Assembly (NCBI GenBank): GCA_023957475.1
Contig: JAMLHA010000012.1
Coordinates: 40,940 to 104,939, forward strand
Direction of reading: 5' to 3'
DNA length: 64,000 nucleotides
DNA from: Crocinitomicaceae bacterium
GTDB taxonomy: Bacteria > Bacteroidota > Bacteroidia > Flavobacteriales_D > Crocinitomicaceae
Shown here: positions 1-64,000 of the stretch, piece by piece
How positions within the stretch are numbered: the stretch's first letter is position 1
Layout of the letters: every line of letters starts with the position of its first letter
Notes under the pieces: generated by a model
Databases searched by the model: none
Seen by the model: only the letters and a program-made list of their open reading frames with translations
Told to the model about the DNA's origin: nothing
Translations under genes and position numbers: made by a program

Positions 1-2
1 TA

Positions 3-1748
3 ATGACTATTGGAACATCTATCAATCACAATGACAATGATTGTTCGGTTAACATTAATGCCAATGCAGTGGCTTTGATATCAAATTCTTCTTTAAATGA
101 TGAAGCTAAATTTATTGATTTTAATGGGCAAGTAATTTATACTGAAATTAATTCAACTGGTGCTGTAAACTGGCAACCAAACTTTGTGATGACAGGATTT
201 AATGTACAATCGGATTATAATTGTGTTAATGGAAATATGTTGAATTCTTTTGCAATGCCTAATGATGTCTATAAAATAATTTGTGAACAAGATACTATGT
301 ATAATCCAATTATTTTAGTACAAGAACCCTTGAATTTTACACCATGTGTTTACAAATCTGTAGAAGGTTTTATATATGTTGATAACAATGGTGATTGTAT
401 CAATAATTCAGGTGATGTTGGAATAACCTACATAACGCCAGTTATTAATGGGAATTATATCTACGACCCTTTTCAAAATCCATTTTCTAATGGAAATGCG
501 AATGGAAATTATAAATTTTTTGTTCAAGAAAATCATTTAATTGATTATACCGTTAGCATACCATCCATCTATGCTTTTGTTTTTCCAGCTAGTCCTTGTT
601 TTCAAACTAGTTATTCGTTTACAAATCTACCACAAACTGGTGTTGATTTTCCTTTGCAATGCGCTGATTTTGATACACATGTTCAATATTATTCTACTCC
701 GGCACGTCCTGCAATTCCATTCACATTATCACCTCGAGTTTTTAATATTGGTTGTGATGCTGTTTCAGGAACGTTAAAACTAAAATTAGACCAAAATGTT
801 ACCTATAATTCCACGCTTAGTTCTCATCCTGCTGACTACATAAATGGCGATACCTTGGTTTGGAATTTTACGAATCTGAACAACTTGGCAAATAATACTC
901 CTTATTTTGATCAGTTTTTGGGAGGAATCCACCTAACCCCTTCCCTTTCTGTTAATATTGGTGATACACTTTGGTTTGATTTGAGTACTTCAGTTGCAAC
1001 TGGTGATGTAAATCCTGCAAACAACCATTTGCATTTTGGCATTCCAATTGTTAATTCGTTTGATCCAAATATTAAAGAAGTTTCACCAAAAGGAGTTGGA
1101 ATTGAAGGACTTATTCCTATGGAAACAGAAGCACTTACATACACCATTCACTTTCAAAACACTGGAACAGCCGAAGCGATAAATATATTTGTATTAGACA
1201 CATTGACGGCTTCAATTGATCCGAAATCTTTGCAAATATTAGCGAATAGTCACAACATGACTCCAACTTGGATTAATGACTCTGTTGTAAAGTTTAATTT
1301 CCCTAATATTCATTTAGCAGATAGTTCAAGTAACGAACCTGAAAGTCATGGTTTTGTGCGATTTAAAGTGAATTTAAAAGATAATTTACCTATTGGGACA
1401 ATCATCAAAAATAAAGCAGCCATTTATTTTGATACAAACGAGCCAGTTATCACTAATTTTACTACCAACAAATTAGCAAATGATTTATCTGTTTCAAAAA
1501 TTGAAAAATTAAATGATATTTCTGTTTTCCCAAATCCGGCAAAAGATTATGTAATTATCCGTTTTTTTGAGCAAATCAACGGTACAATTGAGCTATTTGA
1601 CTTAACTGGTAAGAATGTTTATACTGAAGAAGTAAAGCAAATCAGCCAAAAACAAATTGATGTCAAGCAGTTACAAAATGGCGTTTATATCTACCAAATT
1701 AAAGCCAATAATGGGCAAAGAAAAAGTGGCAAATTGATTATAAATTAA
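3..1748 (+). CDS. T9SS type A sorting-domain secreted protein (5' end outside window)
   Basis: This is the C-terminal part of a large secreted protein; the frame is open at the window edge, so the ATG at base 3 is probably internal. The first ~350 residues look like extracellular beta-rich sequence with no clear family. About residues 350-490 (from FDPNIKEVSPKG to YFDTNEPVITN) match the conserved DUF7619-type repeat often found just before Bacteroidota sorting signals. The last ~75 residues, starting near ISVFPNPAKDYV and ending in KSGKLIIN, form a type A C-terminal sorting domain, which family knowledge links to export by the type IX secretion system and attachment or release at the cell surface. 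The substrate or function is unknown. An intrinsic terminator follows. The domain call is firm, the start is not. Confidence 0.85.
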   Translation: MTIGTSINHNDNDCSVNINANAVALISNSSLNDEAKFIDFNGQVIYTEINSTGAVNWQPNFVMTGFNVQSDYNCVNGNMLNSFAMPNDVYKIICEQDTMYNPIILVQEPLNFTPCVYKSVEGFIYVDNNGDCINNSGDVGITYITPVINGNYIYDPFQNPFSNGNANGNYKFFVQENHLIDYTVSIPSIYAFVFPASPCFQTSYSFTNLPQTGVDFPLQCADFDTHVQYYSTPARPAIPFTLSPRVFNIGCDAVSGTLKLKLDQNVTYNSTLSSHPADYINGDTLVWNFTNLNNLANNTPYFDQFLGGIHLTPSLSVNIGDTLWFDLSTSVATGDVNPANNHLHFGIPIVNSFDPNIKEVSPKGVGIEGLIPMETEALTYTIHFQNTGTAEAINIFVLDTLTASIDPKSLQILANSHNMTPTWINDSVVKFNFPNIHLADSSSNEPESHGFVRFKVNLKDNLPIGTIIKNKAAIYFDTNEPVITNFTTNKLANDLSVSKIEKLNDISVFPNPAKDYVIIRFFEQINGTIELFDLTGKNVYTEEVKQISQKQIDVKQLQNGVYIYQIKANNGQRKSGKLIIN

Positions 1749-1774
1749 AATTAAAAATTTGTTTTTATTGTTTT

Positions 1775-1809
1775 AGAGGTTGGCAAAAAATTTGTTAACC
1801 TCTTTTTTT
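1775..1809 (+). terminator. Intrinsic terminator after the T9SS cargo gene
   Basis: AGAGGTT at 1775-1781 pairs with AACCTCT at 1797-1803, the stem can extend inward through CAAA/TTTG, and a run of T follows. Confidence 0.8.
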
Positions 1810-1898
1810 GTGATTATAATTGTGTTTATCCTAGTGTTTTTTTGAGAAAATACGTTAAAAACACTCTGATTTAATTAATGACATCTCATAAGAAACAT

Positions 1899-1906
1899 TA
1901 AATTTG
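1899..1906 (+). promoter_or_regulatory. TAnnTTTG -7 promoter element before the LptF/G gene
   Basis: TAAATTTG fits the Bacteroidota -7 box and lies 14 bases before the TTG start at 1921, which implies a very short leader. No clear -33 TTG is seen at the usual distance. Confidence 0.4.
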
Positions 1907-1920
1907 CAAGAAAAACACTT

Positions 1921-3396
1921 TTGAAGAGATTAACGGTTTTTAGTATTCGTTCTTTTATAGGTCCTTTTATTGTGACCTTTGCTATAGCCATGTTTATTCT
2001 TATCATGCAATTTTTTTGGAAATACATTGATGATTTAATGGGCAAAGGAATCGAAACAATTTACATTCTTGAATTGCTTTTTTATGTTTCGGCGAGTTTA
2101 ATACCATTAGCGTTGCCATTGGCAATGTTGCTTTCGTCCATCATGACCTTGGGGAATTTAGCTGAATTTAATGAGTTAACAGCTTTAAAATCAAGTGGCT
2201 TGTCTTTGTATCGAATTTTAAGACCATTGACGGTAATAGTATTGATTTTGGCTTTTTCTACGTTTTTATTTGCCAATTATGTGATTCCTGTAGCCAATTA
2301 CAAATGGCGTTCTCTGATTTATGATTTTCAAAATACCAAGATAGCTTCTATTATTGTTCCAGGCGTTTACACTAAAGAAATTGATGGCTATGCAATTAAG
2401 GCAAATAAAAAAAATGCCGATGGTTCGATGGAAGGAATTACTATTCACGATAAAACAAAGCCGAACGAATTAAAAATTGTAAAAGCTAAAAAAGGAACAC
2501 TTTATAAATCCGATAATGGCAAATACTTGTTTTTTAACTTAAAAAACGGCATTATCGTTGAAGAATTGGCTACCTACCCTCCTACTTTTGATGGACAAGG
2601 AAACCGCAATCCGGATACATTTGAAAAGCGAGAAACACGACGTTCCACATTTGATGAAGCAACTTATAAAGTTGATTTAATTGGGTTTACAATGGATCGT
2701 GGTGACGATGAATCGTTCAAAGATGATTATGAAATGTTGACTGTTTTTCAGATTCACGATGCACTTGATTCAATGAAGCGAAAAATAGGCTCAACAATGA
2801 ATGGGTTTGTGGCAAGTACCGAAAATAGTCACGAATATTTTCAAGCTACAAATTATCGGAAATTAGCCGATTCCTTAAGACAAGAAGAAGCGGATACTGC
2901 CTCTACTCGATTGATTGTAGATGAAATGACAGCTTCTGAAAAACGTATGGTTTACGAGGCGGCAATTTTAAAGATTGATAACCGAATTAATTCAATGTCA
3001 GTACAATTCCAGTACCTTGACGCATTGAATCGAAATTCCAATAGGTATTGGGTAGAATTTCACCGAAAATTTGCGCTGACTTACGCCATTGTTGTGCTAT
3101 TCTTTGTTGGAGCTCCACTTGGAGCAATTGTCCGTAAAGGTGGTTTTGGTGCTCCTGTTGTTATTGCAGCATTGTTGTTTATGCTCTATTTTATATTGAT
3201 AACTATTGGTGAAAGCCTTGTTGAATCGGATGCCTTAACTCCTTTTTGGGGCATGTGGTTTTCATCGGTTGTGTTGACACCAATTGCTATATTCTTAATG
3301 TATGCGGCAGCAAATGATTTGCCAATTGCATCGAAAGAAACATGGGCAAAATTGTTTAGAATACGTAGTTTTAAACGCAAAAAGACGCAAGCATAA
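1921..3396 (+). CDS. LptF/LptG family permease (LPS export)
   Basis: This 491-residue inner-membrane protein belongs to the YjgP/YjgQ family, whose members are the transmembrane subunits of the LptBFG ABC transporter that extracts LPS from the inner membrane. The N-terminal stretch SFIGPFIVTFAIAMFILIMQ followed by WKYIDDLMGKG is a family hallmark. Three membrane segments precede a large periplasmic domain (about residues 130-370, with a charged helical insertion near 250-340), and three more segments lie at the C terminus (FALTYAIVVLFFVGAPLGAI onwards). The start is TTG: the conserved first transmembrane segment begins within ten residues of it and no upstream ATG fits. Whether it is the LptF or the LptG type cannot be decided here. 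The downstream glycosyltransferases suit an envelope-glycan neighbourhood. Confidence 0.9.
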   Translation: MKRLTVFSIRSFIGPFIVTFAIAMFILIMQFFWKYIDDLMGKGIETIYILELLFYVSASLIPLALPLAMLLSSIMTLGNLAEFNELTALKSSGLSLYRILRPLTVIVLILAFSTFLFANYVIPVANYKWRSLIYDFQNTKIASIIVPGVYTKEIDGYAIKANKKNADGSMEGITIHDKTKPNELKIVKAKKGTLYKSDNGKYLFFNLKNGIIVEELATYPPTFDGQGNRNPDTFEKRETRRSTFDEATYKVDLIGFTMDRGDDESFKDDYEMLTVFQIHDALDSMKRKIGSTMNGFVASTENSHEYFQATNYRKLADSLRQEEADTASTRLIVDEMTASEKRMVYEAAILKIDNRINSMSVQFQYLDALNRNSNRYWVEFHRKFALTYAIVVLFFVGAPLGAIVRKGGFGAPVVIAALLFMLYFILITIGESLVESDALTPFWGMWFSSVVLTPIAIFLMYAAANDLPIASKETWAKLFRIRSFKRKKTQA

Positions 3397-3406
3397 GGAA
3401 AAATAC

Positions 3407-3414
3407 TATTTTTG
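3407..3414 (+). promoter_or_regulatory. TAnnTTTG -7 element before the glycosyltransferase operon
   Basis: TATTTTTG lies 16 bases before the ATG at 3431. It could give the three glycosyltransferase genes their own promoter. No -33 match was found. Confidence 0.35.
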
Positions 3415-3430
3415 AAGTTTCAATCGAAAT

Positions 3431-4516
3431 ATGGAAAAAATTAACGAATTAGAAATACATACTGACTGCATCCATTTTAGAGGAGATTTACCTTGTAAAC
3501 CACATAAAAAACACGGTTATCATTGCAAGGATTGTCCTGCTTACCAAAAAATAGAAACAAGAATATTAATCGTTAAACTTGGAGCTATCGGTGATGTAAT
3601 TCGCACCACTCCATTGTTGAGAAGAATAAGAAAAGAATATCCCAATGCCAAAATTACATGGGTAACGCATACACCATCTATTTTGCCTGCTGATGCTGTG
3701 GATGAGATTTTGAAATACGATTTTAAATCCATTTTATACATCCAACAAGTGCAGTTTGATGTGTTTTTTAATTTGGACAAAGACAAAGATGCTTGTGCGC
3801 TGTCGCTGACAATTAACGCAAAAGAAAAATTTGGATATACACTTTACAACGGTGTTCCTTATCCAATGAATGACTTGGCAAATCATAAGTATTCTACTGG
3901 TTTATTTGACGATATCAGTAAATCAAATACCAAATCCTATGTTCAAGAAATCTTTGAAATGGTTGGATGGCAATTCAATGGCGAAGAATATGTCTTTGAA
4001 AACCATGAACAAGATGGGTACACATGGAATTTAGATAAAAGTAAAAAATTAGTTGGACTAAATACAGGATGTGGTGATCGCTGGACAACTCGTTTATGGG
4101 CTGATGCCAATTGGATTCAACTCATTCAACTTTTACAAGCAAAAGGTTATGAACCCGTATTGTTGGGTGGCGAACAAGAACATCAAAAAAATTCGGAATT
4201 AGCAAAACAAACTGGTGCTTTGTATTTAGGTCATTTCAGTTTGCCGCAATTTATAAACTTAATTTATCAAATGGACATCGTAGTTACGCAAGTTACGATG
4301 GCTATGCACATTACTGTTGCTCTACAAAAGAAAATTGTTTTGATGAACAATATTTTCAATCCACATGAATTTGAGTTGTATGGCAGAGGTGTAATTGTAG
4401 AACCAACAAAAGTATGCGATTGTTACTTTGACGGGACTTGTATTCACGGAGAATCTTGTATGAAAGATATTTCACCTGAAGTTATTTTGGAAGAAGTTTC
4501 AAAGCAACTTGACTAA
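3431..4516 (+). CDS. Glycosyltransferase family 9 (heptosyltransferase-like)
   Basis: This 361-residue protein resembles ADP-heptose:LPS heptosyltransferases (GT9, GT-B fold). The Rossmann start is ILIVKLGAIGDVIRTTPLL (about residues 46-64), and the donor side has GLNTGCGDRWTTRLW and VLLGGEQE, followed by the QVTMAMHITVAL helix. It probably transfers a heptose-like or other sugar to an LPS core or related glycan at the inner face of the inner membrane. Unlike E. coli WaaC/WaaF it has an N-terminal Cys/His-rich stretch (Cys at about 13, 22, 31, 35) and a second Cys group near the C terminus (KVCDCYFDGTCIHGESC), which might bind a metal. Its TAA overlaps the next ATG (TAATG), implying translational coupling. 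The sugar specificity is not known. Confidence 0.88.
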   Translation: MEKINELEIHTDCIHFRGDLPCKPHKKHGYHCKDCPAYQKIETRILIVKLGAIGDVIRTTPLLRRIRKEYPNAKITWVTHTPSILPADAVDEILKYDFKSILYIQQVQFDVFFNLDKDKDACALSLTINAKEKFGYTLYNGVPYPMNDLANHKYSTGLFDDISKSNTKSYVQEIFEMVGWQFNGEEYVFENHEQDGYTWNLDKSKKLVGLNTGCGDRWTTRLWADANWIQLIQLLQAKGYEPVLLGGEQEHQKNSELAKQTGALYLGHFSLPQFINLIYQMDIVVTQVTMAMHITVALQKKIVLMNNIFNPHEFELYGRGVIVEPTKVCDCYFDGTCIHGESCMKDISPEVILEEVSKQLD

Positions 4517-5706
4517 TGAAGGTCCTGCAACTGACATATAGAGTACCTTTTCCGCCGACTGATGGTGGAGCGATTGGAATCTATAATATCACAAAAGGAT
4601 TGTCGGATAATGGTTGCGAAATAGATTTAATTGCCATCAATACCCCCAAGCATACACAGCCAGCAGATGCTATGTTGGGTATGGTAAACAAGCAAGTTGA
4701 TGTGTTTGTTGATACTTCAATTTCTGTGTTTAAATTGATTCGAAATGTTTTGTTTCGTTCTATTCCCTACAACATTGAACGTTTTATTTCAAAAGCTGTA
4801 AGCGATGAATTAAAGCAACTTTTAACAGAGAATAATTACGATTTTATTCAAATCGAAGGCGCATTTGTAGCGTATTACATTGATGAAATCAAAAAACAAA
4901 CCACTGCACCAATTATTGTTCGAACGCACAATATTGAATACGTCATTTGGGAACGATTATCGCTTAATGAATCCAATTGGATCAAACGGTATTTTTATGG
5001 GCATTTGGCAAAAAGACTAAAGAGGTTTGAATCCGTCTATTACAATAAAGCAGATGGTATTGCTGCAATCACAGAAGAAGATAAAGAACGCTTGCAGGGG
5101 TTAAATGTAACGACTCCAATTGAAGTGATTCCAGCAGGAGTTCAATTAAATTCATTTAAATTAAAAATTGAACAAAAGAATGATACTGTGTTTTCAATCA
5201 GCGCATTAGATTGGATACCAAACATTGAAGGATTGAATTGGTTTTTTGAAACTATTTGGAATGGAGTATTGGAAAGAAAGCCCTCGGTTCAATTGCATAT
5301 TGCTGGTAAATCAACGCCAGATTGGTTGTTAAACACCAATTATCCAAACACGACTATTCACGGTTTTGTTGATGATGCAGCAGTGTTTAAACAAACTTAT
5401 CAATTGATGTTGGTACCACTTCTTTCGGGTGGTGGAATGCGTGTTAAAATTGTAGAAGGTTTGGCATTGGGTAAGTGTATAATTAGCACTACCATTGGTG
5501 CGGAAGGGATTGATTATTCGGATAGAAAAAATATCGTAATAGCAGATACGCCAGAAGAATGGATTGATGCAATTTGCTATTATTTAGAGCACCAAAATGA
5601 GCGAATGGCTATTGAAGCAAATGCACTTGATTTGGCAAATTCTCATTATGAAAACAAAGCGGTAACAAAAAAATACATAGATTTATTCTCAAAAATTAAA
5701 CAATAG
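4516..5706 (+). CDS. Glycosyltransferase family 4 (group 1)
   Basis: This 396-residue GT-B glycosyltransferase starts with LQLTYRVPFPPTDGGAIGIYN, the typical N-terminal acceptor-domain strand and Gly-rich loop. The middle motif RTHNIEYVIWERL and the C-terminal half (SALDWIPNIEGLNWF, LHIAGKSTPDWL, LMLVPLLSGGGMRVKIVEGLALGKCIISTTIGAEGI) fit GT4 enzymes that use nucleotide-sugar donors with retention. The E in KIVEGLALG is in the position of the EX7E motif. It is one base overlapped with the GT9 gene upstream and with the GTG start downstream, so the three are likely one transcript acting on the same surface glycan. Substrate is unknown. Confidence 0.88.
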   Translation: MKVLQLTYRVPFPPTDGGAIGIYNITKGLSDNGCEIDLIAINTPKHTQPADAMLGMVNKQVDVFVDTSISVFKLIRNVLFRSIPYNIERFISKAVSDELKQLLTENNYDFIQIEGAFVAYYIDEIKKQTTAPIIVRTHNIEYVIWERLSLNESNWIKRYFYGHLAKRLKRFESVYYNKADGIAAITEEDKERLQGLNVTTPIEVIPAGVQLNSFKLKIEQKNDTVFSISALDWIPNIEGLNWFFETIWNGVLERKPSVQLHIAGKSTPDWLLNTNYPNTTIHGFVDDAAVFKQTYQLMLVPLLSGGGMRVKIVEGLALGKCIISTTIGAEGIDYSDRKNIVIADTPEEWIDAICYYLEHQNERMAIEANALDLANSHYENKAVTKKYIDLFSKIKQ

Positions 5707-6860
5707 TGAGTGAATTGCCATCGTTAGTCATTGTTTTATCCCGATTTCCTTATCCATTGGAGAAAGGAGATAAATTGCGCTCTTATTATCAGATTAGGGA
5801 GTTAACAAATAGGTATGCGATTCATCTTATAGCTATTAGCGATGTTGTTGTAAAAGAATCGGATGTTAAGGAATTGGAGCAATATTGCAAGACAATCACG
5901 ATTTATAAAATCTCGAAATGGTCTATTTTGTTCAATTCAAGCATGGCATTGTTGGGCAATAAACCGATTCAAGTGGGGTACTTTTACAATTATTTCATTT
6001 ATCGAAAAATTCAAAAGCAACTTGAAAAAATAAAGCCAACTCATATCTTTTCGCAATTAATTAGAACAACAGAATATACCAAAAACTACTTAGATTGCCC
6101 AAAAACACTTGATTACATGGATGCTTTTTCAAAAGGTTTTGAACGACGAGCAGAAAAAGCTCCTTGGTATTCGAAATGGTTCTATGAATTGGAACATCGA
6201 CGATTATTGGTGTATGAGCGAATTATGTTTGATTATTTTGATAAAAAAACAATCATTTCCGAGCAAGATAAACGGTATATTTTTCATCCTGAAAGAGAAA
6301 AGATTATTTGTGTACCAAATGGCATTGATGAATCTTTTTTTGAATCAAATAATCGTAAAAAAGAGTACGATTTTGTATTTGTTGGCAACATGAATTATCC
6401 TCCCAATATTGAAGCTGTAACCTACATCATCAAAGAAATATTGCCAACATTTTCAAGTTCAAAATTTTTAATTGCTGGAGCAAATCCTCATCCAAAATTG
6501 AAGCGATTGGCTGAGCAAAACCCAATGATTACAGTTTCTGGTTGGATGGAAGATATTCGAGATGCCTATGCCAGTGCAAAAGTATTTTTGGCTCCAATGA
6601 AAACGGGTACAGGAATGCAAAATAAGTTACTGGAAGCAATGGCAATGGGACTTCCGTGCATCACTTCTACCCTAGCCAATAATGCCATTGGAGCAGTTAA
6701 TAAAGAATCAATTGTTGTGTGTGATTCCACAGAAACGGCTATTATAGCTCTTAATCTGCTGTTGCAGAATGAGTCAGAAAGAACACGTATTGGTCAAGCA
6801 GGAAGTGAATTTGTGAAACAACATTTCAGTTGGGAAACATCCACTAAAAAATTAATCTAA
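5706..6860 (+). CDS. Glycosyltransferase family 4 (group 1), second copy
   Basis: This 384-residue GT-B glycosyltransferase is related in plan to the preceding gene: VIVLSRFPYPLEKGDKLRSY at the N terminus, VFVGNMNYPPNIEAV and FLIAGANPHPKL in the donor domain, and APMKTGTGMQNKLLEAMAMG carrying the donor-binding Glu. Translation starts at GTG 5706, which overlaps the TAG of the previous gene. The C terminus stops soon after the final SWETSTKKLI helix and overlaps the 3' end of the convergent transglycosylase gene by nine bases, so the tail may be slightly shorter than usual. It likely adds another sugar to the same glycan as its two upstream neighbours. Confidence 0.87.
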   Translation: MSELPSLVIVLSRFPYPLEKGDKLRSYYQIRELTNRYAIHLIAISDVVVKESDVKELEQYCKTITIYKISKWSILFNSSMALLGNKPIQVGYFYNYFIYRKIQKQLEKIKPTHIFSQLIRTTEYTKNYLDCPKTLDYMDAFSKGFERRAEKAPWYSKWFYELEHRRLLVYERIMFDYFDKKTIISEQDKRYIFHPEREKIICVPNGIDESFFESNNRKKEYDFVFVGNMNYPPNIEAVTYIIKEILPTFSSSKFLIAGANPHPKLKRLAEQNPMITVSGWMEDIRDAYASAKVFLAPMKTGTGMQNKLLEAMAMGLPCITSTLANNAIGAVNKESIVVCDSTETAIIALNLLLQNESERTRIGQAGSEFVKQHFSWETSTKKLI

Positions 6861-7820
6861 ATTTTCTGCCAAATCCTTTTCATTGCTACAAGAGTGAATG
6901 TAATCGCAATTGGAGTGGATTAAATTATCCAAAATTAACTGAGAAGCCAATGCCAATTGTGAGTAATTCTGTGAATTGTTTCCAAAATTAGCAGCTGTTG
7001 TTTGCCACAATCGAGTTATAATGTCTTGTCCAGCTCTTTCTGGGTTGATTTTATCAATTGCAGCAGCAACATTTAATGCACCAGCATGATAGACATGAAG
7101 CACTAATAAGCGAAACCAAATATCTGTTTCTTGGTACTTTAATCCATATTTTGCAACAATCTTTCTTGCTTCGGGAATGCAAACACGTTTTAATAAGTTT
7201 GATGCAGCAAAAGCTGAGCGGTCAAAATCTTTACGTTCATCAACGGTTTTGTTGACGATTAAACCTTGATTTCGAGCTACACCAGGCATTAATTGAAACG
7301 CACCATAAGCACCAGCAATTGATTTTTTAAGTTGCCCCGGAGATTCTATTAATAAGATTGCTTGAGCATACCACGGGTCAACGTTGTTTTTTTCAAAAGC
7401 TTCTATTCCTTTAGATAAACTTGGGTAAACAGCATTGAATTTGTAAAAATCGCTTTTTCCGGTAGTAACAAATATTTTTTCGACTGAATCTAATCCAAAA
7501 GCCAAGCGCAAACTATCTCTATAATTTGATTTTTGCAAGTCGGATTGGCTATTCCATGCTTTTAATGAGGTTTTTTTCAATATCTGACGAGAAGATGCGA
7601 CATTGATAATGCACGAATCAGGAGGGAGTTTCATGATTTCCATCCAAAATTTTGCTTGTGGCAACTCACTCCAGCGTTCTTGATATAATTTTGAAGCGTC
7701 AATTAGAATAGTGTACTCATTATTTTGTACAACTTCAATTTTTTCATGTTCATAGGAAGTTTGACTGCAAGAATAAAATGCAATTAAACCACAAAATGGT
7801 ATAAAAAATAAGGAGCGCAT
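6852..7820 (-). CDS. Lytic transglycosylase (SLT domain) lipoprotein
   Basis: The 322-residue product has a lipoprotein signal (FFIPFCGLIAFYSC, Cys about residue 18), so it is probably anchored in the outer or inner membrane facing the periplasm. About residues 140-290 form an SLT-type lysozyme-like domain: the catalytic Glu is in AILLIESPG, followed by AGAYGAFQLMPGVARNQGL and the VYHAGALNV segment that replaces the usual AYNAG. It would cleave peptidoglycan glycan strands to 1,6-anhydro-muropeptides. The nearby anmK (10285-11376) handles anhydro-MurNAc, so the pair may serve cell-wall turnover and recycling. The first ~130 residues are not recognised. Confidence 0.85.
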   Translation of the reverse strand: MRSLFFIPFCGLIAFYSCSQTSYEHEKIEVVQNNEYTILIDASKLYQERWSELPQAKFWMEIMKLPPDSCIINVASSRQILKKTSLKAWNSQSDLQKSNYRDSLRLAFGLDSVEKIFVTTGKSDFYKFNAVYPSLSKGIEAFEKNNVDPWYAQAILLIESPGQLKKSIAGAYGAFQLMPGVARNQGLIVNKTVDERKDFDRSAFAASNLLKRVCIPEARKIVAKYGLKYQETDIWFRLLVLHVYHAGALNVAAAIDKINPERAGQDIITRLWQTTAANFGNNSQNYSQLALASQLILDNLIHSNCDYIHSCSNEKDLAENLD

Positions 7821-7998
7821 GTTTTATTAGTTTTAGCTGATAATAAAATTAAGTACTATTTTTTAAATTTCAAAGCAATTTGTTTAAAATTTTACACAAT
7901 TTGTTTTTGATAAACCAATCTATCGGTCAATTGCCCATTTTTTCAATCAAAAATTTACTTCTTTTAAACACTTACAAATAATGTGCCTAAATATTTTA

Positions 7999-8006
7999 TA
8001 TATTTG
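7999..8006 (+). promoter_or_regulatory. TAnnTTTG -7 element before epimerase-glyA
   Basis: TATATTTG lies 25 bases before the ATG at 8032 within the 211-bp gap after the divergent transglycosylase gene. No good -33 partner is visible. Confidence 0.4.
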
Positions 8007-8031
8007 ACAAAAATTAACCAAACAATTGACA

Positions 8032-8955
8032 ATGCACATACTTATAACAGGAGGCGCTGGTTTTATTGGTAGCAACTTGACTAAACGATTAGTAGACGAG
8101 GGACATACTGTAACAGTGATAGATAATTTACTGAGAGGAAATAAAATTGATTCATCTACTTTTGAAAAAATAAAATTTATTAAAGGTGATGTTCGTGACT
8201 TTGATACTGTATTAAACGCTAGTAAAGGATGTGACATTGTTGTTCATTTTGCAGCAATTTTAGGCGTGGATATCGTTGCCGATAACCCTGTAGATACAAT
8301 GGATACAGAAGTGATTGGTACAAGAAATGTTATTCTTGCATCGCAAATAAATAACATCAAGAAAATCATGTACGCTTCTACAAGTGGTATTTACGGTCAC
8401 TCGGCTATTGGAAACGCTTTAACAGAAGAGGTGCTTGTTGATCCAAGAACTTCGTATGCTATGGCGAAGCGTTACAATGAAATTTATTTAGCGTCACACC
8501 ACGAAGAAAAAGGAATTGATGCAATCGCTGTACGTTTTTTTAATGTTTATGGGCACAATCAAGATAATCGCATGGTGGTGCCTCGTTTCTTTGAACAAGC
8601 TACAAAAGGAGAAGCGTTAACTGTTTTTGGAACTGGAAAACAAACACGTGATTTTACTTACATTGACGATACAGTTGAAGCTTGTGTGCGACTTTTGAAT
8701 ACAAAAGGATTTCATATCGTAAACATTGCCAATGAGCACGAATGGTGTATTGATGATGTTGCAAAAGAAATTGTTGAAATTACGGGCTCATCTTCCGAAA
8801 CATCATTTATTGATGCACCTAAGAAACGATACGATTACGAGGTTGAGCGAAGAGTTGGTAGTTCTGATAAATTATTTGAATTAACAGGTTATAGACCGAA
8901 TACAAGCCTCAGCGAAGGATTAAAAAAAATATATAAAATAAATTACAATAAATAA
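8032..8955 (+). CDS. NAD-dependent epimerase/dehydratase (extended SDR)
   Basis: This protein of about 307 residues is an extended short-chain dehydrogenase acting on nucleotide sugars. The NAD-binding motif GGAGFIGSN is at the extreme N terminus, the acidic residue after strand 2 is in VIDNLLRG, and the catalytic YxxxK is in [10 protein letters not shown] with the upstream Ser in [26 protein letters not shown] is typical of UDP-glucose 4-epimerase-like enzymes. I chose ATG 8032 rather than the TTG six bases upstream because the Rossmann strand begins immediately. The exact sugar is not clear. The glyA start follows one base after the stop, so they are probably cotranscribed, with no obvious metabolic link. 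Confidence 0.87.
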
Positions 8956-8956
8956 T

Positions 8957-10231
8957 ATGGCTAGAGATAATGAAATTTTCAATTTAATTGAAGAGGAAAA
9001 ACACCGTCAAATTAATGGAATTGAATTGATTGCATCTGAAAACTTTGTAAGCGAAGAAGTAATGCAAGCAATGGGAAGTGTGTTGACAAATAAATATGCA
9101 GAAGGATATCCTGGTAAAAGATATTATGGTGGTTGCCAAGTTGTTGATAAAGTTGAACAATTAGCAATTGACCGTTTGTGTAAACTATTTAATATTTCAT
9201 GGGCAAACGTGCAACCTCACTCAGGTTCTCAAGCCAATGTTTCTGTTTATGCAGCTTGTATTCAACCGGGCGATAAAATTTTAGGGTTCGATTTATCGCA
9301 TGGTGGCCATTTAACGCATGGTTCTCCGGTTAACTTTTCTGGTAAATTGTACAAAACATCATTTTATGGCGTCAATAAGGATACAGAATTGATTGATTAC
9401 GATATGATGGAAGAAGTAGCTCGTCGAGAAAAACCGAAAATGATTATTTGTGGCGCTTCTGCTTATAGCCGTGATTGGGATTATGTACGCATTCGTAAAA
9501 TTGCTGATGAAGTTGGTGCATTGGTATTAGCGGATATCTCCCACCCTGCTGGATTGATTGCTGCTGGTTTGTTGAGCGACCCATTTGATCATTGTCAGAT
9601 TGTGACATCAACAACGCACAAAACATTGCGTGGACCAAGAGGTGGTGTGATTATGATGCGAAATAATATCGATAATCCTTTTGGATTGAAATGGAACAAT
9701 GGTAACTTGAAATCAATGGGAGCTTTGTTGGATGCATCTGTTTTTCCAGGTAATCAAGGTGGACCGTTGGAACACGTAATTGCTTCTAAAGCAGTGGCTT
9801 TTGGTGAAGCGTTGACAGATAATTACAAAACGTATATGAAGCAAGTTCAAACAAATGCCCGTTTAATGGCTGCTGAATTTGTAAAAAAAGGATACAAAAT
9901 TATTTCTGGAGGCACAGACAATCACTGCATGTTGATTGATTTGCGCTCAAAAGGATTGAATGGAAAAGATGCTGAAAACGCATTGGTTAAAGCTGATATA
10001 ACCGTGAATAAAAACATGGTGCCATTTGATACAGAATCTCCGTTTGTTACTTCTGGTATTCGTGTTGGAACACCAGCAATCACTTCAAGAGGTGTGAAAG
10101 AAAATGAAATTCCGACAATCGTAGATTTGATGGATAAAGTATTGATGAATATGAACAACGATACAGTTATCGAATCGGTTAAAAAAGACGTTGTTGCATT
10201 GATGGGGAATAGACCATTGCACGTTGATTAA
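8957..10231 (+). CDS. glyA: Serine hydroxymethyltransferase
   Basis: The 424-residue product is a PLP enzyme that interconverts serine and glycine with tetrahydrofolate, feeding one-carbon units to purine and thymidylate synthesis in the cytoplasm. Family marks are [20 protein letters not shown] at the N terminus, [16 protein letters not shown], and the PLP-lysine motif [13 protein letters not shown] near residue 223. Length is normal for bacterial SHMT. It follows the epimerase gene with a one-base gap and is followed by an intrinsic terminator. The thyA and folA genes at 61-62 kb use the same one-carbon pool. Confidence 0.97.
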
Positions 10232-10251
10232 TTGCGGTACTAAGTTTATAG

Positions 10252-10283
10252 AGAGGATATTCATATTGAGTATCCTCTTTTTT
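10252..10283 (+). terminator. Intrinsic terminator after glyA
   Basis: AGAGGATA at 10252-10259 pairs with TATCCTCT at 10271-10278, followed by T residues. The stop codon of the convergent anmK begins at 10285. Confidence 0.85.
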
Positions 10284-10284
10284 G

Positions 10285-11376
10285 TTATGGTAAATACACC
10301 GTTCCTCCAATTACTTTGCGAGAAGCGCCAGTTACTTCGGGTAAACAATTGGGTTGGTTCTCAAGGTGTAATGCTCCAAGAAATCCAAATATTAAAGCTT
10401 CTTTAAAATCAATGATTTCTTTTGAAGGCACGTCTATTTTTCCATTAAAATAATGTTGTAGCCTATTTATTAAAAAAGTGTTTTTAGCTCCTCCCCCAGT
10501 TGTGTAAACCGATTTGCTTCCTATTTTATTTAGACGTTGAGCAATTTGAATAGCCACGTGTTCGGTAATTGTTGCAATTTTTCCCTCAATTGAAATGGGT
10601 GTATTGGCTATAATTGGTAAAACGGATGTATCTACCCATTCCCAACCCAAAGAATGAGGTTTTTCTTGTTGGTACAACGATAAATTGTTTAATTGTACTA
10701 ATAATTCTTGGTGAATACTGTTGTTTTTTGCAAGATCACCATTGTTGTCATACGCCAAATTTAATTGTTGGGTAAAATGATTGATTAAAATGTTTGCGGG
10801 ACAAATATCAAAAGCCACTATTCGATTGTTTTTGTCGATGTTTGATAAATTTGCGAAACCGCCAATGTTTAAAAATGTATCAGCAAAGGCGGAAAACAGT
10901 AATTTATCTCCAATTGACACCAATGGAGCGCCTTGTCCACCCAAAAGCACGTCTTTTTTTCGAAAATCATTGATGGTTTTTATTCCTGTTTGAATGGCAA
11001 TAGATTGTCCACAACCGATTTGACAAGTGAAATTGCGTTCTGGTTGGTGAAAAATTGTTTGTCCATGTGAAGCAATTGTATCAACCTCATTTTTTTGAAT
11101 CTCACTATTTTTGATAAACCGATTTACCATTTCACCATAAAATTTACCCAATTCTTTGTCCAAAAGCATTAAATCTAGCCCTGATAATGTTGTTGAATGT
11201 TTTAATTTCTTCAACAATTCAGTCGGATATGTAAAAAAATCAGTTTGAATAATTTTGAAACTCCAATCGTTATTCATTGATAATGAAAAAGATGCGTAGC
11301 AAATATCAAGTCCATCTAAGGAAGTTCCTGACATTAATCCTATAATTTTATAACTTCTTTTTACTTTCTGTTGCAT
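10285..11376 (-). CDS. anmK: Anhydro-N-acetylmuramic acid kinase
   Basis: The 363-residue protein has the family start GLMSGTSLDGLDICYASF, which binds phosphate, and the later motifs SHGQTIFHQPE, NIGGFANLSNI, FDICPANILIN and TTGGGAKNTFL. AnmK hydrolyses the 1,6-anhydro ring of anhydro-MurNAc and phosphorylates it to MurNAc-6-phosphate in cell-wall recycling. Length is normal. It is divergent from the acyl-CoA dehydrogenase gene; that gene's -33 box overlaps the anmK start region. Confidence 0.95.
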   Translation of the reverse strand: MQQKVKRSYKIIGLMSGTSLDGLDICYASFSLSMNNDWSFKIIQTDFFTYPTELLKKLKHSTTLSGLDLMLLDKELGKFYGEMVNRFIKNSEIQKNEVDTIASHGQTIFHQPERNFTCQIGCGQSIAIQTGIKTINDFRKKDVLLGGQGAPLVSIGDKLLFSAFADTFLNIGGFANLSNIDKNNRIVAFDICPANILINHFTQQLNLAYDNNGDLAKNNSIHQELLVQLNNLSLYQQEKPHSLGWEWVDTSVLPIIANTPISIEGKIATITEHVAIQIAQRLNKIGSKSVYTTGGGAKNTFLINRLQHYFNGKIDVPSKEIIDFKEALIFGFLGALHLENQPNCLPEVTGASRKVIGGTVYLP

Positions 11377-11400
11377 AATTTTATAAAATGTTTAATTTTG
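11370..11400 (+). promoter_or_regulatory. Bacteroidota-type promoter of the acyl-CoA dehydrogenase gene
   Basis: GTTG at 11370-11373 and TAATTTTG at 11393-11400 are separated by 19 bases, matching the TTTG-N19-TAnnTTTG consensus. The ATG follows at 11434. Confidence 0.65.
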
Positions 11401-11433
11401 CATTAAATCGAAAATGAAACCATAAATATAACT

Positions 11434-12576
11434 ATGAATTTTGAATTATCAGAAGAACATTTAGCAGTAAAAGCTGCTGCTAGAGATTTTGCTCAAAACG
11501 TTTTGAAGCCAGGAGTGATTGAACGAGATAGAGAGCAACGCTTCCCTGTTGAGGAAATGAAGCAATTAGCAGAACTAGGATTTCTAGGGATGATGGTTGA
11601 TCCTAAGTATGGAGGAAGTGGTATGGATGCGCTTTCTTATGTATTGGCTATGGAAGAAATTTCTAAAGTAGATGCTTCAACATCTGTTTGTATGTCTGTT
11701 AACAATTCCCTTGTTTGTTGGGGCTTAGAAGAATATGGAACAGAAGAACAAAAACAAAAATATTTAGTTCCGCTTGCAAAAGGTGAAAAAATTGGTGCTT
11801 TTTGTTTGTCTGAACCAGAAGCAGGTTCTGATGCAACTTCACAACGTACAACAGCCATCGATATGGGTGATTATTACCTAGTAAATGGTGTTAAAAACTG
11901 GATTACAAATGGTAAAACAGCATCAACGTACTTGGTAATTGCTCAAACACACACAGAAAAAGGACACAAAGGAATCAATGCGTTGATTATTGAGAGAGGG
12001 ATGGAAGGATTTGAAGTTGGTGCAAAAGAAGATAAAATGGGTATCCGTGGAAGTGATACGCACACGTTGTTGTTTAACAATGTTAAAGTTCCAAAAGCAA
12101 ATCGCATCGGTGACGATGGATTTGGATTTACGTTTGCTATGAAGGTACTTTCTGGTGGACGTATTGGTATCGCTGCTCAAGCTTTAGGAATTGCTGCAGG
12201 TGCTTTTGAATTGGCAACGGCTTACGCAAAAGAAAGAGCCGCTTTTGGAAAACCTATTGGTCAACACCAAGCAATCGCATTCAAATTAGCAGACATGGCT
12301 ACAGATATTGAAGCTGCTCGTTTGTTAGTTTACCGTGCTGCTTTAGATAAAGATGCACATAGAAATTATGATCAATCATCCGCAATGGCGAAGTTATATG
12401 CTTCACAAGTGGCTATGAAACATACAGTAGAAGCTGTTCAAATACACGGTGGATATGGTTATGTGAAAGAATACCATGTGGAACGTTTAATGCGTGATGC
12501 TAAGATTACTCAGATATACGAAGGAACTTCAGAAGTTCAAAAAATCGTTATTTCTAGAAATGTTTTGAAAGATTAA
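11434..12576 (+). CDS. Acyl-CoA dehydrogenase (short-chain/butyryl type)
   Basis: The 380-residue flavoprotein oxidises acyl-CoA to trans-2-enoyl-CoA and passes electrons to ETF. Motifs seen are FCLSEPEAGSDATSQRT (FAD/substrate loop), YLVNGVKNWITNG, and QIYEGTSEVQKIVISR near the C terminus, whose Glu sits where the catalytic base of short-chain acyl-CoA dehydrogenases lies. Length fits the family. It has its own promoter and terminator and stands alone, with no other beta-oxidation gene nearby. Chain-length preference is inferred from similarity to butyryl-CoA dehydrogenases only. Confidence 0.93.
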   Translation: MNFELSEEHLAVKAAARDFAQNVLKPGVIERDREQRFPVEEMKQLAELGFLGMMVDPKYGGSGMDALSYVLAMEEISKVDASTSVCMSVNNSLVCWGLEEYGTEEQKQKYLVPLAKGEKIGAFCLSEPEAGSDATSQRTTAIDMGDYYLVNGVKNWITNGKTASTYLVIAQTHTEKGHKGINALIIERGMEGFEVGAKEDKMGIRGSDTHTLLFNNVKVPKANRIGDDGFGFTFAMKVLSGGRIGIAAQALGIAAGAFELATAYAKERAAFGKPIGQHQAIAFKLADMATDIEAARLLVYRAALDKDAHRNYDQSSAMAKLYASQVAMKHTVEAVQIHGGYGYVKEYHVERLMRDAKITQIYEGTSEVQKIVISRNVLKD

Positions 12577-12601
12577 TTCTTTCATTTTTTTTATGATTAT
12601 T

Positions 12602-12628
12602 AAAGCTATCTCACGATAGCTTTTTTTA
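12602..12628 (+). terminator. Intrinsic terminator after the acyl-CoA dehydrogenase gene
   Basis: AAAGCTATC at 12602-12610 pairs perfectly with GATAGCTTT at 12615-12623 around a TCAC loop and is followed by T residues. Confidence 0.88.
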
Positions 12629-12714
12629 TGCTCTTTTGGGATTTGTGATTAATTTGCTGAAGAGAATAAATTACAAAAAACTTCTTAAAACAGAAAAAAT
12701 AGTATTTTTATCAA

Positions 12715-13317
12715 ATGGAATCCTTTATCATAGATTTTATTCAAGGTGTGTATCAAACAACCATTTGGGAATGGTTGGCAGTATTATGTAATATTTGTTA
12801 TTTGATTTTAGCGATTCAACAACGAATGGCTTGTTGGTTATTTGCGTTTCTTGGAGCGTCCATCTATGTGTATGTCAGTTATTCTGTACATCTTTATTTG
12901 GATGCATTTTTACATTTCTTTTATGTTGTTACGGCGGTTGTAGGTTTTCTTAATTGGAACAAACAAAAAGATGAAAATAAAATAATAAGATGGAAAATTA
13001 ATTATCATTTAATCAATATTTTATTGACAATTGTTTTGAGTATTACTTTAGGTTATTTATTTCAAAAACACACTCCTCAAAAAAGCCCTTACTTAGATGC
13101 TTTTACAACGTGTTTTAGTTTGGTTGCAACATTTATGGTGGCTAAAAAAGTGCTGGAAAATTGGATGTATTGGATTGCGATAGATGCAGTAATGGTTTAC
13201 CTGTATTTTACTCGTGATTTAAAACTTTCAAGTATATTGATGTTGATTTACACAATATTGGCTATAAAAGGCTATTTTTCATGGCGAAATCACTACAAAA
13301 AACAACTCATTGGATGA
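12715..13317 (+). CDS. pnuC: Nicotinamide riboside/mononucleotide transporter PnuC
   Basis: The 200-residue membrane protein has the PnuC plan: a WEWLAVLCNICYLILAIQQ first helix, CWLFAFLGASIYVYVSY, then several further hydrophobic helices and a positively charged tail. PnuC proteins take up nicotinamide riboside by facilitated diffusion, with trapping by phosphorylation. The next gene encodes the matching NadR-type kinase and overlaps the stop codon by ATGA, so the two are very likely a vitamin B3 salvage operon. No thiamine-type or other riboswitch was noticed upstream. Confidence 0.92.
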   Translation: MESFIIDFIQGVYQTTIWEWLAVLCNICYLILAIQQRMACWLFAFLGASIYVYVSYSVHLYLDAFLHFFYVVTAVVGFLNWNKQKDENKIIRWKINYHLINILLTIVLSITLGYLFQKHTPQKSPYLDAFTTCFSLVATFMVAKKVLENWMYWIAIDAVMVYLYFTRDLKLSSILMLIYTILAIKGYFSWRNHYKKQLIG

Positions 13318-14267
13318 TACGAATAGCTGTAACAGGACCTGAATCAACGGGTAAAACGTCTTTAGCCAAGCAATTAGCTGCCTATTTTGATGTTTGTTGG
13401 GTGGAAGAATATGCACGAAGCTATTTGATGGAGAGAAATGGTGTGTATCAAGTGGTGGATTTGGATGCTATTGCAAAAGGACAGCTTGAATTGTGGGGAG
13501 AAAAAGATGGTGAAAAATTGTGTTTTTACGATACGGAAATGCTTGTAATGAAAATCTGGTCAGAGTTTAAATACCACCAATTGAGTTCATTTATTCAACA
13601 AGCATATCAAGAGCAACAAATAGATTTGTTTTTGGTGTGTAAACCCGATATTGATTGGGAAGAAGATGAATTGCGGGAGCATCCAGAGTTGCGTCAAGAT
13701 TTGTTTGCTATTTATATAGCTGAATTGCAACAACTCCCTACTCCATTTGAAATTGTTTATAGTCAAAACGAAGAGCGTATAAATCTTGCAATCAATAAAG
13801 TCATTAATTTCTTAGTAGAAAACAATCAAATCGAAATTTTACCGTATGATTCTTCTTATAAATTATCGTTGCTTCATTTGTTAGAACTGAATACTCCTCA
13901 CTATTTTGCGCCTGAAGAAAAAGCAGATTTTGAAGCGTATTTAGAGCAATTTGTGGAAGATTATTCCATTGTAAAAGTAGGCAACAAGGTTGTTGGTTGT
14001 GGTGGTGTAAATTACGCAGAAAATGGACGTTTAGGAAAATTGAGTTGGGCTATTATTCATCCTGATTTTCAAGGGAAGGGAATTGGTACACACTTACTAA
14101 AATACCGAGTAAAAAAGTTGAAATCAGTGAAACAAGTTGAACAAATTGTTGTGAGAACTTCTCAATTGGTGTATCAGTTTTATGAAAAAAATGGTTTTCA
14201 ATTGAAAGAAATAGTTGAGAACTATTGGGCAGAAGGTTTGGATATGTACTATATGGAGTTGAAATAG
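13314..14267 (+). CDS. NadR-like nicotinamide riboside kinase fused to a GNAT acetyltransferase
   Basis: Starting at ATG 13314 (ATGA overlap with pnuC) the product is about 317 residues; an upstream in-frame ATG at 13281 would only add non-conserved residues. Residues 1-173 are a P-loop kinase like the C-terminal domain of NadR: IAVTGPESTGKTSLAKQL (Walker A), VEEYARSYLM, FYDTEMLVMKIW and CKPDIDWEEDELREHP. It would phosphorylate nicotinamide riboside to NMN. Residues about 175-317 form a GNAT fold: WAIIHPDFQGKGIGTHLL contains the Q/RxxGxG/A acetyl-CoA loop, followed by VYQFYEKNGFQLKE. The frame is continuous through both parts, so this is a real fusion unless an assembly error removed a stop. 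The acetyl acceptor is unknown. Confidence 0.88.
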   Translation: MIRIAVTGPESTGKTSLAKQLAAYFDVCWVEEYARSYLMERNGVYQVVDLDAIAKGQLELWGEKDGEKLCFYDTEMLVMKIWSEFKYHQLSSFIQQAYQEQQIDLFLVCKPDIDWEEDELREHPELRQDLFAIYIAELQQLPTPFEIVYSQNEERINLAINKVINFLVENNQIEILPYDSSYKLSLLHLLELNTPHYFAPEEKADFEAYLEQFVEDYSIVKVGNKVVGCGGVNYAENGRLGKLSWAIIHPDFQGKGIGTHLLKYRVKKLKSVKQVEQIVVRTSQLVYQFYEKNGFQLKEIVENYWAEGLDMYYMELK

Positions 14268-14322
14268 TTTGTTTCAATACGCTTTCTTAACATTTCATTG
14301 TGGTTAACTACATAGAATCACT

Positions 14323-14353
14323 TTTGTTTGAGTTTTTATTCTTTTTATTTTTG
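14323..14353 (+). promoter_or_regulatory. Bacteroidota-type promoter of the ABC exporter operon
   Basis: TTTG at 14323-14326, a 19-base spacer and TATTTTTG at 14346-14353 give a full consensus promoter; the ATG follows at 14375. Confidence 0.75.
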
Positions 14354-14374
14354 AAATCATAGTTAATTATCGGT

Positions 14375-15292
14375 ATGCTATCTGTTGAAAATATATCAAA
14401 GAGTTTTTTAAGAAAACAAGCTTTAGACGATGTTTCGTTTAAAGTTGAAAAAGGCTCAGTTTTTGGTCTTTTGGGGCCTAATGGAGCTGGGAAAACGACT
14501 TTAATTCGCATCATCAATCAAATTATTGAGCCTGATGCTGGAATTATTCGCATCAACAATGATATTGTGACAAGAAAGCATTTGGCAACTATTGGCTACA
14601 TGCCCGAAGAGCGTGGATTGTATAAAACTATGACAGTGGAAGAACATGCGCTATTTCTCGGTCGCCTACGTGGATTGTCAAAGCAAGATGCTTCCAAAAT
14701 GGTCAATTATTGGTTGGATAAATTTGAAATCTCCAATTGGAAAAAGAAAAGAATTGAAGAATTGTCAAAAGGAATGGCGCAAAAAGTGCAATTTATTTGT
14801 ACCGTTCTTCATGAGCCAGAATTGTTGATTTTGGACGAGCCATACAGTGGTTTTGACCCAATCAATATGGAATTGGTTAAAAATGAATTGATTGCTATGC
14901 GCAATAAAGGTAAAACGATTGTTTTATCTACGCACAACATGAAAAGTGTAGAAGAAGTTTGTGACAGTGTAGCGTTGATTCACAATTCTAAAAAACTGTT
15001 GGATGGCAATGTTGCAACCATTCAAGGAGAAAAGAAAGCAGGGATTTATGCTATCAAATTTAGAGGCAACATGATTGCTTTTGTCAATGCCTTGTGGACG
15101 GGTTATGATGTGATTGAAACAGAAAACCCTTCAGATAATTTGTTTGTCGTAAAAGTAAAAATGCGCAATGATAGCAATTTCGAGAGTTTGCTACGGGTAT
15201 TGCTCGGACAAGTACAAATTGAAGCTGCATGGGAAGTATTGCCGTCTATGCAAGATATATTTATTGATATTGTTCAACCTAAAACAGCGTAA
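14375..15292 (+). CDS. ABC transporter ATP-binding protein (NatA-like exporter)
   Basis: The 305-residue ATPase has Walker A GPNGAGKTT (about residue 35), Q-loop region, the signature LSKGMAQKVQF (a variant of LSGGQ), Walker B LLILDEPYSGFDP and the H-switch STHNMKSVEE. The last ~80 residues form the DUF4162-type extension common in ABC-2 exporters of the NatA/CcmA group. It pairs with the permease four bases downstream. The substrate cannot be told; related systems export sodium, drugs or lipids. Replacement of LSGGQ by LSKGMAQK is usual in this subgroup. Confidence 0.93.
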   Translation: MLSVENISKSFLRKQALDDVSFKVEKGSVFGLLGPNGAGKTTLIRIINQIIEPDAGIIRINNDIVTRKHLATIGYMPEERGLYKTMTVEEHALFLGRLRGLSKQDASKMVNYWLDKFEISNWKKKRIEELSKGMAQKVQFICTVLHEPELLILDEPYSGFDPINMELVKNELIAMRNKGKTIVLSTHNMKSVEEVCDSVALIHNSKKLLDGNVATIQGEKKAGIYAIKFRGNMIAFVNALWTGYDVIETENPSDNLFVVKVKMRNDSNFESLLRVLLGQVQIEAAWEVLPSMQDIFIDIVQPKTA

Positions 15293-15295
15293 TAA

Positions 15296-16633
15296 ATGAG
15301 AAATACTTGGATCATAATACTTCGTGAAATAAAAGAACGTGTTGCTTCTCGCTCATTCGTGCTGTTTTCTATTTTCGGGCCATTGATTATATTGGGTTTG
15401 ATATACCTGATGTTTAAATTTGGAGGAAGTGAATCAGAAAAATGGAATGTATTAATTACTGATAAAGCGGGAATTTTAGACAATAAACTTTTGGCGCATC
15501 CCGATGCAAATGTTAGCTACTCCTTTGCCAACGATTACATTGAGCATACGGATTTTGCTGCTGGTAAACGCTATCAAAAGTTTGATGCGATTGTTGAAAT
15601 CAACGAAAAAGTATTGAGTAATAAAATTGCTTATGTTTTTTACCGCAACAAGCCGTCGTTTAATTTGCAAACCAAAGTGCAATACCAAGTGGAACGTCGC
15701 TTGGAGGAAGTGATGATAAAGCAATTTACAACCTTGTCTGTTGAAAAATTTAGAGAAATAAAACAACCACTCAAATTCAACTTTAGAAATGTGTATGATC
15801 CCTATGATCAAACATCGGATATACGCACTTGGGTTGGATTTTTCTTTGGTACGATTATTCTCGTTTTTATAGCCTTGTTTGGAATGACAATTTTGCGAAG
15901 TGTAACCTCCGAAAAAAGCAATCGCATTGTTGAAGTATTGTTAGCATCTGTCAAACCTCGCCAATTATTGGTGGGAAAAATGACGGGTATTGGCATTGCT
16001 GCATTTATTCAGTTTATACTGTGGATTTTGGTTATTGGTGTTGGGTTGTACCTAATGAGGGCATTTCTATTTCCAAGTATTTATGACCCCTCTGCAATGA
16101 ATGTTGTGCAATTGACGGATAGTGGTAAAATCATGTCCGTGCAAGAAAAACTATACGAAGGAAATACTTTTAATGCGATTGTAGATTTGGTTTATGAACG
16201 GGTAAATTTCTCTGTTATGTTGACCTTTTTCTTGCTGTTTTTTATTGGTGGTTATCTATTTTACGGTTCATTTTTTGCAGCTATTGGTTCAACTGTAGGT
16301 ACAGAAAATGATGGTCAACAATTTGTGTTGCCTATATTGCTAATTCTTTCCTTATCTGCTTATGCTGGTTATTATACCGTTGCTAATCCAGAAAGTGAAT
16401 TGGCGTTTTGGTTGCATTTTATCCCGTTCACTTCACCAGTAGTTGTAATGGTGAAATTGACTTATGGATATGCAAACGGAGAAGCATATCAAATTTGGTT
16501 GTCACTGATAATCTTATTGTTGTCTGCGATTATTTGTTTGTCAATTGCTTCTAAATTGTATAAAAACGGAATTTTACAGTTTGGCCACCGATTGCGATTA
16601 AAGCATATTTTTCAGTGGTTGAGGATTAAGTAG
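15296..16633 (+). CDS. ABC-2 type permease (NatB-like)
   Basis: The 445-residue protein has an N-terminal transmembrane helix (SFVLFSIFGPLIILGLIYLM), a periplasmic domain of about 140 residues, and then five or six more helices, with the conserved FGMTILRSVTSEKSNRIVEVLL and SVKPRQLLVGKMTGIG segments that identify ABC-2 permeases of the NatB/YhaP type. It lies four bases after its ATPase and seven bases before the Ppx/GppA gene, so all three are probably cotranscribed. The transported compound is unknown. Confidence 0.92.
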   Translation: MRNTWIIILREIKERVASRSFVLFSIFGPLIILGLIYLMFKFGGSESEKWNVLITDKAGILDNKLLAHPDANVSYSFANDYIEHTDFAAGKRYQKFDAIVEINEKVLSNKIAYVFYRNKPSFNLQTKVQYQVERRLEEVMIKQFTTLSVEKFREIKQPLKFNFRNVYDPYDQTSDIRTWVGFFFGTIILVFIALFGMTILRSVTSEKSNRIVEVLLASVKPRQLLVGKMTGIGIAAFIQFILWILVIGVGLYLMRAFLFPSIYDPSAMNVVQLTDSGKIMSVQEKLYEGNTFNAIVDLVYERVNFSVMLTFFLLFFIGGYLFYGSFFAAIGSTVGTENDGQQFVLPILLILSLSAYAGYYTVANPESELAFWLHFIPFTSPVVVMVKLTYGYANGEAYQIWLSLIILLLSAIICLSIASKLYKNGILQFGHRLRLKHIFQWLRIK

Positions 16634-16639
16634 ATGTAG

Positions 16640-17551
16640 ATGAAGCGTATAGCTATTATTGATCTAGGTACAAATACATTCAATTTATTGATTGCATCCG
16701 TTGCAACAGATAATTTTGAGGTTCTATATAGTGCTAAATCAGGCGTGGCGCTGGGTTTGGGAGGAATAAATGAAAACAAAATTTCTGAAGATGCCATTGT
16801 GCGTTCAATTCAAGCGTTGAATTCATTTAAGTCATCATGTGATGCGTATAAAGTGAATGAAATAAGGGCTTTTGGCACTTCTGCAATACGAGATGCACAT
16901 AATAAAGAAGCTTTTTGTCGTAAAATACTTGAAGAAACTTCCATTTCTATTGAGGTGATTTCTGGTTTAGAGGAAGCGCAATTAATCTATCAAGGTGTAA
17001 AATGGACTCATGATTTTACACAGCCAACAACTATTGTTGATATTGGTGGTGGAAGTACAGAATTTATTTTTGTAGATGCAAATAAGGTAATTGATTCTAT
17101 CAGTTTAAATATAGGGATTTCGAGAATGTATCAAGAACTACAATTGAACGACCCTCTCACCTCTTCTGATGTTGACTTAATTGAAAATTGGTTGGACAAC
17201 CATGTGAAAGATAAGCTAAAACAAGTGCAATGTACAGCTGTAATTGGTGCTTCGGGTGCTTTTGAAACATTGTATCAAGTTTTTTACAATGAATCCTTTC
17301 CTCTATCTGATAAGAGTATTCACATGAAAAGTGAAGATTTAAAGAAAGTTATTCAAGAAATTGTAGATTCAACTTTGGAAGAAAGAAGAAAAAACCCGTT
17401 GATTATACCTATTCGACAGTTAATGATGCCAATTGCTGCGGTTAAAATAAATTGGTTATTCAAACAATTAGGCGCTACAAAGTTCTATATATCACCTTAT
17501 TCATTAAAAGAAGGGGCGTTATATTCTTATGCAAACCTTAAAAAAACTTAA
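16640..17551 (+). CDS. Ppx/GppA phosphatase family protein
   Basis: The 303-residue protein belongs to the ASKHA-fold Ppx/GppA family: IDLGTNTFNLLIA at the N terminus, GTSAIRDAHNKEAF, SGLEEAQLIYQG and VDIGGGSTEFIFV. Members hydrolyse polyphosphate or pppGpp in the cytoplasm. It is of the short type without the C-terminal HD-like domain. I prefer the ATG at 16640; an ATG at 16634 is followed directly by a stop. The polyphosphate or alarmone preference cannot be read from sequence. Confidence 0.92.
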   Translation: MKRIAIIDLGTNTFNLLIASVATDNFEVLYSAKSGVALGLGGINENKISEDAIVRSIQALNSFKSSCDAYKVNEIRAFGTSAIRDAHNKEAFCRKILEETSISIEVISGLEEAQLIYQGVKWTHDFTQPTTIVDIGGGSTEFIFVDANKVIDSISLNIGISRMYQELQLNDPLTSSDVDLIENWLDNHVKDKLKQVQCTAVIGASGAFETLYQVFYNESFPLSDKSIHMKSEDLKKVIQEIVDSTLEERRKNPLIIPIRQLMMPIAAVKINWLFKQLGATKFYISPYSLKEGALYSYANLKKT

Positions 17552-17590
17552 ATTATTCTTAAATTTATCCCCTTATTAAATAGTTAGCAT

Positions 17591-17598
17591 TATTTTTG
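17591..17598 (+). promoter_or_regulatory. TAnnTTTG -7 element before the folding-factor operon
   Basis: TATTTTTG lies 26 bases before the ATG at 17625. No -33 TTG at the expected distance. Confidence 0.4.
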
Positions 17599-17624
17599 AT
17601 GTAATTGTAATTTAAAAGAAACCT

Positions 17625-19583
17625 ATGAAAAAACATTTTTTAATAGCTTTAGGATTAATCTCAACTATGGGAGCAGTGAGTTATGCACAGCAAGACCCAA
17701 CATTAATGGATATAGATGGAAAGAAGATCACTAAATCAGAATTTCTTCAAATCTATTTGAAAAACAATAACAATCCTAAGTACGATAAGCAATCGCTTGA
17801 TGAATATGTGGAATTGTTTAAGAAATTTCAATTAAAGGTTGCTGAAGCAGAAGCTTTGGGATATGATACCATTCCAAAATTGAAAAATGAATTAGCGGGT
17901 TATCAGAAACAATTGGCACAACCGTATTTAACGGATAAAAGCATGAATGAGTCATTGGTGCAACAAGCCTATGAACGCATGAAAACAGAAGTAAGAGCTT
18001 CTCATATCTTGGTTAAATTGCCTACTAACCCATCTCCAGAAGATACGTTGGCTGCTTACAAAAAAGCAATGGATATTCGTACTAAACTACTAAAAGGTGG
18101 TGATTTTGATAAATTGGCAAGTGAATACTCTGAAGATCCGTCTGCAAAGACAAATAAAGGAGATTTGGGATTTTTTACAGCATTTCAAATGGTTTATCCG
18201 TTTGAAGAAGCAGCATATAACCTAAAAGTTGGTGATGTTTCAATGCCCATCAAAACTCGTTTTGGTTACCATATTTTAAAAGTAACTGATAAACGTCCTG
18301 CTCGTGGAACAATGAAAGCAGCTCATTTAATGATTGCGGCAAATAAGGAAACAGATTCTCCTGAAACAATTTTAAAAGCTGCTGGAAAAGCGCAAGAAAT
18401 TTATGAAAAATTGAAAGCTGGAGAAAAATTTGATGACTTGGTTCGTGCTTATTCAGATGATCCTTCTTCTGCTAATAATGGTGGTTTGTTGCCAGTATTT
18501 GGAACAGGAGCAACAACTCGTATGATTCCAGAGTTTGAAGATGCAGCATTTGGTTTGCACAATGATGGGGATTTCAGTGAGCCAGTTCAATCAAATTTTG
18601 GTTTTCACATTATTAGACGTATTCAATTAACGCCTTTGAAGCCGTTGGATGAATTGAGAAAAGAAATTGAAAGCCGCGTAAATAGAGATGAACGTGCTAA
18701 TTTAACTCAAAATAGTTACGTTGATAAATTGAAAAAAGAATACAACTATAAGGAAGAAAATATTGATAAACTTTTGACTTGGTACAATAAGAATTTAGAT
18801 TCTTCTATCTACAAAGGAGAATTTGATGCAACTAAATTAAAAACAAACAATGCATTGTTTACGTTAGCAGGTACAACCTATACGGAAAAAGATTTTGTTC
18901 AATACATGAATGAAAATCCACGTATTTCAAGAGGTACACCGTTAAAAGAAGTAGCAAAAAAACAATTCAATGATTGGGTGCATACTACCGTAATTGATTA
19001 TGAAAAATCAAGATTGGAAGTGAAATATCCAGAATACAAAGCATTGATGAAAGAATACCACGATGGAATTTTGTTGTATGAAATCATGAGTGATGAAGTG
19101 TGGAATAAAGCCATGACTGATACAGTTGGTTTAAAAGCATTTTATGAGAAAAACAAAGGAAAATACATGTGGGAAAAACGTTTTGATGTGACTGCATACG
19201 AATTAATGTCTGCTGATAACGCTAAAAAAGTTTACAAATTAGCTAAAAAGAAAATTTCTTCTGATAGCATTTCTCACATCATTAATAATAACACGGAACT
19301 AAATTTAAAAGTTAGAACAGGTAAATTTGAAGCTTCAAAAGCTCCTTATTTGGTGAACCAACCGTTGAAAAAAGGAGTAAACAAACCTTATGTTTACGAT
19401 GGTAAAAACTATGTGATTCAATTAAATGAAGTAATTGAACCAAGAAGCAAAGAAATATCCGAAGCGAAGGGATTGATTACATCAGACTATCAAACATATC
19501 TTGAAAAAGAATGGTTGAATGAGTTAGAGAAAAAACACAAGGTTGTTGTTTACGAAGACGTTTTATACTCAATTGGTAAATAA
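17625..19583 (+). CDS. Periplasmic peptidylprolyl isomerase with two PpiC domains
   Basis: The 652-residue product has a signal peptide ([18 protein letters not shown]) and two parvulin rotamase domains in tandem, about residues 123-225 ([11 protein letters not shown] to [11 protein letters not shown]) and 230-335 ([11 protein letters not shown] to FHIIRRIQL). The C-terminal ~300 residues are helical and charged, without a recognised domain. By family knowledge it catalyses prolyl isomerisation and chaperones outer-membrane or secreted proteins in the periplasm. It heads a run of three related genes followed by moxR, whose close spacing suggests one operon. Confidence 0.92.
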
Positions 19584-20436
19584 TAAAACATATAAAATAT
19601 ATTGGGCTGGCATTCTAGTCAGCCTTTTTTTTATTGCTACACTCATTAGTTGTAGTGAAAAGAAAACGGTATGGGCTTCTGTTGACAAAATTGAGTTATT
19701 AGAAGATGATGCCATTGTTTTAATGGAAAGTTTGGGTTACCAATCAAACAATAAAACAGATCAAAAGGAGTTTATAAACAAATGGATTGAACAACAATTG
19801 TACATTCGAGAAATGGAGCGATCATATCCCGATAAAGCACAATTAATGTTGTTGAAATCTGAATGGTCAAAAGGTGATTTGGCACGTTATTTTTTGGAAG
19901 AAGGAAGAATAAGAGAAGAATTGGATACAAAAATTTCGGATAGTTTGGTGCAGTTGTATTATGAACAACATAGCAATGAATATTCACTTAGTGATTACAT
20001 TGTTCGTGCGTTGTATCTAAAAATTCCAAAAGCAGCTCCTGATCAAGATAAATTAAAAGAGTTGTATTTATTGAAAAAGAATAAGGATTTTTCAAAAATT
20101 GTTAGCTATGCCAATAAATATGCAGAAAATTTTTATTACAATGACAGTGCTTGGGTGTATTTTGATGAATTAACAAAGGATGCTCCTGTTGAAAATTTTA
20201 ACAAAGATAATGTTGTATTGAATCGGACAAAAACTTATTTTTCGGACGATAATTACACTTATTATTTAAACATTATAGATTACAAATTAAAAAATGAAGC
20301 GCCTCCTTTTGATTTCTTGAAGCCGATTATCAAACAAGCATTGATCAATCAAAAATTAAGTAATTTAAAGCAAAAAGAGAATGCCTCTTTAATACAAACA
20401 ATTAGAAAAAAACATGAAGTTATTAGTAAGTATTAG
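19573..20436 (+). CDS. SurA_N-like lipoprotein between two PPIases
   Basis: The reading frame has a lipoprotein signal ([17 protein letters not shown]) followed by about 260 charged, helical residues resembling the chaperone arm of SurA/PpiC proteins ([19 protein letters not shown]) but no convincing rotamase domain. I choose TTG 19573, inside the end of the previous gene, because it puts a short basic N-region before the hydrophobic core; no in-frame ATG precedes the signal. The 3' end overlaps the next gene by 23 bases. Position and sequence suggest a non-catalytic partner of the flanking isomerases. The start is uncertain. Confidence 0.75.
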
Positions 20437-21766
20437 TTTTATAATTGCCTCTTTAGGATTCAGTTTTGGACAACAAAACAGAGTGGCTTTAAATGGTGTT
20501 GTGGCACAGATTGGTGACAATGTTGTGTTGCAATCAGATATTGAAGCACAAGTATTGCAGGCGCAACAAGCGGGTTTAACCATCTCTCCTGACTTTCGTT
20601 GTACAGTTTTAGAAGGAATCATGTATCAAAACTTGTTGATTAACCAAGCTAAATTGGACAGTTTGGAAGTTACGGATCAACAGGTAGATGCAGAAATGGA
20701 GAATAGAATACGTGCGATTGAAGCTCAAATTGGTAGCCGTGAAAAAATGGAACAATTCTATGGAAAAACAATTTCTCAAATAAAAGAAGAATTTAGAGAG
20801 GTTATCCGTCAGCGTATGTTAGCAGATGAAATGGAAAGAACCATTACCGAAAATATTACCATTACGCCTCGAGAAGTAAAAGAATTTTTTGAAAGTTTAC
20901 CTGCAGATAGTATTCCTTTTATCAATTCGCAAACCATGTTTCAGCAAATTGTACTCTATCCAGATATTACAAAATCGGATAAACTTCGTGCAAGAACTGA
21001 ATTGGAAGATATTTTAAAACAAGCTCGAGAAGGTAAAAACTTTGGTACTTTGGCTCGTTTGTATTCAGATGACAGAGGAAGTGCTTCTAAAGGAGGTGAA
21101 ATTTCGGCAAGAAGAGGTATGATGGTTGCGCCATTTGAAGCGGCAGTATTTAGTTTGAAAGAAGGTGAAATATCAGAGGTTTTTGAATCGGAATATGGTT
21201 ACCACATTGTGAAATTAATTTCTCGAAAAGGAGATAATTATGTCTGCGCTCACGTGTTGAAAATACCAACATATACATCGGAAGAATTGGAAAAAGCGGC
21301 ATTGCGTTTGGATACGTGTTACCGTTTATTAAAAGCCAATGAAATTACATGGGAAGACGCTGTTAAACGTTTTTCAAACGATGAAGCAACGATGCAAAAT
21401 AAAGGAATTATTTCAAATCCTTATACAGGTGAACAAAAATGGGATGCTGCTGATCTAAGTGAAATTGACCAACAAATTTATTTGTTAACCGACCGATTGA
21501 GTGTTGGACAAATCACAGAACCCAATTTATACGAAGATATGATGACACGTAAAGAAGGTGTTAGAATACTTCGCTTGGCACAACGAACAGAACCACATAA
21601 GGCAAATATTAAAGAAGATTATCCGTTGATTCAGAAAGCTGCTGAAAGCGTAAAACATCAAAAAATGATTGATGATTGGATGAAATCTAAAATCCAACAA
21701 GCGTATGTTAGAGTTAATGATGAATACAAGGATTGTCAGTTTAAATATGATTGGTTAATTAAGTAA
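20414..21766 (+). CDS. SurA-like periplasmic peptidylprolyl isomerase
   Basis: The 450-residue product has a signal peptide ([18 protein letters not shown]), a SurA N-terminal chaperone region (GVVAQIGDNVVLQSDIEAQ, about residues 28-160), a parvulin domain (about 170-275, TMFQQIVLYPDI to YHIVKLISRKG) and a second, degenerate rotamase-like region up to about 390. SurA proteins escort beta-barrel proteins to the BAM complex. The N-terminal motif is closer to SurA than that of the 652-residue neighbour. The end of the upstream lipoprotein gene overlaps this start, indicating coupling. Confidence 0.92.
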   Translation: MKLLVSISFIIASLGFSFGQQNRVALNGVVAQIGDNVVLQSDIEAQVLQAQQAGLTISPDFRCTVLEGIMYQNLLINQAKLDSLEVTDQQVDAEMENRIRAIEAQIGSREKMEQFYGKTISQIKEEFREVIRQRMLADEMERTITENITITPREVKEFFESLPADSIPFINSQTMFQQIVLYPDITKSDKLRARTELEDILKQAREGKNFGTLARLYSDDRGSASKGGEISARRGMMVAPFEAAVFSLKEGEISEVFESEYGYHIVKLISRKGDNYVCAHVLKIPTYTSEELEKAALRLDTCYRLLKANEITWEDAVKRFSNDEATMQNKGIISNPYTGEQKWDAADLSEIDQQIYLLTDRLSVGQITEPNLYEDMMTRKEGVRILRLAQRTEPHKANIKEDYPLIQKAAESVKHQKMIDDWMKSKIQQAYVRVNDEYKDCQFKYDWLIK

Positions 21767-21784
21767 TAATAAAAATTGATTCAA

Positions 21785-22738
21785 ATGTCTGAAAAAGAAG
21801 AATTAGACCAATTGGTCAGCCATTATAAAGCTTTAAAAAACGAAATTCACAAAGTGATTGTCGGTCAAGATGAAGTTGTGGATCAAGTGTTGATTTCCAT
21901 TTTTTCACGCGGTCACTGTTTATTGGTTGGTGTACCCGGATTAGCAAAAACATTGTTGGTGAATACCATTGCACAAACATTGGGACTTTCATTTAACCGT
22001 ATTCAATTTACACCCGATTTAATGCCTTCTGATATTATTGGCTCCGAAATTTTGGATGAATCGCGTAATTTTAAATTTATAAAAGGACCAATTTTTAATA
22101 ACATTATTTTGGCAGACGAAATCAACCGTACGCCACCCAAAACACAGTCTGCATTATTGGAAGCTATGCAAGAGCGATCAGTAACAGCAGCAGGGAAAAC
22201 ATACAAATTGGATGCGCCATTTTTTGTATTGGCCACTCAAAACCCAATTGAACAAGAAGGGACATATCCATTGCCAGAAGCTCAATTAGACCGTTTTATT
22301 TTTAATATTTGGGTGGACTACCCTACTTTTGTTGAAGAAATGGCTATTGTAAGAGCAACAACAATTGACAACACTGTCCAATTGAATCAGGTATTGACAG
22401 CCGAGCAAATTGTTCGTTACCAAGAGTTGATTCGAAGAATTCCTGTTGCGGACAATGTGTTGGAATATGCAGTAAAGTTGGTTGCAAAAACCCGAATAAA
22501 TTCGGATTATGTAACCCCAATTACAAAAGACTATATAACATGGGGAGCGGGCCCTCGTGCATCTCAATATTTAATTATCGGAGCTAAATGTCACGCAGCG
22601 TTGAATGGAAAATATTCTCCTGATATCGAAGATGTAAAGGCAGTTGCGAAACCAATTTTACGCCATCGATTGGTTAGAAATTATCGAGCAGAAGCGGAAG
22701 GATATTCTATGGAACGAATTATTGAAGAGTTGATGTAA
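21785..22738 (+). CDS. MoxR family AAA ATPase
   Basis: This protein of about 317 residues is a MoxR-type AAA+ ATPase: Walker A GVPGLAKT, Walker B ILADEINR, sensor 1 [22 protein letters not shown], and the C-terminal lid ([12 protein letters not shown]). MoxR ATPases act as chaperones or activators for VWA-domain partners, but here no DUF58 or VWA gene follows: the next gene is convergent and unrelated, five bases away. I prefer ATG 21785 to the TTG at 21776. The usual partner genes may be elsewhere or may have been displaced by the insertion of the segment that begins at about 22740. Confidence 0.92.
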
Positions 22739-22743
22739 ATTGA

Positions 22744-23884
22744 TTAATCTGTTAATTTAAGATTGGATTTGTATAATATTACCCCAACAATTATACCTAT
22801 TAGGAAACCATAAGGTAATCCAAACGAAATCATTCCAACAGTAATAGCAATCCAAAATTCTCTTTTAGAATGATTCAAATCTTGAATTAAAGCGATTAAC
22901 GCCATTGATTCAACTAATAGTAATATGCCTAAAATTTGTTTGGGAAACAAGTTTAAAATTACATGTAAATTATTACTGAATAACAATCCTATAAGTATGA
23001 AGAATATCCCTTGAATTATAACTGAACCACCTGCCCTACCTCCAAAAGTATATTGACCAATAATACCATTTGAACCATGACAAACTGGGATACCCCCAAA
23101 AATTGAACTTATAAAGTTCATAAAGGAATAGGTGAAACCTATTTTTTTTATGGTTATTTTTTTTTCGGGAAATAAATCGTTCACTAATTGCTTACTAGCT
23201 AACACAGAGTTTCCTAAAGACAATGGAATTTGAGGTAATGCTAATAATAAAAATCCTTGCATCAAGTTTTCTAGTGTAAATTTATTGAGCTTAAATACTG
23301 TTGAATTACTCATTAAATCTAATGAAATAAAAGAGAGCTTACTTTTAAAAAATAAAGCAAAAGATATTCCAATGATTAACAGAATTAAAGCTGCTGGATA
23401 ACGTTTGTTTTTTAAAAAAATAAAAACAATTGAAAACCCAACAATTACAAGTAACCATTCTAGCCAACCATTACTAATTGAAATGTAATTTTTAAAAGCA
23501 ACTTGAGCTAAAGTAATTCCAAGCCCTAGTTGTATCCCTCTAATTACAGATTTGTGTATGAATTTAGCTAAAAAATCAAGAAAGCCAGTAATTGTTAATA
23601 GCAACATGATGCATGCAATGACTAATCCACCAGCCCATACTACATCAGCATTTAATTGATTTGCTATTACAATTGTTGCGACAGCTTTAAGCGGCTGGAC
23701 AGCCATTGGAGTCCCGTATATAATACCTGTCAAAATCATCAAAAGACCATAAGTTAAAAAAAACAATGGTTACATTAAAATTCGATACAGATAGCATTCC
23801 AATAACTAAAGGAAGTATAACTCCTAAATCTCCTATAGATCCTGCGAACTCGTTTGTGTTAAAAAAACGTGATATTAATTTCAT
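22744..23884 (-). pseudogene. MOT1/SulP-type molybdate or sulfate transporter, frameshifted
   Basis: Two overlapping minus-strand frames together make one transporter. The N-terminal part (23884 to about 23757) reads SRFFNTNEFAGSIGDLGVIL; the rest continues from about 23765 as LTYGLLMILTGIIYGTPMAV, with the PMAVQPLKAVATIVIAN motif of the MOT1-type (MFS_MOT1) putative molybdate/sulfate transporters. The break lies in a tract of eight A on the plus strand (23756-23763); seven would restore the frame. About ten hydrophobic segments follow. It could be a mutation, programmed slippage, or a sequencing error. Codon use (TTA-rich) differs from the upstream moxR gene. Placed beside narI, it probably supplied molybdate for molybdenum cofactor. 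Confidence 0.8.
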
Positions 23885-23944
23885 TATTTAACGTTATTTA
23901 TTTTAAAATACATCGTAAAGTAACTAAATGGATAGATTTTAATA

Positions 23945-23960
23945 TATGATGTATATCATA
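23945..23960. promoter_or_regulatory. 16-bp palindrome, Crp/Fnr-like operator candidate
   Basis: TATGAT-GTAT-ATCATA is a perfect inverted repeat with six-base arms. It resembles the Crp/Fnr half-site spacing (TTGAT-N4-ATCAA) and lies about 60 bases upstream of the minus-strand transporter start at 23884. The regulator is inferred, not shown. Confidence 0.4.
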
Positions 23961-23998
23961 AAAAAAATGGGGTATTCAAAGAATGCCCCATTTTTTTT
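23961..23998 (-). terminator. Intrinsic terminator after narI
   Basis: AATGGGGTATTC (23966-23977) pairs with GAATGCCCCATT (23981-23992) with one G-U pair, flanked by A and T runs, so it could act in both directions. It lies just past the narI stop (24019) on the minus strand. Confidence 0.85.
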
Positions 23999-24018
23999 AC
24001 CTAACCTACTAAGTTAAA

Positions 24019-25116
24019 TCAATGGTTTCTCGGTTTTTTACCGAAATTGTATTTGCGAGACACCCTGATTATCTTTGGATTCCAATTCCAAACGACAATT
24101 TGATATTTTCTCCATATATAATCTATTGGAGCAACCAAAAAGTGAACAAATCTGGTAAATGGAATTATACCAATAATTAAAAATGCAGAAATAATATGAA
24201 CTTGAATCAACCAAGGCATTTCTACAACTGCGTTAATATCTGGATTAAATGAAAAGATTGATCTCAAATAAGGTGTTAAAACACTTGAAAACCAAGAAGA
24301 CCCCCATCTTACAAAGAAAGCAACTCCTAAACCTGAAATAATTTGAGTAAATAAAACAGTATATACCAGCATATCCATTTTATTAGCAACAACAAGTAGT
24401 TTTTGTGAGCCTAATCTTCTTTTAATTAATAGAATAAGACCTAGAAATGCTGATAAACCAAATGCAAATGAAGAAATTTCTAAAATTAATAATCTAACAG
24501 GTTCACCATTCCATGCGATAACAGCTCTTGGAAAAAGAAATGCAATCAAGTGGCCAAAGAAAAGAATGATTATTCCCCAATGGAAAGGTAAACTTCCCCA
24601 ATACAATTTTTTACCTTCTAAAAATTGGGATGATAATGAGGAAACTTGAAAACCTCTCTTTTTATAACGATAAATGCTTCCAATTAAGAAAATTAAAAAT
24701 GATAAATATGGCAATACTACAAACATTAAAATTCCTAACATACTTGTTTTTGAATTCAATCCTTGAACTAAGAAATAGATTATAAGTATTGCTAATACAA
24801 AATAAGCTAGGAATATTAATGAATAATTAGGGATTGAATGAGGTTCAGAATGATAGCCCATTTCTTTAATTAGGTTATTCATTTTTCTTTTATACCTAAA
24901 TAACCAAACAAAAATAAATAAAATCAATGCTGAGGCACCAAAAATGAATATTGAATTAGAACTAGTTGCCTTATTATTTTGGCTAACTGCCTCAGCATTT
25001 GACACGTTATCAGTGTTTGTTGAAACTTCTTGATTGTTGGTTATATAAGAAATGAAATCTTTTATTTCATCTTCGGATAATTGAGCAAATGGAGGCATAG
25101 TACGGAACGAAATCAC
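24019..25116 (-). CDS. narI: Nitrate reductase gamma subunit (NarI) with a cut cytochrome c remnant at its N terminus
   Basis: The C-terminal ~220 residues are NarI, the di-haem b membrane subunit that passes quinol electrons to NarHG. Haem ligand His pairs are visible in PFHWGIIILFFGHLIAF and VHIISAFLIIGIIPFTRFVHF, and the tail APIDYIWRKYQ is typical. Before it lie two extra membrane helices (IFIFGASALILFIFVWLF and LIFLAYFVLAILIIYF) and, at the very start, MPPFAQLSEDEIKDFISYIT, which is the end of a class I cytochrome c domain (axial Met in MPPF). The CxxCH part is missing: homology stops near 25100, where a TonB-receptor remnant begins on the other strand, and a stop codon lies just upstream. 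The GTG at 25116 is only the first available start. No narG, narH or narJ is present in the window. Confidence 0.85.
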   Translation of the reverse strand: MISFRTMPPFAQLSEDEIKDFISYITNNQEVSTNTDNVSNAEAVSQNNKATSSNSIFIFGASALILFIFVWLFRYKRKMNNLIKEMGYHSEPHSIPNYSLIFLAYFVLAILIIYFLVQGLNSKTSMLGILMFVVLPYLSFLIFLIGSIYRYKKRGFQVSSLSSQFLEGKKLYWGSLPFHWGIIILFFGHLIAFLFPRAVIAWNGEPVRLLILEISSFAFGLSAFLGLILLIKRRLGSQKLLVVANKMDMLVYTVLFTQIISGLGVAFFVRWGSSWFSSVLTPYLRSIFSFNPDINAVVEMPWLIQVHIISAFLIIGIIPFTRFVHFLVAPIDYIWRKYQIVVWNWNPKIIRVSRKYNFGKKPRNH

Positions 25117-25280
25117 CAGATTTCACATTGTTAAATTTAGGTTTTTCAACAAAGGTGTGTGATTTTATGAGAGTTGATATTGGTCTAAATAATGTTTTTG
25201 ATAGAAATTACACCATTGTTGAAGGATATCCTCAAGAGGGTCGGAATTTATCTGTAACTCTAAGATTTTTTAATAAATAA
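25101..25280 (+). pseudogene. 3' remnant of a TonB-dependent receptor
   Basis: The frame ending at TAA 25278-25280 encodes about 59 residues that match the last two or three strands of a TonB-dependent outer-membrane receptor: SPDFTLLNLGFSTKV, then MRVDIGLNNVFDRNYT and EGYPQEGRNLSVTLRF. The NNVFDRNY and GYPQEGR motifs are characteristic. A TAG in the same frame lies at 25098-25100 and nothing receptor-like precedes it; instead the cytochrome c/narI coding on the other strand starts there. The gene has lost its 5' part. It lies 20 bases before the lipoprotein gene at 25301, which was probably its operon partner. Confidence 0.8.
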
Positions 25281-25300
25281 TCATTCTAAATATAATTATC

Positions 25301-25909
25301 ATGAAAAAAGTAAACATTTCAATCATGGTTCTTGCTCTACCATTTTTCTTTACAATGTGTACAGAAAAAAAAGAAAATGCAATTCCTGTAAAAGAAAGTA
25401 AAGAACACAGCCATTCAAATAAAGAAGTTGCTTGTGGGATTCCATTATCTCGTGAGGATAGTTTAAAATATATCAGTAAAACAGTTGAAGTTAATGGAGA
25501 TGTGAAAAATCAGTTACTTTTAACTGTTGATTCCTTAAAGTTAATGAAAATACATACTATAGAGAATTTTACTGTAGTATGTCAAAGTGGAGCAAATATG
25601 AAAGAGGATAAAACGTGTAAAGGAGTTCTATTACGGGATATTTTAGAGAAAGCAGAAATAATTCAAAACAATCATAAAGATAGAAATTTTTATATTGTTG
25701 CGAGAGCTTCAGATGACTATAAGGCCACATTTTCTTGGGCGGAGATTTTTAATAACCCAACAGGAGATGAAGTGTTTGTTTTATTTGAAGAGAATGGAGA
25801 ACCAATTCAACGACAAGGTGAAATGATTTTAATTTGTAGAAATGACATTAAAACAGGCCCTCGTCATGTGTATTGGCTAAAAAGTATAGAAATCAATAGA
25901 GTGGAATAA
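25301..25909 (+). CDS. Lipoprotein with a possible molybdopterin-oxidoreductase-like domain
   Basis: The 202-residue product has a lipoprotein signal (ISIMVLALPFFFTMC) and a His-containing linker (KEHSHSN). About residues 55-200 (VNGDVKNQLLLTVDSLKLMK, then CKGVLLRDILEKA, and PRHVYWLKSIEI) resemble the small oxidoreductase molybdopterin-binding fold found in sulfite-oxidase relatives, but without a clear cofactor Cys set, so it may be a binding protein rather than an enzyme. Cysteines occur at CQSGANMKEDKTCKG. It sits directly after the TonB-receptor remnant and near narI and a molybdate-type transporter, which favours a molybdenum- or nitrate-linked role. The family call is tentative. Confidence 0.6.
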   Translation: MKKVNISIMVLALPFFFTMCTEKKENAIPVKESKEHSHSNKEVACGIPLSREDSLKYISKTVEVNGDVKNQLLLTVDSLKLMKIHTIENFTVVCQSGANMKEDKTCKGVLLRDILEKAEIIQNNHKDRNFYIVARASDDYKATFSWAEIFNNPTGDEVFVLFEENGEPIQRQGEMILICRNDIKTGPRHVYWLKSIEINRVE

Positions 25910-25916
25910 AAAAAGA

Positions 25917-25953
25917 AAAGAGGGTGGTTTTAACTTGAATAACCACCCTCTTT
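25917..25953. terminator. Bidirectional terminator between the lipoprotein gene and efp
   Basis: A perfect 13-bp stem, AAAGAGGGTGGTT (25917-25929) with AACCACCCTCTTT (25941-25953), lies between two convergent genes. Confidence 0.85.
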
Positions 25954-25974
25954 AATAATAAATTCAATCAACAA

Positions 25975-26541
25975 CTATCCTTTCACGCGTTCAACGTATG
26001 TTCCAGTTCTTGTATCAATTTTTACAACTTCCCCGTTGTCGATAAAAAGAGGAACTCTTACTTCTGCACCTGTAGCAATTGTTGCTGGTTTCATTGAGTT
26101 TGTAGCTGTATCTCCTTTTACACCTGGTTCTGTATAAGTAATTTCAGAAATGATGTAAATTGGAAGTTCAACAACCAAAGGCATTTCTTCTTCTGCATGG
26201 AATAAAATGTTACATACCAACCCTTCTTGTAAAAACAAAGGTTTTTCAATCATGTTTCTTGGTATATGAACTTGTTCAAATGTTTCATTATTCATAAAAA
26301 CAAATGCATCCGCTTCTTCATAAAGATATTGGTATTCTCTGTTTTCAATACGAACAGGTTCAATTTTGTGACCAGCTGAAAAAGTATAGTCAAGAATTTT
26401 TCCAGATTCAATTTGACGCATTTTTGTACGTACAAATGCTGGTCCTTTACCTGGTTTTACGTGTTGGAATTCAATTATTTGACACAATTTATCGTTGTGC
26501 TTGATACATAATCCATTTTTAATATCTGCCGTTGTAGCCAT
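25975..26541 (-). CDS. efp: Elongation factor P
   Basis: The 188-residue protein is EF-P, which relieves ribosome stalling at polyproline stretches. The N-terminal KOW-like domain has HVKPGKGPAFVRTKMR, with Lys at the loop tip where lysyl or rhamnosyl-type modification occurs in other species; two OB domains follow and the C terminus has TNSMKPATIATGAEVRVPLF. Length is standard. A TATATTTG promoter element lies upstream at 26584-26591. Confidence 0.97.
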   Translation of the reverse strand: MATTADIKNGLCIKHNDKLCQIIEFQHVKPGKGPAFVRTKMRQIESGKILDYTFSAGHKIEPVRIENREYQYLYEEADAFVFMNNETFEQVHIPRNMIEKPLFLQEGLVCNILFHAEEEMPLVVELPIYIISEITYTEPGVKGDTATNSMKPATIATGAEVRVPLFIDNGEVVKIDTRTGTYVERVKG

Positions 26542-26583
26542 TTTTTAAATTTTATATTTTGATTGATAATTCTTTCAGGAATG

Positions 26584-26591
26584 CAAATATA
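26584..26591 (-). promoter_or_regulatory. TAnnTTTG -7 element of efp
   Basis: On the minus strand TATATTTG lies 42 bases before the efp ATG. No TTTG at the -33 position. Confidence 0.45.
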
Positions 26592-26610
26592 TTATTTTTT
26601 TCTAAAAAAA

Positions 26611-28155
26611 TTACATTGGGATACTTACTTTAAACGTAGTGCCCTCTCCTACTTGCGATTTTTCTACTATAACTTTCCCATTGTGGTATTCTTCTATGAT
26701 TCGTTTTACTAAAGTTAGTCCTAATCCCCATCCCCTTTTTTTAGTTGTATAACCAGGTTTGAAAATAGAACGAATTTGTTGTGGTGTCATGCCCTTTCCA
26801 GTGTCGATGATGTAAATATTTGCAAATTCGGGTGTGGTTTTTAACTGAATTTGTAGTTCGCCTTTTCCTTCCATTGCATCAATGGCATTTTTAGCAATAT
26901 TTTCAATAACCCAAGAAATGAGTGATGAACTGTGAGGTGCATGTACGTTATTTTCAATTTGAGTAATAAAATTAATTTGTTTTGAAATACGGTGCTGAAG
27001 ATAATTAACGATATCCAGAACTGTTTCTGATAAATTGGTATTGTCTAAGTTTGCCTCACTTCCAATTTTTGAGAAACGATCAGTAACTTTGTTTAAACGG
27101 TCAATGTCCTTCTGCATTTCGGAAACAATCATTGCATCTACCTCATTGGATTTGAGTAATTCAATCCATGCCATTAAAGACGATATAGGTGTTCCTAATT
27201 GGTGCGCTGTTTCTTTTGCCATACCTGCCCAAACTTGATTTTGTTCGGCTTTTCTAAATGTGCTAAATAACAAGTAGCCAATAAAAACAAACAACCCAAT
27301 GATTAAAAATTGAATGTACGGAAAATATTGCAATTGTTTGATTACCGGACTACTGTCGAAGTACAAAACATTTCTTTCACCATTGTTAAAATCAATAACG
27401 ATTGAATCGTTGTTGCGTGTCATTTCTCGGGTAATAACTTGAATATCTTTGTTTAATAGGATTGAATCTTTAATGTTTGTTCCAATGATTTGTCTGCTTT
27501 CTTGATTGAGTAACAAAACTGGTATTAATCCTTCGTCGTCAATAATTTCTTTATTGAAAGATTTAAACAGAGAGTCACGTTCTCTTTCTAAGCGAGCAAT
27601 GTCTTTGGAGTCATCATACACATATTTCATAAATAAACCTTGGTAAACCTCTACTGTAAAAGCAGGGTTTTTTTGTTCCCATAAAAGCGCAAGACTTCTG
27701 AGCGAATCATCCAGTGCTTTATTCAACTCTTTTTTTGAAAGTTGCGGATGTTTTTTTTTAATGGTTTCTATATCAATATTGATATTTCGATAACCAGAAA
27801 TGTTTAAGTGATTGTCCAATAAAATAACAGGAATATCGTTGTTGTCTTTCACAATTTGCATTGGAAACTCTGGTATTGAAAAAGCGGTTGGCTTGGCAAT
27901 CTCTTTAGATGCTTCTACCCAAAGTTTCATTTTTTCTTTTTCTTTTTCACGTAATTGGCTAAAAGTTCGATCGGTTAATTGTATTAATTCAACACGTTTT
28001 TTAATCATTCCAGCCCATTGTTGAGCACGTTGACGCTCCTGACTGGCAACTTTTGAAACAATTTGATTGGAAACAAACAACGAAGCTCCTACTAATAATA
28101 AAGCAACTATTAGCAATACAATCTTCCATTTTTGTTTGTTTGAATATAAATTCAT
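26611..28155 (-). CDS. Sensor histidine kinase
   Basis: The product from ATG 28155 is about 514 residues; another ATG at 28185 would add ten. There is a membrane segment (VLLIVALLLVGASLFVSNQI), an extracytoplasmic sensor of about 260 residues, and a second membrane segment (FLIIGLFVFIGYLLF). The kinase core has the phospho-acceptor His in KETAHQLGTPISSLMAW, the N box SWVIENIAKNAIDAME, G1 IDTGKGM and G2 GWGLGLTLVKRI. No response regulator lies next to it, so it is an orphan by position. The sensed signal is unknown. It is divergent from a small membrane protein gene. Confidence 0.92.
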   Translation of the reverse strand: MNLYSNKQKWKIVLLIVALLLVGASLFVSNQIVSKVASQERQRAQQWAGMIKKRVELIQLTDRTFSQLREKEKEKMKLWVEASKEIAKPTAFSIPEFPMQIVKDNNDIPVILLDNHLNISGYRNINIDIETIKKKHPQLSKKELNKALDDSLRSLALLWEQKNPAFTVEVYQGLFMKYVYDDSKDIARLERERDSLFKSFNKEIIDDEGLIPVLLLNQESRQIIGTNIKDSILLNKDIQVITREMTRNNDSIVIDFNNGERNVLYFDSSPVIKQLQYFPYIQFLIIGLFVFIGYLLFSTFRKAEQNQVWAGMAKETAHQLGTPISSLMAWIELLKSNEVDAMIVSEMQKDIDRLNKVTDRFSKIGSEANLDNTNLSETVLDIVNYLQHRISKQINFITQIENNVHAPHSSSLISWVIENIAKNAIDAMEGKGELQIQLKTTPEFANIYIIDTGKGMTPQQIRSIFKPGYTTKKRGWGLGLTLVKRIIEEYHNGKVIVEKSQVGEGTTFKVSIPM

Positions 28156-28240
28156 ACTTTTTATAGCAAAACGATAAATGTACATTTTTATTTGTTTGTT
28201 TTGCTATTTTTTGATTAATTTTCCAACATATTTGAGTACA

Positions 28241-28549
28241 ATGGATCAACTTAGACAAAAACCGTTTTTAATTTTTTTGATTTTCTTTTTATTAATATCA
28301 ATTCCTCTTTGGACTTTGCCTATTCAGTTATTTCCAGGTGTCATTGAGTATGAAAGTGGAATGCAAGAATTAAAAATTGACGCACCTTTGAGTTTGTCCC
28401 ATTTTATTGGTTTGGGTTTAAATGAGGGTGATTTGGATAATGTTAAAACATTTTATTTAAAACCATCAGGATATGCTCTTGCTGTTGCCTTTTTAATTGG
28501 TATTCCAGCTGTTATTGCATTGAGAATTTCTAAAAAACACAAAAAATAA
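28241..28549 (+). CDS. Small membrane protein of unknown function
   Basis: From ATG 28241 the product is 102 residues with two hydrophobic segments (FLIFLIFFLLISIPLWTL near the start, and ALAVAFLIGIPAVIAL near the end) and a soluble loop of about 45 residues between them. I do not recognise a family. The longer frame from 28178 would add a less plausible N terminus and overlap the divergent kinase start, so I use 28241. It ends in a basic tail (RISKKHKK), suggesting the C terminus is cytoplasmic. Confidence 0.7.
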   Translation: MDQLRQKPFLIFLIFFLLISIPLWTLPIQLFPGVIEYESGMQELKIDAPLSLSHFIGLGLNEGDLDNVKTFYLKPSGYALAVAFLIGIPAVIALRISKKHKK

Positions 28550-28682
28550 AATTTCTTTTTTAATTGTTATTTTAATTATAATTGGTTAATTTTGAATGAT
28601 TCTAAATAAGATGGGTTTGATATTTTTATTGCGCTTATTTTATTGATTATCAGTCTAATTTTAGTAACTAAAAATAATAATT

Positions 28683-29102
28683 ATGAAAAAACATGTCGCA
28701 AATGCCGTATGGAATGGTTCAATTAAAGAAGGAAAAGGAACAATTACAACAAAGAGTAAAGTTTTAGACAACAGTAATTACTCGTTCAAAACACGATTTG
28801 AGGATGGTGCAGGAACAAACCCAGATGAATTAATGGCAGCATCACACGCAGGGTGTTTTGCTATGGCGTTAAGTTTGATTTTAGGGAAACATGGTTATAC
28901 TCCTGATTCAATTAATGTTAAAGCCGAAATAACTATGGATCCTGAAAAATTAGAGTTAACAGGTTCGCATTTGACTTTAAAAGCAAAAATTCCAGCAATT
29001 TCTCAAGAAGTATTTTTAGAATGCGCAAATGCTGCAAAAGATAATTGTCCAATCAGTAAAGCGTTGACCTTCCCTATCTCAATGGAAGCAACTTTACTAT
29101 AA
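28683..29102 (+). CDS. OsmC family peroxiredoxin
   Basis: The 139-residue protein fits the OsmC/Ohr family of thiol peroxidases. The two catalytic cysteines are in SHAGCFAMALS and AKDNCPISKAL, and the start KHVANAVWNGSIKEGKG is typical of the OsmC subgroup. It would reduce organic hydroperoxides in the cytoplasm. It heads a four-gene run with two AhpD-like proteins and a short-chain dehydrogenase, spaced 10, 17 and -4 bases apart, which suggests one stress-response operon. Confidence 0.93.
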   Translation: MKKHVANAVWNGSIKEGKGTITTKSKVLDNSNYSFKTRFEDGAGTNPDELMAASHAGCFAMALSLILGKHGYTPDSINVKAEITMDPEKLELTGSHLTLKAKIPAISQEVFLECANAAKDNCPISKALTFPISMEATLL

Positions 29103-29112
29103 TTAATAAGTC

Positions 29113-29445
29113 ATGAGTGATCATAAAGAAATGTATCCTGAAGCCACTTCTGAAATTAGAAAATTAAAGGCTTCATTAGCGCCAAAACAAATGGATGCAT
29201 GGCGTAATTTCAGTAAAACTGTTTTTAAAGAAGGAGTTTTGGATGAAAAAACAAAGCAGTTGATTGCTGTGGCAGTAGCCCATGTTACTCAATGTCCATA
29301 TTGCATTAAATCGCATGTGCCGGATGCTCAAAAAGCAGGCGCATCTAAAGAAGAAATCATGGAAGCAATTTGGGTTGCCGCAGAAATGCGTTCAGGAGCA
29401 GCTTATGCCCACGCAACGATTGCTGTAGATGCAATGATTGATTAA
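29113..29445 (+). CDS. Carboxymuconolactone decarboxylase/AhpD-like protein (first)
   Basis: The 110-residue protein has the AhpD-fold signature TQCPYCIKSHVPDAQKAG with the CxxC plus following His of AhpD alkylhydroperoxidases, and AAEMRSGAAYAHA in the second helix pair. Such proteins act as small thiol-disulfide peroxidase partners. It belongs to the OsmC operon and is followed by a second protein of the same fold. Confidence 0.9.
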   Translation: MSDHKEMYPEATSEIRKLKASLAPKQMDAWRNFSKTVFKEGVLDEKTKQLIAVAVAHVTQCPYCIKSHVPDAQKAGASKEEIMEAIWVAAEMRSGAAYAHATIAVDAMID

Positions 29446-29462
29446 ATTTATAAAAAAATTAT

Positions 29463-29915
29463 ATGAAGAAGAGATTAGATTACTACAAAGCTTCTCCTGA
29501 AGCAACAAAAGGATTAATTGAACTAGAGATATATGCTAAAAAATGTGGCATTGAAACTAGTTTGTATGAATTGGTCAAAACAAGAGCTTCTCAAATCAAC
29601 GGCTGTGCTTATTGCTTGGATATGCATACCAAAGACGCAAGAAAAGCTGGTGAAACAGAGCAACGTTTGTATGGGCTTTCTGCTTGGAGAGAAGCACCGT
29701 ACTATTCAGATAGAGAAAGAGCTGCATTGGCTTGGACTGAAGCTGTTACCCTTATTCATAAACATCAAGTAACAGATGAATTGTACGAAGAAGCTTTGAA
29801 AAATTTTTCTGAAAAAGAATTGGTGGATTTAACAATGATTATCAATGCTATCAATAGCTGGAACCGTTTGGCAATAGCATTTCATGTTGAAGCAGGAACT
29901 TATCAACCAGCATGA
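29463..29915 (+). CDS. Carboxymuconolactone decarboxylase/AhpD-like protein (second)
   Basis: The 150-residue protein has KTRASQINGCAYCLDMHTKDA, with CxxC followed by His, and ERAALAWTEAVTLI, typical of the longer AhpD-like family often annotated as alkylhydroperoxidase. Its TGA overlaps the ATG of the following dehydrogenase (ATGA). With OsmC and the first AhpD-like protein it probably handles organic peroxides. The thiol partner is unknown. Confidence 0.92.
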   Translation: MKKRLDYYKASPEATKGLIELEIYAKKCGIETSLYELVKTRASQINGCAYCLDMHTKDARKAGETEQRLYGLSAWREAPYYSDRERAALAWTEAVTLIHKHQVTDELYEEALKNFSEKELVDLTMIINAINSWNRLAIAFHVEAGTYQPA

Positions 29916-30634
29916 AACTTAAAGGAAAAATAGTTGTATTAACCGGAGTAACTGGAGGCTTAGGCACTGCAGTTGCTTCGGCTCTTATAAAAAAAGGAGC
30001 TACTGTTTATGGTATAGGTAGAAATGAATTGAAATTAAACCAGTTGTCAGAACGTTTGGGTGCTTCTTTTAAAAAAGTTCAGTGCGATATTTCAAACAAA
30101 AAAGAAGTAGCAAATTGGGTGAAAACAACCTTCTCCTCTACTAATTCTCCAGCTGTTTTAATCAACAATGCTGGTGTTGGTTCTTTTCATAAAATTGAAG
30201 AAACAACGTCTGAAGTATGGGAAGAAATGGTGAATACAAATTTGAATGGTATGTATTACATCACTTCCTTGCTAACACCTTTTATGAAAAATAATACTGA
30301 TTCTTCACACATTATCAATATTGGTTCAATTTTAGGTAAAGTCGGAAGAGCCGATAGTGCTGCTTATTGTACAACAAAATTTGGTGTGCAAGGTTTTAGC
30401 CAGTCATTGAACTTGGAATTGCGTTTCTTTAATATAAAAGTGACGTGTATAAATCCAGGATCAATTGAAACTGATTTCTTTGAAACGTCAGGTATAAAAG
30501 CGCATGCAAATATGTTGCAACCTAAAGAATTGGCAAAAACAATTCTTCATGTACTTGAAACAGCTGATAATTTATTAATCGATGAGATTACTCTTCGTCC
30601 ATTGAATCCAAAAACACCGATTAAAAATCATTAA
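29912..30634 (+). CDS. Short-chain dehydrogenase/reductase (3-oxoacyl-ACP reductase-like)
   Basis: The 240-residue classical SDR has the nucleotide motif TGVTGGLGTAVASAL, NNAGVGS, the catalytic Ser in NIGSILGKVG and YxxxK as YCTTKFG. It likely uses NADP(H) on a carbonyl or alcohol substrate that cannot be named. It ends the OsmC/AhpD/AhpD operon by ATGA coupling; a link to aldehydes or ketones arising from lipid peroxides is an inference. Its stop overlaps the convergent channel gene by four bases. Confidence 0.9.
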   Translation: MKLKGKIVVLTGVTGGLGTAVASALIKKGATVYGIGRNELKLNQLSERLGASFKKVQCDISNKKEVANWVKTTFSSTNSPAVLINNAGVGSFHKIEETTSEVWEEMVNTNLNGMYYITSLLTPFMKNNTDSSHIINIGSILGKVGRADSAAYCTTKFGVQGFSQSLNLELRFFNIKVTCINPGSIETDFFETSGIKAHANMLQPKELAKTILHVLETADNLLIDEITLRPLNPKTPIKNH

Positions 30635-31425
30635 TGATGCGCTTTTTTCTTAAATGTTAGATATAGAGGAATAGCAGTCATCAAAACACCACCAACAATG
30701 TTGCCGAGTGTTGCTGGAATTTGATTCCACAACCACCAATCCGATATTGTTATCTCTGCTTTTAATAGAATAGCTGTTGGGATTACAAACATATTTACAA
30801 CGCTGTGTTCTAAGCCTAGTGCAAAGAATAAGAATATGGGCAACCAAAGAGCTACAATTCTCCCAATTGTTGATGTTGAAACAGTTCCCATAACACCGCC
30901 CATAGTTACCATCCAATTGCATAAAAATGCTTTTGTAAATACAATAACCAATCCAATTGAACCAAGTGACTTGTATGCCAATGTTTTATCTTGAGCAACA
31001 TGAATGATTTTATCAATGATATCATGGTCATAATTTCTGCCTAACTGTGTGATATACACAAAAAACAACATTCCAAAAAAGATGCTTCCAATTAGATTGC
31101 CTGTAAAAGCCCATACCCAACTATGGAGTAAGTCTTTCAGTGTGCTTTGTCCGTCCATGACTGACATTGGTACAATTGCAAAATTACTTGTTACAAGTTC
31201 ATAACCTATTAGGATGATAATTGCAAACCCAACAGGAAATGCAAGTGCTCCTAAAAAGTACATACTTGATTGTATCGCAACTGTATAGGCTAAAACAGTT
31301 GATATTCCTAATAAAGCTCCCGATTGAAATCCTCGAATTAAAATGTCTCTAATCGGAAGTTTTGATTTATAGGATCCCATGTAGATAAGAACATTTACTA
31401 TTTCGTCAGTTTTCTTACTATCCAT
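30631..31425 (-). CDS. Formate/nitrite transporter (FNT) family channel
   Basis: The 264-residue membrane protein has six predicted helices and FNT-type motifs: GFQSGALLGISTVLAYTVAI, FPVGFAIIILIGYELVTSNF, CNWMVTMGGVMG and LGLEHSVVNMFVIP, the last containing the conserved His of the FNT pore. These pentameric channels move formate, nitrite, lactate or hydrosulfide. With a narI remnant 5 kb away, nitrite is an attractive but unproven substrate. A 16-bp perfect palindrome lies upstream at 31473-31488. Confidence 0.9.
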   Translation of the reverse strand: MDSKKTDEIVNVLIYMGSYKSKLPIRDILIRGFQSGALLGISTVLAYTVAIQSSMYFLGALAFPVGFAIIILIGYELVTSNFAIVPMSVMDGQSTLKDLLHSWVWAFTGNLIGSIFFGMLFFVYITQLGRNYDHDIIDKIIHVAQDKTLAYKSLGSIGLVIVFTKAFLCNWMVTMGGVMGTVSTSTIGRIVALWLPIFLFFALGLEHSVVNMFVIPTAILLKAEITISDWWLWNQIPATLGNIVGGVLMTAIPLYLTFKKKAHH

Positions 31426-31472
31426 TTGACTTAATTTTAGTGATTTAACTTAGTTTTCGTCCTAAAAATAGT

Positions 31473-31488
31473 TGTATTTTAAAATACA
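31473..31488. promoter_or_regulatory. Perfect 16-bp palindrome upstream of the FNT gene
   Basis: TGTATTTTAAAATACA lies 48 bases before the minus-strand ATG at 31425. It is fully symmetric and AT-rich, so an operator is possible but chance cannot be excluded. Confidence 0.3.
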
Positions 31489-31550
31489 TAACGGATTTCA
31501 ATAGAAATTACGACTAATACAGAATCATTCTTAATAAGGACAAAATTGTC

Positions 31551-32350
31551 TTATTTAAAATTAATCAAACTTTCTTTGATTAGAATTGCCAGTTTACGGG
31601 CACTTCCCCATCTAAATCCACTGATTAAACCAGATGATTGGACAACACGATGACAAGGAATTAAAATAGCAATAGGATTACTTCCAATAGCAGTTCCGAC
31701 AGCTCGGACGGTTGATGAATTAAATTTGCAATTTCTTTGTAAGTTGTAATAGATCCAAATTGAATTTGCAAAAGCGCATTCCATACTTTTAATTGAAAAT
31801 TGGTACCCATCAAATGGAATGTAATTGGCTTGTTTTTATCAATTTTGTAATTTATGAAATCTGCATAAAGTTGATGGAAAATAGCTTGTTGCTCAATAAA
31901 ATTTGCGTTTGTAAAATGTGATTTTAGTTTATTAATCGCTTCAACCTTATTCTCTTCAAAATGAATATAACATACGCCACTATCTGTTGATGCAATTACC
32001 ACTTTCCCAAATTGAGTTTCATTAAACGAGTAATGAATGTTCAATGAAGAAATAGCTTCTGTGTTGAGTGGAATGATTTTAAAGTTTGGTAATTCAATGT
32101 ATTGATTTTCAGTTTTTAAACTAAATATATCTAACTGAATAGTTGAAGTAATTTTAGATTTTATGAAGTTACCAGTTGTTAGCTTTATGAAATCATCAAA
32201 TTCAACTCCTGACCATTTTTTTACTGCTTGATAAATTTCGTTTTCGGTACAATTTAACTGTACACAAACGGAATTAATCAATTTTTCTGATTTAGAGAAG
32301 ATCTGATGTTCTGTTAGTAGTTTCTCTATGATATAGTAATCTGTATTCAC
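31551..32350 (-). pseudogene. Ada/Ogt-type methylated-DNA-protein cysteine methyltransferase, frameshifted
   Basis: Two minus-strand frames make one product. The first part has an AraC-like N-terminal region (KLINSVCVQLNCTENEIYQA, about residues 20-70), then an Ogt N-domain and the start of the methyltransferase core LKVWNALLQIQFGSITTYKE. The rest lies in another frame: STVRAVGTAIGSNPIAILIP and the active site PCHRVV with SGFRWGSARK. The break falls near 31705-31712 within CCGTCCGAG, where the usual PSAVRAVG of the family is disrupted; about five bases seem lost, and no homopolymer is involved, so mutation is likelier than sequencing error. GTG 32350 is my start; the TTG at 32377 would lie inside the carB terminator. 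The Ada N-terminal zinc domain is absent. Confidence 0.72.
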
Positions 32351-32363
32351 AAAAATGTTGAAA

Positions 32364-32389
32364 TAAAAAACGGGCAAATAAATGCCCGT
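32364..32389 (-). terminator. Intrinsic terminator after the first carB
   Basis: ACGGGCA (32370-32376) and TGCCCGT (32383-32389) form a stem around an AT-rich loop, with a T run on the minus strand just past it. It lies 18 bases after the carB stop at 32407. Confidence 0.85.
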
Positions 32390-32406
32390 CTATATTTTTC
32401 TTCGTA

Positions 32407-35220
32407 TTACCTTGATAAGTGCATGTTTCTTTTTGCATAAATATCCATAAAGAAAGGATCTCTGAGGTCTTTTATAAACTGGATTGCTTCACCAGTAGAT
32501 TTCATTTCAGGACCTAGTTCTTTTTTCACTTCAGGGAACTTATTGTATGAGAATACAGGTATTTTGATAGCATATCCTTCTTTTTTCGGATTGAAAGTAA
32601 AATCTGTAACCTTTTTCTCACCCAACATTATTTTTGTTGCATAGTTCACATACGGCTCGTCATAAGCTTTTGCAATGAAAGGTACTGTTCTTGAAGCACG
32701 TGGATTGGCTTCAATTACATATACTTTATCATCTTTTACAACGTATTGAATATTGATTAAACCAACAGTTTTCAATGCTACAGCCACCTTTTTAGTAATC
32801 TCAATGATTTGTGTCATCACTAAATCTCCTAAATTATATGGTGGGAGAACGGCATAAGAATCACCTGAGTGAATCCCAGCTGGCTCGATGTGTTGCATAA
32901 TACCAATGATATAAACATTTTCTCCATCACAAATAGCATCAGCTTCGCATTCAACAGCACCACCAATAAAGTGATCCAATAGAATGTGATTTGCACCCAT
33001 TTCTCCAATAATATCAACAACGTGTTGCTCTAACTCCTCTTCATTGATGACGATTTTCATCTTTTGTCCACCCAATACATAAGAAGGGCGAACCAATAAT
33101 GGAAAGCCTAAATCTTTTGATAGCTCCAACGCTTGTTCGGCACTTTCTACTACTCCGTATTTAGGGAATAGTACATTGTTTTCTTCCAGCATTTTAGAAA
33201 AACGTCCTCTATCTTCAGCTAAATCTAAAGCTTCAAAACTCGTGCCAATAATTGGAATACCGTAGCGATTTAACTTCTCAGCTAATTTCAACGCTGTCTG
33301 ACCTCCCAACTGAACGATTACACCTTCTGGTTTCTCGTGTTGAATGATGTCGTAAATATGTTCCCAAAACACTGGTTCAAAATACAATTTATCAGCGGTA
33401 TCAGCATCGGTTGAAACAGTTTCTGGATTACAGTTGATCATGATGGTTTCATAACCACATTCTTTTGCGGCAAGTACACCATGAACACAAGAATAATCAA
33501 ATTCAATACCTTGACCGATTCTATTGGGTCCAGAACCCAAGATAACCACTTTTTTCTTTGGAGTGACAGGGCTTTCATCAGCAACACCGAATGTTGAATA
33601 ATAAAAAGGAGAATATTCTTCTAATTCAGGTGCAAATGGATCCACTACGTTGAATACACGTTTTACACCCAATTCCTCTCGCTTTTTATAAACTTCTGAT
33701 TCCAAACATCTCAATAAATGAGCAATCTGACGATCAGCGTATCCTCGTTCTTTTGCTTCAAGCATTAACTCACGAGAAATATCATCAATGCGGTGTTTTT
33801 CAATTTTTCGTTCCAAGTCAATAAGTTCTTCAATCTGACGTAAGTACCAAATATCGATTTTAGTTTTGTCTTGAATTGTTTTAAACGGAATACCTAATTT
33901 AATGGCATCGTAGATATGGAAAAGACGATTCCAAGAAGGATTTTCCAATGATTGTAAGATTTCTTGTTGATTGGTCAATTCTTTTCCGTCTGCACCCAAT
34001 CCATTTCTTCCTATTTCAAGTGATTGACATGCTTTTTGTAGCGCTTCTTGGAAGTTGCGACCGATTCCCATGACCTCACCAACAGATTTCATTTGAAGGC
34101 CAAGTTCACGATTAGCACCTTTGAATTTATTGAAATTCCAACGAGGAATCTTAACGATAACGTAATCAAAGTTAGGTTCTTTGAAATTAAATTCAGCACC
34201 TCCACTCTTTTTCAATACCTCTCTAAGTGTGTATCCTAAGGCTAATTTAGTAGCGATTTTGGCAATAGGAAAACCTGTTGCTTTTGAAGCCAATGCTGAT
34301 GAGCGAGAAACACGTGGATTGATTTCAACTACCAAAACTTCAGAATCATCTGGACTAACGGCAAATTGAACATTGCAACCACCCACAAATTCACCCATTG
34401 AACGAACCATTTTAAAGGCTTGTTCTCTCATTTTTTCGTATGTCTCTTCAGCCAAAGCCAAAGCTGGGGCAACTGTTATGGAATCACCAGTGTGGATCCC
34501 CATTGGGTCAAAATTCTCAATGCAGCAAACCACCATCATGTTGTCTTCTGCATCTCGAATAACTTCATATTCATATTCTCTCCAACCAATTAACGCTTTG
34601 TCAATCATTACTTCGTGGATAGGAGAAAGTTCTAAACCTCTTTCTAATAATGTGTCAAATTCTTCTTTTGTGTGAACAAATGCTGCTCCTGCTCCACCAA
34701 GTGTAAAAGAGGAACGAACACACAATGGAAAACCAAATTTTTGAGCAATTTCTTTACCTTCTAAGAATGATCGAGCTGTTTTTTGAGCTGGAAGTTTCAT
34801 TCCAATTTTTTCCATTGCTTCTTTAAACAATTCTCTATCTTCAGCAATTTTGATTGCATCGACATCAGCACCTATCATTTGAACGTTGTATTCTTCCCAA
34901 ATACCCATTTCGTCACACTTCATCGAAAGATTTAACGCTGTTTGTCCACCCATTGTAGGTAAAACCGCATCAATCTTATGTGTTTTAAGAATCTCAATAA
35001 TTGATTCAGGTTCAAGAGGTTTCAAATAAACATTATCAGCGGTCATTTTGTCCGTCATGATAGTTGCTGGATTTGAATTGATTAAGGTAACCTCAATACC
35101 CTCTTCTCTAAGTGCTTTGGCTGCTTGAGTTCCAGAGTAATCGAACTCACACGCTTGGCCGATAACGATTGGTCCGCTCCCTATAATAAGAACAGACTTA
35201 ATTGAATTATTTTTTGGCAT
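32407..35220 (-). CDS. carB: Carbamoyl-phosphate synthase large subunit, downstream copy
   Basis: The 937-residue protein makes carbamoyl phosphate from bicarbonate, ATP and ammonia delivered by CarA. It contains two ATP-grasp halves, marked by GSGPIVIGQACEFDYSG at the start and GSGPNRIGQGIEFDYSC near residue 563, and the linker region between. The sequence ends after the second synthetase half (ELGPEMKSTGE, DPFFMDIYAKRNMHLSR) and lacks the ~130-residue MGS-like regulatory domain of E. coli CarB, so UMP or ornithine control as in E. coli is not expected. It lies 201 bases after carA and has a promoter element of its own. A second, similar copy precedes carA. Confidence 0.95.
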   Translation of the reverse strand: MPKNNSIKSVLIIGSGPIVIGQACEFDYSGTQAAKALREEGIEVTLINSNPATIMTDKMTADNVYLKPLEPESIIEILKTHKIDAVLPTMGGQTALNLSMKCDEMGIWEEYNVQMIGADVDAIKIAEDRELFKEAMEKIGMKLPAQKTARSFLEGKEIAQKFGFPLCVRSSFTLGGAGAAFVHTKEEFDTLLERGLELSPIHEVMIDKALIGWREYEYEVIRDAEDNMMVVCCIENFDPMGIHTGDSITVAPALALAEETYEKMREQAFKMVRSMGEFVGGCNVQFAVSPDDSEVLVVEINPRVSRSSALASKATGFPIAKIATKLALGYTLREVLKKSGGAEFNFKEPNFDYVIVKIPRWNFNKFKGANRELGLQMKSVGEVMGIGRNFQEALQKACQSLEIGRNGLGADGKELTNQQEILQSLENPSWNRLFHIYDAIKLGIPFKTIQDKTKIDIWYLRQIEELIDLERKIEKHRIDDISRELMLEAKERGYADRQIAHLLRCLESEVYKKREELGVKRVFNVVDPFAPELEEYSPFYYSTFGVADESPVTPKKKVVILGSGPNRIGQGIEFDYSCVHGVLAAKECGYETIMINCNPETVSTDADTADKLYFEPVFWEHIYDIIQHEKPEGVIVQLGGQTALKLAEKLNRYGIPIIGTSFEALDLAEDRGRFSKMLEENNVLFPKYGVVESAEQALELSKDLGFPLLVRPSYVLGGQKMKIVINEEELEQHVVDIIGEMGANHILLDHFIGGAVECEADAICDGENVYIIGIMQHIEPAGIHSGDSYAVLPPYNLGDLVMTQIIEITKKVAVALKTVGLINIQYVVKDDKVYVIEANPRASRTVPFIAKAYDEPYVNYATKIMLGEKKVTDFTFNPKKEGYAIKIPVFSYNKFPEVKKELGPEMKSTGEAIQFIKDLRDPFFMDIYAKRNMHLSR

Positions 35221-35272
35221 TTAACTAAGGTTTTTCAATTTGATGTTTGCTACGTTACAAACAAATTGAGTA

Positions 35273-35280
35273 CAAATTTA
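35273..35280 (-). promoter_or_regulatory. TAnnTTTG -7 element of the downstream carB
   Basis: On the minus strand TAAATTTG lies 52 bases before the ATG. The sequence from here to the start is recognisably similar to the leader of the other carB (TTTGTT-y-GTAACG and CAAATTGAAA are shared). Confidence 0.5.
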
Positions 35281-35421
35281 ATTTAAAACAACATTGATTG
35301 AAGGAAATACTTAAAAAGTTTTTTAACAAAATAAGTAAAATTGTTGAAAACTAAAAACAGCGAGCCATAAGTCTGTGTTTGTTATATTATTATCAGTTAA
35401 GTTGAATGAAATGAGTGTTTT

Positions 35422-36525
35422 TTAAACTTTTGCTTTCAAAATATTTGCAATAAATTGATCAAACAAATAACGAGAATCGTGTGGCCCAGCAGATGCTTCT
35501 GGATGGTATTGAACAGAAAAAACAGGTTTGTCTTTAATTGCTAATCCAGCTACAGTGTTGTCATTTAGATGAATATGTGTCAACTCCACAATTGGATTGG
35601 ATTCAATACTTTCTTTTGATACTACAAACCCATGATTTTGGGAAGTGATTTCACATTTTCCAGTCTTTAAATTTAAAATTGGGTGGTTGATTCCTCTGTG
35701 ACCATTAAACATTTTTTCGGTTTTTAAACCTAGTGACAATCCTAATAATTGATGTCCCAAACAGATGCCAAATACGGGTTTTCCTGCGTTTGAAACTTCT
35801 TTCACTAATTGAATGGAATCAGCCATTACTCCAGGATCACCAGGTCCATTTGATAACATGTATCCATCTGGTTCAAAAGTGTCTAATTCTTGTAAAGAAG
35901 TATGCATTGGAAATACTTTTACATGTGCTCCTCGTTCAACTAAGCAACGAATAATATTTTTCTTAATTCCAAAATCAACTACAGAAATTTTACAAATGGG
36001 ATTTTCTGGTTTAACTTCGTAAGCTGTTTTTGTGCATACTTTAGAAGATAATTCCAATCCACTCATAGACGGAACTTTGGATAATTGAGTTTTTAAATCT
36101 TCAATAGAAGTACCATCAGAAGAAATAATCGCATTCATTGCTCCTCTGCTTCGAATATGTCGAACCAATGCTCTTGTATCAATATCAGAAATACCAACTT
36201 TATTGTTTTTTAGCATTAAGTTTTCCATTGAATCATTTGCAGCTACACGAGAAAATGTTTTGGAAAAGTTTTTTGTAACCAAACCGGCAATCATCATTGA
36301 GTCGGATTCTATTTCATCGTCATGCACACCATAGTTTCCTATATGAGCTGTTGTCATAACCAATATCTGACCATAATAAGAAGGATCGGTAAAAACTTCT
36401 TGATACCCTGTCATTCCTGTGTTGAATGCAATTTCTCCGGTAGTTGTTCCAATTTTACCTATGGGTTTTCCATGGAATATTGTTCCGTCCTCCAAAATCA
36501 ATACTGCTGCTGTCTCGTTTTTCAT
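35422..36525 (-). CDS. carA: Carbamoyl-phosphate synthase small subunit
   Basis: The 367-residue glutaminase subunit has the N-terminal GKIGTTTGEIAFNTGMTGYQE motif and a class I glutamine amidotransferase domain with the nucleophile Cys in FGICLGHQLLGLSLG and the His/Glu pair in QYHPEAS. It hydrolyses glutamine and channels ammonia to CarB. It lies between two carB copies on the same strand: 50 bases after the upstream copy and 201 bases before the downstream copy. One CarA may serve both. Confidence 0.97.
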   Translation of the reverse strand: MKNETAAVLILEDGTIFHGKPIGKIGTTTGEIAFNTGMTGYQEVFTDPSYYGQILVMTTAHIGNYGVHDDEIESDSMMIAGLVTKNFSKTFSRVAANDSMENLMLKNNKVGISDIDTRALVRHIRSRGAMNAIISSDGTSIEDLKTQLSKVPSMSGLELSSKVCTKTAYEVKPENPICKISVVDFGIKKNIIRCLVERGAHVKVFPMHTSLQELDTFEPDGYMLSNGPGDPGVMADSIQLVKEVSNAGKPVFGICLGHQLLGLSLGLKTEKMFNGHRGINHPILNLKTGKCEITSQNHGFVVSKESIESNPIVELTHIHLNDNTVAGLAIKDKPVFSVQYHPEASAGPHDSRYLFDQFIANILKAKV

Positions 36526-36575
36526 TTCTTAATATTTAGTATAAGCCCAAAAAGGCTCATTGTCTTTTGTTGTTA

Positions 36576-39392
36576 TTATTTTGATAAATGCATGTTTCTT
36601 TCTGCATAAATCTTCATAAAGAATGGATCTCTTAAATCTTTTATAAATCGAATGCCTTCACCTGTTGATTTCATTTCTGGGCCTAATTCTTTTTTTACAT
36701 CTGGGAATTTTTCATAAGAAAAAACAGGGATTTTTACAGCATATCCTTCTTTTCTAGGATTAAAATTAAAATCTTTCACTTTCTTTTCTCCTAGCATAAC
36801 TTTCGTTGCGTAATTCACATACGGTTCATCGTAAGCCTTAGCGATAAAAGGAACGGTTCTTGATGCACGTGGATTGGCTTCAATCACATAGACTTTATCG
36901 TCTTTTACGGCGTATTGTATATTGATTAATCCAACTGTTTTTAATGCTTTTGCAACTTTTTTCGTGATTTCTTCTATTTGTGTCATCACCAAATCTCCCA
37001 AATTGTATGGTGGAAGAACAGCATAAGAATCTCCAGAATGGATACCCGCAGGTTCGATGTGTTGCATGATACCTATGATGTAAACATCTTCTCCATCACA
37101 AATGGCATCTGCTTCACATTCGATGGCACCACCAATAAAGTGATCCAACAAGATGTGATTGGCTCCCATTTCTCCAATGATGTCCACAACATGCTGCTCC
37201 AATTCTTCTTCATTGATGACAATTTTCATCTTTTGTCCACCCAACACGTAAGAAGGTCGAACCAACAACGGAAATCCCAAGTCTTGAGAAAGCTCCAGTG
37301 CTTGTTCTGCACTTTCAACTACACCATATTTAGGAAAAAGTATGTCATTTTCTTCTAATAATTTAGAAAAGCGTCCTCTATCTTCTGCTAAATCTAATGC
37401 TTCAAAACTCGTGCCAATAATTGGAATGCCGTAACGATTTAGTTTTTCGGCTAATTTCAACGCCGTTTGACCACCCAATTGGACAATGACACCTACTGGT
37501 TTTTCATGTTGGATAATATCGTAAATATGTTCCCAAAACACGGGTTCGAAATACAATTTATCGGCTGTATCAAAATCCGTAGAAACAGTTTCTGGGTTGC
37601 AGTTAATCATGATGGTTTCATAACCGCATTCTTTTGCTGCAAGTACGCCATGCACACAAGAATAATCAAACTCAATACCTTGTCCAATTCGGTTGGGGCC
37701 TGAACCAAGTACAACAATTTTTTTCTTAGTTGAAACAACGCTTTCGTTTTCGTATTCAAAAGTGGAATAATAATAAGGTGTTTGTGCTTCAAATTCACCA
37801 GCACAAGTATCTACTAATTTATAGACACGGTTGATTCCAAGCTCATCCCGTTTTTTGTGTACTTCTGATTCCAAGCATTTCAATAAGTGCGCAATTTGAC
37901 GATCGGCATATCCTTTTTGTTTGGCCTCAAACAATAATTCTTTTGGAATGGTATCTAAATGGTGTTTTTCCACTTTACGCTCCAATTCAATCAACTCTTC
38001 AATTTGTTTCAAAAACCAAAGATCGATTTTTGTTTTTTCTTGAATGGTTTTAAATGGAATACCTAATTTGATAGCATCATAGATGTGAAACAAACGATTC
38101 CATGAAGCATTTTCTAAAGAATATAGAATTTCTTGTTGGTTGGTTAATTCTTTTCCGTCTGCACCCAATCCATTTCGATTAATCTCCAATGATTGGCATG
38201 CTTTTTGAAGTGCTTCTTGAAATGAGCGACCAATACCCATCACTTCGCCAACAGATTTCATTTGCAAACCCAATCTGCGATCTGTTCCAGGGAATTTATT
38301 AAAATTCCAACGAGGGATTTTTACGATCACGTAATCCAACGTTGGTTCGAACATTGCCGAAGTTGTTTTAGTAATTTGATTTTTCAATTCGTCCAAACGA
38401 TAACCGAGAGCTAACTTGGAAGCGATTTTAGCAATTGGATAACCCGTAGCTTTTGATGCCAATGCCGAAGAACGGGACACGCGTGGGTTGATTTCAATGG
38501 CAATAATATCTTCATTTGCATCTGGACTTACGGCAAATTGAACGTTGCAACCACCAGCAAAATTACCAATGGAACGCATCATTTTGATGGCCATGTCACG
38601 CATTTTTTGAAAAGTTGTATCCGAAAGCGTCATTGCAGGAGCAACAGTAATTGAATCTCCAGTATGAATCCCCATTGGATCAAAATTTTCTATTGAACAA
38701 ACAATTACAACGTTGTCATTGGCATCGCGCAATAGTTCCAATTCAAATTCCTTCCATCCCATCATTGCTTTATCAATCATCACCTCGTGAATAGGAGATA
38801 ATTGCAAACCTCTTTCCAATAAGCTATCAAATTCTTTTGGATCGTAAACAATAGAAGCGCCTGCTCCACCTAGCGTATAGGAAGCACGAATACAAAGAGG
38901 AAATCCAAATTCTTGAGCAATTTCCTTTCCTTCTAAGAACGATTTGGCTGTTTTTTGCGGTGCCATTGGTACGTCAATTTTACCCATTAACTCCCGAAAT
39001 TGCTCTCGATCTTCTGTGATAGCGATAGCTGTTGTATCAACTCCAATCATTCGCACACCGAATTCTTCCCAAATACCCATTTCTTCGCATTTCATGGCAA
39101 GATTCAATCCTGTTTGTCCACCCATTGTTGGTAAAACAGCATCAATTTTGTGTTTTTGGAGAATTTCAATAATGGAATTAGGCTCTAACGGAAGTAAGTA
39201 AACATTATCTGCAACCACCTTATCCGTCATGATTGTTGCTGGGTTAGAATTAATTAAAGTGACTTCAATGCCTTCTTCACGAAGAGAACGTGATGCTTGA
39301 GAGCCTGAGTAATCGAATTCGCATGCTTGGCCGATTACAATTGGTCCGCTACCTATAATTAAAACGGACTTAATAGAATTATCTTTTGGCAT
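36576..39392 (-). CDS. carB: Carbamoyl-phosphate synthase large subunit, upstream copy
   Basis: This 938-residue protein is a paralogue of the CarB at 32407-35220 with the same two ATP-grasp halves and the same lack of the C-terminal MGS-like domain. The N-terminal third differs at many positions (for example VADNVYLLPLEPNSI here against TADNVYLKPLEPESI), while long stretches from about residue 560 to 870 are nearly identical, as if homogenised. Catalytic motifs appear intact in both, so neither looks like a pseudogene. It is the first gene before carA in transcription order and has its own TAAATTTG promoter element. Confidence 0.95.
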   Translation of the reverse strand: MPKDNSIKSVLIIGSGPIVIGQACEFDYSGSQASRSLREEGIEVTLINSNPATIMTDKVVADNVYLLPLEPNSIIEILQKHKIDAVLPTMGGQTGLNLAMKCEEMGIWEEFGVRMIGVDTTAIAITEDREQFRELMGKIDVPMAPQKTAKSFLEGKEIAQEFGFPLCIRASYTLGGAGASIVYDPKEFDSLLERGLQLSPIHEVMIDKAMMGWKEFELELLRDANDNVVIVCSIENFDPMGIHTGDSITVAPAMTLSDTTFQKMRDMAIKMMRSIGNFAGGCNVQFAVSPDANEDIIAIEINPRVSRSSALASKATGYPIAKIASKLALGYRLDELKNQITKTTSAMFEPTLDYVIVKIPRWNFNKFPGTDRRLGLQMKSVGEVMGIGRSFQEALQKACQSLEINRNGLGADGKELTNQQEILYSLENASWNRLFHIYDAIKLGIPFKTIQEKTKIDLWFLKQIEELIELERKVEKHHLDTIPKELLFEAKQKGYADRQIAHLLKCLESEVHKKRDELGINRVYKLVDTCAGEFEAQTPYYYSTFEYENESVVSTKKKIVVLGSGPNRIGQGIEFDYSCVHGVLAAKECGYETIMINCNPETVSTDFDTADKLYFEPVFWEHIYDIIQHEKPVGVIVQLGGQTALKLAEKLNRYGIPIIGTSFEALDLAEDRGRFSKLLEENDILFPKYGVVESAEQALELSQDLGFPLLVRPSYVLGGQKMKIVINEEELEQHVVDIIGEMGANHILLDHFIGGAIECEADAICDGEDVYIIGIMQHIEPAGIHSGDSYAVLPPYNLGDLVMTQIEEITKKVAKALKTVGLINIQYAVKDDKVYVIEANPRASRTVPFIAKAYDEPYVNYATKVMLGEKKVKDFNFNPRKEGYAVKIPVFSYEKFPDVKKELGPEMKSTGEGIRFIKDLRDPFFMKIYAERNMHLSK

Positions 39393-39447
39393 TTATTATA
39401 TGTTTCAATTTGTTGCCTGAACGCAATCGTTACGAACAAACTGAACG

Positions 39448-39455
39448 CAAATTTA
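39448..39455 (-). promoter_or_regulatory. TAnnTTTG -7 element of the upstream carB-carA operon
   Basis: On the minus strand TAAATTTG lies 55 bases before the ATG at 39392. The following leader shares TTTGTT-y-GTAACG and CAAATTGAAA blocks with the other carB leader. Confidence 0.5.
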
Positions 39456-39739
39456 ATTATTTGTAAAAAAACAGGGTTATTTTTTTTTAAACAAATTCAT
39501 TTTTTTTGTTCATAACATTTATAAATAGGTCTTACTTTATTTTTTTTGTTATTGTTAGAATACTATTTTTTGATGTGTTTTTACAAACAGTATTCTAAAT
39601 GCATTAATTTTATGATGATTACAAAGAATTTATTCTGATTAATATTGTTTTATTATTAAATAATTAACATTTATTGACTTAAAAGTTAAATAATAAACTT
39701 AATTTATTTAAAAATTGTGATTGTAATAAATAAAATTGC

Positions 39740-39747
39740 TATATTTG
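39740..39747 (+). promoter_or_regulatory. TAnnTTTG -7 element in the parE leader region
   Basis: TATATTTG with an imperfectly spaced TTG upstream (39715-39717). It lies almost 200 bases before parE and ahead of a terminator-like hairpin. Confidence 0.4.
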
Positions 39748-39751
39748 TACC

Positions 39752-39826
39752 AGGTTTAGTTGTAAAAGGTAGGTTAGGTTAGGTTTGAAAGGGATTCTAC
39801 GGAAGTATTATCCCTTTCACGTTTTT
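39752..39826 (+). ncRNA. Candidate small RNA or attenuator upstream of parE
   Basis: A transcript from the TATATTTG element would run about 75 bases through three GGTTA repeats and end at a 10-bp stem, TGAAAGGGAT (39786-39795) with ATCCCTTTCA (39810-39819), followed by CGTTTTT. This has the shape of a short independent RNA or of a terminated leader. No known family is recognised. The -33 spacing is poor and the T run is short. Confidence 0.3.
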
Positions 39827-39836
39827 AAGATATATC

Positions 39837-39862
39837 ATTATTCACATCAGTACGTGAATAAT
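39837..39862. promoter_or_regulatory. Inverted repeat upstream of parE (operator candidate)
   Basis: ATTATTCAC (39837-39845) and GTGAATAAT (39854-39862) are perfect nine-base arms around an eight-base spacer, 75 bases before parE. There is no T run, so protein binding is more likely than termination. Confidence 0.4.
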
Positions 39863-39900
39863 TACTCAAAATAAATAGTAAAACCAGTTCGTATCTTTAT

Positions 39901-39908
39901 TAAATTTG
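39901..39908 (+). promoter_or_regulatory. TAnnTTTG -7 element immediately before parE
   Basis: TAAATTTG ends 29 bases before the parE ATG and is the best placed promoter for the parE-parC operon. No clear -33 match. Confidence 0.45.
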
Positions 39909-39937
39909 TTTGCAACAGATAAAATCGATGAAGTAGC

Positions 39938-41800
39938 ATGGCAGAAACGCAATATACCGAAGATAATATTCGGTCATTAGATTGGAAAGAACACATACGA
40001 TTACGTCCAGGAATGTACATCGGTAAGCTTGGAGATGGTAGCTCTGCAGATGATGGTATATACGTGCTTGTCAAAGAAGTTATCGATAATTGTATCGATG
40101 AGTTTGTGATGGGTAACGGAAAAAAAATTGAAGTCAAAATCAAAGATGGCAAAGTTTCTGTTAGAGATTATGGCCGTGGTATTCCATTAGGAAAAGTTGT
40201 TGAAGTTGTTTCTAAAATGAATACTGGAGGTAAGTATGATTCAAAAGCGTTTAAGAAATCAGTTGGCTTAAATGGTGTTGGTACCAAAGCTGTGAACGCT
40301 CTTTCTAGTTATTTCATGGTTTATGCGGTTCGAGAAGGTGAAAAAAAGCAAGTTGAATTTGAACGAGGCAATGTTACCAAAGAATACCCAATCGAAAAAA
40401 CGGATGAGAAAAACGGTACATATGTTGAGTTCATTCCAGATGAGCAGATTTTTAAGAAATATGGCTTTAAAACGGCTTATTTAAATAAAATGATGTGGAA
40501 TTATTGCTACTTGAATAGAGAGTTGGCAATACATTTTAATGGAGAACGCCTTCAATCTAAAAATGGATTGAAAGATTTGTTGGAAGACAATATGGATGGT
40601 GATCCACTCTACCCTATTATTCATTTGGAAGGTGAAGACATTGAAGTGGCGTTTACACATGGACGTACCTATGGAGAAGATTATTATTCATTTGTTAATG
40701 GCCAGCACACAACACAAGGTGGTACACATCAAAGTGCTTTTAGAGAATCGGTTGCAAAAGTTATTCGTGATTTCTATGGTAAAAATTACGAAGCATCCGA
40801 TATTCGTCAATCCATTGTAGCATCTATTGCTGTAAAAGTAATCGAACCAGTATTTGAATCACAAACAAAGACGAAATTAGGCTCACAAGAAATTGAGCCC
40901 AATGGAAAATCAATGCGTGCTTTTGTCAACGACTTTTTAAAAGAGAAGTTGGATAATTACTTGCACCGAAACCCAGATATTGCTGAATCCATTGAAAAGA
41001 AAATTAAACAATCAGAGCGTGAACGTAAAGAACTTTCAGGTATTCGTAAAATAGCAAGAGATAGAGCTAAAAAAGCATCGTTGCACAACCGTAAATTACG
41101 TGACTGCCGCATTCACTATACTGATACAAAAGATGAACGTTACGATGAAACAACTTTGTTTATTACCGAGGGTGACTCTGCAAGTGGTTCAATTACTAAA
41201 TCTAGAAATGTCAATACGCAAGCTGTCTTCTCATTACGTGGTAAGCCTTTGAACTGTTATGGTTTGACCAAAAAAGTAGTTTATGAAAACGAGGAATTCA
41301 ACTTGCTTCAAGCAGCTTTAGATATTGAAGAAGAAATGGATAATCTTCGATTCAATAAAATTGTTATCGCTACTGATGCCGATGTGGATGGTATGCACAT
41401 TCGCATGTTGTTGCTTACGTTTTTCTTGCAATTCTTTCCCGATTTGGTAAAACGCAACCATGTATATGTATTGCAAACACCGTTGTTTCGAGTTAGAAAT
41501 AAAAAAGAAACAATTTATTGTTATTCAGAAGAAGAACGTATTGCAGCCATTGATAAACTTGGTCGTAATCCAGAAATAACACGATTCAAAGGTTTAGGAG
41601 AAATCTCACCTGATGAATTTAAGAATTTTATTGGAGAAGATATTCGGTTGGAACCTGTTGTTCTTTCTAAAGAATCAACAATTGACACTATATTATCTTA
41701 CTACATGGGTAAAAACACACAAGAAAGACAAGATTTCATAATAAGTAATCTTCGATCCGATGCAGCGATTGAGGGCTTGAAAGAAGAAGTTTTGGTTTAA
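39938..41800 (+). CDS. parE: DNA topoisomerase IV subunit B
   Basis: The 620-residue protein has the GHKL ATPase domain ([54 protein letters not shown]) and the TOPRIM domain ([16 protein letters not shown] and [13 protein letters not shown]) with the C-terminal [13 protein letters not shown]. It supplies ATP hydrolysis for decatenation by topoisomerase IV. Both the length and the direct coupling to a parC-type gene favour ParE over GyrB. It lies 19 bases before the partner gene. Confidence 0.95.
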
Positions 41801-41819
41801 AATATGACACAAGCTATAT

Positions 41820-44543
41820 ATGAAAGATAACGAAGAGGAATTGGATGATAATTTAGAGAATGGTGAAAATCTCTCAAATGAAAATAATGCAGATTTTGGA
41901 AACCTTCACTCGAGAAATGATGCTGTTGAGAGTGGGAATATTATTCCTGTTAGTGGTTTATATGAAAATTGGTTTTTAGATTACGCCTCTTATGTAATAC
42001 TTGAGCGTGCTGTTCCATCTGTTCATGATGGACTAAAGCCAGTGCAACGTAGAATTCTTCATTCGATGAAAGAAATGGATGATGGTCGCTACAATAAAGT
42101 GGCAAACATCATTGGTAACACCATGAAATATCACCCTCATGGAGATGCTTCAATTGGTGATGCACTTGTTCAACTTGGTCAAAAGGACTTATTAATCGAT
42201 TGTCAAGGAAACTGGGGAAATACATTGACAGGTGATGGTGCTGCTGCACCTCGTTACATTGAGGCTCGTTTGACAAAATTTGCAAATCACGTAGTCTTTA
42301 ACCCCAAAACAACCAATTGGTTAAAAAGTTACGACGGTCGTAATGATGAACCAGATCAATTACCCGTAAAATTCCCACTGCTTTTGGCTCAAGGTGCCGA
42401 AGGTATTGCTGTTGGTATGGCTTGTAAAATTTTACCGCATAACTTTATCGAATTAATAGACCAATCCATTAACCATTTGAGAGGGAAAAAAGTAGAGATT
42501 TTCCCCGATTTTCCAAATGGTGGAATGATAGATTTCTCTAATTACAACGATGGATTGAGAGGTGGAAAAGTTCGTTTGAGGGCTAAAATCAAAAAGGAAG
42601 ACTCCAAAACGCTAATTATTCATGAAATACCGGTAGGAACAACAACTTCTTTGATTGACTCCATCTTAAAAGCAAATGATAAGGGGAAAATTAAAATTAA
42701 AAAGATTGAAGACAATACTGCTGCAAACGTAGAAATTATCATTCATTTAGCTCCTGGAGTTTCTCCCGACAAGACTATAGATGCGTTGTATGCATTTACA
42801 GATTGTGAAGTTTCTATTTCTCCAAATGCTTCCATTATTGATGGTGATAAACCTCGTTTTATTGGTGTAAGTGAGATTTTAAAGATTAACACAGATAATA
42901 CGGTTAATTTGTTGCGTCGTGAATTAGAAATAAGATTGGATGAATTGCAACGTCAATGGCATTTTTCTTCACTTGAAAAATTGTTCATTAATCACGAAAT
43001 GTACATTGATTTTAAACATTATGCGGATAAGGAATCGTTATTTGCTTATTTGTACAAATCATTTGAACCATTTAAAAAACAGTTAATTAGAGAAATTGTT
43101 GACGAAGATTTGCAAAAATTGACACAAATTCCAATGATTCGTATTACTCGCTTCGATTCGTCAAAAGCTGATGATCTAATTGCTAAGATTGAAGCCGAAA
43201 TGGTAGAAATTAAAAACAATTTGGAAAATCTGATTGAATATGCTATTGAGTATTTCAAGGATTTGAAAAAACGTTTTGGTGAAGGAAGAGAACGAAAAAC
43301 AGAAATTAAAACATTTGATTCAATCAACGCCACAAAAGTAATTATTGCTAATCGTAAATTATATGTAGATTATGATGAAGGATTTGTTGGTTACGGATTG
43401 AAAAAAGCAGAATACATCTCCGATTGTTCAGAAATTGATGATGTCATTATCTTTTTTGCCTCTGGCAAGATGATGGTTTCCAAAGTCAGTGAAAAGAAAT
43501 TTGTTGGAAAAGGCATTGTGTATGCAAATGTTTGGAAAAAAGGCGATAAACGTACCATCTACCACATGATTTATCAAGATGGTATTGGCGGAGCTACCAT
43601 GATGAAACGTTTTACAGTAGATTCTATTACCCGAGATACCGAATATGATTTAACAAGAGGTACAAAAGGTTCTAAAATGTTGTATTTCTCTGTTCATCCT
43701 AATGGAGAAAGAGAAATCGTTACAGTTATGTTACGTCCGCGTCCACACATTAAACGTTTGCGTTTTGATATTGATTTTGGCGCATTGCTTATTAAAGGTA
43801 GAAGTGCTGCAGGAAATCGTGTTACAAAAGAAATTGTTCAGAAAATCATACAAAAAGAAGTGGGTGGCTCTACCCTAGCCGCTCGAAAAATATGGTATGA
43901 TAGCATTGTTGGACGATTAAATGACGATGGTAGAGGAACTTTCTTAGGTCAATTTAAAGGAAATGATAAAATACTAACGTTGTATAAGAATGGTGACTAT
44001 CGTTTATCTAGTTTTGATTTGGCAACTCACTTTGATGAAGATATGATGCATATTGAAAAATGGCATCCAGATCGACCAATTTCTGCAGTTTATTACGATG
44101 CAGAAAAGGATTTACACTTTGTGAAACGATTCTTGTGTGAAGTGACAATGGATAAGCGTGTTTCATTCATTAGTGAATCTGAAGGTTCTTTGCTTGATTT
44201 AGCAACAACAGGATACCGTCCAAAAGCTCGAATTATTTACAATAAATTATTAAAAGCAACTAAAAATCTTCCAGATACGATTGTTGAACTTGCTGATTTT
44301 ATTGAAGTCAAAGGAATGAAAGCGCAAGGAAATCAGTTAACAAAATTGAAAGTGAAAGAAGTTGTTTTGGAAATTCCTGAAGGAGGTGAAGAACCTTGGC
44401 CAGAGGAAGTGAAAATGGATATTCCTATTGAGTTGGAAACAGATGAGCAAGAAGGCTTGGGAGATGATGAATCAGCAACAACTATGGAATGGGATTTGAC
44501 CAAAGATGATGAAGACGAAAATCAAGGTAAATTGTTTGAATGA
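41820..44543 (+). CDS. parC: DNA topoisomerase IV subunit A
   Basis: The 907-residue subunit carries the winged-helix and breakage domain: ASYVILERAVPSVHDGLKPV, GNTMKYHPHGDASIGDALVQ and the catalytic Tyr in AAPRYIEARL (about residue 145). The C-terminal half holds the DNA-wrapping beta-pinwheel and ends in an acidic tail (DDEDENQGKLFE). The first ~50 residues are acidic and Asn/Glu-rich, longer than in E. coli ParC. It cuts and rejoins DNA to separate daughter chromosomes, together with ParE from the same operon. Confidence 0.94.
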   Translation: MKDNEEELDDNLENGENLSNENNADFGNLHSRNDAVESGNIIPVSGLYENWFLDYASYVILERAVPSVHDGLKPVQRRILHSMKEMDDGRYNKVANIIGNTMKYHPHGDASIGDALVQLGQKDLLIDCQGNWGNTLTGDGAAAPRYIEARLTKFANHVVFNPKTTNWLKSYDGRNDEPDQLPVKFPLLLAQGAEGIAVGMACKILPHNFIELIDQSINHLRGKKVEIFPDFPNGGMIDFSNYNDGLRGGKVRLRAKIKKEDSKTLIIHEIPVGTTTSLIDSILKANDKGKIKIKKIEDNTAANVEIIIHLAPGVSPDKTIDALYAFTDCEVSISPNASIIDGDKPRFIGVSEILKINTDNTVNLLRRELEIRLDELQRQWHFSSLEKLFINHEMYIDFKHYADKESLFAYLYKSFEPFKKQLIREIVDEDLQKLTQIPMIRITRFDSSKADDLIAKIEAEMVEIKNNLENLIEYAIEYFKDLKKRFGEGRERKTEIKTFDSINATKVIIANRKLYVDYDEGFVGYGLKKAEYISDCSEIDDVIIFFASGKMMVSKVSEKKFVGKGIVYANVWKKGDKRTIYHMIYQDGIGGATMMKRFTVDSITRDTEYDLTRGTKGSKMLYFSVHPNGEREIVTVMLRPRPHIKRLRFDIDFGALLIKGRSAAGNRVTKEIVQKIIQKEVGGSTLAARKIWYDSIVGRLNDDGRGTFLGQFKGNDKILTLYKNGDYRLSSFDLATHFDEDMMHIEKWHPDRPISAVYYDAEKDLHFVKRFLCEVTMDKRVSFISESEGSLLDLATTGYRPKARIIYNKLLKATKNLPDTIVELADFIEVKGMKAQGNQLTKLKVKEVVLEIPEGGEEPWPEEVKMDIPIELETDEQEGLGDDESATTMEWDLTKDDEDENQGKLFE

Positions 44544-44544
44544 T

Positions 44545-45381
44545 TTACTTTTTAAATGGGTTTAGCCAAATAACATCTATAGCTAAGTAATGCCCTGATT
44601 TTGCTTTTTTACTCCCCATTAGGTTGTTCATGTAACCAATATCAATTATTATTGGCGCTTTTGCTGGTGAATAGGAATAATAAAAAGAAAAACGGCTATC
44701 CGAATAGTTGAACTTTTTAGTAGTGCCATTACTCATCCAAGCTGTGTAGAATAATTGTTCTGAATAAACAGTCAATTTGTGTAGTTTTTGTTCGTCCAAA
44801 GTAACTGAGAATTTTAATCGAAAACGCAAGCGGTAACGTATGTTCTCTTTATAATTGCTTAAATCAGGATTGTTGTATTTAATAAATTCTTGACGCAACG
44901 TTGGTACAAATTCATACCGTTTAAACTTTAATTTGTATGAAAACCGTGTATAAAAACGAAACTCATGTTTAAATCGTGGATTTGCATGATTGTAAGGCTC
45001 GTTTTTTTCATAAAGGTCTTGATTGCGGTAGCTAGCCGCTAAAGAATACTCCCAATTTTTATGGAATTGATGATAAAATTCTTGATTTAAAATGATGATT
45101 CCTTGTTTTTGAAAAGGATTGAAACTCCCCTTTCCACTAATTCTTCCAACTCCAAAATACGTATCAGATAGCCATCCAAGTTTGTTTTCTGTATTGAGTT
45201 TTTGTTTAACACCTATCCCAATCCAAGTGGATGTATAAGTATCACCCAAAGCAGGAGGAACAATTTGACCAATGGTTAGCGTACTGTATGTCAGCAATAG
45301 GAAAGTTAAAATTAAATGGATTGTGCCTGCTTTCTGATTTTGTGTATTGAATGCTAGCACATTGGTAAACGAGTTAATCAC
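44545..45381 (-). CDS. DUF2490 domain outer-membrane-type protein
   Basis: The 278-residue product has a hydrophobic segment near residues 18-38 (TIHLILTFLLLTYSTLTIGQ) that serves as a signal peptide, then a beta-rich domain with alternating aromatic residues (GIIILNQEFYHQFHKNWEYS, RYRLRFRLKFSVTLDEQKL) matching DUF2490, a Bacteroidota family of presumed outer-membrane barrels. Function is unknown. The start overlaps the stop of the upstream DedA gene by four bases, and the 3' end comes within one base of parC. Confidence 0.85.
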   Translation of the reverse strand: MINSFTNVLAFNTQNQKAGTIHLILTFLLLTYSTLTIGQIVPPALGDTYTSTWIGIGVKQKLNTENKLGWLSDTYFGVGRISGKGSFNPFQKQGIIILNQEFYHQFHKNWEYSLAASYRNQDLYEKNEPYNHANPRFKHEFRFYTRFSYKLKFKRYEFVPTLRQEFIKYNNPDLSNYKENIRYRLRFRLKFSVTLDEQKLHKLTVYSEQLFYTAWMSNGTTKKFNYSDSRFSFYYSYSPAKAPIIIDIGYMNNLMGSKKAKSGHYLAIDVIWLNPFKK

Positions 45382-46022
45382 GATTTTCTTTTAAAAATAA
45401 ATTTAGTTATTACAGGGAGAGTCACAAGTAAGATAATCCCTAAAATGATATATTCCAAATTTCTCTTTACCCATGGACTATCACCTAATATATATCCTAA
45501 CGACATTAAACTGCCCACCCAAAGTGTTGCCCCAATAATATTGTAATAGCTGAATTTTTTTATGTCCATTTTTACAGTTCCAGCTATAATTGGTGCAAAT
45601 GTCCGAATGATTGGTAAAAAGCGAGCAATAGCAATTGTAAATCCACCCTTTTTTTCATAAAATTCTTTAGCAGTTGCTACATGTTTCTTTTTTATCAACC
45701 AAGAATCTTTTTCCCTATCTATTAAATACTTAAATCGATAACCAAACCAATAGCCAAAGTAATTACCTAAAATTGTAGAAATCATAAACAATATCATCCA
45801 GAAAGGAAGATTGAACATCCCTTCACTAAATGGATAATGCATTTCTTTTGCAGAAGCAATAACCATTCCAGAGATAAACAATAAAGGATCTCCAGGTAAA
45901 ATAAACCCAAAAATGACGCCTGTTTCTATAAATAAAATTAAAACAACTAAATAGAGTCCTCCGTTTTTCATAATCCAATCAGGATCAATTAGATGTTGAA
46001 AAAAATCAAATAATATATCCAT
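45378..46022 (-). CDS. DedA family membrane protein (VTT domain)
   Basis: The 214-residue polytopic protein has the DedA hallmarks ETGVIFGFILPGDPLLFISG, GYWFGYRFKYLIDRE and FYEKKGGFTIAIARFLPIIR, followed by APIIAGTVKMDIKKF. Recent work on the family links DedA proteins to undecaprenyl-phosphate or lipid flipping and membrane homeostasis. It overlaps DUF2490 downstream and directly abuts DUF808 upstream, so the three form one transcription unit. Confidence 0.92.
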   Translation of the reverse strand: MDILFDFFQHLIDPDWIMKNGGLYLVVLILFIETGVIFGFILPGDPLLFISGMVIASAKEMHYPFSEGMFNLPFWMILFMISTILGNYFGYWFGYRFKYLIDREKDSWLIKKKHVATAKEFYEKKGGFTIAIARFLPIIRTFAPIIAGTVKMDIKKFSYYNIIGATLWVGSLMSLGYILGDSPWVKRNLEYIILGIILLVTLPVITKFIFKRKS

Positions 46023-46892
46023 TTAGTTTTTATTTTTTATAAGATGAATGAATTTAGAAATAGTTGAAATAGCAATGTAAACAATTAATCCAACAACTAT
46101 TCCAAGCAATATACTTGCTAAAAAAGTAGGTATTTCATCAAATAAATGATGGAAATAATCAATGTTGTGTAAAAACAAACCACCAGCAACAGTAATCAAC
46201 GCAATGGTTCCAATAACGCTCAATAACTTAATAATCACTGGTAATGATTTAACAAGAATTGTGCCAATTTGTTTTAAAAAACCTTTGTTGTTTGATTTTT
46301 CAATCAGCATAAAACCAACATCATCCAAACGTACAATTAGGGCAACGGTACCGTAAACACCAACTGTAGCAATAAATGCCACAATACAAACCGTAGTAAT
46401 TTGCAACCAAACATCTTGATTTAATACAGCACTCAAGGCGATTATAACTATCTCCAACGAAAGAATAAAATCAGTTTGAATGGCATTTCTAATTTTCTTT
46501 TGATCAATTTCTTCTTGGTTAATATCTGAATCGCCAGAAATAACCGTACGCTCATGTCGTTTGAATAAAAAATGGATGATTTTCTCTACTCCCTCGTAAG
46601 CCAAATAAGCACCACCAATCATTAAAACAATCTTAATTACAATTGGAAAATATACATTTAGAACGAGTACAAGCGGAACAATGATTAATTTATTCAAAAA
46701 CGAGCCTTTGGTAATTGCCCATAACACAGGAAGTTCCTTGTCAGAAATAAATCCAGTTGATTTTTCAGCATTTACAGCTAAATCATCTCCTAAAATACCT
46801 GCTGCTTTTTTAGATGCAATTTTAGTTGTTACTGCAATATCATCCATTAAAGCAACAATGTCATCCAATAATGCAAATAGTCCTGAGGCCAT
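46023..46892 (-). CDS. DUF808 (YedI-like) membrane protein
   Basis: The 289-residue protein begins with SGLFALLDDIVALMDDIAVT and ASKKAAGILGDDLAVNA, the DUF808 signature, and has about six hydrophobic segments (for example FLNKLIIVPLVLVLNVYF, LLGIVVGLIVYIAIST). The biochemical function of the family is not established. It lies one base before the DedA gene and has a TATCTTTG -7 element upstream (46927-46934). Confidence 0.9.
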   Translation of the reverse strand: MASGLFALLDDIVALMDDIAVTTKIASKKAAGILGDDLAVNAEKSTGFISDKELPVLWAITKGSFLNKLIIVPLVLVLNVYFPIVIKIVLMIGGAYLAYEGVEKIIHFLFKRHERTVISGDSDINQEEIDQKKIRNAIQTDFILSLEIVIIALSAVLNQDVWLQITTVCIVAFIATVGVYGTVALIVRLDDVGFMLIEKSNNKGFLKQIGTILVKSLPVIIKLLSVIGTIALITVAGGLFLHNIDYFHHLFDEIPTFLASILLGIVVGLIVYIAISTISKFIHLIKNKN

Positions 46893-46926
46893 TTGTTTTT
46901 AGTTATTAGAATTAAATTTTACACAA

Positions 46927-46934
46927 CAAAGATA
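46927..46934 (-). promoter_or_regulatory. TAnnTTTG -7 element of the DUF808-DedA-DUF2490 operon
   Basis: On the minus strand TATCTTTG lies 34 bases before the ATG at 46892. No -33 match. Confidence 0.4.
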
Positions 46935-47058
46935 AATAAAACTCATGATTAATAGTTGTTAAAAAAACACAAATAAAAAGACTAAATAATTAAACAACCA
47001 AACACAATTTGTTGATATTTAGTTTGTTCGTAAATTTGTTTTCGAAACTGTTTTCACC

Positions 47059-48513
47059 TTATTTCATTTCACCTCCCAATGCTTTGAAAAGAAGTATTAA
47101 ATTGTGAGAATTTTGGTATTGATAATCCACGTAATTTAATTCTGCTTGCAATTTCAATTTTTGAGAATTAATGATTTCTAGGTAATTGGCGTTACCAGCC
47201 AAATACAAATCAGAAGAAACATCAACAGCTCTTTCTAATAATACAACTTCATCATCTTTCAATGCTAAAATCTGTTGATAAGCACCTACTTTTGATAATA
47301 AAAAACTTATTTCATTGAACGCATTGACTACATTCTTTTGATAATTAAAAAAGGCTATCTCTTGATTTCTTTTTGAAATGTAGAAATCTCTTTTAATTTG
47401 CCCTTGATTAAAGATAGGGCTCGTTAGCCCACCTAATAATTGCCATGCAATGGAGCCTGGATTAAAAAATGTAGCAATTGAAAATGAATTCAACCCAAAC
47501 GAACCTCCTAATTGTAATTTTGGAAAAAATGCAGCCCTTGCTGAACGTGCATCGGCATTTGTGGCTTGCAATTCAAAATAACTTTCAGCAACATCTGGAC
47601 GGTGATGGATTACTGAATCTACATCCATTTTTTGATTCAATAATTCGATGTGATTGGTTAAGAAATCATTGCTTCTGACTATTTCTCCTTCAAATTTACC
47701 CAACATGGACAACAATGCCTTTTCAATAGCTGTAATTTCAATATTTGTTACCTCTATTTCTACAAGTAGATTTTTGTTTTGAGCATTGAATTGTTGCACG
47801 GCTAATTCAGTGGCTTTACCAATATCTCGTTGCGATGAAATAATCTCAAATGCTTTGTATTGAATCAAGTAATTTTCTTGGTAAATCTTGAGTTTTTTAT
47901 CGAGCGCAACTAACTGATAATACAAATCAGCGGCATCTGTAAAAATTTGAGTCAACAGAAGTTTTCTTCCTTCATGGGATGCTAGATAACGTTCTTTAGC
48001 AGCCTTTTTTTGGTTCTTTAATCTTCCCCAAATATCAATTTCCCATGATGTGTTTAAGCCAACGAAATAGTTGGGAGTAATATCTGTTCGAACTTTCTGT
48101 TTATCGTTGATGTTGCCAGATAAATTGGTGTCAAAATTACCAACACCATCAATTGTGTAATCACCATAACGTGTTCCAGAAGCATTGATTAAGAAATCAA
48201 GTGATGGCAACATAGCTAATTTTGCTTGTTTCAAATGTGCATTTGCAATTAAAACACGTTGCTCTAGAATTTGATAATCTAAATTGGAATTTTTTAAATC
48301 ATTAAACAATTTAAGCAATAATTTATCATTAAAGTAATTGTTTATTGTTATTGATTTAAATTCCTCATTGTTAAGTGAGTACTGGTTATCAAAACACTCG
48401 GGAAATGTATTTAAATCATTTGTTGACATATTGGTAACTTTTAATGAACCACAACTCAATGTTGTAGATATTACCAAACTTAATAAGATGAATTGATAGA
48501 ATTGAACTTTCAT
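47059..48513 (-). CDS. RND efflux outer-membrane factor (TolC/OprM-type lipoprotein)
   Basis: The 484-residue lipoprotein (LSLVISTTLSCGS) has the OEP repeat structure: FNDLKNSNLDYQILEQRVLI, WEIDIWGRLKNQKKAAKERY in the first half and HRPDVAESYFELQATNADA in the second, as in the NodT/OprM family. It would form the outer-membrane channel of the pump encoded upstream, with which it shares an ATGA overlap. The substrate is unknown. Confidence 0.93.
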   Translation of the reverse strand: MKVQFYQFILLSLVISTTLSCGSLKVTNMSTNDLNTFPECFDNQYSLNNEEFKSITINNYFNDKLLLKLFNDLKNSNLDYQILEQRVLIANAHLKQAKLAMLPSLDFLINASGTRYGDYTIDGVGNFDTNLSGNINDKQKVRTDITPNYFVGLNTSWEIDIWGRLKNQKKAAKERYLASHEGRKLLLTQIFTDAADLYYQLVALDKKLKIYQENYLIQYKAFEIISSQRDIGKATELAVQQFNAQNKNLLVEIEVTNIEITAIEKALLSMLGKFEGEIVRSNDFLTNHIELLNQKMDVDSVIHHRPDVAESYFELQATNADARSARAAFFPKLQLGGSFGLNSFSIATFFNPGSIAWQLLGGLTSPIFNQGQIKRDFYISKRNQEIAFFNYQKNVVNAFNEISFLLSKVGAYQQILALKDDEVVLLERAVDVSSDLYLAGNANYLEIINSQKLKLQAELNYVDYQYQNSHNLILLFKALGGEMK

Positions 48514-51500
48514 TTCTTTTGATTTTTTGCGCCAAGCTTGGCAAATACGATATATAAACCAGGTATTACAATAATACCAAACACAGTGCCTATTAACATC
48601 CCTCCTGCTGCGGCTGTACCAATAGATCTGTTTCCAATGGCTCCAGCACCTGATGCAATCACTAAAGGAATTAGCCCAGCAATAAATGCAAAGGAAGTCA
48701 TAAGAATAGGTCTAAAACGTTGTCGGGCTCCTTCAATGGCTGATTCAACGATTTCAAATCCGTCATTTCCACGTTGAATAGCAAATTCAACAATCAAAAT
48801 AGCATTCTTAGCTAATAAACCGATGAGCATTACCAGTGCTACTTGCGCATAGATGTTGTTTTCAAGGCCTGCAAGAACGAGTGCAATGTAAGAACCAAAA
48901 ACACCAATTGGTAAACTTAATAACACAGGAAGCGGAAGCAAAAAGCTCTCGTATTGCGCTGCCAATAATAGATATACAAACAATAAACAAAGTCCAAAAA
49001 TATAGATAGTTTGATTACCAGAAAGAATTTCCTCTCTTGTCATTCCCGACCATTCTATCGTAAACCCTCTAGGTAGTGTTTTTTCAGCAATACGATTGAT
49101 TTCATTAATAGCATCGCCAGAGCTGTACCCAGCATTTGGTTCACCAGTTATCATTGCCGACATATACATGTTGTAACGTGTTAAAATTTCAGGGCCATAA
49201 ACTCGTTCAATCGTTATAAACGTTGAAAAAGGTATCATTTCTCCTTTATCGTTTTTAACATACATTTCTAAAATACTTTCTGGGTTTTTTCTAAACTCTG
49301 GACCTGCTTGCACCATTACTTTATACATCTGTGCAAAACGAATGAAATTTGTCGCATAAAATGAACCTAGAAGTGTTTGTAAAGTTGACATAGCATTATC
49401 AACCGAAACGCCTTTTTTGGAAGCCATATCGTAATCGATATGAATTAAATATTGTGGATACGAAGCATCAAAACTGGAATAATTGTTTTTCAATAGAGAC
49501 GAAGCATTTAAACTGGTAACGAATTGTTTTGCTACATCATCTGTATTCGTTAAACTTCCTCCAGATTTATCAATCAAACGCATTTCATATCCACTTGAAT
49601 TACCAAAACCAGGTACTGTTGGAGGTGAGAAAATTTCTATTTGAGCATCTGAAATTTCATCTGTAACTTTTTCCAATTTGGCAATGTACTCATCTATGGA
49701 AATACTTCTTTCGTTCCATTCTTTTAAATTTATCATCCCCATTCCATAAGATGCACCAGCAATTTCTGTAATGATACTGTAACCTGCTAAGGTTGTAATG
49801 TTTTCAAAACCTTCAATTTTAGCAGCTTTGTGCGCTACTTCGTCTAGTACCTTTTCTGTTCGCTCAACTGTTGCTCCTTGTGGTGTGGTTACATTAACAT
49901 ACAACATTCCTTGATCTTCTAAGGGTATAAATCCAGAAGGTAATATACTAGTTGTAAACCAAGTAAGCCCTATAAAGACAATTAACACGCCAAATGTGAT
50001 ACTTGTTTTGGTTGCAAACTTCGACAAAAGCGAAGTGTAACCATTGGTTACTTTATCAAACCAATTGTTGAAGCCACTAAAAAAGCGATTCAATAATCCT
50101 TTTTTAGCAGTTGTTTGATGTGGTCTTAAAATAATGGCACACAATGCTGGTGTTAACGTCAATGCGTTGATTCCTGAAATGACAATACTAATAGCCAATG
50201 TTAGTGAAAATTGTCGGTAAAACACACCAACAGGTCCATCCAAAAAGGCAACAGGAATAAATACTGCGGACATAACCAATGTAATGGCTACGACAGCTCC
50301 GGCAATTTCTTTTGTTGCCTTTACAGTAGCTTCATAAGGAGATAAATGCTCCTCTGTTATTTTGACGTGGACAGCTTCAACTACTACAATAGCATTATCA
50401 ACAACTATGCCAATTGCTAATACCATCGCAAATAATGTCAAAAGGTTGATGGAAAAACCAAGCATTGACATGAATGCAAATGTACCGATAAGTGCTACAG
50501 GAACGGCAAGTACTGGGATTAATGTTGAACGCCAATCTTGTAGAAATAAAAACACGACTAAACTTACCAAAATAAAGGCTTCAATTAATGTTTTCAGTAC
50601 TTCGTGAATTGAGGCATCAAGAAAACGAGATACATCATACGCCAAGTTGTAGTCCATACCTGGAGGAAATGAAGTGTTTTTCAACTCTTCCATTTTGTTT
50701 TTCACTTCCTTGATAACTTCAGACGCATTGGAACCCGGACGTTGTTTCATCATGATAGAAGCTGATGGGCGACCATCTGTTTTTGATACCATTCCATAAC
50801 TCATGGCACCAAATTCTATTTTAGCAATGTCCTTTAATTTAAGTATTTCTCCTTCTTCATTGGAGCGAATTGCTACTTCTTCATATTGTTTTGGTTCAGA
50901 AAATTTACCAGTGTATTTAATGACATATTGCAAATCATTGACGATTTTACCAGAGCCTTCGCCTACTTTACCTGGCGCAGCTGCAATATTTTGTTTTTGC
51001 AAGGCATTGATGACTTCATCGGCTGAAATGGAATAAGCCACCATTTGTTCTGGATCTAACCATACCCGCATGGAATACTCCTTTTGCCCCATTATTTCGG
51101 CTCTACCAACACCTTTGATACGTTTTAATTCTTGAAGAATGTTGATATCGGTATAGTTAAAAATAAACTGTTCGTCTTGTTCATCCTCTGTACTTGTGAT
51201 GTTTAAGTACATCAACATACTATTTACTTCCTTCTCGGTTGTAACACCTGCACGAATAACTTCTTCAGGTAACTCATCTAAAACTGTTGTTACCCTATTT
51301 TGCACGTTTACAGCAGCAACATCTGGGTCGGTGCCAACTTCAAAGAATATTTGAATCATTGTCAAACCGTCATTTGATGTTACAGTTGACATGTAAGTCA
51401 TACCAGGCACACCATTGATAGCGCGTTCAAGAGGTAATGCAACAGCTTCTGCTGAAACTTCGGCATTTGCTCCAGTATATTTTGCTTGAACAATTACCGA

Positions 51501-51623
51501 AGGTGGAACGATGTCTGGAAATTGTGTTATTGGCAACTGAAAAATTGCTAATAAACCAAGAAGAAGAAAAAATAGCGAAATAACCAAAGAAAGTATCTTT
51601 CGCTTAATAAATAACTCAACCAT
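48510..51623 (-). CDS. RND multidrug efflux inner-membrane pump (HAE1/AcrB type)
   Basis: The 1037-residue protein has the AcrB plan: twelve transmembrane helices and two large periplasmic loops. Features seen are the N-terminal FIKRKILSLVISLFFLLLG, PLERAINGVPG, the TM4 segment GIVVDNAIVVVEA and the TM10 segment LLAKNAILIVEFA. TM4 has Asp-Asn where AcrB has Asp-Asp, so one of the two proton-relay acids is replaced; this variant is common in Bacteroidota to my knowledge. The gene lies between the adaptor and the outer-membrane factor in one operon and probably expels lipophilic drugs, dyes or bile-like compounds. Confidence 0.95.
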   Translation of the reverse strand: MVELFIKRKILSLVISLFFLLLGLLAIFQLPITQFPDIVPPSVIVQAKYTGANAEVSAEAVALPLERAINGVPGMTYMSTVTSNDGLTMIQIFFEVGTDPDVAAVNVQNRVTTVLDELPEEVIRAGVTTEKEVNSMLMYLNITSTEDEQDEQFIFNYTDINILQELKRIKGVGRAEIMGQKEYSMRVWLDPEQMVAYSISADEVINALQKQNIAAAPGKVGEGSGKIVNDLQYVIKYTGKFSEPKQYEEVAIRSNEEGEILKLKDIAKIEFGAMSYGMVSKTDGRPSASIMMKQRPGSNASEVIKEVKNKMEELKNTSFPPGMDYNLAYDVSRFLDASIHEVLKTLIEAFILVSLVVFLFLQDWRSTLIPVLAVPVALIGTFAFMSMLGFSINLLTLFAMVLAIGIVVDNAIVVVEAVHVKITEEHLSPYEATVKATKEIAGAVVAITLVMSAVFIPVAFLDGPVGVFYRQFSLTLAISIVISGINALTLTPALCAIILRPHQTTAKKGLLNRFFSGFNNWFDKVTNGYTSLLSKFATKTSITFGVLIVFIGLTWFTTSILPSGFIPLEDQGMLYVNVTTPQGATVERTEKVLDEVAHKAAKIEGFENITTLAGYSIITEIAGASYGMGMINLKEWNERSISIDEYIAKLEKVTDEISDAQIEIFSPPTVPGFGNSSGYEMRLIDKSGGSLTNTDDVAKQFVTSLNASSLLKNNYSSFDASYPQYLIHIDYDMASKKGVSVDNAMSTLQTLLGSFYATNFIRFAQMYKVMVQAGPEFRKNPESILEMYVKNDKGEMIPFSTFITIERVYGPEILTRYNMYMSAMITGEPNAGYSSGDAINEINRIAEKTLPRGFTIEWSGMTREEILSGNQTIYIFGLCLLFVYLLLAAQYESFLLPLPVLLSLPIGVFGSYIALVLAGLENNIYAQVALVMLIGLLAKNAILIVEFAIQRGNDGFEIVESAIEGARQRFRPILMTSFAFIAGLIPLVIASGAGAIGNRSIGTAAAGGMLIGTVFGIIVIPGLYIVFAKLGAKNQKK

Positions 51624-51647
51624 ACTGTTTGATTTAAATTTGAAAGA

Positions 51648-52721
51648 TTACTTTTTAGGTTTTATTTTATCACCATCTCGGAGTGATTGCGTACCCTCCT
51701 TTACGATAAGATCATTTTCTTTTAATCCTTTAGATACCAAGTAAAAATCATCTAATACACTTCCTATTTCGATGGATTTCATTTTAACTTTATTTTCCAT
51801 GTTTACAAGAAATACAAAATGCTTGTCTTGAATTGAAAATACTGATTTTTTGGGGACTAAAATAGCGTTAGGCTTATTTTCGGAGATCAACAGTTTTCCA
51901 GAAGTTCCGTGTTTGATCAAATTGTTTGGATTGAAAAAACGAGCTTTAAACTGAATTGAACCTGTTTGTTTGTCAATTTCACCTTCAGCTGTTTCTATTT
52001 TTCCTTTTTGATCATAAATTACACCATTTGGTAAGATTAACTCAATATTATCTTGATTTTTCAATCTATTCTCTTTGATTAATTGAAAATAAATACTCTC
52101 AGGTATTGAGAAATACGCCAAAACTTCTTTTAATTCAGAAATGGTGGTCAACAATGAACCGCTTTGAATCAAACTACCTTCTTTTAGAGGAATTCTATTA
52201 ATAACACCATCGAATGGAGATTTAATCGTTGTAAAACTGATTTGTTGTTCAATGGCGTTTTTTTCTGCATTCGCAAACGACACCTTTGCTTCTGACGCTT
52301 CGTATTTTGCTTTTGCTAACTCCAATTCATTTTTAGCCACCACTTTCTTATCAAACAGTGTTTGCATTTGTGACAATTCAACTGCCGACATTTTTAATTC
52401 TGCTTGAGCTGATTTTAATGTAGCTTTAGCTTTTAGTAGCTCTATTTGGAGTTCTACATCACTGATTTTGAACAATACTTGATCTTTTTTAACCATTTGT
52501 CCTTCGTTTGCTAACACGTCTTCCATTAAACCATTGATTCGGGCGTGGATCTCAACATTTTTCAATGCTTGAATATCTGCTACAAACTTATTGGATACGA
52601 TTGTATCCTTTTTAAACACTTTATATACAGGAAGTATTTTTACTTCATCTGGATTGGTGTTTTTATCACCACACGATGCGGCAATAGCAAGTATAAAAAA
52701 ATAAATTACAGTTTTTTTCAC
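51648..52721 (-). CDS. RND efflux periplasmic adaptor lipoprotein (AcrA type)
   Basis: The 357-residue membrane-fusion protein has a lipoprotein signal (FFILAIAASCGDK), a barrel-sandwich domain split around a coiled-coil hairpin of about 60 residues (KATLKSAQAELKMSAVELSQ to AKAKYEASEAKVSFANA), and a beta-barrel with a C-terminal membrane-proximal domain (KHGTSGKLLISE, VKEGTQSLRDGD). It connects the pump with the outer-membrane channel. It is the first gene of the operon; an imperfect palindrome lies upstream. Confidence 0.94.
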   Translation of the reverse strand: MKKTVIYFFILAIAASCGDKNTNPDEVKILPVYKVFKKDTIVSNKFVADIQALKNVEIHARINGLMEDVLANEGQMVKKDQVLFKISDVELQIELLKAKATLKSAQAELKMSAVELSQMQTLFDKKVVAKNELELAKAKYEASEAKVSFANAEKNAIEQQISFTTIKSPFDGVINRIPLKEGSLIQSGSLLTTISELKEVLAYFSIPESIYFQLIKENRLKNQDNIELILPNGVIYDQKGKIETAEGEIDKQTGSIQFKARFFNPNNLIKHGTSGKLLISENKPNAILVPKKSVFSIQDKHFVFLVNMENKVKMKSIEIGSVLDDFYLVSKGLKENDLIVKEGTQSLRDGDKIKPKK

Positions 52722-52747
52722 TTTAAAATTTCGATTAATTATTAAAC

Positions 52748-52786
52748 AACATTCATTATTAAGTTAGCTAACTCAAAATAAATGTT
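52748..52786. promoter_or_regulatory. Imperfect palindrome upstream of the RND operon (operator candidate)
   Basis: A perfect 12-bp core AGTTAGCTAACT (52762-52773) is flanked by longer arms, AACATTcATT on the left and AATaAATGTT on the right, that pair with one mismatch. This would suit a TetR-like repressor of an efflux operon. The regulator gene is not adjacent. Confidence 0.5.
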
Positions 52787-53134
52787 CTAAAACAATCGAA
52801 ATCGATGCAGAAATGAAATCTCATTGTGGTGCCAAAGCTCAAATTGGCATTGATTAATGAAATTTCCTTTGTTTTCTTTTAGTGTTGAATAATTGGTTTT
52901 AAGAATGTAAACAAATTGTTTGATGCAATCGTATGTCTTAACATTAACCCGTCTAAAGTTTGTGTTTAGCGTACATTCATACTCAATATCTTCAACATGT
53001 TCATAAAAACCAGCTTCTACATCTTTTATTAATTCTCCAATAGGTGAGAAAAACTCAACACTTTGGTTCAAATTAAAAGATGTGGTCATTAAGAAAATAA
53101 CCACAACCAAAAGTATATTTTTTCTGTTTTTCAT
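52787..53134 (-). CDS. Small secreted protein of unknown function
   Basis: From ATG 53134 the product is 115 residues with a signal peptide (ILLVVVIFLMTTSFNLNQ); the longer frame from 53188 would add 18 unlikely residues. The mature part is charged and carries several Cys (YECTLNT, TYDCIKQF, NQCQFELW). No family is recognised. Its stop abuts the operator-like palindrome of the RND operon, and it sits between that operon and the HhH/barrel gene. Confidence 0.55.
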   Translation of the reverse strand: MKNRKNILLVVVIFLMTTSFNLNQSVEFFSPIGELIKDVEAGFYEHVEDIEYECTLNTNFRRVNVKTYDCIKQFVYILKTNYSTLKENKGNFINQCQFELWHHNEISFLHRFRLF

Positions 53135-53206
53135 CTTTAAAGCTCTGCAAAAATAAGAACTTTTTAAATTTAAACTGTAGATTAACAAAAAATAACCATT
53201 TCTCTT

Positions 53207-55309
53207 TTAAAATTTAACTCTTAGTTGTATCGTTAAATCTTGCTTGCGATTATTGTTAATCATTTCAGCACCAGAGCCTAAGTTTTTTCTGTTGTTGTAT
53301 AAAAACACTCCATATTTCACCCATAAATCAATATGCTTAAATAAATGAAGTCGAAACAGTAAATACGCTCGACTTCCTTGATAATAATAAGCAGGGACTG
53401 AATAAGTGTATAACGCATTTGATTCGACCGCATAAATACGTGAATTATAACTATCTGTATCAAATAGTGCGTAACGTACTGCTAGTTCAATTGGTGCTTT
53501 TTTGGGTTTGTAACTGATGTCTTGTGTCAATAAAATACCCTTTTCAGTTTTGTTACTTAATCGGTTAAGTGTTAAAAATTCCACTCTACTTTTTAAAGTA
53601 AATGCTCCTGAAACTTTGTAGCTGATATTGAAACGGTAATTGCGTTGCATAACTTCTTCAACTTCTTTGATTGAACCATCAGAAAGCAAACTGTTTTTTT
53701 GTCTTAAATGCTGACGGAAACGCACATAAATTTCAATTCGTTTATTGGGTTTGAATATTGGTTGCACTAAAAAATCATGTCCGTAACTTGGTTTATTGAC
53801 TTGGTATTTTAACCAAGGAAATTGAAACAAATCAAAATAGGTATTTAAAAAGAGGTAATTGGTGATTGTTAAATTTAATCCTGAAAAAATTCCATTTTCA
53901 TTGTTTGTATTTTCGGATCTTCCAGATTCTGCAAAAGCAGCATTGTAAAATGTATTGTATCCTTTTTGGTAGTTTCGATACACAAAACTCAAACTTGCTC
54001 TATTGTCCAATGCTATGATAACTCCATGAATTGTAGCCCAACTATTTGTAAATGATGAATAGCTAACCTCTCCAAAGAAATTAAAATTTTGAATTAAATA
54101 ATTGTAATCCAAAGAAATAGATGTTGTGTTTTTTCCTCTAAAGTCAAATTGATTGTATGCTTGAATGGGTTTTGCATAAGACTTGTTGTATCCCCAATTC
54201 ACTGCCGCAATTCCAATGTGTAAGTTTCTTCTTTCAAACCGTAAATTTCCACCATAAATAAATTCTGTAAGAGATCCTTTCTTTGCTATTTCTGTATTTG
54301 TTCGGTGCAATCCACTTGTACTAATACTTGAAATACTTTCTTCTGGTGAGTAAACCTCCAAATCATTAATAGAGGTTGTGTCAACAGATTGAACAGCTCC
54401 ATCAATTTTCTTAATAGATCCAAAAAGTGTTAATTGAAAACTTTTGTAAGCCAAGTCAACCCCTGCTCCACGCAAAAATCGCATTTCATCAGATGAAGTA
54501 TAAGGCTTTAATGGAGTTGCGCTCTTTTTGGTGGTTACAACATCGGTGGTTTTGCCCATTGCATAACCTGTCCATAAATTCAATCCTTGACCAATTTGCA
54601 CTTGGAAATCACCTATAGCAACAGCTTTTAAATACTTTCCTCCTTTGTAGAAAGCATGTGCAGAATAGAAATCAAAACCTTGTTTTTGAGCACCTTTAAA
54701 AAACTGTTCTCCAGGATCTTTTTCTGCTGTCAATCCAATACTTATGTTGTTTCTGTATGAATAGCGAAATCGAGTGTAATATTTATCAGGATTACCATAG
54801 TAAAATGAATTGCTGGATTTTAACACAGAATCATTGGGTGCTGTATAGCCTTTTTTTGTTTCCAATATACGTTGATACCTTCCAAACCAATCAAATCGAC
54901 CTTTTTTTAACATTTCTTTGAATGAAACATGCAATTGTTCTGTTCGATCTTCTACTTTGACAAATGGAAGTATTAATTGAATGGTCTCTAAATCCCAATA
55001 TTTCAAACTCTGTAATTCATAGATATTGATTAATTTACCGTAATTGACTCTGTGTTGTAACAAATCTTTGATTTGAATTTCTGTTAACAAGTTCAATTCT
55101 TCCAAATCTTCTTTAGTCGCACTATTTAAATTTAGCGGATTTGAGATTCTAAATTGAAGTACTTGCATAACATCAGTCAAGTCAATATCCTCTGATTCGT
55201 ATTGTTCAGATATAAATTCTATACGTTGCTGAATTACAAGTTCTTTCTCCTGGCTGAATACAAGAAAATTGAGTACTAAAAAAACGATTAGAAGCACCTT
55301 ATTCAGCAT
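53207..55309 (-). CDS. Helix-hairpin-helix domain protein with predicted outer-membrane beta-barrel
   Basis: The 700-residue product has a signal peptide (LLIVFLVLNFLVFSQ), then a ComEA-like region with two helix-hairpin-helix motifs (NPLNLNSATKEDLEELNLL and YGKLINIYELQSLKYWDLET, about residues 50-115). The remaining ~580 residues are rich in alternating hydrophobic/aromatic strands (KYLKAVAIGDFQVQIGQGLN, RYSYRNNISIGLTA) and end in TIQLRVKF, whose terminal Phe is typical of beta-barrels recognised by BAM. It is coupled to the PorV-like gene by an 11-base overlap. Proteins of this plan occur in Bacteroidota, but I know of no established role; a DNA-related surface function is a guess from the HhH motifs. 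Confidence 0.8.
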   Translation of the reverse strand: MLNKVLLIVFLVLNFLVFSQEKELVIQQRIEFISEQYESEDIDLTDVMQVLQFRISNPLNLNSATKEDLEELNLLTEIQIKDLLQHRVNYGKLINIYELQSLKYWDLETIQLILPFVKVEDRTEQLHVSFKEMLKKGRFDWFGRYQRILETKKGYTAPNDSVLKSSNSFYYGNPDKYYTRFRYSYRNNISIGLTAEKDPGEQFFKGAQKQGFDFYSAHAFYKGGKYLKAVAIGDFQVQIGQGLNLWTGYAMGKTTDVVTTKKSATPLKPYTSSDEMRFLRGAGVDLAYKSFQLTLFGSIKKIDGAVQSVDTTSINDLEVYSPEESISSISTSGLHRTNTEIAKKGSLTEFIYGGNLRFERRNLHIGIAAVNWGYNKSYAKPIQAYNQFDFRGKNTTSISLDYNYLIQNFNFFGEVSYSSFTNSWATIHGVIIALDNRASLSFVYRNYQKGYNTFYNAAFAESGRSENTNNENGIFSGLNLTITNYLFLNTYFDLFQFPWLKYQVNKPSYGHDFLVQPIFKPNKRIEIYVRFRQHLRQKNSLLSDGSIKEVEEVMQRNYRFNISYKVSGAFTLKSRVEFLTLNRLSNKTEKGILLTQDISYKPKKAPIELAVRYALFDTDSYNSRIYAVESNALYTYSVPAYYYQGSRAYLLFRLHLFKHIDLWVKYGVFLYNNRKNLGSGAEMINNNRKQDLTIQLRVKF

Positions 55310-56129
55310 CCACTTTCTTTTTATTTGCAGTATATGTTAACGAAATATTTGGCGACCATCCAAGGACTTGATGATAGGAAGAACCTATATCGAAAGAGAT
55401 GATTTTCCATTTGTACCCAAATCCAAAAGAAAACTCAAGTGGCGCACTTGCAATACCTGCTCGTATAAAAAAGTTTTTCACAGCTTGGTATTCAATTGCT
55501 CCTTTGATTCGTATTTTATCGACAATTGTTTTTGATCCTTCTAATAAAAATAGTACTTTTTCTGCTAATAAATAGCTCATTCCTAATCGAAAATGAGTTG
55601 AAAATCGTTCGTTTTGATAGGAATTTAATTTTGATGCTCCAATGTTTAATACACTAAAACCTAATTTCCAATTATCTGTTAGTAATGCTTGTAGTCCGAA
55701 TTCTCCAGTAACTGTATTTTTATTGCCATAATTTGCATTTAATTGCAATCCCTGATAATTCAATTGTACACCTGCAAACAAGCGTTTTGTAAGCGGTAAA
55801 CTATAGCCCACACCTACTCGTTGTGTTCTAAATAATTTGTAACCGTACAATTGAGCACCAACAGAAATAACACCATACTTTAGAGGATGAGCATACGCTA
55901 TTCCTTGACTTTGAAATTCTTTCAGTAAGAATCTGTTTTCGTAACTAATACCCACTGTTGGTTGTGTAATTTCGCCCAAAGCACCAGGATTGTGATGGTA
56001 TGACCACGCATCAACCAATGTTACAGATGCATTGGCCAATGAATTTGATCGAGAACCTATTGGAATCCATCCTTGTGAAATGGCTAAAATAGGTGAAAGA
56101 AAAATTAATACAAGTAATACTATTCTCAT
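55299..56129 (-). CDS. PorV/PorQ-like outer-membrane protein
   Basis: From ATG 56129 the product is 276 residues: a signal peptide (IVLLVLIFLSPILAISQG), the motif SRSNSLANASVTLVDAWSYHHNPGALG that resembles the NPA box of FadL-like PorV/PorQ proteins, and a beta-rich body ending FSFGFGYKWKI and SPNISLTY. I use 56129 because the upstream alternative is a TTG with no added conserved sequence. The ATG and the following HhH gene overlap at their ends, so the two are probably a functional pair, perhaps barrel and shuttle-type partner as in type IX secretion. Confidence 0.75.
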   Translation of the reverse strand: MRIVLLVLIFLSPILAISQGWIPIGSRSNSLANASVTLVDAWSYHHNPGALGEITQPTVGISYENRFLLKEFQSQGIAYAHPLKYGVISVGAQLYGYKLFRTQRVGVGYSLPLTKRLFAGVQLNYQGLQLNANYGNKNTVTGEFGLQALLTDNWKLGFSVLNIGASKLNSYQNERFSTHFRLGMSYLLAEKVLFLLEGSKTIVDKIRIKGAIEYQAVKNFFIRAGIASAPLEFSFGFGYKWKIISFDIGSSYHQVLGWSPNISLTYTANKKKVDAE

Positions 56130-56146
56130 AAAGTAATGTAACAATG

Positions 56147-56154
56147 CAAATCTA
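56147..56154 (-). promoter_or_regulatory. TAnnTTTG -7 element of the PorV-like/HhH operon
   Basis: On the minus strand TAGATTTG lies 17 bases before the ATG at 56129. No -33 match. Confidence 0.4.
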
Positions 56155-56368
56155 AAAAATAAATGATTTTAAATGAGTATTTGCTTGGTTTTTTTGATAA
56201 AGTGAACGTTTTTTTGACTGTAGAATCTTTTCAATATTTACTAAGAGAAATCAAATAAGAAAGTAGGTCTCGGAGTACCAAAAGTTCTGTTATTAAAAGA
56301 TAAACAATTGTTTATAAAATGTTGAATCTTTTTTATTAAATCGTTTAACTAGATAATCATTAATTATT

Positions 56369-56376
56369 TATCTTTG
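56369..56376 (+). promoter_or_regulatory. TAnnTTTG -7 element before the M1 aminopeptidase gene
   Basis: TATCTTTG lies 22 bases before the ATG at 56399. Confidence 0.4.
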
Positions 56377-56398
56377 GAATCTTTTTTAAAATTAGAGA

Positions 56399-58282
56399 AT
56401 GAAATTTTCAGTAAGAACGCTGTTTATTATTTTATCAACTATTTCGTTATTTTCTTCTTGTTCTGTTGATTCTGATGACACGTTATCGATTGTCAAACAA
56501 CACGTAGCAAGGGTTGGTGACATTCATTCTTATGCCAATTTAGATCAAATAAGAACCAAACATTTGCATTTAGATTTAGATGTAAATTTTTCCAATAAGA
56601 CAATTTATGGTGTTGCACGACATCAAATGGAGCGTTTGAAAGACACCGATACAGCCATTTTTGATATCAAATATTTGGATATTCAAAAGGTGACTACAGG
56701 TAAGGATAAAGAAAAAGATGCCGATTACGTTATTGGTAAAAATGATTCTATTCTTGGAGCACCGTTGATGATTGCTATTGATTCAACAGTGAAATACATC
56801 AACATTTATTATAAAACAACGGATAAAACAGAAGCTTTGGATTGGTTGGATCCTGAGTTGACTGAAGGAAAAAAATATCCGTTTTTGTATTCGCAAGGTG
56901 AAAGTATCTTAACACGTTCTTGGATACCTATTCAAGGAAGTCCTTCAAATAGAATTACTTACTCTGCTGATGTGAAAGTTCCAAAAGAGTTTTTAGCCAT
57001 AATGAGTGCTCAAAACCCACAAAAGAAAAACGATACAGGTATGTATCATTTTGAAATGAATCAACCTATTCCAGCCTATTTAATTGCTATTGCTGTTGGA
57101 AATATTGATTACAAATCTTTGGGAAGTAACTGTGGAGTTTACTCGGAACCAGAATTATTAGATGCTTGTGCGAATGAATTGGAAGATTTACCAAAAATGA
57201 TTCATGCTGCAGAAAATTTATTTGGCAAATACCAATGGGAACAATACGATGTAATAGTTTTACCATATTCTTTTCCTTTTGGAGGTATGGAGAATCCACG
57301 CTTAACATTTGCAAATCCAACATTGATAACAGGCGACAAATCTTTGGTAACGGTAATTGCACATGAATTGGCTCATTCTTGGTCGGGTAATTTGGTAACG
57401 AATGCTTCGTGGGAAGATTTTTGGTTAAACGAAGGATTTACTGTTTATTTGGAAAACAGAATCATGGAGAGTATTTATGGTAAAGATGTTGCAGATATTC
57501 ATACCGTGATTGAATTTCAGGAATTGCAAAGAACATTGGAGCACATTGATTTGGATGACACCCGATTAAAGTTAAATCTTGAAGGAAGAAATCCAGATGA
57601 TGCGATGACTGATGTGGCGTATATTAAAGGCGCTTATTTCTTAAAAACATTGGAAAATGAAGTTGGTCGCTCAAAATTTGATAAGTTTTTGAATAGTTAT
57701 TTTGCTCATTTTTCATTTAAAACACTTTCTACAGAAGACTTTGTTAATTATTTAGAGAAGAATTTATTAAAACCCAATCATGTTCGATTTAATGTAGAAG
57801 AATGGATTTATGGTGAAAATATCCCTTCTAATTGCATAAAAATTACTTCTAAGCGATTGGAAAAGGTTGAAAAATTAGCAAAAGATGTTGGTCAGGGGAA
57901 AATTGAAAAATTAAAAAATTATCAATTAAAAGATTTAGTAACGCAAGAATGGATGTCATTTATTCGAAAATTACCTAAAGACATCAGTGCTAAAACAATG
58001 AAAGCTATAGATGATAAATTGAATTTCAAAAATTGTGGAAATTCCGAAATAATGTGTGAATGGTACATTGTAGCAGTCAAAAGAGGTTATACATTGGCTC
58101 AACCGAATATTGAGAAATTCCTCAATAAAACAGGTCGAATGAAATATTTAGAGCCAATTTACGAAAGCTTATACACGAGTCAATATCCTGGCGATAAAGA
58201 ATTGGCATTAAAAATTTATCAAGAAGCCAAAAAGAACTACCACCCTGTAGCAAGGATTGGTGTAGAATCCATTTTGAAATAA
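56399..58282 (+). CDS. M1 family aminopeptidase lipoprotein (leukotriene A4 hydrolase-like)
   Basis: The 627-residue zinc peptidase has a lipoprotein signal (LFIILSTISLFSSCSVD), the exopeptidase motif FGGMENP, the zinc site HELAHSW with the downstream Glu in NEGFTVYLENR, and a helical C-terminal domain like leukotriene A4 hydrolases. It would trim N-terminal residues from peptides in the periplasm or at the surface. Length is normal. The 3' end overlaps the 3' end of the convergent lysA gene by 46 bases, an unusually long overlap. Confidence 0.93.
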   Translation: MKFSVRTLFIILSTISLFSSCSVDSDDTLSIVKQHVARVGDIHSYANLDQIRTKHLHLDLDVNFSNKTIYGVARHQMERLKDTDTAIFDIKYLDIQKVTTGKDKEKDADYVIGKNDSILGAPLMIAIDSTVKYINIYYKTTDKTEALDWLDPELTEGKKYPFLYSQGESILTRSWIPIQGSPSNRITYSADVKVPKEFLAIMSAQNPQKKNDTGMYHFEMNQPIPAYLIAIAVGNIDYKSLGSNCGVYSEPELLDACANELEDLPKMIHAAENLFGKYQWEQYDVIVLPYSFPFGGMENPRLTFANPTLITGDKSLVTVIAHELAHSWSGNLVTNASWEDFWLNEGFTVYLENRIMESIYGKDVADIHTVIEFQELQRTLEHIDLDDTRLKLNLEGRNPDDAMTDVAYIKGAYFLKTLENEVGRSKFDKFLNSYFAHFSFKTLSTEDFVNYLEKNLLKPNHVRFNVEEWIYGENIPSNCIKITSKRLEKVEKLAKDVGQGKIEKLKNYQLKDLVTQEWMSFIRKLPKDISAKTMKAIDDKLNFKNCGNSEIMCEWYIVAVKRGYTLAQPNIEKFLNKTGRMKYLEPIYESLYTSQYPGDKELALKIYQEAKKNYHPVARIGVESILK

Positions 58283-59418
58283 CTTTTGATCGCGTCTCTT
58301 AGATTGTAACGGGAAGCCATTACCTCTCCATAAGCCCCTGCTGAGCGTATCGCTAAGTAATCTCCTCTGGAAAGTTCTGGCAATTCAATCTCTTTTGCAA
58401 ATGTGTCAGAACTTTCACAAATTGGACCAACCACATCATACATCATAGAAGTTGATAATGCTTGGGTGCTTAATTTTTCAATTTTATGATACGCTTGATA
58501 CAATGCTGGTCGAATTAATTCTGTCATTCCGGCATCAACGATTGCAAATCGTTTTTTTATACCCGATTTCACATATTGAACAGATGTAATAAGTGAACCA
58601 CATTGCGCAACTAATGATCTTCCTAATTCAAAATGAACTTCTTGATTTGGTCTGACTTCCAAAAACTTCTCAAAGATTGCAAAATAGGTTTCAAAATCAG
58701 TGATAGCATTTGTATCAGGGTTTTTATAGTCAACCCCTAACCCACCACCAACGTTTATTGTTTTCAGGTAAATACCTCTTTCTTCAAACCAAGTGTTCCA
58801 TTCGTTTACTTTTACGCACAAGCTTTTAAAAACATTCATTTCTAAGATTTGTGAGCCAATATGGAAATGAATGCCCTGCAATTCCAAAAAAGGATTTGAT
58901 TTTACAAGAGAAATACACGTTTGAATATTACTTGGCAAAATACCAAATTTATTTTCATCCAATCCTGTTGTAATGTAGTGATGTGTTTGAGCGTCAACAT
59001 TTGGGTTGATACGTAGAGCAATATTTGCTTTTAGTTGCAATTTAGCAGCTAATTCACCGATGACAATTAATTCTTCGATAGATTCAACATTGAAAGCAAA
59101 AATCTCATTATTTAAAGCAAAAATAATTTCCTTTTCTGTTTTTCCAACACCAGCAAACGTAATCTTTGATGCAGCAACACCAATTTCGATTGCTTTTTTA
59201 ATTTCATTTCCAGAAACACAGTCGGCTCCAAAACCAAATTTTTTTATTGTTTGCAATAGCACATCGTTGTAATTTGCTTTGTAAGCATAATGTACGTGGA
59301 AATTTCTTTTTTCAGCAGCTTCTTTCACAACCGATAAAGTTTCATTTAACAAATTGATGTCATAGAAATAAAAAGGTGTTTCTATTTCTTTCAATGCTTT
59401 TATTAATTCGTTATTCAT
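58237..59418 (-). CDS. lysA: Diaminopimelate decarboxylase
   Basis: The 393-residue fold-III PLP enzyme converts meso-diaminopimelate to lysine. The PLP Lys is in HYAYKANYN, the second active site is in VGPICESSDTFAKE, and GGGLGVDY binds the phosphate. The last 15 codons lie over the M1 peptidase gene and may be an extension beyond the conserved C terminus (AYGEVMASRYNLRDAI). It lies six bases after lysC, forming a lysine-pathway unit. Confidence 0.95.
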   Translation of the reverse strand: MNNELIKALKEIETPFYFYDINLLNETLSVVKEAAEKRNFHVHYAYKANYNDVLLQTIKKFGFGADCVSGNEIKKAIEIGVAASKITFAGVGKTEKEIIFALNNEIFAFNVESIEELIVIGELAAKLQLKANIALRINPNVDAQTHHYITTGLDENKFGILPSNIQTCISLVKSNPFLELQGIHFHIGSQILEMNVFKSLCVKVNEWNTWFEERGIYLKTINVGGGLGVDYKNPDTNAITDFETYFAIFEKFLEVRPNQEVHFELGRSLVAQCGSLITSVQYVKSGIKKRFAIVDAGMTELIRPALYQAYHKIEKLSTQALSTSMMYDVVGPICESSDTFAKEIELPELSRGDYLAIRSAGAYGEVMASRYNLRDAIKSYFKMDSTPILATGW

Positions 59419-59424
59419 CCTTAT

Positions 59425-60741
59425 TTAAAATAAATGGTTGTGCAAAGATTGAAGCGCTTCTTTTTTATCCTTAGAATCAACTAATAAAGAAATGTTGTGA
59501 TTAGAACCTCCGTAAGAAATCATTCGAATAGGTAAATGATTGATACCGTCAAGTATTTTTGCAGCGTAACCGACAGAATCTAATTCAAACGTACCAACAA
59601 CACAAATAATTGATTGATTGGTATCTACATGAACCGTTCCAAAATCACCCAAATCTTCTAATATTTCATTTAGATAGTGTGTATTGTCAATGGTTAATGA
59701 AATCGCAACCTCCGAAGTTGTAATCATGTCAATTGGAGTTTTGTAACGTTCAAAAACTTCAAATACACGACGTAAAAAACCATAAGCCAAGAGCATTCGA
59801 GAAGATTGAATACGAATTGCTGTAATATTGTCTTTTGCAGCGATTGCCTTCACGCCAAATACGGATGTGTCTCCGATTTTACTGATCAATGTGCCTGATA
59901 ACTGAGGAGCAAGAGTGTTTAATATTCTAACTGGTATATTGTATTTTTGTGCTGGAAAAATACTTTGTGGATGTAGTATTTTTGCACCAAAATAGGCTAA
60001 TTCGGCTGCTTCTTCAAAACTTAATCGAGCAATTGGTTGTGTGTTGTCAATAATTCGAGGATCGTTGTTGTGCATACCATCAATATCTGTCCATATTTGA
60101 ATTTCTTCAGCTTGAATTGCAGCTCCAATTAATGAGGCAGTATAATCAGACCCACCACGTTGTAAGTTATCAACCTCGCCAAAAGCATTTCTACAAATAA
60201 ATCCTTGTGTAATGTAAATAACTGGTTCATTGGTGTTTGTTTGCAATAATGGAGATAGATTTTGTTTGATTGATTCAATTATTGGCTCATTGTTTTCATC
60301 CGTTTTTATGAAATCCAATGCAGGAAGTAGTACCGATTTTACATTTATTTCTTCCAAATAGTAATGAAACAAAGTTGTTGAAATTAATTCACCTTGTGCT
60401 ACAATTATTTTTTCTTCAATTGGCGTAAATAAATCATTTGACAATGTATAAATGACATCAAAATGATAGTCAATTAATGCTCTACATTTTCCGATTGTTA
60501 CAGCATCAAAAAGTTCATCAATCCATCTGTAATAATTTGATTTTAAATCTGCTATTTGTTGGTGTGCTTCTACTCTTTTGTTGATTGCTAAATTTGAATT
60601 TATTTCTATTAATGCATTTGTAGTTCCTGCCATTGCTGACAAAACAACCAATTTCGTTTCATTTCTACCAATTAATTTAATTAATTTCTTTAATCTTTCA
60701 GGTGAACCTATTGAAGTGCCACCAAATTTTAATACTTTCAT
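59425..60741 (-). CDS. lysC: Aspartate kinase
   Basis: The 438-residue enzyme phosphorylates aspartate, the entry step for lysine, threonine, methionine and diaminopimelate. It starts with VLKFGGTSIGSPERL, contains the catalytic RGGSDYTASLIGAA and DIDGMHNNDPR, and has two C-terminal ACT domains (MLLAYGFLRRVFEVFER and later VGTFELDSVGYAAKI) that usually give feedback control. It is monofunctional, without a homoserine dehydrogenase domain, and stands just ahead of lysA. Confidence 0.94.
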   Translation of the reverse strand: MKVLKFGGTSIGSPERLKKLIKLIGRNETKLVVLSAMAGTTNALIEINSNLAINKRVEAHQQIADLKSNYYRWIDELFDAVTIGKCRALIDYHFDVIYTLSNDLFTPIEEKIIVAQGELISTTLFHYYLEEINVKSVLLPALDFIKTDENNEPIIESIKQNLSPLLQTNTNEPVIYITQGFICRNAFGEVDNLQRGGSDYTASLIGAAIQAEEIQIWTDIDGMHNNDPRIIDNTQPIARLSFEEAAELAYFGAKILHPQSIFPAQKYNIPVRILNTLAPQLSGTLISKIGDTSVFGVKAIAAKDNITAIRIQSSRMLLAYGFLRRVFEVFERYKTPIDMITTSEVAISLTIDNTHYLNEILEDLGDFGTVHVDTNQSIICVVGTFELDSVGYAAKILDGINHLPIRMISYGGSNHNISLLVDSKDKKEALQSLHNHLF

Positions 60742-60764
60742 TTAAAGATAATTTGAAAAGATTG

Positions 60765-60795
60765 CAAAACTATATAAAATTTTAATTTTAACAAA
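60765..60795 (-). promoter_or_regulatory. Bacteroidota-type promoter of lysC-lysA
   Basis: On the minus strand TTTG (60795-60792), a 19-base spacer and TAGTTTTG (60772-60765) make a complete consensus promoter, 24 bases before the lysC ATG. Confidence 0.75.
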
Positions 60796-60831
60796 AAAAA
60801 TATTATTTAACATTTTGTTGAAATAAAATAA

Positions 60832-60855
60832 AAGTGCATTTAAAAAAATGCACTT
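60832..60855 (-). terminator. Intrinsic terminator after folA
   Basis: AAGTGCATTT (60832-60841) pairs perfectly with AAATGCACTT (60846-60855) around four A; the minus strand continues into T-rich sequence. It lies about 105 bases past the folA stop. Confidence 0.65.
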
Positions 60856-60960
60856 CAATCTGAAACCAATCAATTGAAAAAGGTAGTTTAAAAACAAATC
60901 ATTTTTAACTAATTAAAACTAAGACGAATAAATCAAATTAAAGGTTGCATTGCATTATTA

Positions 60961-61464
60961 TCACTTGAAATACTTAATAATTTCAAAGTCAGCAATATGT
61001 CGATCATCTTGAGTGTGCTGTAAGATTGTTTCTTGTTTCCAAAGAGACGTGTCAAATTGAGGAAAAAAAACATCACAATTGAATGAATGATTAATGTGTG
61101 TGATATACATTTCATCCACAACACCTAATTCTAGTGCTTGTTTAAATATTTCTCCACCCCCAATGATATAAACAATTTTATCATTTTGTTTGGCATACTC
61201 TTTGATACATTCTTCTAAGGAATTAAACACTTTGCATCCAGAAGCTACAAAAGACTTGTTTCTTGATAAAACGGCATTTTCACGATTAGGAAGTGGTCGG
61301 AAACGCTCAGGAATAGATTCAAAATTCTTTCTACCCATAACAACGATGTGTCCTGTAGTCGTTTCCTTAAAAAACTTCATATCATCGGGCATGTGCCACG
61401 GCAAGTCATTGTTTTTGCCTATGCCTCCATCTTTATCAACAGCAACTACTAAAGAAATTTTCAT
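60961..61464 (-). CDS. folA: Dihydrofolate reductase
   Basis: The 167-residue enzyme reduces dihydrofolate to tetrahydrofolate with NADPH. It has the family start SLVVAVDKDGGIGKNNDLPW, the Asp in HMPDDMKFFKE that donates the proton, GRKNFESIPERFRPLPNREN and YIIGGGEIFKQAL. It lies two bases after thyA, the enzyme that produces dihydrofolate, so the two are translated together in the common thyA-folA order. Confidence 0.96.
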   Translation of the reverse strand: MKISLVVAVDKDGGIGKNNDLPWHMPDDMKFFKETTTGHIVVMGRKNFESIPERFRPLPNRENAVLSRNKSFVASGCKVFNSLEECIKEYAKQNDKIVYIIGGGEIFKQALELGVVDEMYITHINHSFNCDVFFPQFDTSLWKQETILQHTQDDRHIADFEIIKYFK

Positions 61465-61466
61465 AA

Positions 61467-62261
61467 TTATACAGCAACAGCAGCTTTAATATGAGGATGT
61501 GGATCGTAATTAATCAACTCAAAGTCTTCGTATTTAAACGAAAAAATGTCTTTTACTTTTGGATTAATTTTCATTGTTGGCAACGATCTTAACTCTCTTG
61601 ATAATTGCAATTTAGCTTGTTCAATGTGGTTGGAATACAAGTGTGCGTCACCTAAAGTGTGTACAAAATCACCTGGTTTCAAACCACAAACTTGAGCTAC
61701 CATCATTGTCAATAATGCATAAGAAGCGATGTTAAACGGAACTCCGAGAAATGTATCAGCACTACGTTGGTACAACTGGCAACTCAATTTTCCTTCTGCT
61801 ACATAAAATTGAAACAGTGTGTGACAAGGAGGTAAAGCCATATTGTCCACATCAGCAACGTTCCAAGCAGAAACGATCAACCTTCTTGAATCAGGGTTTT
61901 TCTTAATTTGATCAATCAATTTTGTGATTTGGTCTATTGTTTCACCATTTTTTCCTGGCCAACTTCTCCATTGATGACCGTAAACGGGACCTAAATTTCC
62001 ATTCTCATCCGCCCATTCATCCCAAATACTTACACCATTGTCCTTTAAGTACTTGATATTTGTATCTCCTTGCAAGAACCACAACAATTCATGGATAATG
62101 GAACGCAAATGCAGTTTTTTTGTTGTTATAACAGGAAAACCTTCTGATAAATCATAACGAGATTGATAACCAAAAACAGACAATGTGCCTGTTCCTGTTC
62201 GATCTTCTTTCTTTACTCCATGATCTAAAATGTGTTGGAGTAAATCGTGGTATTGTTTCAT
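61467..62261 (-). CDS. thyA: Thymidylate synthase
   Basis: The 264-residue product has the length of E. coli ThyA. Motifs are [20 protein letters not shown], the Arg region, the active-site Cys in [30 protein letters not shown] and [13 protein letters not shown]. It methylates dUMP to dTMP using methylene-tetrahydrofolate and passes dihydrofolate to FolA next door. A TAATTTTG promoter element lies upstream at 62290-62297. Confidence 0.97.
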
Positions 62262-62289
62262 AAAACTATTGAGTCTGTTGTTTGTACTA

Positions 62290-62297
62290 CAAAATTA
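62290..62297 (-). promoter_or_regulatory. TAnnTTTG -7 element of thyA-folA
   Basis: On the minus strand TAATTTTG lies 28 bases before the thyA ATG. No -33 match at the usual distance. Confidence 0.4.
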
Positions 62298-62654
62298 ATC
62301 AATTTAGGTCTATCTTTTAAATAAGTTATCAAGACTTATTAACGATATATTTTTAATTGATAAAAGGGATTGCGTTTTATTTATTTAATTGTATCCTCCA
62401 TCAATGTTTATTTTGTTGACAAAAAATGATGATGATTTTGTTTTAATTTCTATGAAATTTATCATTAATCCATTTTGTAGGGTTATTGATAATGTATTCA
62501 GAAATGCGGTGGTAAGATTGTTCATTACGAATTATATGTTCCCAATAATTTCGTTGCCACAATTTTCCATTAAATGGTTCCCAGCCCAAATTTTTAACAC
62601 CACGAATATATTCATTGGTGGACATTGTTTTGAACCATTGTATCACCCGATGTA

Positions 62655-62680
62655 GCGGACGAACCTACGTGTTCGTCCGC
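62655..62680. repeat. Perfect hairpin at the edge of the minisatellite
   Basis: GCGGACGAAC (62655-62664) and GTTCGTCCGC (62671-62680) are perfect arms around a six-base loop. With flanking bases the match extends to a 19-bp arm with a two-base bulge (about 62643-62689), because one minisatellite unit occurs in inverted orientation. Confidence 0.65.
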
Positions 62681-62857
62681 CATCGGGTGTTCGTCCGCCA
62701 TCGGGTGTTCGTCCGCCATTGAATGTTCGTCCGATACCATTTGGTTATTTGGTGTATCGTATTTATTTAACATCACATGGTTATTCAATATTGATTGGTT
62801 GTAGGGTGTGATTTGATTGTTTGGTGTTGGATGATTGTTTGATATTGAATGTTCATT
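62660..62857 (-). repeat. 18-bp minisatellite encoding about eleven hexapeptides in the transposase
   Basis: Residues 111-176 of the N-terminal transposase frame read as eleven six-residue units: NEHSIS, NNHPTP, NNQITP, YNQSIL, NNHVML, NKYDTP, NNQMVS, DEHSMA, DEHPMA, DEHPMA, DEHVGS. Units at the distal end are nearly identical at DNA level, those nearer the HUH motif are degenerate, so expansion seems recent at one end. Confidence 0.7.
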
Positions 62858-63187
62858 CAATATCGGGGGAATGTTCAATTTATTGAGGCAGACACGTTGG
62901 TCTACCTCTACGGGGGGACCAACGTTTTCTATGATACAATGGAAATGATTGGGCATTATTATCATTTCGTGACATTTGATATCTGGAAATTTACTTTCTA
63001 ATGCGTAATACCATTTTTCAATCATTTGCCCGGCGTCATTCAATATCATTTTGGAATTTTCAATTCTACCAAATCTACAAATTCTATCTTGGCAACAAAT
63101 TGTAATAAAATACATCCCTTTTTGCGAATAATCATAATTCTTTAGACGGATACTACGACGATGATGTTTTTCAGGGTTATATTTCAT

Positions 63188-63446
63188 ATCAATTTTTATT
63201 TAATTTTAATTATTTGTAACGTGTTGATAATGTTAGTACTAACTTATTGAAAAAAACTTTTATTGGTTTCTTTCTAACAAGGGATTTAATCAAATATAAT
63301 CAAAAAAATCTTATTTATCAAAGGTGTTTTATATTATTCTTTTAAAATCAAAAAACAGGTTTGTATTGTGTTTGTTTGGGTTATTTACTTTGAAAAATAG
63401 CACTCTTTAACATTTTGTGTCAATTAAAAAAATTAATTTTGACGCC
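63188..63446. other. Gene-free interval before the acyltransferase
   Basis: About 260 bases, AT-rich with T and A runs. I see no gene, no clear terminator and no full promoter here; it is the region upstream of both the transposase relic and the acyltransferase gene. Confidence 0.5.
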
Positions 63447-63995
63447 ATGGGAAAAATTGGTTTATTTATTCTTTCATTATTTGGTTGGAAAATTGACAAA
63501 ACTCCGCCATTGGTTAACAAATGTGTTGTTTGTATGGGGCCGCATACCTCTAATTGGGATTTTGTAATTGGACGACTTACATTTTCCTACTATAAAGTAA
63601 ATACTAAATTTTTAATCAAGAAAGAATTGTTTCGCCCACCATTTGGAGGATTGATGAAGCGAATGGGTGGAATCCCTGTAGATAGAAAACACAAAAATAA
63701 TATGACAAAAACAGCTATTGAAGCTTTTCGAAAGGAAGAAAATTTGTTTTTGGTTTTTACTCCTGAAGGGACACGGAAATACAATCCCAATTGGAAAAAA
63801 GGATTTTATCACATTGCCATTGAAGCAAAAGTTCCTATTTACGTTGCGTATATCGATTATAAAAACAAAACAGGTGGTTGGGATAGTTTGTTTGAACCAA
63901 CAGGAAACATTGATGCTGATATCATTGAAATCAAGAAAAGATTGAGTAAATACACTGGTAAATTTTCAGAAAACGGAATAAAAGCAGAAGATTAG
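63447..63995 (+). CDS. Lysophospholipid acyltransferase (PlsC-like)
   Basis: From ATG 63447 the product is 182 residues; an in-frame GTG at 63417 would add ten. It has a short N-terminal hydrophobic stretch (IGLFILSLFGWKI), the acyltransferase motif I CMGPHTSNWDF with the catalytic His-X4-Asp (HTSNWD), motif II-like LIKKELFRPPFGGLMKRMGG, and motif III FTPEGTRKY with EGT. It would transfer an acyl chain to a lysophospholipid or other lipid at the inner membrane. It lies 5 bases from the window edge and is complete. The acceptor is not known. Confidence 0.85.
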   Translation: MGKIGLFILSLFGWKIDKTPPLVNKCVVCMGPHTSNWDFVIGRLTFSYYKVNTKFLIKKELFRPPFGGLMKRMGGIPVDRKHKNNMTKTAIEAFRKEENLFLVFTPEGTRKYNPNWKKGFYHIAIEAKVPIYVAYIDYKNKTGGWDSLFEPTGNIDADIIEIKKRLSKYTGKFSENGIKAED

Positions 63996-64000
63996 TATTA

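Follow-up and report, generated by a model that had tools for sequence, protein, structure and literature searches.

In the window, by which we mean the whole 64,000-nt stretch of DNA analysed here, two divergent genes are cut at a common point: a minus-strand gene for the nitrate reductase membrane subunit NarI, and a plus-strand gene for a TonB-dependent receptor of which little more than the end is left. A gene for a PF00174 (oxidoreductase molybdopterin binding) protein follows the receptor remnant, a gene for a MOT1-type molybdate transporter lies beside narI, and the whole group is flanked by MoxR and EF-P genes (Table 1). The names MoxR, EF-P, PpiC, exopolyphosphatase, ABC permease and histidine kinase, as used in this work, were read from translations, without a family match. 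In the MOT1 gene the 5' part lies in a different frame from the remainder, with the switch at an A8 tract, and the MOT1 protein of the same-family genome G132 matches the main frame of the window only from its residue 45; this frameshift may be either a mutation or a base-calling error in the tract. Elsewhere in the window, and again with names read from translations, we observed a methylguanine-methyltransferase-like gene (31661-32377, minus strand) whose C-terminal part lies in another frame, without a long homopolymer where the frame switches, two carbamoyl-phosphate synthase large-subunit-like genes (937 and 938 aa) around one small-subunit-like gene (32407-39392, minus strand), and a small transposase-like gene (62612-63187, minus strand) with a repeat-rich C-terminal half (ADEHPMADEHPM).

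Table 1. Features of the truncated island and its two flanks, in window coordinates.
Feature	Position	Strand	Basis
MoxR-type AAA ATPase gene, bordering the slot on the left	21776..22738	+	Name read from translation; synteny with G001 and G002 at 88-89% identity
MOT1-type molybdate transporter gene with a frameshift at the A8 tract 23756-23763	22744..23884	-	PF16983, 124.7 bits
Remaining 3' part of a cytochrome c-NarI fusion gene, with the whole NarI domain but without the cytochrome c domain	24019..25098	-	PF02665, TIGR00351, CxxCH in relatives
Junction, two bases assignable to neither side with certainty	25099..25100		Base-by-base comparison with relatives
TonB-dependent receptor gene, final 59 codons and stop	25101..25280	+	Similar to the C-terminus of receptors encoded near PF00174 genes
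Intact PF00174 (oxidoreductase molybdopterin binding) gene, 202 aa	25301..25909	+	34.7 bits (cut-off 24)
EF-P gene, bordering the slot on the right	25975..26541	-	Name read from translation; synteny with G001 and G002 at 90% identity

The minus-strand reading frame at 24019-25122 contains the NarI membrane domain in full (PF02665, 202.7 bits) and also scores above the cut-off of TIGR00351 (116 versus 105.55 bits), while no N-terminal cytochrome c domain is present: CxxCH is absent and a stop codon lies just upstream. The first residues of the frame are similar to nothing: whole-genome searches gave 14 matches outside the window, of which 12 set in at query residue 7 or 8, immediately ahead of the methionine of MPPF, and two (245-aa frames in genomes G044 and G365) at query residues 127 and 122. 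Domain searches and alignments thus bear out the sequence-only reading, which had placed the start of the NarI frame at about 25098 at MPPF, without CxxCH and with a stop just upstream. For comparison, the best 120 of 2098 NarI hits were collected, with 7999 candidates scored. Within their first 150 residues, 118 of these 120 proteins carry a CxxCH motif, the two exceptions being the window protein itself and P0009, and the other 119 measure 416-502 aa, with a median of 473. P0009 was considered as a relative with a normally truncated NarI and rejected, as it begins inside the domain on a contig of 2034 bases. Among the best 120 of 2098 hits, a truncated NarI is therefore the normal state in none of the 119 other proteins.

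On the plus strand, no Pfam family was found in the 59-aa receptor remnant, neither plug nor barrel, and the counterpart receptor at locus L054 has both domains (PF07715 and PF00593). A scan with the PF00174 alignment, in which 80 loci were kept, detected a receptor end in 39 of them: in 32 the receptor lies directly upstream of the PF00174 gene, 15-169 nt before its start, and in seven, from Chryseobacterium and Epilithonimonas, about 2.9-4 kb downstream. For the other 41 loci no receptor end was found in the fetched DNA. Most receptor frames (31 of 39) are 668-703 aa long. Among the distant downstream receptors, the matches to the two ends are spaced by 2031-2070 nt in L108, L109, L113 and L117, and by 1421 nt in a Chryseobacterium MAG (L114:6593-8013), 880 nt in Epilithonimonas tenax (L115:10833-11712) and 826 nt in Chryseobacterium indologenes (L121:10665-11490); the last three receptors look about 0.6 to 1.2 kb shorter. 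The PF00174 protein of the window shares 62-69% identity with 20 aligned relatives. A search of the window's own genome for the rest of the receptor returned only the 59-aa remnant matching itself (E <= 1). Likewise, the N-terminal half of a receptor, taken from genome G065 as query, was not found there, the sole match at E <= 1e-10 being another receptor with 25% identity in a 750-aa frame.

The junction between the two remnants was then resolved by base-by-base comparison with 12 narI relatives and 31 receptor relatives, the latter matching at E <= 1e-16. NarI homology stops at the ATG of MPPF (25098), with 16-24 of 30 bases identical from this ATG and 4-8 of 24 before it, which is about chance level. 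Receptor homology begins at the TAC at 25101, and not earlier, in all 31 relatives, with a mean of 18.0 of 30 bases identical from this codon and 4.8 of 24 before it. Both frames had been described as losing homology at about 25098-25104, which is right to within a few bases; as for the receptor, previously taken to start at GTKSPDF, the plus frame and its normal stop at 25280 stand, and the homology begins one residue (Y) earlier. Unbroken identity past the end of homology amounts to 0 bases in ten of the 12 narI relatives, 2 bases in the other two, and 0 bases in all 31 receptor relatives. Microhomology was judged from these relatives, standing in for the parents of the join, and on this basis the join appears to be one with little or no common sequence. 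Composition breaks were looked for alongside repeats and Rfam families; a repeat search of the remaining DNA gave no repeat of at least 14 nt at the join, the Rfam search found no family, and no insertion-sequence gene lies at the join among the listed reading frames. The locus thus displays what marks a deletion scar, namely the truncation of two genes at a common point, intact homologues of both elsewhere, and end points which, as judged from relatives, have no long repeat.

Such a picture might also arise from an assembly error, whereby the segment between narI and the receptor was skipped or lost, or two sequences were joined, and the living strain would be intact. Judged again from relatives, the join offers no common stretch to a k-mer assembler, which speaks against this explanation, and so does the genomic setting. 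MoxR and EF-P are also neighbours in the two other same-genus genomes searched (G001, 99% complete; G002, 87% complete), at a distance of 243 nt and 241 nt, respectively, versus 3236 nt in the window. The order ABC-permease-like gene, exopolyphosphatase-like gene, PpiC-type gene, MoxR, EF-P, histidine kinase and small membrane protein is matched in both, which carry an extra gene or two within the syntenic stretch. As NarI, the PF00174 protein, MoaA and MoeA are unmatched in G001 and G002, the stretch 22739-25974 forms an island within a single slot, either gained in the window lineage or lost in the others; to the two short spacers it shows only short, weak local matches. With both sides of the join in a single slot, between proper neighbours that belong together, the two sides are not unrelated sequences; halves drawn from unrelated contigs would hardly be expected to show such neighbours on either side. 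Moreover, against G001 and G002 none of the nine syntenic genes surrounding the slot is itself frameshifted, the sole two-frame match being the opening 61 residues of an over-long frame, which falls in an overlapping upstream gene.

Nitrate reductase and PF00174 enzymes require the molybdenum cofactor, and we were curious to know what else of this system the genome holds. The window genome (G000) comprises 3,141,131 bases in 33 contigs and is listed as 100% complete with a contamination of 0.02. At E <= 0.001, it yielded no match to PF00384 (narG-type gene), PF06463 (C-terminal domain of MoaA), PF01967 (MoaC) or PF03453 (N-terminal domain of MoeA). No convincing NarH was found either: the NarH of genome G015, used as query, gave one 81-residue match of 30% identity inside a 1088-aa frame, which we do not take for NarH. 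Of 59 genomes searched, five bear NarI, and G000 is the only one of these to lack MoaA as well as MoeA, G044 having a match to MoeA and none to MoaA. As tested by PF00384, NarH, MoaA, MoaC, MoeA and the 5' half of the receptor, the missing segment is absent from the rest of G000, and in an assembly listed as complete this further argues against an assembly error.

On the other hand, the remaining NarI and PF00174 proteins look little harmed, as would also be expected if the living strain were intact. The NarI remnant deviates at 2 of 105 positions with 97% or more conservation among the others, the eighth highest value among 120 proteins (mean of the others 0.7%, maximum 3.8%), and the PF00174 protein at none of 64 near-invariant positions (rank 47 of 120). 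These few changes fit a recent deletion, and an assembly error equally. An assembly error could likewise be read from the NarI cluster (90% identity), which is present on one contig only, and from the MOT1 frameshift, which falls in a homopolymer and is accompanied by a frameshift in a second gene of the window. Taking both sides together, we consider an assembly error unlikely; the chimeric join that the sequence-only reading had offered as its alternative is weakened by the fitting flanks and the missing common stretch, and survives as one form of such an error. If the deletion is real, the same few changes imply that it is most likely fairly recent on the scale of conserved-site changes.

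What the locus may have looked like before can be surmised from relatives. Genomes G128 and G132, read in the orientation of the window, carry MOT1, narI, narJ, narH, narG and a cytochrome c gene, all on the minus strand, with moa/moe genes further left of MOT1, and the window retains MOT1 beside narI on the same strand. In G132, the position of the break is separated by about 6.8 kb from the start of the cytochrome c gene, and the window receptor is short by about 1.8-1.9 kb; a single deletion would thus have spanned about 8.7 kb or more, provided that both genes started out whole and adjoined a complete operon. The G128 and G132 stretches that were fetched do not include the receptor pair. 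The left half of the intact arrangement is therefore seen in G132 and G128 and the right half in the 32 loci, both together in no relative examined, and the six fetched stretches that contain both modules (L019, L056, L059, L072, L124 and L130) have them convergent or on the same strand; for this reason the back-to-back ancestor is one that we infer.

This missing order, which a single deletion needs, speaks in favor of two separate events, in which the remnants would have been juxtaposed by inversion, insertion or successive losses. As the cofactor genes are absent as well, there may have been more than one loss. Nevertheless, no more than 2 bases separate the ends of the two homologies, for which one event is the simplest account, and an insertion-sequence gene is lacking among the listed frames at the join; we therefore deem two separate events very improbable.

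We conclude that, very probably, one deletion took away the 5' parts of narI and of the TonB receptor gene together with the intervening DNA, in a nitrate/molybdenum island that is itself likely being lost. The 2-base junction common to both genes, the missing genes, the MOT1-narI order and the single slot make a real deletion the most likely reading. A deletion of both 5' parts had already been proposed from the sequence alone, and it now gains support from the intact relatives, from the absence of a narG-type gene and of a convincing narH, from the order in G128 and G132, and from the one slot. In the proposed course, narI, narJ, narH, narG and the cytochrome c gene of the ancestor would have read to the left and the TonB receptor gene with its molybdopterin partner to the right, back to back. 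End joining, with no long repeats involved, would then have removed the intervening DNA, and the cofactor genes may have been lost in the same event or in others. With no cofactor being made, what remains of the island is predicted to be inactive and at an early stage of decay. As far as the alignments tell, the remnant NarI and the molybdopterin-type protein depart little from their conserved sites, while MOT1 is frameshifted.

The event is ordinary in kind, and the locus is a clean example of it, caught at a clear stage, which illustrates how a genome may come to lose a respiratory island. Gone are the core enzyme and, within the scope of the searches, the cofactor pathway; a membrane subunit, a transporter and a molybdopterin-type protein are left as readable orphans. 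Gene-by-gene annotation would label this bacterium as NarI-positive and molybdate-importing, although the catalytic subunit, MoaA, MoaC and MoeA were not found. In the parts of the literature that we consulted, nothing was recognised as this nitrate/molybdenum island, which does not show that no such case is in print.

A second truncation of the same gene pair was encountered in G065, on a Brumimicrobium contig. There, a 236-aa frame (L019:17576-18286) consists of the plug part of the receptor joined in frame to the 66 C-terminal residues of the PF00174 protein, and Pfam detects the plug only. The join carries TATAAAG, a motif that some receptor relatives and some PF00174 relatives also have at the corresponding position and that both parents of this fusion may therefore have had in common. 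One could speculate that the receptor beside the molybdopterin-type gene is a recurrent target of loss, being cut in the window, fused by a different cut in G065 and, in the form of its more distant downstream counterpart, seemingly shortened in L114, L115 and L121, that its loss is selected, for instance by phage or bacteriocin entry, and that it triggers the loss of the molybdenum enzymes rather than following it; we give this idea very little credence.

Compared with known systems, the window shares its NarI domain with the narGHJI operons with a cytochrome c-NarI fusion that are found in same-family genomes (such as G132, G128, G015 and G065), and with those of G132 and G128 it also shares MOT1 beside narI on the same strand. 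The family meant here is Crocinitomicaceae, as judged from the names that relatives' proteins carry. In contrast to these operons, its slot has no narG, narH or narJ, and its NarI has no cytochrome c domain. The pair of TonB receptor and PF00174 protein known from Flavobacterium species and Bacteroidota MAGs is likewise recognizable, as the last 59 receptor residues are located directly upstream of the PF00174 start, like in the 32 loci, whereas about 610-640 receptor residues are missing from the window. The fused receptor-PF00174 gene of G065 resembles the window in being cut in the same gene pair, but differs in its end points, its in-frame fusion and the TATAAAG at its join, and its genome has retained the nar and the moa/moe genes.
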